Assembly: GCF_001435755.1 (NCBI RefSeq)
Contig: NZ_AZFI01000001.1
Location: 1-58,587, forward strand
DNA from: Ligilactobacillus acidipiscis DSM 15836
GTDB taxonomy: Bacteria > Bacillota > Bacilli > Lactobacillales > Lactobacillaceae
Reading direction: 5' to 3'
Length of the DNA: 58,587 nt
This document shows positions 1 to 58,587 of this stretch, piece after piece. The notes below the pieces were generated by a model. That model made no database searches. It was not told where the DNA came from and saw only the letters and a list, made by a program, of their open reading frames with translations. Numbering within the stretch: position 1 is the first letter of the stretch; every line of letters starts with the position of its first letter. The translations under genes were made by a program, and so were the position numbers.

Positions 1-32
1 ATCAACACTATTTGACAAAGTCCCAGAAAAAA

Positions 33-1157
33 TTATTTTTTAAACCTATCGAAAAATGATCCATCGCCCGATGGTTTTTCTCCTGAAGCAGCTGCAAGAT
101 CATGCAATGCTTCCTTTTGCTTTTTATTAAGTCTTTGTGGAGTAACGACCTTCACAGTGACACGTTCATCACCATTGCCCTTACCTCTTAAACGAGGAGC
201 TCCCTTACCACGCAAACGGAAAGTAGTATTAGTTTGTGTTCCGGCAGGTATCGTTAGTTTGACCTTGCCATGCACAGTTTTGACTTCAATTTCATCACCA
301 AGTGCTGCTTGTACAAAAGAAATATCCTGATCTAAATAGATCTCTGCTCCATCACGTTTATAGATCTTGCTTGGCGCAACGGTAAAGATAATATATAGAT
401 CCCCATATGGTCCGCCATTTTGACCAGCTTCACCTTGGCCTTGCAAACGCATTTGATTGCCATCTTCAACCCCTGCAGGAACCGTGACTTCGACTGCATG
501 ATTTTCTTGCACTCTACCGGTGCCATGACAAGTATCACATTTTTCCTTGATTTCTTTACCAGTACCGTTACACTTATCACATTGTTGCTGTGTCATTACA
601 CGTCCGAGTGGTGTTTGACGCTGAACCTGAATAAACCCACGGCCACCACATTTAGAACAAGTCTCCGGCGATGTGCCCGGTTTAGCACCGTTCCCGCCGC
701 AAGTCTTACACTGTGCCTCACGCGTATAATCAACAGTCGTTTTCTTACCAAAAATAGCTTCCTCAAAAGTGAGATGCATCTCATATTGCAAGTCGCGTCC
801 CTGACGAGGACCATTTTGATTTCGTTCACGGCCGCCGCCACCAAAGAATGAACCAAAAATATCGTCAAATCCACCAAAATCACCAAAACCGCCTTGGTCA
901 AAGCCGCCGAAGCCGCCACCACCAAAACCGCCTTGTTGGTCAGTTGAGCCAAATTGATCATATTGAGCTTTCTTTTTCTCATCACCCAAAATATCATAGG
1001 CTTCGTTAACTTCTTTAAATTTTTCCTCTGCGCCCGGTTCATGATTTAGATCCGGGTGATACTTCTTAGATAATTTCCGGTATGCTTTCTTTATTTCATC
1101 AGCAGAAGCATCCTTGGAAACTCCAAGAACTTCATATGGATCTTTTTGCTCAGCCAT
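33..1157 (-). CDS. dnaJ: Chaperone protein DnaJ (Hsp40)
   Basis: Co-chaperone that delivers unfolded proteins to DnaK and stimulates its ATPase. The 374 residues show the full type I layout: a J domain (1-70) with the HPD triad at 34-36, a Gly/Phe-rich linker (about 71-115), four CxxCxGxG zinc-binding repeats ([32 protein letters not shown]) and the C-terminal substrate-binding domain. The ATG is preceded by GGAGGACGGAT. It is the last gene of the hrcA-grpE-dnaK-dnaJ order, but a terminator-like hairpin separates it from dnaK, so its expression may be lower or partly uncoupled. Length and motifs are normal for the family. Confidence 0.98.
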
Positions 1158-1211
1158 ATCCGTCCTCCAAATTAATTCATCTTACGTCCCTTTAGCTTAT
1201 CACATCTATAT

Positions 1212-1248
1212 CCAAATAAAAAGCCAAAGTCCACTAACGGACTTCGAC
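1212..1248 (-). terminator. Terminator-like hairpin between dnaK and dnaJ
   Basis: Read on the minus strand, a 10-bp stem (two G-U pairs) closes a six-base loop: GUCGAAGUCC / GGACUUUGGC with loop GUUAGU, followed directly by UUUUUAUUU. This is the form of an intrinsic terminator placed between two genes of one heat-shock operon. It probably ends part of the hrcA-grpE-dnaK transcripts. Confidence 0.8.
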
Positions 1249-1270
1249 CTTTTAAATTACAGCTAACTAA

Positions 1271-3130
1271 TTAGTTCTTGTCGTCCGGATCGACTTCTTT
1301 AAAATCACCGTTTACGGTACCGTCATCATTGGAACCATTGTTATCTGATGACGAATTATCAGCAGCACCGTCTTGAGCTTTTTGGGCATCCTGAGCTTGT
1401 TGATAAAGTTTAACTGACATATCCTGGACTAATTTAGTTAAGTCATCTTTCTTAGTCTTCATGTCGTCAACATTATTTGCTTCTTGAGCCTTCTTCAACT
1501 CATCACGAGCATCTTTGATCTTTTGAACTTCGTCTTCACCGACAGCTTTGTTGTCTTTGACTTCATCCAAAGTCTTATCCGTCTGGAAGATCAGTTGATC
1601 GACTTCATTTTTCAAGTCAACTTCTTCTTTACGCTTCTTGTCGTTCTCTTCGTTTTCTTTAGCTTCATTGACCATACGATCAATTTCTTCATCAGAAAGG
1701 CCGGAAGAACTCTTGATAGTGATCTTTTGTTCTTTATTTGTGCCAAGGTCCTTAGCAGAAACATTAACAATACCGTTCTTATCAATATCAAATGAAACCT
1801 GGATCTGTGGAACACCACGAGGAGCAGCAGGAATATCTGTCAATTGGAAACGACCTAATGTCTTATTATCTGCAGCCATTGGACGTTCACCTTGTAAAAC
1901 ATGAATATCTACAGCTGGTTGGTTATCTGCAGCCGTTGAAAATGTCTGTGACTTCGATGTTGGGATCGTAGTATTACGATCGATCAACTTAGTGAAGACA
2001 CCGCCCATTGTTTCAATACCTAATGAAAGTGGTGTAACATCAAGTAAAACAACATCCTTAACATCACCAGTGATCACACCGGCTTGAATAGCAGCACCTA
2101 AAGCGACAGCTTCGTCAGGGTTAACCGATTCGTTTGGTTGATGACCAGTTTCTTTTTCAACTAATTCCTTAACAGCAGGGATACGTGTTGAACCGCCGAC
2201 CAAAATAACTTCATCAATATCACCAGTCGACAAATCAGCATCAGATAGGGCATTTCGAACAGGAATACGTGTTCTTTCAACCAAATCAGCTGTTAATTCA
2301 TTAAACTTAGCACGTGTCAATGTTGTTTCCAAATGCAAAGGCCCTGCTTGTCCAGCAGTAATAAATGGCAAAGAAATTTGGGCTGAAGAAATACCAGAAA
2401 GGTCTTTTTTAGCTTTTTCAGCAGCATCCTTTAAACGTTGCATTGCCATCTTGTCCTTAGAAAGGTCGATCCCATTTTCTTGTTTAAAGTTATCAACTAA
2501 CCAGTTGATGATCTTATTATCGAAATCATCACCACCAAGGTGTGTATCACCATTAGTAGAAAGTACTTGGAATACCCCATCACCTAATTCAAGGATAGAA
2601 ACATCAAATGTACCACCACCAAGGTCATAAACCATGATCTTTTCGTCTTTGCCAGTTTTATCTAAACCATAAGCTAAAGCCGCAGCAGTAGGTTCGTTAA
2701 CAATTCTTTCAACTTTCAGACCAGCAATTTTACCAGCGTCTTTAGTTGCTTGACGTTGTGAATCATTAAAGTATGCAGGAACAGTAATAACTGCTTGAGA
2801 AACTGATTCACCCAAATATGATTCTGCATAATTTTTAATGTGTTGTAAAATCATAGCAGAAATTTCTTGTGGAGTATATTCCTTGCCGTTGACCGAAACT
2901 TTATAATTTTCTTCTCCCATGTGACTCTTGATCGAAGAAACTGTATCTGGGTTAGTGATGGCCTGGCGTTTAGCAACTTCACCAACTTGTGTTTCACCAT
3001 CTTTAAAGGACACTACAGAAGGAGTTGTCCGATTTCCTTCAGGATTAGTGATGATCTTTGCATCTTTACCTTCAAGAACAGCAACTGCAGAGTTTGTGGT
3101 CCCTAAATCAATACCAATAACTTTTGACAT
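1271..3130 (-). CDS. dnaK: Chaperone protein DnaK (Hsp70)
   Basis: ATP-dependent Hsp70 chaperone of the cytoplasm, working with DnaJ and GrpE. The 619-residue protein begins with the phosphate-1 motif GIDLGTTNS, has [12 protein letters not shown] and [12 protein letters not shown] in the nucleotide-binding domain (1 to about 360), then the beta-sandwich substrate-binding domain (about 365-480) and a helical lid. The last 35 residues are Asp/Asn/Ser-rich and end KEVDPDDKN, a disordered tail of the usual type. The ATG follows GAGAGGTAGAATTGT. It lies 52 bp downstream of grpE with no hairpin between them, so the two are co-transcribed. Confidence 0.98.
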
Positions 3131-3182
3131 ACAATTCTACCTCTCTTAAAAATTAATTTTTCAATATTTTTAATAACATTAT

Positions 3183-3776
3183 TTATTGTGCAACAACTAC
3201 CATTGCAGGCCTTAAGACACGGTCTTTAAGCATATATCCTTCTTGATAAACTTCAACAACTGTGTCTGCTTTTTGCCCTTTTTGCACTGGCACTGTTTTA
3301 ACAGCCTGATGGAAGTTAGGGTCAAACTTTTCATTCAAAGAATTCATTTTAACGACGTGATTGTTTGAAAGTGCGTTTTGAATATCGTTGGCAACCATTT
3401 CTACGCCCTTTTTCAACTGCTTAGAGCTTTTATCATCAACTTCAATTTCTAAAGCACGTTTCAAATTATCAACAGCCGGCAAAATTGCCTTTGCAATCTC
3501 TTGACCTTGATATCTTAACAAGCGTTCCTGCTCTTTTTTATAGCGGTTTTGCATATTAACTATCTCGGCTTCTGCACGTAAATACTTATCTTCTGTCTCA
3601 TCCAGCTTTTGGGATAGTTCATCTATTTTAGCTTGTTTTGTATCAATCTTTTTTGTTTGAGCTTCTTCATTATTAACTGCTTTGTTGCCATCTTCTGGTT
3701 GTTTCACTGCAGCATCTGAAGCAGAGTCTTTCTTTACTTTCTCAGGTTTTTCGCTCAAATTTTTTTCATCGGCCAA
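3183..3776 (-). CDS. grpE: Nucleotide exchange factor GrpE
   Basis: Exchanges ADP for ATP on DnaK and acts as a dimer. At 197 residues it has a charged, low-complexity N-terminus (1-45), a long predicted coiled coil (about 45-100) and the C-terminal beta domain with the family signature GYMLKDRVLRPAMVVV near the end. The start is TTG (TTG GCC GAT), placed after AAAGGGG with normal spacing; no ATG fits better. It is the second gene of the hrcA operon, 17 bp after hrcA, so it should be under HrcA/CIRCE control. Confidence 0.96.
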   Translation of the reverse strand: MADEKNLSEKPEKVKKDSASDAAVKQPEDGNKAVNNEEAQTKKIDTKQAKIDELSQKLDETEDKYLRAEAEIVNMQNRYKKEQERLLRYQGQEIAKAILPAVDNLKRALEIEVDDKSSKQLKKGVEMVANDIQNALSNNHVVKMNSLNEKFDPNFHQAVKTVPVQKGQKADTVVEVYQEGYMLKDRVLRPAMVVVAQ

Positions 3777-3793
3777 ATTAACACCCCTTTTCT

Positions 3794-4828
3794 TTAATCA
3801 TTAAAGTCACGATAATAATTGCTGAGCCGCTGTGATAGTTCAGACCGCAACGCATCAATTAAACCCAAGGCCTTAGAATATTGCATGTTTGTTGGTCCTA
3901 GAATGGCAATTAAACCTTCGCCATTATTACCATCGTGATATTTAGCAGAAATCAGACTATAATCGGTCAACACATTATCATCCGCTAATTCATCACCGAT
4001 CATCACAGCAAAATCACGTTTAGTATTCAAGAGTTCGCCTAAACTAGAGCTGTGATCGACAAAACTATAAATCGATTTGACCTGCTCAATATTATCGCTG
4101 GTCAAATAATTCAACAAGTTTTTCTTGCCGTCGACAAAGACTTGCTGATGAAAAGCCCGACTCAATACATTATCAAAGACATCTAGCAAACTGATCGATC
4201 CACGTAAATAATTACGTAGCTTAGGCGCATTCGATTGCAGCCTAGCACTCACTTCTTCGATCGGTAAGCCAACAACTTCTTCATTGATCAAACGAACGAC
4301 CGCTTCTAATTGATCACCATGGATACCCAAGGGTACATTGTAGACTTGGCTGTCCACAGTGCCATCATTAGTTACCATGATCAACATTACCTGGGAACTG
4401 CCCAAAGGCACCAAACGAAATCCTTCAAGCTTGACATCTTTCGAACCAGGTTTTAAAGAAATTGCCGTATAATCTGTCATTTCAGACAAAAGCCTTGCAG
4501 ACATAGCAATGATTTCGTCGACCTTCGAAAAATTGTTAGCCAGTGCACTATGAATAACTTCCAGGGCGCTTTGATCGATTTTAGTTGGCTTGACCAAATT
4601 ATCGATATAGTAGCGATAACCGCTTAACGATGGAACTCTTCCAGAACTTAAATGTTCTTTCATAATATACCCAGCTTGCTCTAAAACAGCCATCTCATTC
4701 CTGATCGTCGCAGAACTGACATGTACAGGTAATTGCTCTTGCAATTTTTTTGAGCCGATCGGCTGACCGACATTAGCATAGTCCTGAATGATCGTCTCCA
4801 AAATCAGTAATTGTCTTTCTGTTAACAT
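3794..4828 (-). CDS. hrcA: Heat-inducible transcription repressor HrcA
   Basis: Repressor of class I heat-shock genes; it binds CIRCE and needs GroEL for activity. The protein (344 residues from the chosen start) has an N-terminal winged-helix domain (about 1-90, beginning MLTERQLLILETIIQDY) and the dimerisation and inserted domains typical of HrcA. An upstream in-frame GTG would add ten residues but lies inside the CIRCE element, so I use the ATG that follows AGAGGTGATTGTG. It is the first gene of hrcA-grpE-dnaK-dnaJ and is autoregulated through the CIRCE between its promoter and start. Confidence 0.96.
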   Translation of the reverse strand: MLTERQLLILETIIQDYANVGQPIGSKKLQEQLPVHVSSATIRNEMAVLEQAGYIMKEHLSSGRVPSLSGYRYYIDNLVKPTKIDQSALEVIHSALANNFSKVDEIIAMSARLLSEMTDYTAISLKPGSKDVKLEGFRLVPLGSSQVMLIMVTNDGTVDSQVYNVPLGIHGDQLEAVVRLINEEVVGLPIEEVSARLQSNAPKLRNYLRGSISLLDVFDNVLSRAFHQQVFVDGKKNLLNYLTSDNIEQVKSIYSFVDHSSSLGELLNTKRDFAVMIGDELADDNVLTDYSLISAKYHDGNNGEGLIAILGPTNMQYSKALGLIDALRSELSQRLSNYYRDFND

Positions 4829-4844
4829 CACAATCACCTCTTTT

Positions 4845-4871
4845 TTAGCACTTAACACTCTTGAGTGCTAA
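4845..4871 (-). promoter_or_regulatory. CIRCE operator of the hrcA operon
   Basis: The inverted repeat TTAGCACTT-N9-GAGTGCTAA matches the CIRCE consensus TTAGCACTC-N9-GAGTGCTAA with one mismatch in one arm. It sits just downstream of the -10 box and upstream of the hrcA ribosome binding site, the standard place for HrcA repression. Coordinates may be off by one base. Confidence 0.95.
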
Positions 4872-4881
4872 GTCAATTATT

Positions 4882-4910
4882 AATATACACGACATTAATT
4901 GAAACGTCAA
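4882..4910 (-). promoter_or_regulatory. Sigma-A promoter of the hrcA operon
   Basis: On the minus strand TTGACG, 17 bp, TATATT. It is the only strong promoter before hrcA, and the CIRCE follows within about 10 bp of the -10 box. Confidence 0.85.
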
Positions 4911-4937
4911 GAAAAGTCAATGTTTTTTGCGAACTTT

Positions 4938-5918
4938 TCATTTAGCCTTACAAGCTTGTGTTAAAGCTTCTACTGGGGACTTATCCTGCAAAAATTCACG
5001 AGATTTTTTTTCATCTTTTTTCATTTGGTTAATCAATTCCTCGACACCTGAAAACTTGACTGAGGAGCGTAAGTACTTGAACCATTGAACTCTCACATTT
5101 TTATCATAGAAATCACACTTAACATCGAACAAATTAATTTCAACAGTCAAATCATTGCTGAGCCCAAAAGTTTCGTTGTGACTAACAGAAGCCATTCCAT
5201 CGAACCATTCATTATCTATATTCACTTTAACTGCATAGACACCGATCGCCGGAAGTTTTTGCCGCAAGGCACTATCAACATTGATCGTGGGAAACCCTAA
5301 CTTTCGCCCACGTGCTTTACCATGAACAACAGTACCCGAAATTTCAAAAGGATAACCTAACAATTCATTGACTTTCATCATTTTTCCTTGATCTAAAGCA
5401 TGCTTGATTTGTGTCGAGCCCACTTTTTCAGAACCGTCTTGCAACTCTGGCACTTCACATACCCTAAATCTACCAGCTGCATAATCAACTAAAGTTTTCA
5501 TGTTCGCCACACTGGCTTTGCCATAAGTAAAATCAAACCCCGCCACTGCTTCAACTACATTCAAACCAACTATATATTTATTTACAAAATCTTTTGGACT
5601 CATTGGTACTAAATTTTGATTAAATTCAACTACGTAAGTTAGGTCAACACCAATTTTTGAAAATAATTCTAGTTTACGATTCAAGAGCGTCAAATAGCGT
5701 ACCTTTGCTGGATCAAGATCTTGATAGGCAATTTTTGGATAACGATCAAAGGTCATGACTGCTAACTTAATGTTTTTTTCTTGGGCTATTTTTTTAGCAG
5801 TCTTAATAACCCTTTGATGTCCACGGTGGACGCCGTCAAAAAAACCTAATGCTAGAACAATTGGTTCAGAAGGTATTAGGTCTTTATCGTATGGCTCTGA
5901 TAAATTAATAACTTGCAT
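4938..5918 (-). CDS. ribF: Bifunctional riboflavin kinase / FAD synthetase RibF
   Basis: Makes FMN from riboflavin and then FAD. The N-terminal half carries the adenylyltransferase motif LGFFDGVHRGHQRVI near residue 27; the C-terminal half carries the flavokinase signature GRKLGFPTIN near residue 205. The length of about 326 residues is normal. The start is the second of two close ATGs, seven bases after AGAGG; the first, two codons upstream, is also possible. It follows truB with a 13-bp gap, the usual truB-ribF pair at the end of the nusA-infB cluster. Confidence 0.96.
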   Translation of the reverse strand: MQVINLSEPYDKDLIPSEPIVLALGFFDGVHRGHQRVIKTAKKIAQEKNIKLAVMTFDRYPKIAYQDLDPAKVRYLTLLNRKLELFSKIGVDLTYVVEFNQNLVPMSPKDFVNKYIVGLNVVEAVAGFDFTYGKASVANMKTLVDYAAGRFRVCEVPELQDGSEKVGSTQIKHALDQGKMMKVNELLGYPFEISGTVVHGKARGRKLGFPTINVDSALRQKLPAIGVYAVKVNIDNEWFDGMASVSHNETFGLSNDLTVEINLFDVKCDFYDKNVRVQWFKYLRSSVKFSGVEELINQMKKDEKKSREFLQDKSPVEALTQACKAK

Positions 5919-5931
5919 TTTCATTCCTCTT

Positions 5932-6852
5932 TCAGACTAAATCTATCATTTGCTCAGGTTGATATCTTTTTTTAGGCCTGTTGTAAAAATAAACACACCG
6001 TGCACGCCCCTCATAAAACAAAACAAGTTTGTTTTGCAGTTCACCTTTAAGTTGGTTTTGCACACTTTCGGGACTTAAAAAGCCGCCATTTTGAATGATC
6101 TTCCATTCATCAACAGATAATTCGTACTGCGGATATTTTTTCAAGGCGTGACTGACGGGCTTTAAAATTTGTTCCAGCTGTTGTTCATCCATTTCACTTA
6201 ACTTTTTTAAGCTAATCGATTCCTCAATTGAAAAACCACCACTTTTTAGTCTAGTTAAGTCAGACATCACTGCAGGTACACCTAATTTTTTCCCTAAATC
6301 AACCGCTAGTGTCCGTACATATGTCCCCTTTTGACAACCAACTTCAAAAAAGATTTTTTGTTGTTTTTTTTCCTGATCGTAAACTGTTGGACTGGTTTGT
6401 TTGAAATAGTCTACGGTCACTTGACGCTCAGGCCGTTTGACCGGTTCATTGTGCCGAGCGTAATCGTATAGACGGCGGCCGTTAACTTTAATAGCTGAGT
6501 ACATCGGTGGGATCTGAATCTGCGTACCCGTCAACTCTCTCATCTTTTCGTCTATTTGGTCGGCAGATATTCGTTTTTCAATTTCTTCTTTAGTAATAAT
6601 TTTTCCTTCAAGATCTTCAGTTTCGGTCGCAAATCCTAATGTGATCTCTCCTTGATATATTTTACCAGAATCCATTAAATAGTTAACGACCTTGGTTGCT
6701 TTTCCAATACATATTGGTAAAACGCCATCAACATTAGGATCTAGTGTTCCTGAATGACCAACTTTACCTGTTTTGAAGATTTTCCTGCACTTGAAAACTG
6801 CGTCATTACTTGTCATTCCTCTTTCTTTATATAAAGGCAAAATACCTTCCAT
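5932..6852 (-). CDS. truB: tRNA pseudouridine-55 synthase TruB
   Basis: Isomerises U55 in the T-loop of tRNAs. The catalytic Asp lies in GHSGTLDPNVDGVLP near residue 40; KVNGRRLYDYAR and the RTLAVDLG region also fit the family. The protein is 306 residues from the chosen ATG, which follows GAGGGGATTTTG; an upstream in-frame start at 6876 has no ribosome site. The terminator-like hairpin between it and rbfA suggests that truB-ribF gets only readthrough or has a weak promoter of its own. Confidence 0.97.
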   Translation of the reverse strand: MEGILPLYKERGMTSNDAVFKCRKIFKTGKVGHSGTLDPNVDGVLPICIGKATKVVNYLMDSGKIYQGEITLGFATETEDLEGKIITKEEIEKRISADQIDEKMRELTGTQIQIPPMYSAIKVNGRRLYDYARHNEPVKRPERQVTVDYFKQTSPTVYDQEKKQQKIFFEVGCQKGTYVRTLAVDLGKKLGVPAVMSDLTRLKSGGFSIEESISLKKLSEMDEQQLEQILKPVSHALKKYPQYELSVDEWKIIQNGGFLSPESVQNQLKGELQNKLVLFYEGRARCVYFYNRPKKRYQPEQMIDLV

Positions 6853-6924
6853 CAAAATCCCCTCATTTTTGGTCACTAATTTTTTCTGTTCTAAAATTGG
6901 TTTACTTTAAAAGCAACCGCGTCT

Positions 6925-6966
6925 TTTTTTAAAAGAAAACCGCTACAAAACAATGTTTTGCAGCGG
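6925..6966 (-). terminator. Intrinsic terminator between rbfA and truB
   Basis: On the minus strand CCGCU-G-CAAAAC pairs with GUUUUG-U-AGCGG around loop AUU, followed by UUUUCUUUU. It is a strong hairpin with one internal mismatch, ending the rimP-nusA-infB-rbfA transcript. Confidence 0.85.
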
Positions 6967-7041
6967 CCTGTCGTCAAAGATGTTTTAGGTATGGGACAAC
7001 TTGATTTTTCTAGTTATCCATCAAAACACCTTCAGTAATAT

Positions 7042-7398
7042 CTATTGTTCCTCCTGATGCAGCTTACGCAACAATTCATCAATATGCTCACCATATCGTT
7101 CTGATTTATCCTGTTTGAATTCAATTTCTGGAGTAACATAAATGCTTAATCTATGTCCCAGTTCTCCTCTGATCAAACCTGTAGCCTTTTTTAAGCCTTT
7201 GGCTGTTTTCTCCTGATCAGAAGCCAAATCAGACAAAATACTGTAATATATTGTCGCCTGTTGCAGATCACCAGTGACATCAACGCCTGTGATCGTCACA
7301 CCTTGAATACGTGGATCACGGACACGTTTTTGCAATATATCATTGACTTCACGCTGAATTTCTTGCGCTAATCTGCCAACACGTATCTGTTGTGCCAT
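7042..7398 (-). CDS. rbfA: Ribosome-binding factor RbfA
   Basis: Small KH-like protein that binds the 30S subunit during 16S rRNA maturation and is important at low temperature. It has 118 residues, beginning MAQQIRVGRLAQEIQREVNDI and containing the conserved RDPRIQGVTITGVDVTGDL stretch. The ATG used follows AAAGGAGGATAATG; the codon before it (also ATG) is too close to the Shine-Dalgarno. It is the last gene before the terminator at 6925-6966. Confidence 0.96.
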   Translation of the reverse strand: MAQQIRVGRLAQEIQREVNDILQKRVRDPRIQGVTITGVDVTGDLQQATIYYSILSDLASDQEKTAKGLKKATGLIRGELGHRLSIYVTPEIEFKQDKSERYGEHIDELLRKLHQEEQ

Positions 7399-7428
7399 CA
7401 TTATCCTCCTTTAAATTCTTTGCAAGGT

Positions 7429-7454
7429 TAATAATAGCCGTCAGTCAGCTATTA
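7429..7454 (-). other. Hairpin overlapping the infB stop codon
   Basis: The sequence ATAATAGC-N9-GCTATTAT is a perfect 8-bp stem located between infB and rbfA and reaching into the infB stop codon. No U-tract follows, so it is not a terminator; it may be an RNA stability or processing element. Confidence 0.4.
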
Positions 7455-9773
7455 TCGAACTGGTACTTCTTCCATAATATATGACTCGATTTGATCTCCA
7501 ACCTTGATATCATTATATTTTTCGATCATCAAGCCGCATTCATAACCTTGTTTAACTTGTTTAACATCATCTTTAAAGCGTTTCAAACTAGCCAAATTAC
7601 CCTCATAAATCACAATACCATCACGGATCACACGGACACCACTATCACGTTGGATATAACCGTTAGTGACAAAACCGCCACCGATTGTACCAAGCTTAGA
7701 AACTTTATAAGTCTCACGGATCTCAACTTGACCTGTGATTTTTTCTTCATACTCGGGTTCAAGCATCCCTTTCATAGCAGTCTCTATCTCATCGATTGCT
7801 TTATAAATAACATTATGCAAACGAATATCAACTTTATCAGACTCAGCTTGAGCACGAGGTGTAGGACGGACATTAAAGCCGACAATAATTGCGTTAGAAG
7901 CCTCTGCTAAAGTAACATCACTTTCATTAATAGCACCAACAGCTTCATGAATAATATTGACCCGGACACCTTCAACATCGATTTTCTTGAAACTTTGTGC
8001 TAAAGCTTCTACAGAGCCTTGAACGTCCGCCTTAATGATCACGCTAACTTCTTTCATTTCCCCTTCTTTTAAGGCATCAAACAAATTGTCCAAAGTTACA
8101 TGGTTAGTCTTTTGACGTTCACGTAAAACTGCTTGTTCAGCACGTTTTTCACCGGCCGCACGTGCAGTTTTTTCATCATCAAAGGCCACAAATCTGTCCC
8201 CTGAATCAGGGACGTCACTGAGTCCAGTAATTTCAACAGGAGTTGCCGGAGTTGCTTCCTTGATTCGTTTGCCACGAGCATTTGTCATCGTCCGAACGCG
8301 ACCAAAGGTATCTCCAACAACGATTGGATCACCAGTATGCAACGTACCTTGCTGTACAAGCAGTGAAGCAACTGGGCCCTTGCCTTTATCCAAACGTGCT
8401 TCGATCACAGAGCCAGCCCCATGTTGTTCTGGGTTAGCCTTTAATTCGAGCATTTCAGATTCTAGTAAGATCATATCCAATAATTCATCAATGTTTTTAC
8501 CAAATTTGGCAGAAATTTCAACGAAAATCGTATCGCCGCCCCAACTTTCAGGGATCAACTCATATTCAGCCAGCTGTTCCATAACATGATTAGGGTTAGC
8601 TCCCGGCTTATCGATCTTATTCACAGCTACGATGATCGGTACATCAGCAGCTTTAGCATGGTTGATAGCCTCGATCGTCTGCGGCATAACACCATCATCT
8701 GCAGCAACTACCAGAATAGTAATATCAGTGATATCCGCACCACGAGCACGCATATTAGTAAAGGCAGCATGACCTGGAGTATCCAAGAATGTGATCGTCT
8801 TATCATCATGATGCAATTGATAAGCACCGATATGCTGCGTGATACCTCCAGCTTCTCCCTCAGTAATATGAGAATTACGCAACCTATCAAGCAAGGTTGT
8901 TTTACCATGGTCAACATGTCCCATGATCGTAACAACTGGTGGTCTTGATACTAAATGCTCTTGGTTTTTCTGTTCATCTTCAAAGAACTTGTCGATATTA
9001 GAAACATCAACTTGAACTTTTTCTTCAGCTTCGATCCCATAATCTGCAGCCAAGATCTCGATCGTATCCTTATCAAGAGATTGGTTTTGGTTGACCATCA
9101 CGCCCATCATAAAGAGTTTCTTGATGATCTCAGCAGGTTCACGGTGAATCTTTTTTGCAATATCAGCTACATTCATTCCGACTGTATAGATCAATTTGTC
9201 TGGCAATGGTTTATTCTTACGTTGTGAAACAGGATTATGCTTGATCTTCACATTGCGATTATTCTTGCGGTTATTATTGCGCCGATTCTTCTTTTTAAAA
9301 TTCTTGTTACGATTGTTATTGTTGTTATTTGAATTGTTAAAACGATTATTTGAACGCGGGTTTCCTGAGCGTACATTACGCGTTCCATTATTTTTGGAGC
9401 TATTTTCATTCTTAGAATGATTATTTTGATTATTTACCGGACGGTTATTTGAACCATTATGTTCAGGTTTGCCTGAATTATGGTTTTGACTATGCTGTTT
9501 TGAGCCGTTATTTCTGGCATTTCTATTTCCATTCTGTTGATTTTTTGGAGCAACGGCCTTTTTAGCATGCTCATTTTTCTTATTGTTATTTGTTTTTTGC
9601 GCAGGAGCTTTTTTCTTAGGTTGATAAAATTCCCGAATCTGCCGCTCTTCGTTTTCACCTAAAACCGACATATGATTTCCAACACTAAAACCCTTATCTT
9701 CTGCAACTTTAATAATATCTTTGCTGTTTACATTTAATTCTTTCGCTAACTCATAAATTCGTTTTTTGCTCAT
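7452..9773 (-). CDS. infB: Translation initiation factor IF-2
   Basis: GTPase that brings formyl-Met-tRNA to the 30S subunit. The 773 residues comprise an N-terminal IF2_N-type helix domain (1-52), a very Asn/Lys/Arg-rich disordered linker (about 55-185), a second IF2_N domain (about 190-250), the G domain (GHVDHGKT 285-292, DTPGH 331-335, NKID 385-388), and domains II-IV, with the C-terminal fMet-tRNA-binding part. The ATG follows GGAGGTTGATGGT. It sits between ylxQ and rbfA as in other Firmicutes. The linker contains runs of Asn and is compositionally unlike the rest. Confidence 0.98.
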
Positions 9774-9785
9774 ACCATCAACCTC

Positions 9786-9848
9786 CGATTAGATTCTGCG
9801 GAGCATCTGTCCGACCGCAACGAATCAAACGATACTCCGTTTGATCCG
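9786..9848 (-). other. Structured ylxQ-infB intergenic RNA
   Basis: The 76-bp gap holds a perfect stem-loop (forward ATCAAACG-ATACTC-CGTTTGAT, about 9826-9847) enclosed by further GCGGA/TCCGC complementarity. No T-tract follows. It could be an RNA element affecting infB translation or processing; I do not recognise it as a named family. Confidence 0.4.
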
Positions 9849-9849
9849 C

Positions 9850-10155
9850 CTAAGTCGACAGTAACTCAAGCATTTTACGACCGAAGCCCCTATCAGTCAC
9901 AGCGATCACACTTCTTTTTTGTCCGATCGCATTACTAAGCTCAAGCTCGTTAAAAGCTTGAGATAAACTAACATTATAGCTACGGCACTTGTCATTAAAT
10001 CTTTTACGTGTATTTTCGGCACAGTCACTTGCTACAAAAACTACAGTGACCTTTTGTGCGCGCACTTGTTTTAGAACCTTGTCTGTTCCCGTGGTAATTT
10101 TTCTAGCTCGTTGTGCGAGACCCAGCAGATTCAAAACTTTTTGTTTATTTTCCAT
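9850..10155 (-). CDS. ylxQ: L7Ae/L30e-family RNA-binding protein YlxQ
   Basis: A 101-residue protein of the ribosomal L7Ae/L30e/Gadd45 fold, expected to bind kink-turn-like RNA; its exact role is not settled. It starts MENKQKVLNLLGLAQRARK and carries the family's TDKVLKQVRAQKVTVVFVASDCAENT segment. The start ATG overlaps the end of ylxR by 11 bases, implying translational coupling; the longer reading from 10200 would run well into ylxR and begins with non-conserved residues. It lies in the rimP-nusA-ylxR-ylxQ-infB operon. Confidence 0.9.
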   Translation of the reverse strand: MENKQKVLNLLGLAQRARKITTGTDKVLKQVRAQKVTVVFVASDCAENTRKRFNDKCRSYNVSLSQAFNELELSNAIGQKRSVIAVTDRGFGRKMLELLST

Positions 10156-10441
10156 CGCCAAATAATTCCATCCGTGCAACCTGATGATCAACGTAGGCAA
10201 TTAATTCTTCATAAAATGAAGGATCGATTTTAATGCCAAAGGTCTTATCAAAAGTTTTGTCTTCACGTGCTTTTTTCGCAATAGCTACATCTAAACGAAT
10301 ATACGCACCACGGCCCTGTTTTTTTCCAGTCGGGTCGATACTAACTTCATTTTCTTTGTTCTTAACGACTCGGACTAATTCTTTTTTAGGAAACATTTCG
10401 CCAGACACAATATCCTTACGCATTGGAATTTTTTTTGCCAT
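10145..10441 (-). CDS. ylxR: YlxR/RnpM family protein (DUF448)
   Basis: Small (98 residues) RNA-binding protein; homologues are reported to modulate RNase P, hence the newer name RnpM. The sequence shows MRKDIVSGEMFPKKELVRVV followed by the conserved GRGAYI motif. The ATG follows TAGGAGGTGGCCTACA. It is placed directly after nusA and overlaps ylxQ, the conserved Firmicutes arrangement. Confidence 0.93.
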   Translation of the reverse strand: MAKKIPMRKDIVSGEMFPKKELVRVVKNKENEVSIDPTGKKQGRGAYIRLDVAIAKKAREDKTFDKTFGIKIDPSFYEELIAYVDHQVARMELFGDGK

Positions 10442-10459
10442 TGTAGGCCACCTCCTAAA

Positions 10460-11653
10460 CTAATTATCAGAATCCGGATTGGCATCGTTTGTTTCAGCAG
10501 AAGCTTCTATTGAAATTTCCTTGCCATCGTCTTCAACTTGTGTTTGTGTATCACTTTCTTGTTCTGGTGTATCATCTTGTACAGCAAACTCAGCGGATAC
10601 TTTCTGCTCATCAAGTTCTTGCATATCAGATTCAGATTTAATATCGATCTTATAGCCGGTTAATCTTGCAGCCAAACGAACATTTTGTCCACGTTTGCCG
10701 ATTGCCAAAGAAAGTTGATCATTTGGCACAACAACAGTACATACGTGCTCATTTTCAGGGTCAAAGCGGACTTCCAAAACATCTGCGGGATTCAAAGCAT
10801 TAGAAATAAAGTCTGCCGGTTCCTCTTCCCACTGGACGATGTCCATATTCTCGCCTTTAAGTTCATTAACGATCGTTTGGATCCGTTCCCCCCGCGGGCC
10901 AACACAAGTTCCGACTGGATCAACGTTTTCATTGTTGGAACGCACGGCTACTTTAGCTCGGTCACCTGCTTCTCGCGCAATTGAAACAATTTCAACAGTT
11001 CCATCATAAATCTCAGGGATCTCCTGCTCAAATAATCGCTTCAAAAGATCCGGATGTGAACGGCTAACAAACACTTGTGGTCCCTTGGAAGAATTTTCAA
11101 CTTTGTAAATGTAAACCTTGATTCGATCATGGGAATTGTACTCTTCACCTTCGATTTGATCTTGACGCGATAACAAAGCTTCGACCTTACCCAAGTTAAC
11201 ATAAATATAACGATTATCCCGCCGTTCAACTTCACCAGTTACAATTTCATTTTCATATTGAATGTACTGATTATAGATAATGTTATGTTCTTCTTCACGT
11301 ACTCTTTGCATGATCACTTGCTTAGCAGTTTGAGCTGCGATCCGTCCAAAATCTTTAGGTGTAACTTCAAAACGGATAGTGTCGCCAACTTCATAAGCTT
11401 TATTCAAATCAAGAGCATCTTTTAAACTAACTTCCAAACGAGAATCAAAGACTTCATTTACGACTTCCTTGACTGCATAGACATGGATGTTGCCCTTAGC
11501 TTTATCAAATTCAACTTCTACATTCTGAGCCTGCCCATAATTACGTTTATAAGCAGAAACCAATGCATTTTCTAACGCTTCGATCACAATTTCTTTTTTG
11601 ACGCCCTTTTCAGTTTCTAAAGAATCTAAGGCTTCAAGTAATTCCTTGCTCAT
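10460..11653 (-). CDS. nusA: Transcription termination/antitermination factor NusA
   Basis: RNA polymerase-associated factor that controls pausing, termination and antitermination. The 397 residues show an N-terminal polymerase-binding domain (1 to about 125), an S1 domain (about 135-200) and two KH domains (about 200-345, with VGTCVGPRGERI and LSLAIGKRGQNVRLA). The last 45 residues are an acidic Glu/Asp/Thr-rich tail, longer than in Bacillus NusA. The ATG follows AAGGAGTAAAATAAA. It lies 28 bp after rimP. Confidence 0.97.
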   Translation of the reverse strand: MSKELLEALDSLETEKGVKKEIVIEALENALVSAYKRNYGQAQNVEVEFDKAKGNIHVYAVKEVVNEVFDSRLEVSLKDALDLNKAYEVGDTIRFEVTPKDFGRIAAQTAKQVIMQRVREEEHNIIYNQYIQYENEIVTGEVERRDNRYIYVNLGKVEALLSRQDQIEGEEYNSHDRIKVYIYKVENSSKGPQVFVSRSHPDLLKRLFEQEIPEIYDGTVEIVSIAREAGDRAKVAVRSNNENVDPVGTCVGPRGERIQTIVNELKGENMDIVQWEEEPADFISNALNPADVLEVRFDPENEHVCTVVVPNDQLSLAIGKRGQNVRLAARLTGYKIDIKSESDMQELDEQKVSAEFAVQDDTPEQESDTQTQVEDDGKEISIEASAETNDANPDSDN

Positions 11654-11681
11654 TTTATTTTACTCCTTGTTTTAAACTTTA

Positions 11682-12161
11682 CTAAAATTCGATTGCTAAG
11701 CGCGCTTTGGCAACTTTTTTGCGTGGAATAACAACTTCCTTTGTCCGAGTTTTATCACGATATTCTATCGTTAACTCGTCAGCTGTCAAGTTGACCAAAT
11801 GCCCTTCATATTGCTTATTGCCAGCGACCTTTTCATACAAAGTTACGAAAATATTCGCTTGCTTTTCAGCAGCTTTTTCAAAATCTTTGTCTTTTTTTAA
11901 AGGACGCTCTGCCCCAGGAGAAGAAACCTCCAAGTAGTAAGCTTGTTGAATCGGATCTGGGTCGCAAGCATCCAACTTTTCACCAAGTTCATCACTGACC
12001 AATGCACATTCATCGATCGTGATACCACCTTCTTTATCAATAAAGACCCGTAAATACCAATTCTGACCTTCCTTAACAAATTCAACATCAACTAATTCAA
12101 AATGATATTTTCCCAAGATAGGTGTTACTAAATCTGATACCGTTTCAACGACACTGCTCAC
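11682..12161 (-). CDS. rimP: Ribosome maturation factor RimP
   Basis: Needed for 30S subunit maturation. The 159-residue protein begins [18 protein letters not shown] and contains the family core [20 protein letters not shown], then [14 protein letters not shown], with a C-terminal SH3-like domain. The start codon is GTG, six bases after AAGGAGGACAAGGC. It is the first gene of the rimP-nusA-ylxR-ylxQ-infB-rbfA operon, behind its own promoter and a terminator-like leader. Confidence 0.95.
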
Positions 12162-12220
12162 GCCTTGTCCTCCTTGTCAATAAAATTTTATGATAAAATA
12201 ATCTTTCTCTGATCGTTTCC

Positions 12221-12250
12221 AATAAAAAGAGTGAGCATTTCTGCCCACTC
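12221..12250 (-). terminator. Terminator-like leader hairpin before rimP
   Basis: On the minus strand GAGUGGGC-AGAAAU-GCUCACUC (8-bp stem, one G-U pair) is followed by UUUUUAUU. It lies downstream of the candidate rimP promoter (12278-12306) and about 60 bp upstream of the rimP start, so it is within the leader of the operon and would act as an attenuator as well as ending polC transcripts. Confidence 0.8.
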
Positions 12251-12277
12251 ATTACGAGTTATCAAGTTACTGTTTAA

Positions 12278-12306
12278 ATCTTAGCATAGTCCCCTAAAAA
12301 AAGCAA
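12278..12306 (-). promoter_or_regulatory. Candidate promoter of the rimP-nusA-infB operon
   Basis: On the minus strand TTGCTT, 17 bp, TAAGAT. It sits in the polC-rimP gap upstream of the leader hairpin. The match is good but not perfect. Confidence 0.6.
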
Positions 12307-12351
12307 GTCAATCAGCTTTATGACACCATTACAGCCGCTGATCTCTCAGTT

Positions 12352-15300
12352 TTAAAATAAATTATCAAACAAACTAAGCTGATTTTCGTCAGGGAGATCA
12401 TCTAAAACATGATTTTCAGTCATATATTCAATCAAAGTATTAGAAACTTTACCTCTTTTTGACAAATCTTCTTTAGATAGAAATTCTTGTTCTTCACGTG
12501 CAGCAACGATTTGTTTAGCAGCATTCAAGCCTAAACCTGGAATGGCTGAGAATGGTGCTAATAAAGTATCTCCGTCAATAATTAACCAGTCAGCTGCGTC
12601 GGAACGCTTGAGATCGACCATCTTAAACTTGAAGCCGCGTTCAAGCATTTCATTGGCTAATTCTAAGACTGTCAGCAAATTCTTTTCCTTAGTCGAAGCA
12701 TCATTACCCTTGGAATTGATTTCGGACATCGCTGCTTTAACAGATTCTTTACCATGTACCATTGAGACCAGGTCAAAGTCATCCGCACGAACAGAAAAAT
12801 ATGCTGCATAATAAACCAATGGGAAATAAACTTTAAAGTAGGCGATCCGCAACGCCATCAAAACGTAGGCAGCCGCATGGGCTTTCGGGAACATGTACTT
12901 GATTTTTAAACAAGCCCCAATATACCATTCAGGAACTTCAGCTTCACGCATTTTAGCTTGCCATTCGTCAGGGATCCCACGCCCTTTTCTAACATGTTCC
13001 ATGATCTTAAACGCCAGATCAGATTCAACACCCATGTGGATCAGATCCATCATAATATCATCACGACAACCAATAACTTCTGGCATGGTGACGGTTTTAT
13101 TTTTGATCAATTCTTCAGCATTTCCTAACCAAACATCAGTCCCGTGTGAAAGACCCGATATTTTTAATAGTTCGGCAAAAGTTTTTGGGTGTGTTTGATC
13201 CAACATACCCCGAACAAAACGTGTTCCAAATTCAGGGATCCCTAAAGTACCAGTTTTAGACTGGATCTGGTCTTCAGTTACTCCTAAAATATCTGTACCT
13301 GAAAACAAGGCCATGACTCCAGGATCATCCGTCGGTATCGATTTTGGTTCGATCCCAGAAAGATCTTGCAGCATTCTGATCATTGTCGGATCATCATGAC
13401 CTAAAATATCCAGTTTCAAAATATTATCGTGAATCGAATGGAAATCAAAGTGAGTTGTTTTCCATGTAGCACTGGTATCGTCAGCTGGATATTGAATCGG
13501 GGTAAAATCGTAAATATCCATGTAATCAGGCACAACCAAGATACCAGCCGGATGTTGTCCGGTCGTTCGTTTAACACCGGTAGCCCCTTTAGCTAAACGA
13601 TCGACTTCTGCGCTACGAATGTTTTGTTCAGTATCACGTTCATATGCTTTAACGTAACCATAAGCCGTTTTATCCGCAACCGTACCAATAGTCCCGGCAC
13701 GATAAACATTCTTTTCACCAAACAAGACCTTTGTATAGTTATGCGCGATCGACTGATAGTCGCCAGAAAAGTTCAGATCAATATCAGGGACCTTATTTCC
13801 CTTAAAACCTAAGAATGTCTCAAAGGGGATGTCTTGGCCGTCTTTGACCAAGTGGGTTTTGCACTCAGGACAATCTTTGTCAGGTAAATCAAACCCTGAC
13901 CCATATTCACCGTTTGTAAAAAACTGATTCCATTGGCAGTTAGGACAGCGATAATGCGGCGGTAAAGGATTAACCTCGGTGATTCCTGACATCGTAGCAA
14001 CTAGGCTGGAACCAACAGATCCCCGAGAACCAACCAAATAACCATCTTTATTAGATTTATAAACTAATTTTTGAGAAATCAAGTAAATCACAGAAAAACC
14101 ATTACCAATAATCGATTTTAATTCCTTAGCCAAACGATCTTCGACGACCTCTGGTAATTTATTTCCATACAACTCATGAGCCTTATTCATAGTCAAATTT
14201 TTTATATCATCTTCAGCGCCTGGCATTTTAGGTGTGTACAGCTTGTCTTTCACAGGTGAGATCTCATCACACATCTCTGCGATCTGTGTGGGAGAATCCA
14301 CGACAACTTCCTCGGCTGTTTCTTCACCTAAAAAGGCAAATTCATCCAGCATTTCATCAGTAGTACGAAAATGGGCATCAGGGAGCTGACGTAATCTGTT
14401 CAGCGGATTAGCACCACTTTGTGAGTGGATCAAGATCTTACGGTAAATCGCATCTTCTTTATTCATATAGTGGACGTCACCAGTTGCTGCTACAGGGATT
14501 TTTAATTCATGAGCTAGCTGGATCATATTTTTAATAATTTCTTCCAAATTAGCTGTATCTTTGACTAGTTCCTGTTCGAGTAAAGGGGCGTATAGCGGTT
14601 TAGGCTGAATTTCAAGGTAATCATAGTAGCGTGCTTTTTCCTTAGCAGTTTCATAACCCTTTTGCATCATAGCAGTGAAAACTTCTCCATTTGCACATGC
14701 TGATCCGACCAACAACCCTTCCCGATACTTATTTAAAATTGACCGAGGTATTCTGGGAACTCGATAGAAATAATCTGTCATTCCCGCAGATACAGCTTTA
14801 AACAGATTCTTTAAGCCGTCCTGAGTTTGAGCCAATATGACTGCATGAAAGGGATGTTCATGCTTATAGGCATCATTTTCACCAGCATGATCATTCAGTT
14901 GATCATGATACTCAACTCCAAACTTCTCAACTGCGTCTTTAAGCATCGCAAAGTAAATAAATCCTGTCGCTTGTGCATCATAAATCGCACGGTGGTGATG
15001 TTCAAGGTTAACATTCAATTTTTTGGCCAGATTGTTTAGCTGAAATCTCTTCATTTCCGGGTACAAAACCCTCGCAAATGGCAAAGTGTCGATCCAAGGC
15101 TCCGAAATTTCTGCCAAATTATGACGTGCATACCCAGTATTCATGAAATCTACATCAAAAGTTGCGTTATGTCCGACAATAATGGTGCCTTTACAAAATT
15201 CTTGGAACATTTTGAAAACTTCTTCTTCGCTCTTTGAGCCTTTAACCATGTCATCGGTAATACTAGTTAAATTGATCGTAGTCTGCGACAAAGGATGACC

Positions 15301-16704
15301 AGGATCGATAAATTGCTCAAAAGTATCGATCACATTACCATCTTTCATTTTAACAGCCGCCAACTCAATAACTTTATCATAGCGAGCTGATAAACCTGTA
15401 GTTTCAGTATCAAAGACAACATATGTGGCATCTTTAAGTAAAACATGCTGGTCGTTATAAGCGATGGGTGTCCCGTCATCGACCACGTTAGCTTCAACAC
15501 CATATAAAATCTTGACCCCATTTTGTTCGCCGGCACTATGAGCTTCAGGGAAGGCCTGCAGTGTTCCATGGTCGGTCACCGCGATTGCTTTTTGTCCCCA
15601 GTCGGCAGCTTGTTTGACATAACTAGAAATGCTATTAGTGGCATCCATCGCACTCATATTTGTATGCAGATGTAATTCGACTCTTTTTTTATCAGTTGGC
15701 GCCAGATCTTGACGTTTGGGGTGAGAAACAGAGTTTAAGTCATAAGCATTCACGACCAGATCGTGCATATAAGTATCTTCCTGTACACTGCCACGAACTT
15801 TGATCCAGCTGCCTTCTTCGATCGCAGCAAACATCGCTTCATCATTTTCATCACGCGAAAACTTCTTTACAACAAACGAAGAACTATAATCTGTGATTTT
15901 TAAGATCAATAATTGTCTTTCAGACCGTAAGACACGTACCTCCTTATCGAAGACATAGCCTTGAATTACAACTGAACGCTCTTCTTCCGTGATGTCGACC
16001 ATTTGGCGCGGTTCAATATCACTTGAGATTTTCTTACCCAGTTGAATTGGACCATCGATCTGAGGAAGTTCTTTTTTATTCTTACGAGCCTCTTTTTGTT
16101 GATTTTGTTTCTGGATCGCTTGAATAGCCTTTTGTGCAAGTTCTGCATCACTTTTAGCCTTTTTTTCCTTGTGTTCGTCTATTTTATCCTGGGAGGCAGA
16201 TTCATCCACTAAAGTCGTAATATTTTGCGGCGGAAAACCAACCTTACGATAGGTATCTTCTATCGGACCTAAAGCCTGATTAACTAAAAAATCCTTGATT
16301 ATTTCATTATCTGCAAGTAACATGACACGTCCATCCTGCAAATAAGGCACTTTTCCCTCACATAGACTTTGTGTCAAGTTAGACCGCAAACCGCTATTAG
16401 CGATAACCCACTGCCAATAATCGCCTAACTTTCGATTCGTTACTTCAGGAGCCGTCGCATTAATTGCGATCGTTGTTTGTGCTATTCCTTGAAAAGCAGA
16501 ACTTAAATGTTGTTGCAACTGAATAAATAATTGAAATGGCAAAATATCAGTTAAATTTATTATAAAATCCCAGCGCTTAGACACTTGATGAACTTCAACA
16601 CGAGAAATACTGCCATTTTCAAAATAGCCTGTGTCTTCTGGCTGCAACTGCAGATCGATCTGCTGCAATAACTTAGTCAGCATCTCTTTTTTACTTAATT
16701 CCAA
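12352..16704 (-). CDS. polC: DNA polymerase III PolC-type alpha subunit
   Basis: Main replicative polymerase of low-GC Gram-positives. The 1450 residues show the PolC order: an N-terminal domain, an OB-fold region (about 230-320), a PHP domain starting at [15 protein letters not shown] (about 343), an inserted DEDD proofreading exonuclease beginning [18 protein letters not shown] (about 432), a zinc knuckle (CPNCQW / CPECKTH), the catalytic [11 protein letters not shown] and helix-hairpin-helix parts. I choose a TTG start ([15 protein letters not shown]), six bases after AGAGGGGAG; it aligns with usual PolC N-termini, while the upstream ATG at 16737 has no ribosome site. It follows proS, as in the uppS-cdsA-rseP-proS-polC cluster. 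Confidence 0.97.
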
Positions 16705-16776
16705 ATTTGCTCCCCTCTCTCCTAGATTTTGTTCCATTACTTATTTACGGATACTGTTTCATCTTCTATAGATAAA

Positions 16777-16810
16777 GACAGCCGAAACATTAAACGCGTT
16801 TCGGCCTGTC
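16777..16810 (-). terminator. Hairpin between proS and polC
   Basis: On the minus strand GACAG-G-CCGAAAC pairs with GUUUCGG-CUGUC across a short loop, followed by UUUAUCU. The U-tract is poor, so it is at most a partial terminator, or an mRNA-stabilising 3' end for proS. Confidence 0.55.
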
Positions 16811-16815
16811 AATTT

Positions 16816-18531
<1,716 letters not shown>

Positions 18532-18567
18532 CTAACTTTCTCCTCTCAGTTCTCAAACAAATAATAC

Positions 18568-19839
18568 CTAGAAAAAATATCGTTGAATATCATTCCAAGT
18601 GACTAATATCATTAAAAGCATCATAAACCCAAAACCAATCAATGTGATCAAGGTTTCTTTACTTGGATCAAGTGGTTTACCGCGAATTGCTTCAATAATA
18701 TTCAGTAATAGTTTACCACCATCTAACGCTGGGATCGGCAATAAATTTACGATCCCTAAATTGATCGATAAAAAGGCCAGCAGATTGATAACACTGATAA
18801 GCCCATATTTAGTTGCTTGTTGAGTGAACGAATACATTGCGACTGGCCCACCCAAATCATTCAGACTAAAACCGTGGAACATATTGACCAGCGCATCCCA
18901 AACGGCTTTCATCACAGAGTATGTCTGAGTGAAACCGTAAGTAATGATCCCCCCGAATGAATGATCAACTTTTTGACCGGCTTGGATCCCGATCATTCCT
19001 ACTTTTTGACCACCAGAATTTTGTGATTTAGGCGTCAAAGTAACTTGCTGTTTCTTATTATCACGATTTATGGTCAATTCTGTTTTCTTACCTGCTCTAC
19101 TTCCAATAGCAGTAGACAAAGAATCCCAAGAAGCCGTTTTTTTACCTTCAACGGCAACGATCTTATCACCCTTTTTTAGGCCTGCTTTTTGAGCCACAGA
19201 GTTTTCTTGCACAGCCCCAACTGTATTGATCGTTGTCACAGAACCACCTTGAATGCCAGCAATCAAAATAAAGGCCAAAATCGCTAAAAGAAAGTTATTC
19301 ACTGGACCAGCAATATTTGTTAGGATCCTCCTGATCAAACTTGCTGATTGATACTGAACATTACGTGGAGCAATTTGTACTTCCGTGCCATCTGTTTCAA
19401 TAATCATAGCGTTAGGCTTAACATTGAAGCGACGCAGCTTTTCTTCATCACCATTTTCGTATCCTTCGATATATAAATCATCGATCAGGTCCCATTCAGT
19501 CACTTCAATCGGCAAACCGTTCAATAAACTGACTTTATGGCTAGTATTAATTTTTTCAACCTCTTCATCTTGATCTAAAATCAAATTAACAGGCATCCCT
19601 TTTTGCAAGGTATCCTCATCATCTTCTAGACCGGCCATGCGGACATAACCACCCAAAGGCAAGATCCTGATCGTATAGGTCGTTCCATTTTTATGAGTAG
19701 CAAATAACTTGGGACCCATGCCAATAGAAAATTCACGGACTAAAATACCAGATTTTTTTGCAACTATAAAATGTCCAAATTCATGGGAAGTCACAATGAT
19801 CCCAAAAACAATTATAAAAGCGATGATCGTAATGAACAT
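18568..19839 (-). CDS. rseP: Site-2 intramembrane zinc metalloprotease RseP
   Basis: Membrane protease that cleaves anti-sigma factors, signal-peptide remnants or pheromone precursors inside the membrane. The active site HExxH is HEFGH (19-23) in the first membrane segment and the third ligand is in PIPALDGG (about 370). A single PDZ domain (about 205-275, VGAVQENSVAQKAGLKKGDKIV) lies between membrane helices, with a final hydrophobic helix at the C-terminus. At 423 residues it has normal length. It lies between cdsA and proS, as in many lactobacilli. The substrate cannot be read from the sequence. Confidence 0.95.
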   Translation of the reverse strand: MFITIIAFIIVFGIIVTSHEFGHFIVAKKSGILVREFSIGMGPKLFATHKNGTTYTIRILPLGGYVRMAGLEDDEDTLQKGMPVNLILDQDEEVEKINTSHKVSLLNGLPIEVTEWDLIDDLYIEGYENGDEEKLRRFNVKPNAMIIETDGTEVQIAPRNVQYQSASLIRRILTNIAGPVNNFLLAILAFILIAGIQGGSVTTINTVGAVQENSVAQKAGLKKGDKIVAVEGKKTASWDSLSTAIGSRAGKKTELTINRDNKKQQVTLTPKSQNSGGQKVGMIGIQAGQKVDHSFGGIITYGFTQTYSVMKAVWDALVNMFHGFSLNDLGGPVAMYSFTQQATKYGLISVINLLAFLSINLGIVNLLPIPALDGGKLLLNIIEAIRGKPLDPSKETLITLIGFGFMMLLMILVTWNDIQRYFF

Positions 19840-19875
19840 CTGCCACCATCCTTCCCACTGGGAAAATTTTATAAA

Positions 19876-20667
19876 TTACAGTAAACCGCAAAAATGCATC
19901 AATGGCAAAACAAACAAAATTGAGTCGAATCGATCCAAGATCCCGCCATGTCCAGGCAAAATTTTTCCTGAATCTTTAACATCAAAATAACGTTTATAGG
20001 CCGACTCTGCCAAATCACCAAATTGACCGGCAACAGACAGGATCAGTACCAATAACAACATGAGCGGTAAACTGTATGTAAAATGTGCTTGTAAAAAGAA
20101 AACATAAAGTCCAACAACAATAACTGTGGCGATAGTACCACCGATAGAACCTTCCCAGGTCTTGTTAGGACTAATATTTGGCGCCAATTTATGCTTGCCT
20201 ATCTTACGACCGATCATATATGCTCCACTATCTGTGATCCATACAATAAACAAAGCAAAGAAAATCATCCAAATACTGCTCTGTCTAGCACTCATCATAT
20301 AGTGAAAACCCAGACCAATGTAAATCGAACCGATCGTTAATGCACCTGCATCATCAAACGAAAATCTGTTTCGCGTAAAAACACTATTAAGCAGCAAAAA
20401 TAAAATCAAAAAGTATGCTAAATCAAAGTGTGTTACTTTTTCTGGGAGAAAACTCAGCCAAGCGTTAGGTACCAAGAATACGGCCGTTAAAAGATAAGAA
20501 ATGATGGCTTCAAAAGAAACCAACAGTTTCTTCCTCATCATCAGTAATTCCGAAGTTCCCACTAAACCCATAGCCACAACTAAAATATTAAACGCTGTTC
20601 CTCCCACAAAAATAAGCGGGATAAAAATAGCCAAAGCAATTACGGCTGTTATAACTCTTTGTTTCAT
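19876..20667 (-). CDS. cdsA: Phosphatidate cytidylyltransferase CdsA
   Basis: Integral membrane enzyme making CDP-diacylglycerol from phosphatidate and CTP, the branch point of phospholipid synthesis. The 263 residues form about seven or eight hydrophobic helices. The family signature is present near the C-terminus (SAYKRYFDVKDSGKILPGHGG), with the upstream NKTWEGSIGG motif. Its start overlaps the uppS stop by four bases (ATGA), so the two are translationally coupled. Confidence 0.96.
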   Translation of the reverse strand: MKQRVITAVIALAIFIPLIFVGGTAFNILVVAMGLVGTSELLMMRKKLLVSFEAIISYLLTAVFLVPNAWLSFLPEKVTHFDLAYFLILFLLLNSVFTRNRFSFDDAGALTIGSIYIGLGFHYMMSARQSSIWMIFFALFIVWITDSGAYMIGRKIGKHKLAPNISPNKTWEGSIGGTIATVIVVGLYVFFLQAHFTYSLPLMLLLVLILSVAGQFGDLAESAYKRYFDVKDSGKILPGHGGILDRFDSILFVLPLMHFCGLL

Positions 20668-21464
20668 TTACTCTCATTTTCTCCTTTTTGTGTTTTGATT
20701 CCGCCAAAGCGTCTGTCACGCTGCTGAAATACCACGATATCATGGTACAAATTTTCCGGTAGGTAATCTGGCCAATAAGTATCTGTAAACTCAAGTTCGC
20801 TATATGCGATCTGCCACAACAAGAAATTGGAGATCCTTTGTTCTCCGCTGGTCCGAATCAACAGATCCGGATCATTATAGGGTGTCAACTGACCAGTCAA
20901 TAGGTATTTAGCGAACAAGTCCTCATCGATCTGTTCAGTTGTAACTTTATCATTTTTAACATCTGTGGCAATATTCTTGACTGCAGCAATAATTTCAGTC
21001 CGAGAACCATAGTTTAAAGCAAAATTTAATATCATCCCATCACAATCTTTAGTTTGCTCAATCGCATTATTAACTGCTTCTTGTGTCTTTTTTGGTAATT
21101 GTTCTTCATCCCCCATAACATTCACTCGAACATTATGTTTGATCAGTTCAGGAACAAAGCGATCAAAGAATTTAACAGGCAGATCCATCAGAAAGTTCAC
21201 TTCATCTAAAGGACGTTTCCAATTTTCTGTTGAAAATGCATATAAAGTAAGAACTTTTACTCCTATTTTACTAGCCGCTTTAGTGATCGTTTCAACAACT
21301 TCCATACCTTGTTTATGCCCTGCAACTCGTGGCAAATGTCGCTGTTGCGCCCACCGTCCGTTGCCATCCATTATGATTGCAATATGTTTAGGGATCCTTT
21401 GAAGGTCCACTGCACTTTTTTCGCTCCGTTCCTGTGAATCTTTCTTTTTCTTATTACTGAACAA
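20664..21464 (-). CDS. uppS: Isoprenyl transferase, undecaprenyl diphosphate synthase UppS
   Basis: Cis-prenyltransferase making the C55 lipid carrier for peptidoglycan and wall polymers. It carries HIAIIMDGNGRWAQ with the catalytic Asp, the FSTENWKRP motif and RTSGEQRISNFLLWQ near the end. It has 266 residues. The best start is TTG (TTG TTC AGT), seven bases after AGGAGG; the upstream GTG at 21473 overlaps the Shine-Dalgarno and cannot be used well. It is the first gene of uppS-cdsA-rseP-proS-polC, behind a candidate promoter that overlaps the frr terminator. Confidence 0.96.
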   Translation of the reverse strand: MFSNKKKKDSQERSEKSAVDLQRIPKHIAIIMDGNGRWAQQRHLPRVAGHKQGMEVVETITKAASKIGVKVLTLYAFSTENWKRPLDEVNFLMDLPVKFFDRFVPELIKHNVRVNVMGDEEQLPKKTQEAVNNAIEQTKDCDGMILNFALNYGSRTEIIAAVKNIATDVKNDKVTTEQIDEDLFAKYLLTGQLTPYNDPDLLIRTSGEQRISNFLLWQIAYSELEFTDTYWPDYLPENLYHDIVVFQQRDRRFGGIKTQKGENESK

Positions 21465-21492
21465 AGGGTACACCTCCTGAGTATCAACAAAT

Positions 21493-21522
21493 ATTGTATC
21501 AAAAAAAACACAAGAGAGGCAA
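21493..21522 (-). promoter_or_regulatory. Candidate uppS promoter
   Basis: On the minus strand TTGCCT, 18 bp, TACAAT, located in the second arm and U-tract of the frr terminator. The overlap means terminator and promoter share sequence. Confidence 0.5.
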
Positions 21523-21578
21523 AAACTTTCAAGAAAATTAGGAAAATACTAATTATTCTAAAAATTTCTGCCTCTCTT
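21501..21578 (-). terminator. Intrinsic terminator after frr
   Basis: On the minus strand AAGAGAGGCA and UGCCUCUCUU pair around an AT-rich, partly self-complementary inner region, followed by a run of eight U's. It ends the pyrH-frr operon. Confidence 0.85.
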
Positions 21579-21600
21579 TTATGTTAGTTTATTTGAAGAT

Positions 21601-22164
21601 CTACCCTTCAAGTACTTCTTTTTCTTTGTCGTCAGCTAATGCTTCAAGGTTTTTGATCGATTCGTCGGTAACTTTTTGTGCCTGTTCTTCAAGAGCATGA
21701 AGCTCGTCCTCGTTTAAGTCACCATCTTTTTCAGACTTTTTGAGCTGTTCCATCATATCTCGCCGAATATTACGTACAGCAACTTTACCGTCTTCAGCCT
21801 TTGCCTTAACTTGTTTAGCTAACTCTTTACGACGTTCTTCAGTCAATTGAGGAATAACTAATCTAATCGCAGAACCGTCATTGGCTGGGGAAATTCCTAA
21901 ATCTGACGCAAGAATAGCCCGTTCAACTTCTTTTAAAGAAGATTTATCATAAGGCGTCACAAGCAAAACACGGGCCTCTGGAACGGTGATTTGTGCCATC
22001 TGATTTAACGGTGTATCAACTCCATAATATTCGACGTTGATCCGATTAAGCAGACTTGCATTAGCACGCCCTGCACGAATATTTCCTAACTCGCGCTGTA
22101 ATGCATCTTCAGATTTTGACATTTTAGCTTGAGCTTCTTTGATGATCGGATTACTAATTTTCAT
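21601..22164 (-). CDS. frr: Ribosome recycling factor
   Basis: Splits post-termination ribosomes together with EF-G. The 187-residue sequence has the RRF pattern: [17 protein letters not shown] near residue 25, the [13 protein letters not shown] segment, and [28 protein letters not shown]. The start follows GTGGAGGGAAAATAGATT. It lies three bases after pyrH (pyrH-frr operon, then a terminator). Confidence 0.97.
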
Positions 22165-22167
22165 AAT

Positions 22168-22887
22168 CTATTTTCCCTCCACTGTAGTTCCAATGTTTTC
22201 GCCGAGAACAACCTTTTTGATGTTCCCATGTTCATTCATGTTGAACACAACCAACGGAATATCATTATCCATTGATAGAGAAGAAGCTGTCGTATCCATA
22301 ACATGTAAACCTTTATTAATGATATCTAAATGAGTCAGTGTTTCAAATTTTTGAGCCTCTGGATCAAGTTTTGGATCGGCAGAATAAATGCCATCTACAC
22401 CATTTTTGGCCATCAAGATAACATCAGCGTTGATCTCAGAAGCACGCAATGCAGCTGTGGTATCGGTAGAGAAGTACGGTGAACCTGTTCCACCAGCGAA
22501 AATAACAACACGATGTTTTTCCAAATGACGAATGGCTTTTCTCCGAATATAAGGCTCCGCGATCTGACGCATTTCAATCGAAGTCTGAACCCGAGTAGGA
22601 ACACCAATTGTTTCAAGGTTGTCTTGCAATGCAAGAGCATTCATGATCGTTCCTAACATACCAATATAATCTGCTTGGGCACGTTCCATCCCCATTTGAG
22701 CCCCTGCTTCGCCACGCCACATATTTCCACCGCCGACAACGATAGCAATCTCAACGCCCAGATCGTAAACATCTTTCAATTCCTCTGCGACCTTACGAAT
22801 TTCTGGGGGATTAATTCCATATCCTTCCCTTCCGGCCAATGCTTCACCGCTAAGTTTGATAATTACACGTTTGTACTTGACTGACAT
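22168..22887 (-). CDS. pyrH: UMP kinase PyrH
   Basis: Amino-acid-kinase-fold enzyme that phosphorylates UMP to UDP and is regulated by GTP and UTP. The sequence shows KLSGEALAG near the start, [11 protein letters not shown] and [25 protein letters not shown]. It is 239 residues from the chosen ATG, which follows AGGAGGAGCAGC; an in-frame upstream ATG at 22908 has no ribosome site. It is normally preceded by rpsB-tsf; here the next gene upstream is rplS, so pyrH-frr has its own promoter. Confidence 0.97.
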
Positions 22888-22939
22888 GCTGCTCCTCCTA
22901 GTATCCATCCATATATTATGAATTCACGTTCACTGGACA

Positions 22940-22968
22940 TTTTAGCACAATTTACCGCTTTATTGAAC
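22940..22968 (-). promoter_or_regulatory. Candidate pyrH promoter
   Basis: On the minus strand TTCAAT, 17 bp, TAAAAT, in the gap after the rplS terminator. The match is moderate, but a promoter is required here because a strong terminator lies upstream. Confidence 0.55.
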
Positions 22969-23059
22969 TAGTGCAAAATAAAAAACTATTTTACCGAATA
23001 ACGATCAGTTCAAATAAAAACAATAATTGACTAAAGTATTTCTAATTACAATTATGCAC

Positions 23060-23086
23060 AAAAAAAGTCCTTGAATCAACAAGGAC
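23060..23086 (-). terminator. Intrinsic terminator after rplS
   Basis: On the minus strand a perfect stem GUCCUUG-UUGAUU-CAAGGAC is followed by seven U's. It ends the rplS transcript. Confidence 0.95.
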
Positions 23087-23095
23087 CTAAAATTA

Positions 23096-23452
23096 CTATT
23101 TACGACGGCGTTCTGGGATACGAGCTGCCTTACCTTGCAATGCACGCAAGTAGTACAACTTAGCACGACGAACACGACCGTTACGAATAACTTCAATTTT
23201 ATCAACACGTGGTGAGTGAACTGGGAAAGTACGTTCAACCCCTACACCGCTACTGATTTTACGAACAGTGTATGTTGCAGAAATACCTTCGCCACGGCGT
23301 TTGATAACAACACCTTCAAACATCTGAATACGTTCACGCTTACCTTCAACGATACGTGCATGTACACGAACTGTATCGCCTGGGCGGAAATCTGGAATAT
23401 CATCACGCAGTTGAGACTGTGTGAGCTTTTCAATTAATGGATCAACTGACAT
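23096..23452 (-). CDS. rplS: 50S ribosomal protein L19
   Basis: Large-subunit protein at the 30S-50S interface. The 118 residues have the L19 pattern ([20 protein letters not shown], then [20 protein letters not shown]). The start [10 protein letters not shown] follows GAAAGGAAGAAAAGTA and matches usual L19 N-termini; a longer in-frame reading from 23476 passes through the ribosome site. It is downstream of trmD but has its own promoter and a structured leader. Confidence 0.97.
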
Positions 23453-23464
23453 TACTTTTCTTCC

Positions 23465-23527
23465 TTTCACCGACATTCATGTCCAGTCGCAGCGGAATAT
23501 CGTTAATATGGCCTAACAGCCAGATAT
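23465..23527 (-). promoter_or_regulatory. Structured rplS leader (L19-leader-like)
   Basis: The region between the rplS promoter and start can fold on the minus strand as AAUAUC...GAUAUU enclosing UGGC-UGUUAG-GCCA, followed by GACA-UGAA-UGUC directly before the ribosome site. Autoregulatory L19 leaders are known before rplS in Firmicutes; I assign it by position and fold, not by alignment. Confidence 0.55.
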
Positions 23528-23528
23528 T

Positions 23529-23557
23529 AGTTTAGCATAACAATTAGTCTGTGTAAA
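23529..23557 (-). promoter_or_regulatory. Promoter of rplS
   Basis: On the minus strand TTTACA, 17 bp, TAAACT, between trmD and rplS and just upstream of the leader fold. Confidence 0.65.
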
Positions 23558-23600
23558 TAAGTTTTTCAGACTTTTCAAGCTAAAAAGCTGTCAACTTTTG

Positions 23601-24335
23601 TTAAGAACGCTTTTGCTTGAACAAACTTATCCAGTGCTTTTCTTTTTCTGATAGTTGGCGCTCTTCCAACAAATCAGGACGTCGCTGATATGTTTTATAA
23701 AGAGCTTCTTTTTGTCTCCATTCCGCGATCTTTTGATGATTGCCAGATAGCAGAACGTCTGGAACTTTCAGGCCGCGAAAATCAGCTGGTCTGGTATACT
23801 GTGGATATTCTAATAATCCGGAAGAAAATGAATCATCTGGTGCTGAAGCACTATTGCCTAAGACTTCCGGTAAAAGTCTGACAGTTGCATCGATCATGAC
23901 CATTGCTCCTAATTCTCCACCCGTTAAAACGAAATCACCAATAGAAAACTCATCAGTCACTAACCGTTTTATTCTTTCATCATAACCTTCATAATGCCCA
24001 CAAATAAAAGTCAACTGCGGTTCTTTAGCAAGCTCTTCGGCCGCTTTTTGATCAAATTTGCGGCCTGCAGGATCTAATAAGATCACTCGACCTAAACTTC
24101 CACGTTTTTCATTAACATCTGCAAGAGCGTCATAAATAGGCTGTGCTTGCAATAACATTCCTGCACCGCCGCCATACGGATAATCATCCACGTGGTTTTG
24201 TCGATCCGTAGTAAAATCGCGGAAATTTGTTAGGCTAACATCTAAAATATTTTTTTCAACTGCTTTCCCGATAATAGAAGAAGAAAGTATTCCACCAAAC
24301 ATCTCGGGAAACAGACTTAAAATATCTATTTTCAT
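23601..24335 (-). CDS. trmD: tRNA (guanine-37-N1)-methyltransferase TrmD
   Basis: SPOUT-class enzyme making m1G37, which prevents frameshifting. At 244 residues it shows [17 protein letters not shown], the AdoMet knot region ([13 protein letters not shown], then [19 protein letters not shown]) and the C-terminal domain. It overlaps the rimM stop by four bases, implying coupling. It is part of rpsP-khpA-rimM-trmD. Confidence 0.97.
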
Positions 24336-24847
24336 TGTTCATCCAATCCTTCAAGCCAATCAACTATCACACACTGTTGCTCAAGGTCTACCTTTTTAAT
24401 AACATCTTTGATAGCGGGCAATAATACTTCCTTGCCATTTGGCCGTTTCACTACCCACACATCATTAGCTCCTGTCTCCATTACCTCAGAGATAGTACCT
24501 AGAAGCTCATCTTCTAAAGAATAAACCTCTAGGCCAATTATTTCCCGGTAATAATAGGCGCCTTCTTCAAGCGGAGATTGCTGTTCGCTAGTGATCTGCA
24601 GTTGAGCACCCTTGTACTTTTCCACCTCGTTAATATCATTAATTTCTTCAAAAGCTAATATTTCAAATTGCTTTTGTGACCAGTGGCGCTTGACTGTTAA
24701 TTTGACGGGAGAACTATTTTTTTGTGACACGTATAATACTTGCCCAGGTACAAAACGTTCTTCCGTGAAATCTGTAGTTGCTAAAACCTTGACCTCACCG
24801 CGAATTCCATGAGTATTTACAATTTCTCCAACATTAAAATAAGTCAT
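24332..24847 (-). CDS. rimM: 16S rRNA processing protein RimM
   Basis: Helps mature the 30S head and binds S19. It has 171 residues with an N-terminal RimM barrel ([22 protein letters not shown]) and a C-terminal PRC-barrel (about 95-170, with [18 protein letters not shown]). The ATG at 24847 is used because AGGAG lies at the right distance; two codons upstream there is a GTG that is too close. A hairpin with a U-tract ends just before this ribosome site. Confidence 0.95.
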
Positions 24848-24859
24848 AAACACACTCCT

Positions 24860-24906
24860 AAAAAAGAAAGCCCCTGTCCAAAACTTATGTGTCTGAACAA
24901 GAGGCT
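24860..24906 (-). terminator. Terminator-like hairpin between khpA and rimM
   Basis: On the minus strand AGCCUCUUGUUCA pairs with UGGACAGGGGCU (one bulged U, G-U pairs) and is followed by UUCUUUUUU, which directly abuts the AGGAG of rimM. It would reduce transcription or translation of rimM-trmD relative to rpsP-khpA. Confidence 0.7.
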
Positions 24907-24922
24907 CTAAACTATTTGATTA

Positions 24923-25171
24923 TTATTGGTCCACGATGTTTAACCGCACTCTTGCAGAACCATTTAAGTGGACACTGTAAACGATCGTTCGAATAGCTTG
25001 CGCAACACGACCATGCTTGCCAATAACACGACCAACATCAGCCGGTGCTACGGATAAATTAAAATTTAAAAAGTGTGCATCCCGTTGTGTTTCGATAGAA
25101 ACAGCGTCTGGGTCTGCAACAAGAGGTTTAACAATCGAAATAATTAATTGCTTCACATCTGCTTCATTCAT
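24923..25171 (-). CDS. khpA: KH-domain RNA-binding protein KhpA (YlqC)
   Basis: An 82-residue single KH domain with the GxxG loop in VGRVIGKHGRVAQAIR. Homologues bind RNA with KhpB/Jag and affect cell elongation in streptococci; the exact target here is unknown. The ATG follows AAGGTAAATTAA. It lies 10 bp after rpsP, the conserved arrangement. Confidence 0.93.
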   Translation of the reverse strand: MNEADVKQLIISIVKPLVADPDAVSIETQRDAHFLNFNLSVAPADVGRVIGKHGRVAQAIRTIVYSVHLNGSARVRLNIVDQ

Positions 25172-25181
25172 TTAATTTACC

Positions 25182-25457
25182 TTATTTCTTAGCTAACTTA
25201 CTTTCGTGGAACTGCTTCATGATACCTTCCTTAGAAAGGATATTACGTACTGTATCTGAAGGTTGTGCTCCATTACCTAACCATTCCAAAATACGGTCTT
25301 CTTTCAAAACAACTTCTTCTGGTTTAGTCAAAGGATTATATGTGCCGACCGTTTCGATTTGGCGACCATCACGTGGTGCACGTGAATCAGCGACGACGAT
25401 ACGGTAAAATGGACGCTTCTTGGAACCCATCCGCTTCATACGAATTTTAACTGCCAT
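25182..25457 (-). CDS. rpsP: 30S ribosomal protein S16
   Basis: Small-subunit assembly protein of 91 residues. It carries the S16 start [20 protein letters not shown], then [12 protein letters not shown] and the [10 protein letters not shown] motif. The ATG follows GTAGGAGGTGTTAGAGT. It is the first gene of rpsP-khpA-rimM-trmD behind a good promoter. Confidence 0.98.
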
Positions 25458-25494
25458 ACTCTAACACCTCCTACATATTTTCTCAACGTTTATA

Positions 25495-25523
25495 AATATA
25501 ACAGTTATTCTCTTGCCTGTAAA
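25495..25523 (-). promoter_or_regulatory. Promoter of rpsP
   Basis: On the minus strand TTTACA, 17 bp, TATATT, about 40 bp upstream of the rpsP start and downstream of the ffh stop. Confidence 0.75.
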
Positions 25524-25589
25524 GGAAAATTTCTTGACACATGAATTATTTTTGTCTTGTCAACTAAAAAATGATGGGTTTAAGCAAAA

Positions 25590-27023
25590 TTATCTGCGTT
25601 TGCGCGCTTTTTTCAGCTTCTTCAACTTTTTCTTTTTATTTTTACGAGCCATTTTATTCATCGACATTTTAGCCATTTTTCCTTGCATGCCGCTACCAAA
25701 TAAGTTTTCCATCCCTGAAAAATTTCCATTGGAAACTTTGGCCATCATATCGCGCATCTGTTTAAACTGTTTGATCAGCCGATTAACTTCTTGGACAGAA
25801 CGACCAGAGCCAGCAGCAATCCTCCTTCTACGACTCGGCTTTAAAATATCAGGATCTTCACGTTCTTGCGGCGTCATCGAATAAACGATTGCTTTAGTAT
25901 GGTCCATGTCTTTGGGGTCGATCGAAGCATTCTTTAAAGCAGAATTATTTGCCATACCAGGGATCATTTTCATAATATCTTCCATAGAGCCCATATTTTG
26001 TACTTGATCTAATTGCTCAAGAAAGTCATTAAAGTCAAAAGTATTGGCCCTCATCTTTTCTTGCAGATCTTGGGCTTTCTTTTCATCATAATCCCTTTGA
26101 GCTTTTTCGATCAGCGTCATCATGTCGCCCATACCCAAAATTCTGGAAGCCATCCGATCTGGATAAAAGACGTCTAAATCAGCCATCTTTTCACCCTGAC
26201 CGATAAATTTGATTGGTTTGCCAGTCACAGCACGGATCGAGAGGGCCGCACCACCCCTGGTATCACCATCAAGCTTAGTCAAGATAACACCAGTGATATT
26301 TAATTGCTCATTAAAACCTTCGGCAACTTCCGTAGCATTCTGCCCTGTCATCGAGTCAACCGTCAATAAGACTTCATCTGGACTTGCGAGTTTTTGAATG
26401 TCGGCAAGTTCTTGCATCAGTTTTTCATCGATCTGCAAACGTCCGGCTGTATCAATAAACACATAGTCGTTTTTATTTTCTTCGGCGACTTTTAAGCCTT
26501 CTTCAACGATCTTGACAGGAGAAACATCAGTCCCCATATCAAAAACAGGCAAATCATTTTCAGCGCCCAGAGTTTTCAACTGATCGATAGCAGCTGGACG
26601 ATAAACATCGGCTGCGATCATCAGAGGTCGAGCATTTTGTTCATTTTTTAATTTCAATGCCAGTTTGCTGGCCGTAGTAGTTTTACCAGCCCCTTGCAAA
26701 CCAACCATCATAATAACAGTCGGGATCTTAGGCGACTTATTTAAGGGTACTGCTTGCTCCCCCATCACCTTGACCAGTTCTTCGTTAACGATTTTTACTA
26801 TCTGTTGTGCCGGAGTTAAACTTTCAAGGACCTCGGCCCCAACAGCGCGACCACGCACAGTCTTAACGAAATCCTTGACCACACCAAAATTAACATCGGC
26901 TTCTAAAAGAGCTAAACGTATCTCACGCATTACTTCTTTTACATCTGACTCACTGATCTTACCTTTGCGGCGTAACTTGCCGATCGCATTTTGTAATCTT
27001 TCAGTCAATCCTTCAAATGCCAT
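25590..27023 (-). CDS. ffh: Signal recognition particle protein Ffh (SRP54)
   Basis: GTPase that binds signal sequences and 4.5S/scRNA and hands ribosomes to FtsY. It has the N domain (1 to about 90), the G domain (GLQGAGKTTTASKL near residue 107, DTAGRLQID, TKLDGDTRGGAALS) and a Met-rich M domain (about 300-445). The C-terminal 30 residues are strongly basic (Lys/Arg-rich). The 477-residue length is slightly long because of that tail. It follows ylxM, its usual partner gene. Confidence 0.97.
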   Translation of the reverse strand: MAFEGLTERLQNAIGKLRRKGKISESDVKEVMREIRLALLEADVNFGVVKDFVKTVRGRAVGAEVLESLTPAQQIVKIVNEELVKVMGEQAVPLNKSPKIPTVIMMVGLQGAGKTTTASKLALKLKNEQNARPLMIAADVYRPAAIDQLKTLGAENDLPVFDMGTDVSPVKIVEEGLKVAEENKNDYVFIDTAGRLQIDEKLMQELADIQKLASPDEVLLTVDSMTGQNATEVAEGFNEQLNITGVILTKLDGDTRGGAALSIRAVTGKPIKFIGQGEKMADLDVFYPDRMASRILGMGDMMTLIEKAQRDYDEKKAQDLQEKMRANTFDFNDFLEQLDQVQNMGSMEDIMKMIPGMANNSALKNASIDPKDMDHTKAIVYSMTPQEREDPDILKPSRRRRIAAGSGRSVQEVNRLIKQFKQMRDMMAKVSNGNFSGMENLFGSGMQGKMAKMSMNKMARKNKKKKLKKLKKARKRR

Positions 27024-27037
27024 TATTTACCTCGCTT

Positions 27038-27382
27038 TCATCCCTGATCTTCTGTATCTTCTATCAACGAGATCAACTTTAATAAACGTTGGTCATTTTG
27101 ATAGTATTGATTAACGTATTCTACCAGAGAATCTATTCTTTTATTTCGTTCTAAAAAATCACGGTATAAATGTAATTTATTTTCATATTTTTCTAAAGTC
27201 TGTTCGGTCCTCTTTATATTATCATAAACAGCTTGGCGTGAAACATCAAAATTTTCAGCAATTTCACCTAATGAATAGTCTTCACGATAATATGAACCAA
27301 TGTATTGCATCTGTTTATTTGTCAAAAGTTCCTCGTAAAAATCAAACAATGCATTGATACGATTAGTTTTTTCTAATTCCAT
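27038..27382 (-). CDS. ylxM: SRP-associated helix-turn-helix protein YlxM
   Basis: A 114-residue protein of the UPF0122 family with an HTH ([23 protein letters not shown]). In streptococci YlxM associates with the SRP and stimulates its GTPase. The ATG used is the second codon of the longest reading, after AGGTGAAAAGTG. It lies 8-14 bp from both ftsY and ffh, so the three SRP components form one operon. Confidence 0.93.
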
Positions 27383-27392
27383 CACTTTTCAC

Positions 27393-28679
27393 CTATTCTG
27401 CTGGTTGTGCAACTAGATCTTTAAACAAACCGTAAACAAATTTTTCTGCGTCAAATTCGCGCAAATCATCCATCTGTTCACCCAATCCGACCAATTTAAC
27501 AGGTAAATGGAGCTCGTTTCTGATCGCCAAAACGATCCCGCCTCTAGCAGTACCATCTAATTTGGTTAAAACGATCCCGCTAACTTCAGTCACATCTTTA
27601 AACTGCTTGGCCTGTGTCAACGCATTTTGTCCAGTCGTAGCGTCCAAAGCAAGTAAAACTTCCTGTGGACTTTCTGGTAATTCTCTTTGGATCACACGTT
27701 TGATTTTAGCCAACTCATTCATCAAGTTTACTTTATTCTGCAACCGACCAGCAGTATCGACCAATAAAACATCATAATCATCATTTTGTGCTTTTTTGAC
27801 CGCATCAAAAACCACAGCTGCCGGATCACTTTGTGCTTGCTTTTTAACAATATCAACATTGACCCTTTGTGCCCATTCGTCTAACTGTTCGATCGCACCC
27901 GCTCTAAATGTATCACAGGCCGCTAATAGAACTTTCTTGCCTTCTTTTTGATACTTATGAGCTAATTTACCGATCGTAGTGGTCTTACCAACACCATTGA
28001 CGCCGACAAATAAAAAGACTGTCGGACCGCTCTTAGCAAAATGCAAGGAATTGTCTTCTTCTTGGCCTTCTTTTTCGTATAGGTCAACTAACTTCTCCAC
28101 GATAGCATCCGACACATCAGCTTTAGACTTAGCATTACGTAACTTAACCTCATCTTGCAGCTCATCGCTGATCTTAACGGCGGTTTCAAAGCCAACATCA
28201 GATTCTATTAAAGTTTCCTCCAAATCATCAAAGAAATCTTCATCAACATGACGAAAATTAGCCAATAATGCGTTGATTTTTGCGCCGAATCCCTGACGTG
28301 ACTTTTTCAAACCTTCATCGTAACGCTTCTCTTCATTTTCGTCTGTTTCGCTTTCATCTTTGTGATCAGAAGCGGCTTTTTGGTCCTTTGTTTCACTTTC
28401 TAAACTAGCTTTTACGTCTACTTGTTTACTTTCTATGTCTGAAGGCTCATTTGAAGGCTCATTTTCACTTTTAGTTTCATCCTGAATTTTCTGAGTGTCA
28501 TTTTCTGAGGACGTAGGATCTTCAGCTTTTTTTTCATCAGCAACGGCATTTTTTGTCTCACTGTCGCTTGTCTCTTGCTGGTCTTGTTTTTCCGTTTTTT
28601 CTTCTTGTTGCTTTTGTTCCTCGTCCTCAGACTGTTCAGGACCAGAAAAAGCACGTTTTAGTTTATCAAAAAGTCCCAT
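27393..28679 (-). CDS. ftsY: Signal recognition particle receptor FtsY
   Basis: SRP receptor GTPase at the membrane. The 428 residues start with MGLFDKLKRAF, a short amphipathic lipid-binding helix, followed by a long acidic Glu/Asp/Gln/Ser-rich A domain (about 14-118) and the NG domain (from about 120) with GVNGVGKTTTIGKL (226-239), DTAGRLQNK and TKLDGTARGG. The acidic domain is longer than in Bacillus FtsY. The ATG follows GGGAGGAGAATAAAC. It is downstream of smc, as in Bacillus. Confidence 0.97.
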   Translation of the reverse strand: MGLFDKLKRAFSGPEQSEDEEQKQQEEKTEKQDQQETSDSETKNAVADEKKAEDPTSSENDTQKIQDETKSENEPSNEPSDIESKQVDVKASLESETKDQKAASDHKDESETDENEEKRYDEGLKKSRQGFGAKINALLANFRHVDEDFFDDLEETLIESDVGFETAVKISDELQDEVKLRNAKSKADVSDAIVEKLVDLYEKEGQEEDNSLHFAKSGPTVFLFVGVNGVGKTTTIGKLAHKYQKEGKKVLLAACDTFRAGAIEQLDEWAQRVNVDIVKKQAQSDPAAVVFDAVKKAQNDDYDVLLVDTAGRLQNKVNLMNELAKIKRVIQRELPESPQEVLLALDATTGQNALTQAKQFKDVTEVSGIVLTKLDGTARGGIVLAIRNELHLPVKLVGLGEQMDDLREFDAEKFVYGLFKDLVAQPAE

Positions 28680-28729
28680 GTTTATTCTCCTCCCGTGTTG
28701 GTACAGTGTCTATTTTAACAAAGTGACCA

Positions 28730-31700
28730 TTAAATTACATCTTCTAATGAAACAGATACCATGCGAGAAACACCAGAATCCTGCATAGTGACCCCATATA
28801 AAACATCGGCTTGGACCATAGTCCCTTTACGATGTGTAATAATAATAAATTGTGTCTCGTGATCAAGACGCCGTAAATATTGCGAATAACGAGCAACATT
28901 GGCATCATCAAGAGCAGCCTCGGCTTCATCCAAAACTGCAAAAGGTACCGGACTAACTTGTAAAATCGCAAACAGCAAGGCAATAGCTGTCAAAGTTCTT
29001 TCTCCACCGGATAACAGACTTAACTGTTGCGACTTCTTGCCTGGCGGCTGAGCCGTGATCTCGATGCCGGTTTGTAATAAGTCGCTGGGATCAGTTAAAG
29101 TTAAATAAGCATTTCCGCCCTCGAATATTTGCGGAAAAACCTGGGCAAAAGCAGCAGCAACCTTTTCAAAAGTTTCCTTAAAACGTGTCTTGACCTCATT
29201 ATCCATCTCTGCCATACTGCTTTCTAACTGTGCTTTAGCAGTCAATAGATCAGTTTGTTGCTGTTGCAAAAATTCATACCGTTCACTGATCCTTTCAAAT
29301 TCCTTGATCGAGCCCAAGTTAACATCACCCAAATCATCCAAGCCCAATTTCAAAAGTTTTAATTGATGTTTAACTTGCTTAGCGTCTCGCTCTATCTCTT
29401 GTTGAGAAGCGTACTCGTAACTCATTCCATACTGCTCTGACAAATCACTTAAATTACGGTCAAGTAAGGTGTTAACTCGACTTAAAAGGATCTGCTTTTG
29501 TTGTTGTTCATCTCTAGTTGCTTCCTGTAATTGACTGACCCTTTGTAATTTCGCACTTTCTCGACTTAGTTTTTCTTTTAGCTCTGCTTTATTAGCAGCT
29601 AGTTCATTTTGTAAAGAACTAGTCTCCTCGATCCTCTTGGAAATATCGGTCAGCTTAGTCTTTAAATCTTGCTCACTTGTATCATTTAACCGGTTTTTCT
29701 CAACTAAATCATGACTGATAGTCGTTTGCTTTTCGATGAGTTCTTTTAGACGTTCTTTTTGATTCTCAACTTCTTTTAGCTGAATCTTGAGTGTATCTAA
29801 ACGTTCATTTTCGACAGCGACTTTTTGTTTGATCTCAACGATTTGTGCTTCATATTTTTTTTGAAAATCAGAAGCAGCTGTAGTTGCCGTTTGCTTTTCT
29901 TGTAGCAATGATTGTAATTGGTTGATTTTTGATCCTGTTTGAGCCTGTTGCTCTTTTGTTTCACTGACTTGTTGCGCAATTTTATTCTCTTGCTCGTCTC
30001 TTTTTGCAAGAGCTTGTCGCAAATTATCATAGTCTGTTTGCTTATGCTTGACGATATAAGATAACTCCGCATACTTTTTTGCGAAAGCTTCATATTCATC
30101 CTTGGCTTTGACCGTCTGACTTTCTAACTGGTCAACTTTGTCACGCAGTTGTCTTCGTTGATCCGCAGCCTTTTTTCCAGCAACTTCGAGCTCTGCCAAT
30201 TTTTGCTGCATTATTTGTACGTCGGAACGTAAATGGCTATACTGCTGTTTTTGCTCCAAAAGTGCAAGGTGTTTTTGTCTGCCAGTACCACCGGACATCG
30301 AACCCCCAGCATTGATGACTTCACCCTTTAATGTAACTATACGCACAGCATGATTACTAACTTTTGCTGCCTGTAATGCTACCTCAAGGTTAGAGACGAT
30401 CACAGTTGTCCCTAAAAGATAATTTAATACGTTCTGGTCATCTGAGCCCATTTTGACCAACTGACTAGCGACACCGAAGACTCCCACGATGTTAGCAAGT
30501 TTATCAGCTGCACTAGTTGCTATATGGCGCGGCTTAACTGTATTACGCGGTAGAAAAGTAGCACGCCCCAGACGTTTTTTATTTAAATATTCAATGCCTC
30601 GTTTAGCAGCATTTTCATCAACTGTCACAATATTTTGCAGCTGACCACCCAGAGCTGTTTCGATCGCAGTACTGAATTTGGGAGATAATTCTAAAAGTTC
30701 CGCAACTGAACCGATCACACCAGACAATTGCTTTTTAGCTTGTAAAACATTCTTAGCGCCTTGATAATAGCCGCTATAGTTGGCTGAGACTCTGTCCAAA
30801 GTTTCTAACTGTGTTTGTGCCTTATGCATGATATCACTAGCAGAATACCACTGCTCTTTTTTTTGCTGATACACTTTTTCACTGTCAGACAACTCATTTT
30901 GGACACTTGTTGCTTGATCTTCTATTTGAGTATACTTACGCTTACTTTGTTCCATCTCAATGGCCAGTGAATCTTGTTGGCCGATCAACTGCTCAAGTTC
31001 CGCTTTTTGTGAACGCAGCTGATCATCTTGTACTTTGCTGACTTTTAAATTTTCCTCTTGTTCTTGCTGTAAATACTCTAACTTACTAGTCAAAGAGGAA
31101 CGATTTTGCACTAACTTTAAAATTTGTTGCCTAATATCGTCAATTTCACTAGCTAATTGTGCCGGATCAGTATTTTGTCTATTTCTTAGATCCCTTAACT
31201 GCCGTTGCAATTGAGATAAGCTATTTTCCTTATCATTAACTTGATTTTTCAAGTCATTAAAGCGCAGTTCACTTTCTTGCAGGTCGCTTTTATTGTCTGC
31301 CAGCTGTTCTTTAAGTTCTGCTAACCTCTCTTTTTGAAAAGTACGTTCTTGCTGTGACATCTCTTGCTTACCAGACATTCGCTCTTTTTGCCTGGCCAAT
31401 TCCAAAAGCTGCTTGGAAGTCAGAGTTGCTTTTTGTTCCAACTCTTCATTTTCTTTTGTTAATCTATTAGTAGTTTCTTTTTGCTGCTTATTTTGGAGAT
31501 CATATTTTGCAAACAAATGATTTGTTTTTCTCAACTCACCATTAGCAGTATCGACCTGCTCTTTAAGCTCTTCAATTTCTAAAACAAGATCGCTCAATTT
31601 AAAATGGTCATACTGCTTTTTTTGTTTCAGATAATCCTTGGCAGCACTAGCTTGCTTTTCAAGGGGTTCTCTTTGTTTGTCCAATTCAATGATCACATCG

Positions 31701-32275
31701 GCAACACGATCCAAATGGTCTGTTGTTTCCATCAGTTCGGAGCGGGCTTTTAGCTTCTCTTTTTTATACTTAGAGATCCCTGCAGCTTCCTCGATCAAAT
31801 ATCTGCGATCCTCCGGCTTACTGTTAAAGACTGATTCGACTTTTCCCTGAGAAATTATGGAAAAAGAATTACGCGAAACACCTGTGTCCATAAACAGTTC
31901 GCTAATATCACGCAGTCTGACATTTTTATTATTGATCAAAAATTCACTTTCACCGCTGCGATATAAGCGCCGGCAAATTACAACCGATTCTGGTAACCTC
32001 TTCAAAGTTTGATCTGTATTATCAAATTCAATGCTCACTTCTGCGCGGTTTAACGATGCCCTTGATTCTGAGCCGCCAAAAATAATATCGGCCATTTTAT
32101 CTCCACGCAAACTCTTAGCTGACTGCTCACCTAATACCCACCGTAAAGCGTCAATAATGTTACTTTTACCGCTGCCATTCGGACCAACAATACCTGTCAA
32201 ACCGTCGGTGAACTCGATCTTGGTCTTATCTGCGAAGGATTTGAAGCCATTCAGCGTTAACGCCTTTAGTTTCAA
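28730..32275 (-). CDS. smc: Chromosome segregation protein SMC
   Basis: Condensin subunit that loads onto DNA with ScpAB. The 1181 residues show Walker A GPNGSGKSNIIDALRWVLG (31-49), two long coiled coils, the hinge (about 515-650, with GVIGSVAELLEL and NAGGSMSGG), the signature LLSGGERTLTAIALL (about 1087) and Walker B FAVLDEAEAALDDANV. The start is TTG, after AAGGAGGAGTGTTCA. It lies 18 bp downstream of rnc and upstream of ftsY. Confidence 0.97.
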   Translation of the reverse strand: MKLKALTLNGFKSFADKTKIEFTDGLTGIVGPNGSGKSNIIDALRWVLGEQSAKSLRGDKMADIIFGGSESRASLNRAEVSIEFDNTDQTLKRLPESVVICRRLYRSGESEFLINNKNVRLRDISELFMDTGVSRNSFSIISQGKVESVFNSKPEDRRYLIEEAAGISKYKKEKLKARSELMETTDHLDRVADVIIELDKQREPLEKQASAAKDYLKQKKQYDHFKLSDLVLEIEELKEQVDTANGELRKTNHLFAKYDLQNKQQKETTNRLTKENEELEQKATLTSKQLLELARQKERMSGKQEMSQQERTFQKERLAELKEQLADNKSDLQESELRFNDLKNQVNDKENSLSQLQRQLRDLRNRQNTDPAQLASEIDDIRQQILKLVQNRSSLTSKLEYLQQEQEENLKVSKVQDDQLRSQKAELEQLIGQQDSLAIEMEQSKRKYTQIEDQATSVQNELSDSEKVYQQKKEQWYSASDIMHKAQTQLETLDRVSANYSGYYQGAKNVLQAKKQLSGVIGSVAELLELSPKFSTAIETALGGQLQNIVTVDENAAKRGIEYLNKKRLGRATFLPRNTVKPRHIATSAADKLANIVGVFGVASQLVKMGSDDQNVLNYLLGTTVIVSNLEVALQAAKVSNHAVRIVTLKGEVINAGGSMSGGTGRQKHLALLEQKQQYSHLRSDVQIMQQKLAELEVAGKKAADQRRQLRDKVDQLESQTVKAKDEYEAFAKKYAELSYIVKHKQTDYDNLRQALAKRDEQENKIAQQVSETKEQQAQTGSKINQLQSLLQEKQTATTAASDFQKKYEAQIVEIKQKVAVENERLDTLKIQLKEVENQKERLKELIEKQTTISHDLVEKNRLNDTSEQDLKTKLTDISKRIEETSSLQNELAANKAELKEKLSRESAKLQRVSQLQEATRDEQQQKQILLSRVNTLLDRNLSDLSEQYGMSYEYASQQEIERDAKQVKHQLKLLKLGLDDLGDVNLGSIKEFERISERYEFLQQQQTDLLTAKAQLESSMAEMDNEVKTRFKETFEKVAAAFAQVFPQIFEGGNAYLTLTDPSDLLQTGIEITAQPPGKKSQQLSLLSGGERTLTAIALLFAILQVSPVPFAVLDEAEAALDDANVARYSQYLRRLDHETQFIIITHRKGTMVQADVLYGVTMQDSGVSRMVSVSLEDVI

Positions 32276-32293
32276 TGAACACTCCTCCTTACA

Positions 32294-32998
32294 TTACTTC
32301 GTGGCTGTTTTGCCAAATTTTTTCAATGCCTGAGCGGCCGCAGCTTGTTCACCAGCTTTTTTGGAATAACCAGTGCCTTCGCCTAATTGTTCGCCATTTG
32401 CATAAACAGCCATTCGGTATAGCCGCTCATTATCAGGGCCTTCTTGATTGACTAATTTATATTCTATCGAACATTCACCATCTTTTTGCAAATATTCTTG
32501 TAATTCTGTTTTATGGTCAAAGAAATGGTCGAACCAGCCCATATCAAGTTTAGGAAAGACGACTTGTGAAATAAAATCTACTACGACCGACTTTCCTTGA
32601 TCCAAATACAACGCACCAATAAAAGCTTCAAAGATATCACATAACAGTGACGGACGCTTTCTGGCATCTGCTTTTTCCTCACCTTTTCCTAAACGAATGT
32701 ATTCATCAAAGTGACATTCCTTAGCAAACTTACTAAAGCTATCCTCGCAGACCATTGCCGCACGGAGTCGAGAAAGTTTTCCTTCCGGCATAGTATCATA
32801 ACGTTTGAATAAATATTCTGAAACACAAAGCTGCATTACTGCATCTCCTAAAAACTCAATGCGTTCATAAAATTTCAAATTTTCTTTTGGATGTTCATTG
32901 ACATACGAGGCGTGTGTAAATGCCTCATCTAATAAATTTTGATTTTTAAAATCAATTCCGAAATCATCTTTTAAATGCTTTGTTAAACCAATTATCAA
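32294..32998 (-). CDS. rnc: Ribonuclease III
   Basis: Double-strand-specific endonuclease that processes rRNA precursors and structured mRNAs. It has the catalytic signature ERIEFLGDAVMQLCVSEYLF (about 43-62) and a C-terminal dsRNA-binding domain (DHKTELQEYLQKDGECSIEY). I choose a TTG start (TTG ATA ATT GGT), eight bases after AAAGGGG, giving 234 residues, the usual length; a longer reading from 33121 adds a poorly conserved leader and runs into the acpP terminator area. It is followed by smc, the common rnc-smc-ftsY order. Confidence 0.95.
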   Translation of the reverse strand: MIIGLTKHLKDDFGIDFKNQNLLDEAFTHASYVNEHPKENLKFYERIEFLGDAVMQLCVSEYLFKRYDTMPEGKLSRLRAAMVCEDSFSKFAKECHFDEYIRLGKGEEKADARKRPSLLCDIFEAFIGALYLDQGKSVVVDFISQVVFPKLDMGWFDHFFDHKTELQEYLQKDGECSIEYKLVNQEGPDNERLYRMAVYANGEQLGEGTGYSKKAGEQAAAAQALKKFGKTATK

Positions 32999-33154
32999 TA
33001 CGATTACCCCTTTTTTAAATTTTTGTCCGAACAACAGTGCAAATAATGAACTAAGCCTGGCTTTATCTGATTTAGGAGAAACATCCACCATGTTACCTAG
33101 TAATATTTCTCCTAAGTCCAATATGGACCCGGGCCAATTTCAAACGCTTTTCTA

Positions 33155-33181
33155 TAAAAAAAACTGGCACATCCGGCCAGT
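33155..33181 (-). terminator. Intrinsic terminator after acpP
   Basis: On the minus strand ACUGGC-CGGAUGU-GCCAGU is followed by eight U's. It separates acpP from rnc. Confidence 0.85.
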
Positions 33182-33202
33182 TCATCAAAATAATTATCAA
33201 GC

Positions 33203-33448
33203 TTAGTCTTTTTGGTGAGCAGAGATATACGAAACTGCTTGACCGACCGTAGCCAATTTCTCAGCATCATCATCTGAGATCTCGGCACCAAATGTGTCTT
33301 CTAACTCTAAAACAAATTCAACAATATCGATTGAATCTGCATCCAAGTCGTCTTGAAAACTTAAATCGTTGGTAACTTTCTCTGCAGGATAATTAAAACG
33401 ATCTTCAATAATATTTGCAATCTTAGCAAAAACTTCTTTTTCCGTCAT
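33203..33448 (-). CDS. acpP: Acyl carrier protein AcpP
   Basis: Carries acyl chains as 4'-phosphopantetheine thioesters in fatty acid synthesis. The attachment Ser is in DLDADSIDIVEFVLELED (the DSxD motif, with Ile where Leu is usual). It has 81 residues from the ATG that follows GTGAGGTAAATAGT. It has its own promoter and terminator, which fits high independent expression between plsX and rnc. Confidence 0.95.
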   Translation of the reverse strand: MTEKEVFAKIANIIEDRFNYPAEKVTNDLSFQDDLDADSIDIVEFVLELEDTFGAEISDDDAEKLATVGQAVSYISAHQKD

Positions 33449-33480
33449 ACTATTTACCTCACTCATATGTCAGTATTATA

Positions 33481-33509
33481 ATTTTATCTTTTTCTAGATA
33501 AATTGTCCA
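33481..33509 (-). promoter_or_regulatory. Promoter of acpP
   Basis: On the minus strand TGGACA, 17 bp, TAAAAT, about 33 bp upstream of the acpP start. Confidence 0.65.
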
Positions 33510-33574
33510 GTACATCAGAAATATCAAACTTCAGAAAAGATAAGTCTAATATTTTTCTTGCATCTCATCTGATG

Positions 33575-34612
33575 CTATTTTTCAGCATTTTCCGAGTCGC
33601 TTGCCTGTGCTTGTTTTTGTTGGGCTGAGAAATACTCCGTAAAGTTTGGCAGCATTTGCCCATCGATCATGCTTTTGATCTGCTTGATGGTATAATAGAC
33701 AGTTTTACCATCACTTGCGCCATGCGCTTTAACAACTGGCGCCTTAACTCCTAGCAAAACTGCTCCACCATATTGAGATTGATCCATTTTACTCTTGATT
33801 TGTCCCAAGCTGGACTTCAATAACAAAGCACCTAGTTTACCTGAAACTCCTGCATTCATGATCGTATTTTTTAACAAGTGCATCACAGAAGATGCCGTGC
33901 CTTCAATTGCTTTTAAAACGGCATTGCCCGTAAAACCATCTGCGACAACAACATCACAAACACCGTCTAAAAGATCCCGTGACTCAACATTCCCAACAAA
34001 ATTGATCGACTTGTCAGCTGCTATCAATTTATGGGCTTCCAAGTTCAACTTGCTGCCCTTATGTGGTTCGGTACCATTATTTAACAAACCGATCCGCGGC
34101 TCCTTGATCCCACGAACACTGGTAGCATAATATTTGCCCAAAAGAGCATATTGATACAGCTGTTCTGCCTTACTATCAGCATTAGCCCCACTGTCTAATA
34201 AATTGAATGATTCGTTATCAGAACTGACCACAGGTAAAGTTGAAACCAAGCCAGGACGACTTATCCCCTTGATACGACCGACCAATAATAAACCTGCTGC
34301 CAATAAAGCACCGGTGTTCCCACATGAAAACAACGCGTCTGCCTCACCATTTTTAACTGCAGTGGCAGCCATGACCATTGATGAATTCTTTTTCCGTCGA
34401 ATAGCACGAACAGGTTCATCATTCATATCTATTTGTTCATCCGCCTGTACAAGCGTGATCCTTTCAGTATTATGGATCAAAGGATCGATCTGAGCCCGAT
34501 CACCATATAACACGAATTCGACATCTAAAAACTCATCTCGTGCTGTTTCAACACCTTCAACGATGGTTTGTGGCGCATTATCTCCGCCCATTGCATCTAC
34601 AGCTATTTTCAA
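33575..34612 (-). CDS. plsX: Phosphate acyltransferase PlsX
   Basis: Makes acyl-phosphate from acyl-ACP, feeding PlsY in phosphatidate synthesis. The N-terminus [14 protein letters not shown] is diagnostic, followed by [12 protein letters not shown]. It has 345 residues and a TTG start after GAAAGGATGATAAATA. It precedes acpP; fabD/fabG and a FapR-like regulator, which flank it in Bacillus, are not here. Confidence 0.95.
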
Positions 34613-34705
34613 TATTTATCATCCTTTCAGGAATTATGCATAAGATTGCTGATCAGTTAATCATAGCAAATTTTTTATGCTTGTGCTCATTTTACATCTA
34701 AAAAT

Positions 34706-36751
34706 TCAATCGAATCCCGCTGGCTGGACTATTCTTCTGCGCAAATAATTGATCAATTCAGCATTTTCCGTCTTTCTCTCAAAATCCGGAGCATTGATGA
34801 TTGCATGCGCTTCTTGCTGCGCGATTTGTAAAATATTAAGATTTTCAACTGGATCGCCAACTTTAAACTCAGGTAGACCCGCTTGTTTCGATCCTAAGAC
34901 TTCACCCGGCCCTCGCAATTCTAAATCTTTTTGTGCGATCAAAAAACCGTCATTAGTTTGCACCATCGTTTCCATCCGCGCTTTGCCATAATCATTTTTT
35001 GGATCTGCAATCAATATACAATATGACTGAGAACTACCGCGCCCGACCCTGCCGCGCAATTGATGAAGCTGTGCCAAACCAAAACGATCAGCATCTAAAA
35101 TTAACATTACAGTCGCATTAGGAATATCGATCCCAACTTCAACTACTGTCGTAGATACTAAAATAGAATACTTCTTATCTTTGAAATCTTGCATGACCTG
35201 ATCTTTTTCTTGACTCTTTAGTTGACCATGAAGTAACCCTACTTTAAATTTAGGCTCAAACAATGAACTCATTTTTTGATAAACTTCTTGAGCATTTTGC
35301 AATTCGACCATTTCAGACTCCCCAATTAATGGAGAGACCACAAATGCTTGAGCTCCAACCGCGACTTGTTGAGCTAAAAAATTGATAGCCTCATTAACTT
35401 GCTTTTTAGAGAACCAATCAGTTTTGATTGGTTTACGATTTTTGGGCAGCTCATCAATAATAGAAACATCCATTTCGCCATAACTCGTAATAGCCAAGGT
35501 CCGCGGGATCGGAGTCGCTGTCATCGCAAGTACATCAGGATCATTTCCCTTTAATCGCAAAATTTTACGTTGTTCCACTCCAAAACGATGTTGTTCATCG
35601 ATCACCACAAAACCTAAGTTATGAAAAATAACATCCTTTTGAATCAAGGCCTGCGTCCCGACCACAATTTGAATCTCTCCGTCTGCTAAATGACTCAATA
35701 GTTCTTTTTTTTGTGCGGTTCTGCTAGTAGAAGAACTGGTCAATAAAGCAACGTTTACCCGTAACGGTGCAAATAATTCTGCTAATTTCTCAGCATGCTG
35801 CTCGGCTAAGATCTCAGTTGGAGCCATCAAAGCACATTGAAAACCTGCCGTTACTGCTGCGTACATGGCAATTGCAGCAACTACAGTCTTCCCTGAACCA
35901 ACATCGCCTTGTAACAACCGATTCATATGCAAAGAGTGATGCATATCACTGCATATTTCATTGACCACTTTCTTTTGAGCCTTAGTCAATTCAAACGGTA
36001 ATTTAGCGATGAACTCTTTTAATAAATCATTATCGTAAGCAATAACTTCACCATTAGCGTGTTTATTTTTACTTTTCATGAATTGCAGTCCAGCTTGATA
36101 ACGGAAAAATTCTTCAAAGATCGCGGATCTTCGTGCGAGATCAGCGGCGTGTTTGCTGGCAGGAAAGTGCATATCATGGATCATTTGTTGCCGAGACTCC
36201 AAACGATACTTTTTACGTAATGAGTCTGGAACAATATCAGCTATTAATTCGCCATATTGCTCGTAAGCTAATTTGACTAGGTTTTTGATCGTATTAGGTC
36301 TTATTTCTTTAGACGACCGATAAACTCCAGTAAAGTCATCATTAGCGTCAGCTGTAAAAAGTTTCATGCCCGTCACTCTTTGTCTTTTGACATCATACTT
36401 GCCATAAACACCGACCTCTTGCCCAGTTTCAAGACGTGAAACAAGATATGGCTGGTTAAAAAAAGTGACCATTAGCACATCTTGTCCGACAAGAAAACGG
36501 AAATTCAACCGACTCTTTTTTCTGCCGAATCTAGCCAAGACCGGTTGAGAAGCTACCGTTCCTTTGATCGTAGCTTTTTCCTGATCTGCGATCTCATCTA
36601 ATTCCTTAGTACTTAGGTCATCGTAGCGAAAAGGGTAAAAGGTTAATAGGTCTTCGATCGTGCTGATCCCCAATTTGTTTAGAGCAGTGATCCTTTTAGG
36701 CCCTGCACCATTCAACACTGAAACAGGAATCAAAAGACTACGCTCATCCAC
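34706..36751 (-). CDS. recG: ATP-dependent DNA helicase RecG
   Basis: Branch-migration helicase that rescues stalled forks. It has an OB-fold wedge domain (about 60-150), motif I GDVGSGKTVVAAIA, motif II DEQHRFG, and motifs V/VI (VVEVGIDIPNATVM, then QLHQLRGRVGRG). I choose a GTG start (GTG GAT GAG), nine bases after GGAAAGG, giving 681 residues, the usual length; the longest reading from 36817 adds 22 atypical residues. It lies between fakA and plsX as in Bacillus. Confidence 0.96.
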   Translation of the reverse strand: MDERSLLIPVSVLNGAGPKRITALNKLGISTIEDLLTFYPFRYDDLSTKELDEIADQEKATIKGTVASQPVLARFGRKKSRLNFRFLVGQDVLMVTFFNQPYLVSRLETGQEVGVYGKYDVKRQRVTGMKLFTADANDDFTGVYRSSKEIRPNTIKNLVKLAYEQYGELIADIVPDSLRKKYRLESRQQMIHDMHFPASKHAADLARRSAIFEEFFRYQAGLQFMKSKNKHANGEVIAYDNDLLKEFIAKLPFELTKAQKKVVNEICSDMHHSLHMNRLLQGDVGSGKTVVAAIAMYAAVTAGFQCALMAPTEILAEQHAEKLAELFAPLRVNVALLTSSSTSRTAQKKELLSHLADGEIQIVVGTQALIQKDVIFHNLGFVVIDEQHRFGVEQRKILRLKGNDPDVLAMTATPIPRTLAITSYGEMDVSIIDELPKNRKPIKTDWFSKKQVNEAINFLAQQVAVGAQAFVVSPLIGESEMVELQNAQEVYQKMSSLFEPKFKVGLLHGQLKSQEKDQVMQDFKDKKYSILVSTTVVEVGIDIPNATVMLILDADRFGLAQLHQLRGRVGRGSSQSYCILIADPKNDYGKARMETMVQTNDGFLIAQKDLELRGPGEVLGSKQAGLPEFKVGDPVENLNILQIAQQEAHAIINAPDFERKTENAELINYLRRRIVQPAGFD

Positions 36752-36862
36752 ATTACTCACCCTTTCCGTTATGCAAAAATTATCGTTTTTAAAACAGCGA
36801 ACAGTATGACCGGTCACTGTTATATTCTACAAAAGTAAACGTCCTCTTTATTAATCACTAAA

Positions 36863-36893
36863 AGCTGATCGACTCGTTTTGAATCAATCAGCT
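36863..36893 (-). terminator. Hairpin after fakA
   Basis: On the minus strand AGCUGAUUGAUUC pairs with GAGUCGAUCAGCU (two G-U pairs, loop AAAAC). Only UUUUAG follows, so it is a partial terminator between fakA and recG. Confidence 0.6.
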
Positions 36894-36898
36894 AAATA

Positions 36899-38593
36899 CT
36901 ATTCAACAGAGATCAAATATGGATATAGTGGTTGATCGCCTTCATGAATTTCAATTTCAAGTTCATCATTATCAGCTAAAACAGCCTCTTTGACCTTTTG
37001 AGCTTCTGCTTGGTCACCATCCTCACCAATAATAATTGTGATTATCTCACTATCATCTTCAAGCATGGTTTTGACCATTGACAGAGTTGTTTGATAAAGA
37101 TCTTTACCAGTAACGCTGATATCTCCATCAACTATTCCCATATAATCATCTTTATTGATTTGTTGACCATCAAGCGTCGTATCCCTGATTGCTTGGGTCA
37201 CTTCACCAGAAATGACCGTGTCAAGATCTTCAGTCATCATCTCAACATTATCAGTAAGATCTGAACTTGCATCAAATGATAACATTGCTGTCAATCCTTG
37301 AGAGATCGACCTAGTCTTCACAACACCAACAGAAGCATCACTGACTTCAGCAGCTTGCTGGGCTGCCATAAAGATATTCTTGTTATTAGGTAAAACAAGA
37401 ACTTTTTCTTTGTGAGTCTTTTTGATTGCCGCAACAATGTCTTCTGTACTAGGATTCATTGTCTGACCACCATCGAGGATCTCAGTAACACCCAAGCTCT
37501 TAAACATTTTAGCTAAACCAGCTCCAGAGCTGATCGAAATTATCCCATAATCACCGGTATCGACTTCAGGAATTTCCTCTTCTGCTTGTTCCTGTTGTTG
37601 ATCATCTTTTTCCAAAATAGTTTCGTGTTGAAGACGCATATTATCTAATTTAACTTTGACAAGTGAACCAAACTTTTGACCAAAAGACAAGACATCTCCT
37701 GGATGTTCAGTATGCACGTGAACTTTTACTACTTCGTCATCGGCAATGACCAGTAGTGAATCGCCAATTTCTGCTAAATGTTCACGAAACTTGTCATAAT
37801 CAAATTTAGAGTCAACCAAGCGTCCATCACCTAAACGCACCATAATTTCTGTACAGTATCCATATTTGATATCTGCAGTATTCAGCTTACTTTGAACACT
37901 CTTGTGATGTTCGGCATTGACCATTTCATCCATTTCTTGAACTGAAGGTTGATATTTATCTGCTTCTACACTTTCATTACCGCTCAAAGCATCAAAAAAT
38001 GCTTCATAAACGAAAGTTAAGCCCTGTCCGCCTGAATCCACTACCCCAACTTCTTTTAAAACCGGCAACTGTTCAGGTGTTTGAGCTAAGGCTTTCTTTG
38101 CAGCTTCATACGTATCAGAAAGCACTTGAATGCAATCATCAGAATTTTTAACGCGTGCACGTGCAGCTTCAGCGGCTTTACGTGCAACAGTTAAAATCGT
38201 TCCTTCAGTAGGTTTCATCACTGCCTTATAGGCCGTTTCAACACCACTAGAGATCGCATCAGCTAAGTCTTGGGCTGACAAAGTCTGTTTTTTAGCAGTG
38301 CTTTTTGAAAAACCCCGGAAAACTTGAGAAAGTATCACACCCGAGTTTCCTCGAGCTCCCATCAATAGCCCTTTTGCTAAAGCCGATGACAATTCACCGA
38401 TTTTTGTTGAAGTGGATTCTTTGACATACTGAGCTCCACTTGCAAATGACAAACTCATATTTGTCCCGGTATCTCCATCCGGAACAGGAAAAACATTTAA
38501 AGAATTTATAAATTCGGCATTATTATTTAAACGGTTAGAAGCAGCCATTATCATTTTCCGAAATTCTTTATCAGTAATCGTTACAACTTTCAA
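36899..38593 (-). CDS. fakA: Fatty acid kinase subunit FakA (DAK2 family, YloV)
   Basis: Phosphorylates exogenous fatty acids presented by a FakB (DegV-type) partner. The N-terminal DhaL-like domain carries the Mg-ATP-binding Asp cluster in NVFPVPDGDTGTNMSLSF (near 33-50); the C-terminal part matches the FakA/DAK phosphatase-like regions. It has 564 residues, with a Gln/Glu-rich linker near 325. The start is TTG after CAAGGAGGAAGTAAGAT. It is downstream of yloU, the conserved pair. Confidence 0.93.
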   Translation of the reverse strand: MKVVTITDKEFRKMIMAASNRLNNNAEFINSLNVFPVPDGDTGTNMSLSFASGAQYVKESTSTKIGELSSALAKGLLMGARGNSGVILSQVFRGFSKSTAKKQTLSAQDLADAISSGVETAYKAVMKPTEGTILTVARKAAEAARARVKNSDDCIQVLSDTYEAAKKALAQTPEQLPVLKEVGVVDSGGQGLTFVYEAFFDALSGNESVEADKYQPSVQEMDEMVNAEHHKSVQSKLNTADIKYGYCTEIMVRLGDGRLVDSKFDYDKFREHLAEIGDSLLVIADDEVVKVHVHTEHPGDVLSFGQKFGSLVKVKLDNMRLQHETILEKDDQQQEQAEEEIPEVDTGDYGIISISSGAGLAKMFKSLGVTEILDGGQTMNPSTEDIVAAIKKTHKEKVLVLPNNKNIFMAAQQAAEVSDASVGVVKTRSISQGLTAMLSFDASSDLTDNVEMMTEDLDTVISGEVTQAIRDTTLDGQQINKDDYMGIVDGDISVTGKDLYQTTLSMVKTMLEDDSEIITIIIGEDGDQAEAQKVKEAVLADNDELEIEIHEGDQPLYPYLISVE

Positions 38594-38617
38594 ATCTTAC
38601 TTCCTCCTTGGCCGCGT

Positions 38618-38980
38618 TTAGTCTTCAATGACTTTAACGCCTTGAACGAAAACATTAACGGATCTAGCCTTCAATCCAAGCATTGATTGTAAATTATATT
38701 TAACTTTATCTTGGACATTGCGACAAACTTCTGAGATTTTTGTCCCATACCCCGCAATAATATAGACATCGATCGCAATACCGTCATCTTCTTGGCGGAC
38801 TACTACACCCTTTGAATAATTATCACGCTTTAATATCTCGTTTAAATTGTCACGGATCTGGTTTTTACTTGCCATTCCGAAAATTCCAAAAATTTCCGTC
38901 GCCGCTCCACCAACAACAGTTGCGATCACATCATTACTAATGTCAATATTGCCTAATTGGTTCTGAATTTTTACAGCCAT
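38618..38980 (-). CDS. yloU: Asp23/Gls24 family envelope stress protein YloU
   Basis: A 120-residue member of the Asp23 family (MAVKIQNQLGNIDISNDVIATVVGGAATEIFG is its usual beginning). These proteins are associated with the membrane and alkaline or envelope stress; the molecular role is unknown. The start is the ATG after AAGGAGGCTGTTTTT; the longer frame from 39010 runs through the ribosome site. It heads yloU-fakA and diverges from rpmB, as in Bacillus. Confidence 0.92.
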   Translation of the reverse strand: MAVKIQNQLGNIDISNDVIATVVGGAATEIFGIFGMASKNQIRDNLNEILKRDNYSKGVVVRQEDDGIAIDVYIIAGYGTKISEVCRNVQDKVKYNLQSMLGLKARSVNVFVQGVKVIED

Positions 38981-39010
38981 AAAAACAGCCTCCTTGCTAT
39001 TGATAGACAA

Positions 39011-39338
39011 TCACTTATTATTTTATCATACGAATTTGTCAAATCCAAACTAAGCTCGGATTTACTTGCTCGACAAAACAGGCTTTATAATAAGGCAAGC
39101 TCCCTGTGTAGTAAATAACTTTACTTTGAACATCTGCTTGATCAGTCGCTTACACTAAATATCACAGAAGTCAAACTACTTAATTTTAGCGAGACAAAGT
39201 CTATCTTGCAAATTAATTGACTGCCAAGTGATTTTACTTTACAGAAAAATCTTGCAATTACCCTCTTATTATGATAATTTAGTTTAGTGAGTAAAGCAAC
39301 TTAGTTCGCTGTAAAGAGATTAAGGAGGAACATTGATA
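39011..39338. promoter_or_regulatory. Divergent yloU-rpmB control region
   Basis: This 328-bp gap contains no ORF with a ribosome site other than rpmB. For yloU a candidate is TTGGAT, 17 bp, TAAAAT on the minus strand near 39016-39048. For rpmB the best candidate on the plus strand is TTGCAA (39252-39257), 17 bp, TAATTT (39275-39280); a second is TTGACT (39217) with 17 bp to TACAGA. A nine-base direct repeat ATCTTGCAA occurs twice, 47 bp apart. I see no convincing RNA gene. Confidence 0.5.
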
Positions 39339-39524
39339 ATGGCAAAAGATTATATTACTGGCCGTAAAACTACTTTTGGCAAAAAGCGTTCACATGCTTT
39401 AAACCAAACAAATCGTAGCTGGAAGCCAAACTTGCAAAAAGTTCGTATCATGGTTGACGGCAAGCCTAAGAGAGTTTGGGTTTCTGCTCGTGCCCTAAAA
39501 TCCGGTAAAGTTAAACGTGTTTAA
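39339..39524 (+). CDS. rpmB: 50S ribosomal protein L28
   Basis: A 61-residue large-subunit protein and one of only two plus-strand genes. It begins [20 protein letters not shown] and ends in the conserved [20 protein letters not shown] region. The ATG used follows AAGGAGGAACATTGATA; a TTG two codons upstream is too close. No L28-type zinc cysteines are present (C-minus type). It is monocistronic, with its own promoter and terminator. Confidence 0.97.
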
Positions 39525-39535
39525 CTCTTAAAAAT

Positions 39536-39562
39536 GGACTCCCTCATCGGTGTCCTTTTTTT
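39536..39562 (+). terminator. Intrinsic terminator after rpmB
   Basis: GGAC-T-CC pairs with GG-T-GTCC around CTCATC (one T-T mismatch), followed by seven T's. Confidence 0.75.
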
Positions 39563-39582
39563 ATACCCAAATGTTAGCGAAC

Positions 39583-39654
39583 CACAAAAAGAAACGGCTC
39601 TTGAGACGTTTGCTCTAATATAAGGAGCAGAAGGTCTCAAGAACCGTCTTTTTG
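39583..39654 (-). terminator. Terminator after thiN (possibly bidirectional)
   Basis: ACGGCTCTTGAGAC (39594-39607) is complementary to GTCTCAAGAACCGT (39634-39647), with an inner GCTC/GAGC pair. On the minus strand all stem bases pair (one G-U) and UUCUUUUU follows; on the plus strand CTTTTTG follows with one mismatch. It ends the long gmk-to-thiN cluster and may back up the rpmB terminator. Confidence 0.8.
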
Positions 39655-39673
39655 TTAACGCAACATTTTGATA

Positions 39674-40330
39674 TTAATCATGACACTGGATCGTACAAAC
39701 AACGCCGCTTTGAAAAGAAAAACTGGTTGTATTACCGACAAATTCATTACTTGATAATGAGATCGGCTCAGCAAAGTCAACTCCATCCAATTGATATTTA
39801 GCATCATACAAATGTAAGTCAGCCACTGCATTCAAACAGACAAAAGCCAAATAATGAGTTGTCGATAATTTAGCCAGTCGATGAGTTCCCGGCAAATGAA
39901 ATTTAACCGTATTCCACTTATCGACTAATTCGATCTGTTCACAGTAAGGTTTAAATTCGGGCATTAAAACAAAGAATAAATTACTCAATAATTGATCTAG
40001 CCGTGCACCAGTAGCTCCATAGATCACAATTTTATCGAATTGCAGCTCCTGGATGATATAGCGCAAGGCTAACATCGTATCAGTAACATCCTCTTTTTTT
40101 GGTCGTATCACACTTTTAGTCGCTTTTTCCTTAACTAACTGAATCTCTTCAGCCATCGATGAATCAAAATCACCCACTGCTAGGACCGGCTTAACTCCGC
40201 ATTTAACGAGCCTGACTGCTCCATAGTCGGCTCCGACCCAAACCTCATCGTCTGCAGCTTGCCTTAAATGATCTGCAAGGTCATCTGGCCAATCGGAAAC
40301 TGGTCCTCCGACCAATAGGTTTACGATCAT
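39674..40330 (-). CDS. thiN: Thiamine pyrophosphokinase ThiN
   Basis: Transfers pyrophosphate from ATP to thiamine, giving TPP. The 218-residue sequence has the family landmarks GADYGAVRLVKCGVKPVLAVGDFDS and KEDVTDTMLALRYI, then GATGARLDQLLSNL. Its start overlaps the rpe stop by four bases (ATGA), so the two are coupled. It is the last gene of the long cluster that begins at gmk. Confidence 0.95.
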   Translation of the reverse strand: MIVNLLVGGPVSDWPDDLADHLRQAADDEVWVGADYGAVRLVKCGVKPVLAVGDFDSSMAEEIQLVKEKATKSVIRPKKEDVTDTMLALRYIIQELQFDKIVIYGATGARLDQLLSNLFFVLMPEFKPYCEQIELVDKWNTVKFHLPGTHRLAKLSTTHYLAFVCLNAVADLHLYDAKYQLDGVDFAEPISLSSNEFVGNTTSFSFQSGVVCTIQCHD

Positions 40331-40986
40331 ATGTGAGTTTCGCTGCCTTTCCGGAGCGCAGTAATACTATCAGCAGGAACATCAGCACCAAAAATATACG
40401 ACCCTGCAACTATAACATTCGCTCCGGCAGCCAGAGCTTGTTTAACTGTTTGATCATTCAAGCCGCCATCAACCTCAATATCATAGTTTAAATTATTTTT
40501 CTTTTTGGCATCAGCTAATTGTTTGACCTTAGTCATTGTTTCGGCTAAAAATTTCTGGCCTCCCATTCCAGGATCGACCGTCATTACGAGGACCTGGTCA
40601 ACCATTGGCAAAACTTCACTGATCATACTGACTGGTGTGCCTGGGTTGATCACAACCTCAGCTTTCATTCCAGCGCTTTTAATCAATGACAATACAGAGT
40701 GAAGATGCGGCGTAGCTTCAGCGTGGACACCCATGATGTCAGCCCCTGCTTGAGCAAAATCAGCGACATATTTCTCTGGGTCTTCAACCATCATGTGACA
40801 ATCGAAGACTAAATTTGAATGTGATCGCAATGCTTTGACTACATTAGCACCAAAAGTCAAGTTAGAAACAAAGTGGCCGTCCATTATATCAATATGCAAG
40901 TATTCAACACCTGCATTTTCAACTACTTCAACATCGTGTGCCAAATTAGCAAAATCTGCACTCAAAATCGATGGAGCAATTTTCAT
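40327..40986 (-). CDS. rpe: Ribulose-phosphate 3-epimerase
   Basis: Pentose phosphate pathway enzyme interconverting ribulose-5-P and xylulose-5-P. It is a 219-residue TIM barrel with APSILSADFANL at the start, HIDIMDGHFVSNLTFGA, MTVDPGMGGQKF and EVDGGLND with the catalytic Asp. The ATG follows GAGGTGATAGT. It lies between rsgA and thiN as in Bacillus. Confidence 0.96.
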   Translation of the reverse strand: MKIAPSILSADFANLAHDVEVVENAGVEYLHIDIMDGHFVSNLTFGANVVKALRSHSNLVFDCHMMVEDPEKYVADFAQAGADIMGVHAEATPHLHSVLSLIKSAGMKAEVVINPGTPVSMISEVLPMVDQVLVMTVDPGMGGQKFLAETMTKVKQLADAKKKNNLNYDIEVDGGLNDQTVKQALAAGANVIVAGSYIFGADVPADSITALRKGSETHI

Positions 40987-41063
40987 ACTATCACCTCATT
41001 AAAATAATTAACCAAAATATTATAGTATATCTTTCAACAAGCTCAAAGAAAACTGACCCACTT

Positions 41064-41948
41064 TTAATTATATTTTGGTTTTCTTTTTGCAATATCACTT
41101 TGAAATTGCACATAGTTCTCGTACCTGCTTGCTAAAATCGTTCCATCTTCGTAGGCTGCTTTAACAGCACACTGGGGTTCTTTGAGATGTAAACAGCCGC
41201 GAAATTTGCAATTATCTTGCAAAGCAACAAAATCCGGATACAACAGTGGTAATTCTTCTTTGCTAACATCCAGTATTTCAAATGAAGAAAAACCGGGCGT
41301 GTCCGCAATCAAGTTGTTTTGAATTTGTCGTAAAGTAACACGCCTGGTAGTATGTTTTCCCCTGCTTAAAGCCTTGGAAACTTCTGCTGTTTTTAAATTT
41401 AATCCAGGAGCGATCAGATTTAAAAACGTAGACTTTCCAGCTCCAGTCTGTCCCATAACTACGATCACTTCCGAACTGACTTGTCCCAAAAAATCATCTT
41501 TTATCTCTTTTGGATCCTCCTTAGAAAAAATAAAACATGGAAAATACTGCTGATAATAATCAACCAACTTAACTAATTTTTCCCTCTCATCTTGGCTAAG
41601 AAGATCTGCTTTAGAAAAATAAAGCATAGGCGCAATATTATTATTGCGCAGAGATGCTAACTGCCGATCTAACAAGTTAGTCGATAATTTTGGTTCCACA
41701 CAAGCAGTGACTACGATTGCCCTGTCAACATTTGCGACCGGCGGCCTGACTAAACTATTTTTTCGTTCTAAAATTTTCAACAGATAGCCCTCACGTTCAT
41801 TATCGGCTTTAAATTCTACCCAATCTCCAACATAAGGAACTTCTTTTTTATTACGAAAATTTCCCCGAGCGCGAGTTCGGTATATCCGTTCATCAGCCAG
41901 TACATCAAAATATCCACTTAATGACTGGATTATCTGTCCTTTAACCAA
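41064..41948 (-). CDS. rsgA: Ribosome small-subunit GTPase RsgA (YloQ)
   Basis: Circularly permuted GTPase that checks late 30S assembly. It has an N-terminal OB fold, the G motifs in permuted order (G4 FSKADLL-type, then GQTGAGKSTFLN, then DTPGFSSFE) and a C-terminal zinc knuckle with CKFRGCLHLKEPQC. It has 294 residues. The start is TTG after AGGAAGCAAT, with somewhat short spacing. It lies between prkC and rpe. Confidence 0.95.
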   Translation of the reverse strand: MVKGQIIQSLSGYFDVLADERIYRTRARGNFRNKKEVPYVGDWVEFKADNEREGYLLKILERKNSLVRPPVANVDRAIVVTACVEPKLSTNLLDRQLASLRNNNIAPMLYFSKADLLSQDEREKLVKLVDYYQQYFPCFIFSKEDPKEIKDDFLGQVSSEVIVVMGQTGAGKSTFLNLIAPGLNLKTAEVSKALSRGKHTTRRVTLRQIQNNLIADTPGFSSFEILDVSKEELPLLYPDFVALQDNCKFRGCLHLKEPQCAVKAAYEDGTILASRYENYVQFQSDIAKRKPKYN

Positions 41949-42030
41949 ATTGCTTCCTGCCTTTCTTAGTCACCTCAAACAAATCAACTACGAATTTGGC
42001 TGAGCGCGCCCGCCAATAGAGTCGCCAATA

Positions 42031-44013
42031 TTATTCTTGGGTTACATCGTCTTTTTCTTCGATCACTTGACCATCACGTACTATTTTGTAAGCACCTTTT
42101 TTCCCATCTTCTAATTCAAAAGGGATTTGAACCTCACGATCACCAGTAATATCTAAAGTTTGATAAATATTTTTTATTTGATGACTTTTATCTGAAATAT
42201 AGATCTGAACCTTGTTGCTTTTTCCCTGATTGGTTTCCTCAAACGGGAGCTTAACAGACACAGCAAACTTAGAGGTGCTATCCGCTAAAGAAGAGGATGA
42301 TGAGGAAGATGACGAACTTTCTGCCGAAGATTCTTCTTTCGCACCGTCAGAGATCGTAACACTAATAGTATCTCCCTGATTAAGCACAGTTCCTGCTGCA
42401 GGTTCTTGTTGCATAACGATACCTTCGTCATATTTATCAGAATTTTCCCGGGTCACATTCAAAGTCAACCCTTTTTCGTCAGCATAGTCCTGCGCGCTTT
42501 TTAGCGTATAATTCAACAAATCACGTAATTCAAAACTCTTTGCTCCTTGGGAAACCTGGAAAGTAACAGCGGTTTCACCCATTACTACTTTCTTTTTAGC
42601 AGAGATACTTTGAGATTTGATCTCACCTTTCGGTATCTTTTGAGAAAAGACTTTTTCAGATTGAACGGTGACTCCCCTTTTTTTCAATTCTTTCTTAACT
42701 TGAGAGTATTTTTGCCCTGTATAATCACCAAATTTTTCTTTTTTAGGACCTTTGGAGATCTCTACATCTACTAAAGTTCCCTCCTTGATTTCTGTTTTGG
42801 CTTTAGGCCGCGTTCTGATAACTTGACCAAAATAATAAGTATTGTTGTACTTTTTGGTGACCTTTCCGAGTTTTAAATTAGCATCTTTTAGACTTTCAGT
42901 AGCCTCAGAAGTCGTCATTCCCTTCAATTGCGGCACAGAAGTATCTTTGGGGATCATAGCATAAGAAAGTCCAGTCCCTACTAAAAGAACCAGCAAAAAA
43001 CTCAAAACAAAGAGCCACCTCTTCTTTTTACTCCACTTTTTCTTTGTTTTTTTGCTAATTTGATCTTGGTCAAAGCCTTCATCTGCAAGAGACTGATCCT
43101 TGTCAGACAACTCACTATCTGAGGGAGGTAACAACACTTTAGTCTCATCATCATTTTCAAATGAAGGCAGCCATTTACTTTCATTTGCCCTGCCTGGAGA
43201 CAAACAAGTCCGTAGATCCCCGGCCATTTGTTCAACCGTTGTGTAACGATCTCTTAGGTCTTTAGCAGTCGCATGAAATACTACATTCTCCAATGCTTGA
43301 GGAACATTGGGTTCTTCTTGCCTAACTGAAGACATTGCTTCCTTATAATGTTTCATAATGATCGAAACAGCATTTTCGCCACGATAAGGCACATGCCCAG
43401 TCAACATTTCAAACAAAATGATACCCAAAGAATAAATGTCAGCTTGCTTGGTAACAATGCTGCCCCGCGCTTGTTCAGGAGAAATATAATGCACGGAACC
43501 CATAACAGTATTTGTTTTAGTCAATGTAGAGGAAGAAACCGCAAGTGCAATCCCAAAGTCAGTTATTTTTACATTTCCTTCTTGGTCGATCAAAATATTT
43601 TGCGGTTTAAGATCCCGGTGGATAATGCCATGCTGATGAGCGTCACCAACGGCTTGTAGTATCTGCTGCATGATTTCTAAAACTCTAGTTAATGAAAAGG
43701 GATATTCTTGTTTGATATACTGCTTTAAATCCATCCCTTTCACATATTCCATTACAAGATACTGGTTACCATCTTCTTCACCAATATCATAGATCATAAC
43801 GATATGAGGATCGGTCAATTCTGTTAAAGACATGGCCTCGCCTTGAAATCTTCGCACAGCAGTAGGATCATCACGCATATCTAAGCGTAACAATTTAACC
43901 GCAACAGAACGCTTAAGTATCAGATCATAGGCAACATAAACATTAGCCATGCCTCCTTCGCCCAAGACATTGACTATCTTATAGCGACCATTCAAAACAT
44001 AACCTGTTTCCAT
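42031..44013 (-). CDS. prkC: Ser/Thr protein kinase PrkC/StkP with PASTA domains
   Basis: Membrane kinase that senses muropeptides or lipid II and controls division and wall synthesis. The kinase domain (10 to about 270) has VLGEGGMANVYVAYD, Lys40, HRDLKPQN (132-139) and DFG (152-154). A basic juxtamembrane stretch (KKTKKKWSKKKR) precedes one membrane helix (about 333-353). Outside are three PASTA repeats (about 355-425, 425-493, 494-562), a Ser-run linker (about 565-580) and an extra roughly 75-residue C-terminal domain. The ATG overlaps the prpC stop by one base. It is 660 residues long. Confidence 0.96.
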   Translation of the reverse strand: METGYVLNGRYKIVNVLGEGGMANVYVAYDLILKRSVAVKLLRLDMRDDPTAVRRFQGEAMSLTELTDPHIVMIYDIGEEDGNQYLVMEYVKGMDLKQYIKQEYPFSLTRVLEIMQQILQAVGDAHQHGIIHRDLKPQNILIDQEGNVKITDFGIALAVSSSTLTKTNTVMGSVHYISPEQARGSIVTKQADIYSLGIILFEMLTGHVPYRGENAVSIIMKHYKEAMSSVRQEEPNVPQALENVVFHATAKDLRDRYTTVEQMAGDLRTCLSPGRANESKWLPSFENDDETKVLLPPSDSELSDKDQSLADEGFDQDQISKKTKKKWSKKKRWLFVLSFLLVLLVGTGLSYAMIPKDTSVPQLKGMTTSEATESLKDANLKLGKVTKKYNNTYYFGQVIRTRPKAKTEIKEGTLVDVEISKGPKKEKFGDYTGQKYSQVKKELKKRGVTVQSEKVFSQKIPKGEIKSQSISAKKKVVMGETAVTFQVSQGAKSFELRDLLNYTLKSAQDYADEKGLTLNVTRENSDKYDEGIVMQQEPAAGTVLNQGDTISVTISDGAKEESSAESSSSSSSSSSLADSTSKFAVSVKLPFEETNQGKSNKVQIYISDKSHQIKNIYQTLDITGDREVQIPFELEDGKKGAYKIVRDGQVIEEKDDVTQE

Positions 44014-44756
44014 TAACTGACCTCCTTATTTTCAAAGGAAATCAATAAAGCAGTGATGTTGTCAGCACCGCCTGCTTGATTAGCAGCTTTGATCAGTTGC
44101 TGGCATTTTTCTTTCAAACTCAACTTTTTTTGTCCTAGGATCGCAGCGATCTGCTCGTCTTCGACCATATTCGTCAAACCGTCAGTACATAAAAGCAGCT
44201 CCCCCGGAACTATTTCGCACAATTTCTGATCTAAGCGCGCATCTTTCGAAACTCCTAAAGTTCTGGTAATGATATTTTTTTGCGGGTGGATACGTGCCTG
44301 TTCTTTGCTGATCTGTCCATTTTTAACCATCTCGTTGACTAACGAGTGATCTTCTGTCAGCTGAGTTAGACGTCCTTCGTTGAAAAGGTAGCACCGGCTA
44401 TCGCCAATGTTTGAAATCAATAATCTTTTTTTAAGAATAACCACGCAAACTAATGTGGTGCCCATTCCCATTAAAGAATCATTTTGATCGGCAGAATGTA
44501 AGATCTTCTTATTTTCCGACACTGCTTGTTTTTGTAACCAAGAATAAGCATCATTAGGCATCTCAAAACTAGTCTGTTCGAATTCGTAGCCAATATTAGA
44601 AACAGCCATTTCAGATGCAACTTCTCCTCCTTGATGCCCTCCCAAGCCATCAGCAACGATTGCTAAAGAAACTCCAACTTGATTTGTAAAAAAACCAACG
44701 AAGTCTTCATTTTTCTGTCTGGAGCGTCCAACGTCACTTAAATAGGAATATTTCAC
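44013..44756 (-). CDS. prpC: PP2C-family protein phosphatase PrpC/Stp
   Basis: Dephosphorylates PrkC and its targets using Mn/Mg. The 247-residue protein has all metal-binding motifs: SDVGRSRQKNEDF, IVADGLGGHQGGEVAS, SNIGDSRCYLF, LLCTDGLTNMV and GGADNITALLI. The start is GTG after GAGGTGTGAGAA. It is translationally linked with prkC and lies 11 bp after rsmB. Confidence 0.96.
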   Translation of the reverse strand: MKYSYLSDVGRSRQKNEDFVGFFTNQVGVSLAIVADGLGGHQGGEVASEMAVSNIGYEFEQTSFEMPNDAYSWLQKQAVSENKKILHSADQNDSLMGMGTTLVCVVILKKRLLISNIGDSRCYLFNEGRLTQLTEDHSLVNEMVKNGQISKEQARIHPQKNIITRTLGVSKDARLDQKLCEIVPGELLLCTDGLTNMVEDEQIAAILGQKKLSLKEKCQQLIKAANQAGGADNITALLISFENKEVS

Positions 44757-44766
44757 TTCTCACACC

Positions 44767-46113
44767 TCATTTTTGTTTAAAAAGAGTAGCAATAAAAAAG
44801 CCATCCGAATCATAGTCGTCCGGGTAAATCGTCAAGGATAAAGACTGACGTTCGTCTTTTAAATGATACTTCGTTGTTGTTTTGACTTGTACAAAATCTG
44901 GATTTGCAGTCAAAAACTTATCAACTACTGCTTGATTTTCAGTGCTTATAATAGTGCAAGTACTATAAGTCAACTGACCACCCTTGGCAACTAATGGAGC
45001 AGCAGCTTGTAAGATCGATAATTGGACCTGAGCCAACTTGGTCGTATCTGCCAAACTTTTTTCATATTTGATCTCAGGTTTGCGTCGTAATAAACCCAGG
45101 CCAGAACAGGGAGCATCAACCAATACCTTGTCAAAAGTCTCTCTAGAATATTTTTCAGGACTTTTTCGAGCATCTAATGCTCTTGTTGTTACACTCTCGC
45201 TGAGATGCATCCGGTCTACATTTCTTTGGATCAAACGTAATTTATTTTTATGGATATCAAGTGCTTCAACATGTCCGTTATCATTTAAATGTTCCGCAAT
45301 TTGTGTTGTTTTTCCTCCTGGTGCAGCACACATATCCAAGACTTGATCATCTGGCTGAATATTCATAGATTCAACACTCAAGCTCGCACTTTCATCTTGA
45401 ACAGTAACTTGGCCGGCTTTGTATGCTCTACTTTGCGGGATAAAGCCGCCCTGCACTAATAAAACAGCTGGCGAAACCCGACTCGGTGAAACATCAAACC
45501 CCTCGCTTTTTAAGATTTGTTGGACTTCTTTTGGGTCGCTGATCTTGTTGTTAACACGAACGCTTTGGGCAGGTGTTTTTAAAGTTGACTGAAGCAAAGA
45601 GCTAACTTTTTTAGGATCTAATTCAATTAGCAGCCTATCAACCAACCAGCGAGGTGTACTCGTCTGCACGCTTAACTTTTCAACTGGATCTTTGATCTCA
45701 GAAATTTTTGGTAATCCCTGACGCGAAACAGCATGTAAAACTCCAGTCACAAATCTTCTCGTTCCTTCATGACCCATTTGTTTAGCGATCTCAATCGCCT
45801 CATTAAAAATTGCATGTTCAGGTATACGGTCCAGATACCCAAGCTGGTACACAGATATCCTTAATAACTCTTTGACCCACAGATCAAGTTTCTTAGGCTT
45901 TTTTAAAAAAGGCTTCAGAAAAAAATCCAAAGTTAGCTTATTTTGAATCGTTCCATACACCAAATTAGTATATAAATTTATATCACGGCCCACAAGCTTA
46001 CCAGCAGCTACAGTTTGGTCAACAACCTTATTCGAATAGGAATTTTCTTTTTCGATCCGAGTTAAGTCATTTACTGCGAGATAGCGCGCACTATTTTTTA
46101 TTTTACTTGTCAT
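44767..46113 (-). CDS. rsmB: 16S rRNA (cytosine-967-C5)-methyltransferase RsmB
   Basis: Methylates C967 of 16S rRNA. The N-terminal third is a NusB-like RNA-binding domain (ARYLAVNDLTRIEKENSYSN) and the C-terminal part a Rossmann methyltransferase with DMCAAPGGKTTQIAEHL, DAPCSGLGLLRRKPEIK and the catalytic Cys in YSTCTII. It has 448 residues. Its start overlaps the fmt stop by 11 bases, so translation is coupled. Confidence 0.95.
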   Translation of the reverse strand: MTSKIKNSARYLAVNDLTRIEKENSYSNKVVDQTVAAGKLVGRDINLYTNLVYGTIQNKLTLDFFLKPFLKKPKKLDLWVKELLRISVYQLGYLDRIPEHAIFNEAIEIAKQMGHEGTRRFVTGVLHAVSRQGLPKISEIKDPVEKLSVQTSTPRWLVDRLLIELDPKKVSSLLQSTLKTPAQSVRVNNKISDPKEVQQILKSEGFDVSPSRVSPAVLLVQGGFIPQSRAYKAGQVTVQDESASLSVESMNIQPDDQVLDMCAAPGGKTTQIAEHLNDNGHVEALDIHKNKLRLIQRNVDRMHLSESVTTRALDARKSPEKYSRETFDKVLVDAPCSGLGLLRRKPEIKYEKSLADTTKLAQVQLSILQAAAPLVAKGGQLTYSTCTIISTENQAVVDKFLTANPDFVQVKTTTKYHLKDERQSLSLTIYPDDYDSDGFFIATLFKQK

Positions 46114-47059
46114 CTGAGATCAAAACCTGCCCCTTTTCTAGCTTCTGGTTCAATCCATTTAAATAGTCGGTCACAGTTAAACGTTGTTTGCCTGCAGGTT
46201 GTAATTCATTGATCTGGTAGACCGTACCTTTAGCCGCAGCAACCGTTAATTGATGTTTGGTAACTTCAATGATCGTCCCTGCTGCTTGTTCGGTTCTTTT
46301 TTCAAGAGGATCAACATTCCACAATTTTGTCCGTTTACCAGCAAAGTTCTCAAAAAATGCACCCGGCGCTGGACGTAGTGCCCGGACCTTCCAGTCTATC
46401 TGTTCAGCAGTCAGTGAAAGTAAGAGTTGTTCTTCTTCAGGTTTGATCGTTGGTGCAAAAACAACTTCATCTTCATTTTGTGGAGTTGAGTTTAAGTTAC
46501 CCGCGATCAATGCAGGTAATTTTGCTAGCAGCAGATCACGGCCTAAAAAGCTTAATTTTTCAAATAAGCTTCCAGTATCATCACTCATTGTGATCGGTAA
46601 TTCTGCTTGACCAAGCATTTCTCCCGCATCCATTTTTTTGATCATATAAATCAAGGTGACACCAGTCTTATCATCACCATTCACTAGCGAATATTGTACC
46701 GGAGCACCGCCACGATACTTAGGCAATAAAGAGCCATGAACGTTGATTGCTGCAATTTTTGCGCTATTCAATAACTTGCTGGGTAAAAATTGCCCATAAG
46801 CAGCGGTCACGATCAAGTCAGGCGCAAGGTCAATAACACGCTTCATTTCTTCACTGCCACTGATTTTTTCCGGCTGCAGTACTTCGATATTATTTTTCAC
46901 AGCAACTTCTTTAACAGGAGAAGCAGTTAAACGGTGTTTTCTTCCTACGGGGCGATCGGGCTGCGTAACGACTGCTTTAACATCATAAGCTTGTTTTAAT
47001 AACCCCTCTAATACTGGAACTGCAAATTGCGGCGTTCCCATAAAAACGATTGAAGTCAT
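46103..47059 (-). CDS. fmt: Methionyl-tRNA formyltransferase
   Basis: Formylates initiator Met-tRNA using 10-formyl-THF. The 318-residue sequence begins MTSIVFMGTPQFAVPVLEGL and contains the catalytic Asn/His/Asp region with INVHGSLLPKYRGGAPVQ. The C-terminal domain (about 205-318) binds tRNA. It follows priA; def, which lies between them in Bacillus, is absent. Confidence 0.97.
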   Translation of the reverse strand: MTSIVFMGTPQFAVPVLEGLLKQAYDVKAVVTQPDRPVGRKHRLTASPVKEVAVKNNIEVLQPEKISGSEEMKRVIDLAPDLIVTAAYGQFLPSKLLNSAKIAAINVHGSLLPKYRGGAPVQYSLVNGDDKTGVTLIYMIKKMDAGEMLGQAELPITMSDDTGSLFEKLSFLGRDLLLAKLPALIAGNLNSTPQNEDEVVFAPTIKPEEEQLLLSLTAEQIDWKVRALRPAPGAFFENFAGKRTKLWNVDPLEKRTEQAAGTIIEVTKHQLTVAAAKGTVYQINELQPAGKQRLTVTDYLNGLNQKLEKGQVLISDDK

Positions 47060-47096
47060 ACATCCACATCCTTAATTTCTATAAAATATAATTACT

Positions 47097-49514
47097 TTAG
47101 ATAAAATCGATCGGATCTCGATCAATTTTTAGTTTGAGTTTTTGTCTAGCCTCTTTTTGACTATTCAACAGTAAATCTTCCAAAAATGCATCCAGCTCCG
47201 GTTCTTTTTTATACTTGATGACTAATTGATAATAAAACTGATTATTAATTCTCATGATAGGTTTTGGCGTTGGCCCGAGAATAACAGCTTGTGAGGATAA
47301 TACTTGTTTTAATTGTCCGTCGATCTCAAACATCTTCTTGGCTACATCTGCTTCGTTAGGTCCGCTTGTTACTATCTGGGTAGTAAAGAAATACGGAGGA
47401 TAACCGCCACGATGGCGCATATTCATTTCGATCCCAAAAAACTTCTCGTAATTCTGTTTTTTCGCTAACTGAATGGCATAATGTTTTGGATTGAATGTTT
47501 GAATGACGACCTGACCTAGTTTATCAGCTCGACCTGCACGACCACTGACCTGTGTTAAAAGTTGAAAAGTTCGTTCAGCCGAACGAAAATTAGGTAAGCT
47601 CAGAGATGTATCTGCATTTAGTACTCCGACTAATGTTACATCCGGAAAATCTAATCCCTTGGCGATCATCTGTGTTCCTAATAAAATATCAGCTTCTTTG
47701 TTTCCAAATTGACGTAATAGTTTGGCATGAGCACCCTTACGTCTTGTGGTATCAACATCCATTCGCAAGATCTTTGTTTCAGGCAGCAATTGTTGCAATT
47801 CTTGTTCCACTTTTTCTGTCCCAGTCCCATAATAGCGGATTTTCTTGCTTTGACAACTAGGACAAGTTCGAGGGATCGGTTCTTCATGTCCACAATAATG
47901 ACACTTCATAGAGTGCGAATCCATATGAAGTGTCAATGATATGTCACAGTTAGGGCATTTTAGGACAAAACCGCATTCCCGACACATAATAAAGGAAGAA
48001 TATCCGCGCCGATTCAGCATTAGCACAACTTGTTCTTTTTGTTCAAGGCGCTGTTTGATCGCATCTAACAGTGGTGTTGAAATATCAACGGCTGGTGCTC
48101 TTTTTAATTCTTGTCTCATATCGATCAACTGAACTTCAGGCAATGGCTGTCCGTTGATTCGTTCATCCAAACGGAGCCATTCATAAACTCCCTTCTGTGC
48201 TCTTGCACGCGATTCTAACGAAGGAGTCGCACTTCCTAAAACAACTGGGCAATGATGCCATGATCCCCGTTTGATGGCGACATCACGGGCATTATATTCT
48301 GGCATATCTTCTTGCTTATAACTGGTTTCATGTTCCTCATCCATGATGATAATGCCAATATTTTCTAATGGCGCAAACACAGCCGAACGAGCGCCAACCA
48401 CCACGGTAGCATCATTTCTTTCGATCCTGCGCCATTCGTCATATTTTTCTCCTTCAGACAGACCACTGTGCAACACAGCAACATTTGAACCAAAACGAGA
48501 CTTGACCCTGCGCACCATTTGCGGAGTCAAAGAAATTTCAGGCACTAACATCAAAGCTGTTTGCTTATTTTTTAAGGCGCATGCGATCGTATAAAGATAA
48601 ACTTCTGTTTTGCCGCTGCCCGTTACCCCCTGAAGTAAAAAAACTTTATCTTGCTGCTGAACTATTGAGTGATCTATCCGCTCAACCGCCTTTTGTTGAG
48701 CAGCTTTCAATTGCTTAGGCTTAGTTCTTTTAATTTCAGCATCGCGATAAGGATCACGATATTTCTCGACTTTTTCTTTTTTTAACCAGCCTTTTTTTTC
48801 ACCCTGTGTGAAGACAGCCGCTGACAAACCCGTTTTTTTTATGGCATCTTTTTGTGTCAAAATTTGTGAACCTATTTTTCCTAAAAAATCTAATAAGAGC
48901 CGTAACTTATCTGCGTTCACCCGTAACAATTCTTTTTGTTTCTGGACCTCTTGAGTATTTAACAGACTTTTGATCACTGTAACTTTTTTTGTGCGTGCAC
49001 GGTCATGAACTTGATAAATAACTTCTGCTTTTTTTTCGCGACTGAGCTTTGAAAGTTTTTTAAAAACATCCGCTGATAATTCTTTACTGTCAAATTTTAC
49101 TTCATTTTGTTCATCGAACAACTGCTTGACCTCTTCTGAAACGTCTGTACTAGTCAGTTTGATCGTTTTATTGTAGCTAGCACGCATAGCTGCTGGAAGC
49201 ATGACCTGTAAACATGAAATTTTAAATGAAAATGTCCACTTAGCCAACCAACTCGCCATTTCTAACATTTCGGTGTTTAAAACTGGAGTTAGGTCTAAGA
49301 CTTCCTCGATTTCTTTGATTTTAAAAGAAACACCTGGTCGTTTAGAAAGGATCTTGGTGGTAAATCCCAAAATTTTTCTTTTTCCAAAAGGCACAATGAC
49401 ACGCATTCCGGGAAATACTTGACCTATCCATTCTGTCGGTATGGCATAAGTATATGGTTGATTGGTTTGCATTGAAGGCACATCAACTATTACCTCGGCA
49501 AATTGTTCACTCAC
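47097..49514 (-). CDS. priA: Primosomal replication restart helicase PriA
   Basis: Reloads the replisome at repaired or stalled forks. The 805-residue protein has the N-terminal DNA-binding domain, GVTGSGKTEVYL (motif I), DEEHETSYKQ (motif II), the zinc-binding domain with eight cysteines (CRECGFVLKCPNC, then CHYCGHEEPIPRTCPSC) and the C-terminal helicase motif VSGRAGRADKLG. The start is GTG after AAAGAGGGGAAAGAC. It lies between coaBC and fmt. Confidence 0.96.
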   Translation of the reverse strand: MSEQFAEVIVDVPSMQTNQPYTYAIPTEWIGQVFPGMRVIVPFGKRKILGFTTKILSKRPGVSFKIKEIEEVLDLTPVLNTEMLEMASWLAKWTFSFKISCLQVMLPAAMRASYNKTIKLTSTDVSEEVKQLFDEQNEVKFDSKELSADVFKKLSKLSREKKAEVIYQVHDRARTKKVTVIKSLLNTQEVQKQKELLRVNADKLRLLLDFLGKIGSQILTQKDAIKKTGLSAAVFTQGEKKGWLKKEKVEKYRDPYRDAEIKRTKPKQLKAAQQKAVERIDHSIVQQQDKVFLLQGVTGSGKTEVYLYTIACALKNKQTALMLVPEISLTPQMVRRVKSRFGSNVAVLHSGLSEGEKYDEWRRIERNDATVVVGARSAVFAPLENIGIIIMDEEHETSYKQEDMPEYNARDVAIKRGSWHHCPVVLGSATPSLESRARAQKGVYEWLRLDERINGQPLPEVQLIDMRQELKRAPAVDISTPLLDAIKQRLEQKEQVVLMLNRRGYSSFIMCRECGFVLKCPNCDISLTLHMDSHSMKCHYCGHEEPIPRTCPSCQSKKIRYYGTGTEKVEQELQQLLPETKILRMDVDTTRRKGAHAKLLRQFGNKEADILLGTQMIAKGLDFPDVTLVGVLNADTSLSLPNFRSAERTFQLLTQVSGRAGRADKLGQVVIQTFNPKHYAIQLAKKQNYEKFFGIEMNMRHRGGYPPYFFTTQIVTSGPNEADVAKKMFEIDGQLKQVLSSQAVILGPTPKPIMRINNQFYYQLVIKYKKEPELDAFLEDLLLNSQKEARQKLKLKIDRDPIDFI

Positions 49515-49534
49515 GTCTTTCCCCTCTTTACATC

Positions 49535-50719
49535 TTATAAACTAGTCAGTTCGTCCAAGATCTCATCTGCAATTTTGTCTTTACTGGTCTTTGCGATCAA
49601 CTTAGGTTCCTTTTTTGGTCTTAACAACCGAACTTCATTGTCGGCTGCATTAAAGCCAATATCTTTGCGAGAGACATCATTCAAAACTAACATATCCAAA
49701 TTTTTTTTAACTAATTTTTTATTACCATTTTCTATTAAATTTTGCGTTTCGGCTGCGAATCCTACTAACTTTTGATGCGTTTTAATGTGCCCTAAATCAG
49801 CTAAAATATCAGGATTGGCAACCAGATCCAAATGCATGCTCTGACCATTTTTCTTGATTTTTTGCTTTGCGATCTGTTTCACATGGAAATCCGAGACCGC
49901 AGCCGCCATAATAACCACATCGTTTTGCTCAAATTTTTCCTTAACTTTTTGCTGTAATTCTTTGGCAGATATAATGTCTATTACTGCAACACCACTTGGT
50001 TTAGACAACTGAGTCGGCCCACTGACTAAGGTCACATTTGCTCCGCGATCAGCTGCTTTTTGAGCTAAAGCATATCCCATCTTACCGCTTGAATGATTTG
50101 TCAAATATCTGACTGGGTCGATTTCTTCAACCGTCGGACCAGCCGAAATTAAAAGATTAACGCCAGCAAGATCTTGCTTAACAGTGATTTTTTCGCTGAT
50201 CCAATGAAAAATTTCTTCCGGTTCTGGCATTCTGCCTCGACCACTATAGCCTTCGGCAAGAAACCCAGTTGCTGGAAACATGACACTCACACCATCGTCT
50301 TTTAATGTATGAACATTTCTTTGAGTTGAAACTTGTTGCCACATATTTTCATTCATAGCAGGTATCACAAATTTAGGAGCGCGTGTGGCTAATATCGCCG
50401 TAGATACAAAGTCATCTGCAAGACCGTTCGCCATTTTCGCTAAGATATTAGCTGTGGCTGGTACAACTACAGCAATATCCGTCCAATCTGCGAGCGCGAT
50501 ATGCGGTACAAATTCTTGATCCTCTGTTGGCACATGGTCGGTATAAACATGATGAGTCGATAATACTTCAAAAGTTTGCGCAGTTACAAACTTTTGGGCG
50601 GCACTTGTCATTGCAACTTTGACCTCAAACCCCGCTTTGATGAAGGATCGCACCACCTGTGCTGCCTTGTAAACCGCGATCCCACCAGTAATATACACAG
50701 CAATATGTTTCTTACTCAC
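49535..50719 (-). CDS. coaBC: Bifunctional phosphopantothenoylcysteine decarboxylase/synthase CoaBC
   Basis: Two steps of coenzyme A synthesis. The N-terminal flavoprotein domain (CoaC, about 1-180) has the PAMNENMW substrate-recognition motif and an active-site His region; the C-terminal domain (CoaB, about 185-394) has LLISAGPTVEEIDPVRYLTN and the NHSSGKMGYALA stretch. I choose the GTG giving MSKKHIAVYITG, nine bases after AAAGGA; a GTG six codons upstream overlaps the Shine-Dalgarno. It follows rpoZ. Confidence 0.95.
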   Translation of the reverse strand: MSKKHIAVYITGGIAVYKAAQVVRSFIKAGFEVKVAMTSAAQKFVTAQTFEVLSTHHVYTDHVPTEDQEFVPHIALADWTDIAVVVPATANILAKMANGLADDFVSTAILATRAPKFVIPAMNENMWQQVSTQRNVHTLKDDGVSVMFPATGFLAEGYSGRGRMPEPEEIFHWISEKITVKQDLAGVNLLISAGPTVEEIDPVRYLTNHSSGKMGYALAQKAADRGANVTLVSGPTQLSKPSGVAVIDIISAKELQQKVKEKFEQNDVVIMAAAVSDFHVKQIAKQKIKKNGQSMHLDLVANPDILADLGHIKTHQKLVGFAAETQNLIENGNKKLVKKNLDMLVLNDVSRKDIGFNAADNEVRLLRPKKEPKLIAKTSKDKIADEILDELTSL

Positions 50720-50783
50720 GTTCTTCGTTCCTTTCACTGATCGATATTACCCTTTATTGTATCAATTTTACCTGTAATAAAAA

Positions 50784-50841
50784 AGTGTTCATTACTTTAA
50801 TGGGGACAACAACCTGAACCCAAACAAAAGTAATGAACACT
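50784..50841 (-). terminator. Terminator between rpoZ and coaBC
   Basis: A perfect 15-bp stem AGTGTTCATTACTTT / AAAGTAATGAACACT encloses a 28-base loop; on the minus strand it ends in UUUUUUAUU. It separates gmk-rpoZ from the coaBC-to-thiN genes, so those need readthrough or a separate promoter. Confidence 0.85.
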
Positions 50842-50854
50842 GGATAAAAAGAAT

Positions 50855-51061
50855 CTATTGTTTTTTAGTATCAGAAATCTTTAAATCGCCAGCTTCGACC
50901 TCTTCTAAAGCACGTCCAACATTTTTCTCAGAAGTATATTCACCTAATAAAGGCATTGCTCCATCATCAAGTTCATGTGCACGTTTAGCAGCCAGCATCA
51001 CCAATGAGTAACGAGAATCTACTTGATCTAATAGCTTGTCTACTGAAGGATATAAAATCAT
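50855..51061 (-). CDS. rpoZ: RNA polymerase omega subunit
   Basis: Small subunit that stabilises beta-prime. The 68-residue sequence has [31 protein letters not shown], the conserved helix. It overlaps the gmk stop by four bases (ATGA), the usual gmk-rpoZ coupling. Confidence 0.96.
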
Positions 51062-51678
51062 TTTAAAGCATCTCCTAATTGTTTTTTATAGTCTGGTAAG
51101 AAACGTTTTACACGCCAACGTTCAGCTCGGATAATAGTTTTGATCTTTTCAGCCGCAGTTGGGACCTGATCATTAACAACAGCATAATCATAATTCTGCA
51201 TCATTTCTATTTCACCCACAGCTTGGTGCATTCGCTTATCGATGGTTTCTAAGTCATCAGTACCGCGATGAACGATCCTTTGCCGCAATTCCATTAAATC
51301 AGGCGGGGTCAAGAAAATAAATAAACCGTCCGGGACTTTCTCTCGAACTTGCATTGCACCTTTGACTTCAATTTCTAAAAAGACATCCTTACCGGCATCT
51401 AACATCTCATTCACATATTTTAAAGGTGTTCCATAATAGTTGTCAACGTACTGTGCATATTCAAGCATTCCGCCAGTTTTGATCTCATTTTCAAATTCTT
51501 TTTTTGAGACAAAATAATAGTCCTTACCATTGACCTCTCCTGGACGCATCTTTCTGGTAGTCATTGAAATTGAATAATCAAAATTATTTCCTGGTTGTGA
51601 AAAGATCTCTTTTCTAACGGTTCCCTTCCCCACTCCAGATGGGCCCGAAAGCACGATCAACATTCCTCTTTTAGACAT
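51058..51678 (-). CDS. gmk: Guanylate kinase
   Basis: Phosphorylates GMP to GDP. The 206-residue protein has the P-loop [17 protein letters not shown] (near 10-26) and the GMP-binding stretch [21 protein letters not shown]. It begins [12 protein letters not shown] after TTGAGGAGTTTTAGTGC. It heads the gmk-rpoZ pair and diverges from the small ORF at 52006. Confidence 0.97.
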
Positions 51679-51712
51679 GCACTAAAACTCCTCAAATAAA
51701 TATTTACCTTCT

Positions 51713-51741
51713 ATCATGCACTTTTTACTTATTTTTTTCAA
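51713..51741 (-). promoter_or_regulatory. Candidate gmk promoter
   Basis: On the minus strand TTGAAA, 17 bp, CATGAT, about 35 bp upstream of the gmk start. Moderate match. Confidence 0.5.
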
Positions 51742-51845
51742 GTACGACAAGCAAGAAATGGCAAGAAAATTTTATTTTTCTCATGATTTTTTCAAAAACT
51801 AGTCTATAACATCTCTCGGAAAATAATATGTTTAAATGATGAGCG

Positions 51846-51855
51846 AATGTACATT
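51846..51855. promoter_or_regulatory. Perfect 10-bp palindrome upstream of the SOS-type promoter
   Basis: AATGTACATT is an exact inverted repeat located about 44 bp upstream of the -35 of the small ORF at 52006 and between two divergent promoters. It may be a binding site for another regulator; no identity can be given. Confidence 0.3.
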
Positions 51856-51894
51856 TTTAGAACAACAAGAAATATTTGCGAAAAACAAAACTTT

Positions 51895-51920
51895 GAACTT
51901 GCGTTCGGGAACTTTTGTTC
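51895..51920 (+). promoter_or_regulatory. Two tandem LexA/DinR-type SOS boxes
   Basis: GAAC-TTGC-GTTC (51895-51906) and GAAC-TTTT-GTTC (51909-51920) each match the Gram-positive LexA box core GAAC-N4-GTTC exactly, 14 bp apart centre to centre. The first overlaps the -35 and the second fills most of the spacer up to the -10. A third copy with one mismatch, AAAC-AAAT-GTTC, lies at 51940-51951, just downstream of the expected transcript start. The arrangement would give tight repression by LexA. Confidence 0.85.
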
Positions 51921-51926
51921 TATAAT
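51899..51926 (+). promoter_or_regulatory. Promoter of the small ORF at 52006
   Basis: TTGCGT (51899-51904), 16 bp, TATAAT (51921-51926, perfect -10). The transcript would start near 51933, leaving a leader of about 73 bases before the ATG. Confidence 0.8.
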
Positions 51927-52005
51927 GGTAAATGTAAGCAAACAAATGTTCAACCGATCGCTTTATTATTTTTAGAAATGTTTTTAAAAATCAGGAGGTA
52001 AAAAC

Positions 52006-52170
52006 ATGAAATATCATTTCATTGCACTCTTACGAGCAAAGGCCTTTTTCTATTTTCAACTTTTACTAACAAAATGGAATACATTTTTCGATCCAGCACA
52101 AGTCTTAGAACAAGAACAAATTCCTTCAATGCCTGAATTTCAGATCGATTCATTCATTAGAAAATCGTAA
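52006..52170 (+). CDS. Small protein of unknown function, probably SOS-induced
   Basis: I do not recognise this 54-codon ORF. It has a strong ribosome site (AGGAGG, seven bases before ATG), a perfect -10 and two exact LexA-type boxes upstream, and a terminator downstream, so it looks real despite its size. The N-terminal half is hydrophobic and aromatic (AFFYFQLLLTKWNTFF, residues 13-28) with a few basic residues, suggesting a membrane-associated or amphipathic helix; the C-terminal half is acidic and Gln-rich with two prolines and ends FIRKS. No cysteine is present. It converges on glnA. By control and location it may be a functional counterpart of damage-induced division inhibitors such as YneA, SosA or SidA; it shows no LysM motif. 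That role is inference. Confidence 0.75.
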   Translation: MKYHFIALLRAKAFFYFQLLLTKWNTFFDPAQVLEQEQIPSMPEFQIDSFIRKS

Positions 52171-52288
52171 ATTGATCCGCATTATTTTCAAAAAACAAAT
52201 CACTGCGATCTCCATCAGTGGTAGTTTTAAATCAACGATCAGAACAGCAAGTTCAAGCGATTATCCTTTCAAATTAAAAAAAACATCC

Positions 52289-52327
52289 TAAAAAAAAGCA
52301 ACTCATTTAAATGAGTTGCTTTTTTTA
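52289..52327. terminator. Bidirectional terminator between the small ORF and glnA
   Basis: A perfect 22-bp palindrome (GCAACTCATTT / AAATGAGTTGC, 52298-52319) is flanked by seven or more A's on the left and T's on the right, so it works for both converging transcripts. The stretch 52171-52288 before it holds no further ORF that I can support. Confidence 0.95.
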
Positions 52328-52340
52328 CGACATTTTATAA

Positions 52341-53684
52341 TTAATATTGTTCGAAATATTGTTTTCTTTCCCATTGTGAAACATCCTGGCGATATGCTTC
52401 CCATTCGATTCGCTTACCTTCAAGAAAACTTGCAGCTAAGTGTTCACCAAGAGAATTCAAAATAACATCATCCTTTTTCAATGCTTTTAATGCATTATGC
52501 AATGTAGAAGGAAGGTCTACAATATTATTCGCATGTCGCTCTTCTTCCGTCATAACATAGATGTTCCGGTCGATTGGTTTAGGGGGTTCGATTTTATTAC
52601 GTACACCATCTAGTCCGGCTTCCAGAATAGTTGCAACGGCTAAGTATGGATTAGCAGTTGAATCAACACTGCGTAATTCCAAACGAGTTGAACCTCCACG
52701 TGCGGCTGGTACACGAATCAAAGGAGAACGATTATGTCCTGACCAAGCCACATAAACAGGTGCTTCATAGCCTGGTACTAACCGCTTATATGAATTAACG
52801 ATCGGATTAGTAATGGCCGTAAAATTACGAGCATGCTTTAATAATCCGCCTAAAAAGTACATCGCGTCTTCTGAAAGTCCAGATTCAGCAGATGCATCGT
52901 AAAAGACGTTTCCACTGTCATTGAATAATGACATATTAACATGCATTCCAGAACCATTAATACTGGTTAATGGCTTTGGCATAAAGGTTGCATGTAAGCC
53001 ATGTTTGCGTGCTACTGTTTTCACTACAAGCTTGAATAATTGAATGTTATCAGCAGCATGTAAAGCATCAGCATACTTAAAATCTACTTCATGCTGGCCA
53101 GGAGCAACCTCATGGTGAGAGGCCTCAACATCAAAACCTAAACGTTCAAGTTCAAGAACGATCTCGCGCCGACAATTTTCGCCTAAGTCAACGGGAGCTA
53201 GGTCGAAATAGCTTCCCTGATCATTCAATTTAGTAGTCGGATCATTCGTAGTTGGATCCAGCTTAAATAAGAAAAATTCAGGTTCAGTCCCGATGTTAAA
53301 ATCAGTATAGCCCAGATCTTTCATTTCACGCAAAACTCTGATCAAATTGTTTCGTGGATCGCCCATAAAAGGTGTCCGGTCAGAATTATATACCTCGCAA
53401 ATCACCCCAGCTATTTTACCGTACTCACTACCCCATGGTAAGATAGTCCAAGTTGACAGATCTGGGTACAACCACATGTCACTTTCTTCAATTCTTACAA
53501 AACCATCTATAGAAGAACCGTCAAACATAATTTTGTTATCCAACAACTTGTCTAACTGGCTAACTGGAACTTCAACATTTTTGATCGTGCCATACAGATC
53601 TGTAAACATTAACCGTAAAAACTGAACATTCTCATCCTTAACAATTCGGCGAACATCATCTTTAGTGTACGTTGGTTTAGCCAT
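52341..53684 (-). CDS. glnA: Glutamine synthetase, type I
   Basis: Makes glutamine from glutamate, ammonia and ATP. The 447-residue sequence (one reading of the start; 445 from the one chosen) has the GSI beta-grasp [44 protein letters not shown] and [11 protein letters not shown] motifs, and [14 protein letters not shown]. The Gram-positive type (GSI-alpha) lacks the adenylylation site and is feedback-inhibited with GlnR as partner. The ATG used follows AAAGGAGTATGCAA. It lies 23 bp after glnR in one operon. Confidence 0.97.
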
Positions 53685-53707
53685 TTGCATACTCCTTTGT
53701 TTTTGAC

Positions 53708-54097
53708 CTACAGTTTCTTTTTATGGACAGAAAGTTTATCAGCTCGGTCAGCCAATCCACCAACAGCTTTGATTTCTTCACGTAAAATACGCCGAACATC
53801 CGTGTCAGTCAATGACTTTTGCATCTGTTCTTGTTTTGCGTGTTCACGTTCTTTTTGCTGTTCATAAATGTGTCTGATTCCAGCCATATTTATCCCTTCG
53901 CTTAAATAATCTTTGATCTCAAGTAATTGATCCACATTATTAAGTGAATACATTCTCCGATTACCTTCATTACGCTCAGGGATCACTAAGCCTTGCTGCT
54001 CGTAATATCTAATTTGTCGCGCAGACAAATCAGTCAATTTCATTACCGTTCCGATCGGTAAGACTGAAAGTGAGCGCCTTAACTCTTTTTCTTTCAT
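53708..54097 (-). CDS. glnR: MerR-family nitrogen repressor GlnR
   Basis: Represses glnRA and other nitrogen genes when glutamine is plentiful, through feedback-inhibited GlnA. The 129-residue protein has a MerR winged helix ([23 protein letters not shown], near 10-32; then [20 protein letters not shown]) and a C-terminal regulatory tail. The start is the ATG after GGGAGGAATTTT; the longer frame from 54142 would begin inside the -10 box. It is the first gene of glnR-glnA and autoregulated. Confidence 0.96.
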
Positions 54098-54123
54098 AAA
54101 ATTCCTCCCGAAACTACTCATCC

Positions 54124-54152
54124 ATAATATCAAGTAGTCCAAAGCTTGTCAA
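54124..54152 (-). promoter_or_regulatory. Promoter of glnR-glnA
   Basis: On the minus strand TTGACA (perfect -35), 17 bp, TATTAT. The GlnR box sits immediately upstream of the -35. Confidence 0.9.
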
Positions 54153-54159
54153 TATTTTA

Positions 54160-54176
54160 TGTCATATTTTATAACA
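54160..54176 (-). promoter_or_regulatory. GlnR operator
   Basis: TGTCA-TATTTTA-TAACA matches the GlnR/TnrA consensus TGTNA-N7-TNACA exactly, and its place before the glnR promoter fits autoregulation. A second copy close by is not evident. Confidence 0.9.
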
Positions 54177-54306
54177 CGAAAATAATTCCTGATTTATAAG
54201 AGCTAAACTCATATTTTTAATACTTTTAACTTTTTTTATTTCTATTTTTTCAACTATACCAAAGTTAAACTTTACTTTTTTGGATAGACTTTTGATACAC
54301 ATAGTT

Positions 54307-55230
54307 TTATTTTATCCATTCAGTAACTATCTGCTCTATCTTTGCTATTTCTTGCGGATTTTGTACTAAATCAAACCACGAAACATTCATTCGATTTCTA
54401 AACCAGGTTAGCTGCCGTTTTGCATAATGGCGTGAATTTTTTTTGATCAGTTCAACACATTGCTCAAGTTCTGCTTCTCCTGCAAAAAAAGGAAAAAGTT
54501 CCTTATAACCGATACCCTTTCCTGCTGGCAGCTCACCACCGCCATCTTGATAAAGCTGACGTGCCTCTGGTAATAATCCATCATCCATCATGTGCTCGAC
54601 TCTCGAATTGATCCGCTCGTATAATAATTTTCGGTCTGTATTTAGTCCGATTATTAATGGATCTAATTTTCTTGATCCGACATCATTTTGTTTTGAAAAT
54701 AATTCTCCTGTTTGCAAATAAACTTCTAAAGCTCTAACCACACGGCGCACATTGTTGACTGGTATTTTTTGGGCAGCTTTAGGGTCAACTTTTTCCAAGC
54801 GGTCCCACAGAGCTTTGTTGCCATGCGACACAGCGAATTTTTCTAATTCTTTTCTGATATCCTGGCCTACAGGGGTATCCGGGCTTCCTAAATTAAAACC
54901 ATCTAGCAAAGCTTGTATATACAAACCTGTTCCACCTACAATTATCGGCAAATGCTGCTTTGTGGCAATCTTTTTGATTTCTTTTTCACTGTTATCCACA
55001 AAATCAGCTACTGAAAAAGGCTGGTCTGGTTTTAAAATATTCAAAAGATGATGATCGATCCCATCCATTTCACGCTCTGTCACCTTGGCTGTCCCAACAT
55101 CTAAACCTTGATACACTTGCATCGAGTCGCCTGAAATAACCTCACCATTAAATAAATGTGCTAATTTGATTGAAAGGTCCGTTTTTCCAACAGCCGTTGG
55201 CCCCACGATCACTAACACTTTTTGCGCCAA
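54307..55230 (-). CDS. miaA: tRNA dimethylallyltransferase MiaA
   Basis: Adds a dimethylallyl group to A37 of tRNAs reading UNN codons. The 307-residue sequence has the P-loop VIVGPTAVGKTDLSIKL (near 7-23), ISGDSMQVYQGLDVGTAK, and the YAKRQLTWFRNR motif near the C-terminus. It lies between the rhodanese-fold gene and glnR; upstream a terminator separates it from the former. Confidence 0.97.
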   Translation of the reverse strand: MAQKVLVIVGPTAVGKTDLSIKLAHLFNGEVISGDSMQVYQGLDVGTAKVTEREMDGIDHHLLNILKPDQPFSVADFVDNSEKEIKKIATKQHLPIIVGGTGLYIQALLDGFNLGSPDTPVGQDIRKELEKFAVSHGNKALWDRLEKVDPKAAQKIPVNNVRRVVRALEVYLQTGELFSKQNDVGSRKLDPLIIGLNTDRKLLYERINSRVEHMMDDGLLPEARQLYQDGGGELPAGKGIGYKELFPFFAGEAELEQCVELIKKNSRHYAKRQLTWFRNRMNVSWFDLVQNPQEIAKIEQIVTEWIK

Positions 55231-55282
55231 ATTTTTTCACTCCCTGAGCTAACTTTTTTGCTATTATTCCTGATATCTTTTT

Positions 55283-55324
55283 AAGCAAAAAGGAAATGAG
55301 CTTTTATTGCTAAACTCATTTCCT
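55283..55324 (-). terminator. Intrinsic terminator after the rhodanese-fold gene
   Basis: On the minus strand AGGAAAUGAG and a matching CUCAUUUCCU enclose an AT-rich loop, followed by UUUUGC. It ends the rpmG-side transcript ahead of miaA. Confidence 0.75.
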
Positions 55325-55341
55325 CGACTTGCATTCAACTA

Positions 55342-55728
55342 TTAACCTTTACTTTTAGTTTTTCCGTCCCACTTATCAAAGCCGGATTTCAAAATATAAA
55401 GGTCAGAATAACCATTTTTGTGTAATTTAGATGCCATACGTGGTGCAACTGTCTTAGTATCATCGTACAAATACACTGGCATATCTTTACGTAAGCTATC
55501 TTTAAATAATTTATACTGTGAAAACGGCATATTTCTAGCACCTAAAATGTGCCCCTTCTTAAAATCTTTTGGTTCACGAACATCAATTATTTGTGCTCGG
55601 TGCATACCTTTTTTAAAATCCTCATTAGTTAATATAGTTGCATGACGTTTCCCGATAAAATAAGTATAAAACTGTCCGCCAAACAGCCAAACTAAAATTA
55701 AGATCAATACTATATTGATCCAAGCCAT
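55342..55728 (-). CDS. Membrane-anchored rhodanese-fold protein (YqhL-like) lacking the catalytic Cys
   Basis: An N-terminal membrane helix (WINIVLILILVWLFGG) is followed by a rhodanese-like domain (about 33-125; IIDVREPKDFKKGHILGARNMPF). In active rhodaneses the loop after the central strand has Cys-x-x-Gly-x-Arg; here VYLYDDTKTVAPRMASK carries Asp in that place, so sulfurtransferase activity is unlikely. The role is unknown, perhaps binding or sensing. I take the ATG giving MAWINIV; a GTG a few codons upstream is also possible. It lies between glcK and miaA. Confidence 0.85.
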   Translation of the reverse strand: MAWINIVLILILVWLFGGQFYTYFIGKRHATILTNEDFKKGMHRAQIIDVREPKDFKKGHILGARNMPFSQYKLFKDSLRKDMPVYLYDDTKTVAPRMASKLHKNGYSDLYILKSGFDKWDGKTKSKG

Positions 55729-55794
55729 AACTGACAAATCACCTAAAACAAACACTGATAAAACTCCCTTCACCCTTATTGCCTCTAATTATTT

Positions 55795-56754
55795 TTATTT
55801 AAACTTTAAAGCCAATGATGCAGCACCGATCAAACCAGCATCGTTACCTAATTCAGCCAATTTTAAATGAGTTGAATCTCTGACTGTTGGAAAAGCAAAT
55901 TCTTCAAAGTTTTTGATAACTCTGGTCAACAAGAAATCGCCTGCAGCAGATACACCGCCACCGATCACAATGTACTCTGGATTAGTTAAGGCTGCAATAT
56001 TAGCACATGCAAAGCCCAAGTAGTAACATACTTCATCAACAACGCGCAAAGCTAAAGAATCATTTTGTTTAGCGAGATCAAAAACATCCTTAGAGGTAAT
56101 ATCTGCACCATTATCTAAGGAACGTTTCAATTCTGAATCACCAGCAAATTCTTCTGCTTGATCTCGCGCAATATGCACAACACCAGTAGCTGACGTATAT
56201 GTTTCCAAGCATCCATGACCCCCACAAGTACAGAGATAACCACCAGGATGGACATTTATATGACCGATCTCTCCTGCGGCACCTTGACCGTGAAGCAATT
56301 GACCATTGCTGATAATGCCACCGCCAACTCCAGTACCCAGTGTAACAAAAACCACTTCGTCAGAATTATTTCCGGCACCCTTCCAACGTTCACCTAAAGC
56401 GGCAACGTTAGCATCATTATCTACAGCAAAACTGATCCCTGTACCGCGTTCGATCTCTTCTTTAATGTTTTGAGTAGTCTTCCAATTTAAGTTGTATGCA
56501 CCAACAACCGTTCCTGCTTCTAAATCAACAGTTCCGGGGGTACCCATACCGATACCCAAAAACTGATCCTTATCCATATTGTATAATGCAAGATGATGAT
56601 TGATCGATTCAATAATATCTGGAACAATATGTGCTCCATCATCCAAAATATTAGTTTCAACACTCCATTTTTGCTGAATCTCACCCTCAGTAGTTAAGAT
56701 CCCAAATTTGATCGTAGTGCCTCCCAAATCAATTCCAAGCAACTTTTTGTCCAT
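55795..56754 (-). CDS. glcK: Glucokinase (ROK family)
   Basis: Phosphorylates glucose to glucose-6-phosphate. The 319-residue protein starts MDKKLLGIDLGGTTIKFG (phosphate-1 motif) and carries VTLGTGVGGGII, the ROK zinc motif CTCGGHGCLE and GGGVSAAGDFLL. The ATG follows AGCAGGAGGAACAAGCTG; a longer frame from 56820 has no good ribosome site. It follows yqgQ and gluP, as in many Firmicutes. Confidence 0.95.
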   Translation of the reverse strand: MDKKLLGIDLGGTTIKFGILTTEGEIQQKWSVETNILDDGAHIVPDIIESINHHLALYNMDKDQFLGIGMGTPGTVDLEAGTVVGAYNLNWKTTQNIKEEIERGTGISFAVDNDANVAALGERWKGAGNNSDEVVFVTLGTGVGGGIISNGQLLHGQGAAGEIGHINVHPGGYLCTCGGHGCLETYTSATGVVHIARDQAEEFAGDSELKRSLDNGADITSKDVFDLAKQNDSLALRVVDEVCYYLGFACANIAALTNPEYIVIGGGVSAAGDFLLTRVIKNFEEFAFPTVRDSTHLKLAELGNDAGLIGAASLALKFK

Positions 56755-56770
56755 CAGCTTGTTCCTCCTG

Positions 56771-56989
56771 CTAACTTTTATTTTTTTCTTGCTCGCGTTG
56801 TTCTTCAATTCTATGTTCACGTTCGATAACTAATTTAGCTTTGATAAAAGTTTCTTTATCGATCACGTCAGATTCTCGTAAATGATCTAATTCCAAGGCC
56901 ATTAGTTCAATATCCCACAAACGTTTACCAACATAGACAAAGACCCCAAAACGTTTTAACAATTGTTGTACATCATACAGAGTCTTCAA
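56771..56989 (-). CDS. yqgQ: YqgQ-family protein (DUF910)
   Basis: A 72-residue small protein of unknown function that is found between gluP and glcK in many Firmicutes. It begins MKTLYDVQQLLKRFGVFVYVGKRLWDIELMALELDHL, the family core, and ends in a charged Glu/Arg/Gln-rich helix. The start is TTG after AAAGGGTGATTCTT. It lies 16 bp upstream of glcK. Confidence 0.9.
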   Translation of the reverse strand: MKTLYDVQQLLKRFGVFVYVGKRLWDIELMALELDHLRESDVIDKETFIKAKLVIEREHRIEEQREQEKNKS

Positions 56990-57019
56990 AAAGAATCACC
57001 CTTTCTATTATAGCGGAAA

Positions 57020-57673
57020 TTAGTACTGTTTGAAACCGGCTACAGCAAGTATTCCATATATAATTACTAAGGCTGCTCCAGCCAAGATTTTTTTGTTAGT
57101 TGGAATTTTTTCCAGGTTAGGAGTACCTAGAACATAAGCCGTTAAAAAGCCGGCTAACAACCCACCTATATGACCGGCAATGTCGATCCCAGTAAATCCT
57201 AGACCCAAGTTTAAAATTACTAGGATCAAAAATTGTTTGGCTGTGGCTCTAATATACGGATTTTGACGGTAAGATTCACCCAACATCAAAAAAGCACCAA
57301 ACAAACCAAAAATAGATGTTGATGCTCCAGCAGAAATGCTCGGACTGAAAACAAAACTGGCAATGTTTCCACCTAAACCACTGATCAAATAAAGGATCAC
57401 AAAACGCCATTTACCAAAAACTGCCTCGATCTGTATGCCAATAAAATAAAGTGTCACCATATTCAAAACGATGTGTTGCAATCCAATGTGAATGAACATT
57501 GGGGTAAACAAACGCCACCATTCTCCTTGCCCGATCAATTGGTTGACCTTTGCACCAAAAAACACTAGAACATTAGTATTCTCACTTCCACCTGCCACGG
57601 TCATTAGCAAATAAACAATAATATTAATAATGATCAAAAAATAAGTAGCAGATGGTCGTTGTTTACGTGTCAT
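57020..57673 (-). CDS. gluP: Rhomboid intramembrane serine protease GluP
   Basis: Six-helix rhomboid protease; the substrate is unknown. The catalytic dyad is Ser118 (GASTSIFG) and His168 (GHIGGLLAGF), with HIVLNMVTLYFIG as the oxyanion-region helix. It has 217 residues and lacks the large soluble N-terminal domain of Bacillus GluP. The ATG follows GAGGTTAGAAT and lies three bases after the preceding gene. Confidence 0.93.
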   Translation of the reverse strand: MTRKQRPSATYFLIIINIIVYLLMTVAGGSENTNVLVFFGAKVNQLIGQGEWWRLFTPMFIHIGLQHIVLNMVTLYFIGIQIEAVFGKWRFVILYLISGLGGNIASFVFSPSISAGASTSIFGLFGAFLMLGESYRQNPYIRATAKQFLILVILNLGLGFTGIDIAGHIGGLLAGFLTAYVLGTPNLEKIPTNKKILAGAALVIIYGILAVAGFKQY

Positions 57674-57676
57674 ATT

Positions 57677-58258
57677 CTAACCTCTTCCCTGCTTTAAAGA
57701 AAACCACCCTGAAGTGGTAACAATGTTTGCGATAGCCTGGTCATTTGCGTCCACTTGCCACTTTGTACCTAAGTAGAAGCGCGCAGGTTCCGCACAGCTG
57801 ATCACGGCTCCATGATATTCGGCTAAAAAGCGATCATAAAATCCACCACCAAAGCCTAATCTTTCCCCTTTAGAGGTAAATGCAAGTCCAGGGACTACTG
57901 CGAGGTCAATTCGTGCAGGTTCAACTACTACTGAACTTTCTACTGGTTCCAACACTCCAAAATTCGATCTCACAATTTGAGTAGCAGCATCAAGTCGACA
58001 AAATTGCAAACGATGCCCGGATAATGTTCTAGGAACCACAATAGTTTTTTTACTGTGAAGAGCCGCAACGATCAGAGGTTTTGTATCAAACTCTAATGGC
58101 TCACCGAGTGTAATAGCAATGACATTGGCATCCTGCCAAACAGCGGAAGATAATAATTTCTGATAGATCTGTAATTCACTAGCTGTTTTTTCCCATCGAC
58201 CAGCCTGTGAAGTTAATTTATTTAATTGTTGTTTGCGCATGTATTCCTTAGAGAACAT
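57677..58258 (-). CDS. 5-formyltetrahydrofolate cyclo-ligase (MTHFS)
   Basis: Converts 5-formyl-THF to 5,10-methenyl-THF using ATP. The 193-residue protein has the signature LAVVPGLAFTSKGERLGFGGGFYDRFL. The ATG used follows AAAGGAGTTTGTTA; a TTG two codons upstream is too close. It is the first gene of the group that continues with gluP, yqgQ and glcK (Bacillus yqgN-yqgP-yqgQ-glcK). Confidence 0.94.
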   Translation of the reverse strand: MFSKEYMRKQQLNKLTSQAGRWEKTASELQIYQKLLSSAVWQDANVIAITLGEPLEFDTKPLIVAALHSKKTIVVPRTLSGHRLQFCRLDAATQIVRSNFGVLEPVESSVVVEPARIDLAVVPGLAFTSKGERLGFGGGFYDRFLAEYHGAVISCAEPARFYLGTKWQVDANDQAIANIVTTSGWFSLKQGRG

Positions 58259-58282
58259 TAACAAACTCCTTTATGATTATAG

Positions 58283-58312
58283 AAAAAAACAACAGGAACT
58301 TTTCCTGTTGTT
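58283..58312 (-). terminator. Intrinsic terminator after rpmG
   Basis: A perfect 11-bp stem AACAACAGGAA / TTCCTGTTGTT with a three-base loop is followed on the minus strand by a U-rich tract; its arm reaches into the rpmG stop codon. It separates rpmG from the cyclo-ligase gene. Confidence 0.9.
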
Positions 58313-58460
58313 ATTTTGTTTCGCGATGTAATGTAACTTTATGATCACGTGGGCAATATTTTTTAAGCTCCAAACGATCAGGATTGTTACGCTTATTTTT
58401 GCTTGACAAGTATGTCCGTTCATGACATTCTGTGCATTCTAATGTAATGTGTACACGCAT
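58311..58460 (-). CDS. rpmG: 50S ribosomal protein L33
   Basis: A 49-residue large-subunit protein. It begins [20 protein letters not shown] and continues with the conserved [20 protein letters not shown]. Cys9, Cys12 and Cys36 are present but the fourth expected zinc ligand is Asp39, so it is an incomplete CXXC type. The start ATG follows GGAGGGTCAAACAG. Confidence 0.95.
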
Positions 58461-58587
58461 CTGTTTGACCCTCCAAACTTACATATCGTATTCAAAAGAC
58501 ACTTAAGCGCCTTTAACGTTAATATAATACCATCTTTTATTTATGATTACCAGTATTTTTCCTGGATTATTCATAATTTTACCTTGA
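58461..58587. other. Upstream region of rpmG
   Basis: It contains the rpmG ribosome site (GGAGGG) and an AT-rich stretch with TATTAT/TATATT at about 58520-58530 on the minus strand, which may be the -10; no good -35 could be found. No other gene is seen before the window ends. Confidence 0.4.

Follow-up and report, generated by a model that had tools for sequence, protein, structure and literature searches.

The window, a stretch of 58,587 nucleotides from Ligilactobacillus acidipiscis DSM 15836 (contig NZ_AZFI01000001.1), carries a 54-codon open reading frame (ORF) that is very likely the truncated 5' remnant of a conserved SOS-type gene, a grading that covers the conservation and the truncation jointly. 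Sequence comparisons indicate LexA-type control and conservation of the gene across much of the Lactobacillales. Our explanation as a whole, which we regard as probable, is that the ORF is what remains of a LexA-type-controlled gene of Lactobacillales, and that the intact product of this gene is a damage-tolerance accessory factor.

The window ORF and its promoter

The ORF lies between gmk, which is divergent from it, and the convergent glnA gene. The features of the locus are as follows.

51058–51678, minus strand: gmk, divergent neighbour (Pfam Guanylate_kin)
51895–51906, strand not applicable: putative LexA-type operator 1, exact, GAACTTGCGTTC; read directly, with the same box in the same-genus relatives L072, L073 and L074
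51909–51920, strand not applicable: putative LexA-type operator 2, exact, GAACTTTTGTTC; abuts the −10 hexamer, position conserved across the family
51921–51926, plus strand: −10 hexamer TATAAT; read directly, conserved in the promoter set
51940–51951, strand not applicable: putative operator 3, one mismatch, AAACAAATGTTC; 3' of the −10 hexamer, position conserved in 76 of 80 promoters
51993–51998, plus strand: ribosome-binding site AGGAGG, read directly
52006–52170, plus strand: 54-codon ORF, very likely the 5' remnant of the family gene (ATG at 52006, stop at 52168–52170; ORF translation and profile match)
52160–52288, plus strand: putative out-of-frame 3' remnant, matching residues 94–135 of the L. 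pobuzihii ortholog (44%) and ending in KKTS versus RKTS in related sequences
52291–52326, strand not applicable: perfect loopless 18+18-nt inverted repeat, a probable two-way terminator shared with convergent glnA
52341–53690, minus strand: glnA, convergent neighbour (Pfam Gln-synt); arrangement seen in Ligilactobacillus and g30

The two exact GAAC-N4-GTTC boxes, the TATAAT hexamer, the AGGAGG site, the ORF and the palindrome were all found where the initial annotation had placed them, and the third box is the one-mismatch copy that it described. The best readable −35 element is TTGCGT at 51899–51904, 16 nt 5' of TATAAT, and a sigma-70 scan called no plus-strand promoter at this locus. The palindrome had also been called a perfect terminator. 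Its symmetry is indeed perfect, but a simple terminator scan of positions 51680–52400 returned no sites, so the terminator function is a reading of the repeat.

Exact GAAC-N4-GTTC boxes are rare in the 2.33-Mb genome, with 7 places versus 41 for the reversed pattern, and two of the seven sit 14 nt apart in the window promoter. Since the boxes are rare genome-wide and this promoter recurs before the orthologs described below, comparison indicates that the exact boxes of the window are not due to chance. By contrast, once a single mismatch is allowed, boxes become frequent: there are 641 in the genome, and the window has 24, where shuffled sequences averaged 22.1. The third box is therefore uninformative when considered alone. 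It nevertheless fits a conserved pattern of second operators, as judged from the 80 promoters compared below.

The genome encodes a LexA protein (E 8.2e-23, contig C223), and roughly 60 nt 5' of the probable start of its gene lies a one-mismatch site, GAACATTAGTTT. The proximity of lexA to glnA known from Listeria and Bacillus, which had been invoked for the window, is not found in this genome, where lexA lies on contig C223, beside a gene read by eye as recN, for which a Pfam check gave no match at E 1e-10. One of the other five exact boxes in the genome is upstream of a UvrX-type polymerase gene (Pfam IMS), two lie inside genes read by eye as gyrB and mreB, and the remaining two (L004 and L006) adjoin no gene recognisable by eye as SOS. 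In the case of the UvrX-type gene (L008; contig C428, 7124–8419, minus strand), the exact LexA-type box, GAACATTAGTTC, precedes the probable start by about 40 nt.

Distribution of the family

When 301 Lactobacillaceae genomes were searched by tblastn with the 54 residues, 44 of them gave weak matches (E≤1). Among the loci retrieved, five were immediately preceded by an exact box, and these are orthologs: they are divergent beside gmk, with TATAAT at the box and products of 101–122 aa. The same residues found no relative in genome_contigs. A profile built from four orthologs (A2) placed the family in 230 of 397 Lactobacillaceae genomes and 26 of 40 genera at E≤0.01. A second profile (A3) was built from 47 members of a set of 54 proteins, with six near-copies and L069, the start of which is uncertain, omitted; the set itself excluded the window copy (L093) and L094, which was considered noise. 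The window ORF matched both profiles (A2, E 9.4e-8; A3, E 1.7e-7), neither of which contains it. With A3, matches were obtained in 77 of 121 genomes and 25 of 40 genera at E≤0.001, and in 143 of 295 Lactobacillales genomes at E≤0.01; these counts include some YolD-like proteins encoded beside UvrX (G105, in which the best match is the gene beside UvrX, and L122), and the weak matches among the 77 and the 143 were only partly checked.

The family proteins are about 99–136 aa long, with an N-terminal helix, a QMPxFQ motif and a predicted WYL/Sm-like barrel. The expectation that the gene would be missed by current annotation was borne out at the level of family models, as none from Pfam, NCBIfam or PHROGs matched it convincingly; the best of the weak matches was to phrog_12716 (function given there as unknown; E 3.2e-4, 4 of 47 members). 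The best value in a search of PDB sequences was E 0.57. In the literature searched, the scope of which did not extend to LexA-regulon supplements (e.g., that of PMC3616900), no paper other than PMC2174512 was recognised as describing the gene.

In PMC2174512, L. plantarum lp_1611 is described as a gene of unknown function with a LexA-DinR motif, the expression of which rises about 32-fold with hydrogen peroxide and which adjoins the opu genes in the opposite direction. In all four of the g38 loci inspected, the family gene is accompanied by gmk and a permease gene (one of the permeases was Pfam-checked) in the arrangement of lp_1611, with the same opposite orientation beside the opu genes. We consider lp_1611 to be a probable ortholog, on the grounds of neighbourhood and regulation rather than sequence. 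Its strong induction by peroxide fits the SOS-type control inferred for the family; the window copy differs from it in being truncated. A universal LexA regulon of 13 operons in the Lactobacillaceae is given in PMC3616900, and the LexA-linked L. plantarum genes in the main text of PMC10886434 do not include an lp_16xx gene.

Conservation of the switch

An exact box was present upstream in 51 of the 54 family loci (L039–L092), and gmk was divergent in 52 of them, L074 and L089 being located at contig ends. As L039–L068 are the best search matches and L069–L088 and L117–L136 were hand-picked, these box counts do not correspond to random samples. A set of 71 named gmk loci was chosen by gmk similarity alone (from 80, with nine titled as other groups omitted), and the ORF was found in 54 of these loci at E≤0.001, with an exact box in 45 of the 54 and a box with at most one mismatch in all 54. 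In 100 letter shuffles of the gmk loci, the mean number of loci with an exact box was 0.2 and the maximum was 2; the shuffle control applies to exact boxes and not to one-mismatch boxes, and some of the stretches extend up to 1 kb. A doubtful 55th locus (L233, E 0.27) was kept out of the 54 and of the promoter set.

No exact box was found in the first 700 nt of the 16 gmk loci without the ORF, two of which (L168 and L174) hold only 120 and 253 nt. In ten Ligilactobacillus loci (L172, L179, L182, L184 and L186–L191), the gene was absent, as was any exact box within the first 700 nt upstream of gmk. These genomes seem to have lost the gene together with its switch, unlike the situation in the window.

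A comparison of 80 distinct exact-box promoters, including that of the window and with identical promoters counted once, revealed a very regular architecture: a TATAAT hexamer (at most one mismatch) begins 12–14 nt after the box start in 78 of 80, and a second box with at most one mismatch lies 27–35 nt downstream in 76 of 80. These spacings suggest operators on both sides of the −10 hexamer, a pattern that the third box of the window fits. At E≤0.001, LexA itself was detected in 120 of the 121 family genomes, in 117 of them above the cut-off; its presence was therefore dropped as a discriminating test.

Boxes were also found in other families of the Lactobacillales, where the gene has different neighbours. 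All six f2 loci and the f5 loci L119 and L121 had an exact box, and all five f7 loci had one with a single mismatch. In families f2, f5 and f7, the neighbour is mostly DegV, a transporter permease or an enzyme of the PLD type, read by eye as cardiolipin synthase, with one example of each checked with Pfam and the rest assigned by eye. At L122, the remaining f5 locus, a YolD-like gene adjoins a polymerase gene. None of the eight f3, f4 and f9 relatives (L117, L118, L120 and L124–L128) had an exact box, and two had a one-mismatch box; some lineages may thus keep the barrel protein outside SOS control. The retention of the switch across differing neighbourhoods is the best evidence that the switch matters. 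Sequence comparison thus supports the proposal, already made for the window, of LexA-type control through boxes conserved in relatives.

Truncation of the window copy

The window gmk gene is 97% identical to those of Ligilactobacillus pobuzihii and Candidatus L. excrementavium. Positions 52006–52158, in the ORF frame, correspond to residues 1–51 of the 135-residue L. pobuzihii ortholog (63%), and residues 94–135 are matched by window DNA in another frame (44%). Residues 52–93 are absent, the number of nucleotides lost overall is not divisible by three, and the 3' remnant stops at the same point as the related genes. The four aligned relatives are intact, and the related species carry uninterrupted copies. 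What the window copy retains is thus limited to helix 1, the MPEFQ motif and the beginning of helix 2, and it has no complete barrel domain. The initial annotation had taken the 54 residues to be the whole gene. This does not hold, since the orthologs are about 99–136 aa long and the window copy has been cut by a frame-changing deletion; the longer relatives, together with the position of the deletion junction at the end of the ORF, rule out the 54-codon ORF as a complete conserved gene. Conservation in relatives, which had been proposed as a check, was obtained for the ancestral gene and its boxes but not for the 54-codon form.

The deletion is known from one draft assembly in 457 contigs, and the four aligned relatives are intact, so an assembly error in a species with an intact gene could be envisaged. 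We regard this as highly improbable: the contig is 58.6 kb long, no direct or dispersed repeats were seen at the site (the search itself covered inverted repeats only), and the dropping of about 125 nt inside a gene would be unusual. A search for the deletion junction in viral contigs gave no matches, which says little.

The break was read as recent because the 3' remnant is still open, and not on the basis of dN/dS ratios. The codon tests conflict with each other. The comparison of the window with related sequences gave dN values of 0.25–0.27 over 50 codons, with dS saturated (very high or undefined). For the intact pair L073 and L074, dN was 0.033 and dS 0.036 over the first 51 codons, versus 0.048 and 0.225 over the whole gene. 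Since dN approximates dS over the first 51 codons in this pair, the front part of the gene may be weakly constrained even when the gene is intact.

These values bear on the possibility that the 54-residue product is a working SOS micropeptide, shortened from a longer protein and acting, for example, as a division inhibitor of the YneA/SosA/SidA class. The promoter, the ribosome-binding site and the start codon are intact, the helix and the MPEFQ motif are retained, dN against related sequences is 0.25–0.27 with saturated dS, and the N-terminus is the most hydrophobic among the 54 sequences compared (1.21). However, the ORF ends at the deletion junction, and the ancestral 3' part persists out of frame behind it, which is what a recent break would leave; dN is about equal to dS in the corresponding part of the intact relatives; no sequence reaches the usual score for a membrane segment; and there was no Pfam match. 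We consider a working micropeptide to be improbable, though a little less so than an assembly error. The product of the window copy is, instead, most likely non-functional, given that most of the second helix and barrel strands 1–3 have been lost.

YneA, SosA and SidA are SOS division inhibitors. The hydrophobic N-terminal half of the ORF had been thought to fit membrane action, but none of the 54 sequences reached the threshold of 1.6 in a hydropathy test with a 19-residue window over the first 45 residues, the window copy having the highest value. Membrane action, as judged by hydropathy, is not supported and was dropped. No LysM or other curated match over cut-off was obtained in Pfam or NCBIfam. 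The family resembles the YneA/SosA/SidA class in its small product and LexA-type control; it differs from this class in having no hydropathy membrane segment and no LysM match, in not being located beside lexA and in its predicted fold. We found no support for a place in this functional class, and the part lost from the window copy is the predicted WYL/Sm-like barrel.

Predicted fold

For the L. pobuzihii protein, AlphaFold2 gave a model with a mean pLDDT of 78 and blocks of 83–94 at residues 41–110, consisting of a helix at residues 6–27, a helix at 44–57 and then five strands; a first model, of another member, had a pLDDT of 69. The closest solved structures are small barrels, namely a designed one, Hfq and the WYL domains of DriD, PafBC, CapW and BrxR, with Z scores of 8.0–8.6 over 60–73 residues (about 43–115). 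A Z score near 8 is middling, and the designed barrel scored equally high. The identity in the rows with Z≥8.0 was 5–17%, and other folds remain compatible with the VIA-align rows. The Foldseek E values were weak, the best being 0.0048 (0.011 for the second model, to an unrelated GatDE chain). On these models, the family fold quite probably consists of an N-terminal helix followed by a WYL/Sm-like (YolD-type) barrel. No second domain was found in the family, unlike the WYL/Sm-like proteins that it resembles at residues 43–115. YolD has been placed in the WYL superfamily in PMC4012209.

The proteins with matching WYL domains (DriD, PafBC, CapW and BrxR) regulate transcription, a similar barrel occurs in the Rho inhibitor Rof/YaeO, and the authors of PMC2174512 suggested that lp_1611 is a regulator. 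The stand-alone barrel might, on this evidence, regulate or inhibit transcription, termination or the cell cycle rather than serve as a repair accessory factor. We consider such a role to be rather unlikely, as scans of family members revealed neither a DNA-binding domain nor a second domain of another kind.

Relationship to YolD and UvrX

Alignment of the 47-member family alignment with 32 YolD-type proteins by hhalign gave a probability of 91, an E value of 1.1e-6 and a score of 39.3, against at most 15.7 in 30 column shuffles. Of 33 YolD-type proteins, 32 were used, and L096 slipped past the motif filter. Two members of the YolD set, L095 and L122, are from Lactobacillales, one of them found with the family profile itself; without these two sequences, the probability was 88, the E value 2.9e-6 and the score 37.2 (14.9 at most in 100 shuffles). 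The overlap is limited to the barrel half (family columns 44–109, YolD columns 46–110), and the family is, on this alignment, distantly related to the C-terminal half of YolD. PF08863 had no match in the genome of the window species, and a single match among the 47 members (E 0.11), none being over the cut-off. The UvrX of this species is perhaps without its usual YolD partner; the PF08863 model overlooks diverged YolD-like proteins, which bears on the zero count.

Proteins linked to UvrX have an N-terminal half of the DRG..KW/LPEH type that is absent from the A3 alignment. Five genes beside UvrX (L247–L251, from G013, G093, G115, G119 and G105) encode a front half of the DRG..KW...SDH type, and the family profile matched their products over the C-terminal half (E 4.6e-8 to 1.4e-6). 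As Pfam YolD touches only two of the five, below the cut-off (E 0.0016 and 0.038), these proteins were termed YolD-like. By sequence, the UvrX-adjacent genes appear to encode diverged YolD-like proteins of Lactobacillaceae that mostly escape Pfam YolD. Four of the genomes (G013, G093, G115 and G119, but not G105) have a strong family gene elsewhere (E 3.6e-24 or better).

No association between the family gene and UvrX was detected among 121 genomes (62 with both, 15 with the gene only, 33 with UvrX only and 11 with neither; Fisher p 0.50; G045 and G078, with weak or partial UvrX matches, scored as UvrX-negative), and a role as a UvrX partner, as judged by co-occurrence, was dropped. The examined loci did not include a UvrX operon with the family gene, the neighbours being gmk, DegV and others. 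The lack of association weakens a role as a polymerase partner.

YolD has been proposed as the UmuD counterpart of UvrX polymerases, and staphylococcal YolD is described as encoded apart from UvrX, yet co-induced with it (PMC6511836). The family could, by analogy with the staphylococci, be a displaced YolD, that is, a small UmuD-like subunit of a UvrX-type Y-family polymerase encoded elsewhere, and both the hhalign relationship and the genome of the window species, which has a UvrX-type gene with an exact box but no PF08863 match, are consistent with this possibility. However, co-occurrence with UvrX was not seen, the DRG..KW N-terminal half is missing from the family, and G013, G093, G115 and G119 have a strong family gene in addition to a separate YolD-like gene beside UvrX. 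We consider a displaced YolD unlikely, slightly more so than a regulator. The gene was also dropped as a plain YolD, given the lack of PF08863 scores over the cut-off, the alignment over the barrel half only and the lack of co-occurrence with UvrX. The family thus resembles the YolD family (PF08863; YolD and YqjX of B. subtilis) in its SOS-type control and in the alignment of the C-terminal helix and barrel, but it lacks the N-terminal DRG..KW half, has no UvrX operon in the examined loci, remains below the Pfam cut-off and coexists with UvrX-linked YolD-like genes in the same genomes.

Proposed role and implications

We propose that LexA would sit on the operators of the promoter and block RNA polymerase, and that its cleavage after DNA damage would strongly switch on the gene. 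The intact product, small and probably cytosolic, would combine an N-terminal helix with a WYL/Sm-like (YolD-type) barrel and, in damage tolerance, would bind either single-stranded DNA or a DNA polymerase, in a way that loosely follows the proposal made for YolD. Taken separately, its role as a damage-tolerance accessory factor is a tentative suggestion. The window species keeps an intact promoter, and its product is without most of the second helix and strands 1–3 of the barrel; the part lost is probably the part that does the work of the protein.

It is conceivable, with similar reserve, that the intact family is an undescribed stand-alone SOS effector of Lactobacillales, in which a polymerase-free YolD-type barrel, with a conserved double LexA operator, has taken on a new job in the damage response, and that the Ligilactobacillus of the window recently lost it. 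This job might be to sense single-stranded DNA or a damage signal, or to steer a polymerase or the cell cycle.

The interest of these observations rests more on the intact family than on the broken copy of the window, which illustrates that the gene can break while its switch persists. The SOS response of lactobacilli has largely been inferred from Bacillus, and the family, with its very regular LexA-type promoter, its presence in 25–26 of the 40 genera sampled and no family model matching over cut-off, is likely to be a missing player in this response. Its polymerase-free YolD-type barrel could provide a setting in which the barrel's own function could be tested.
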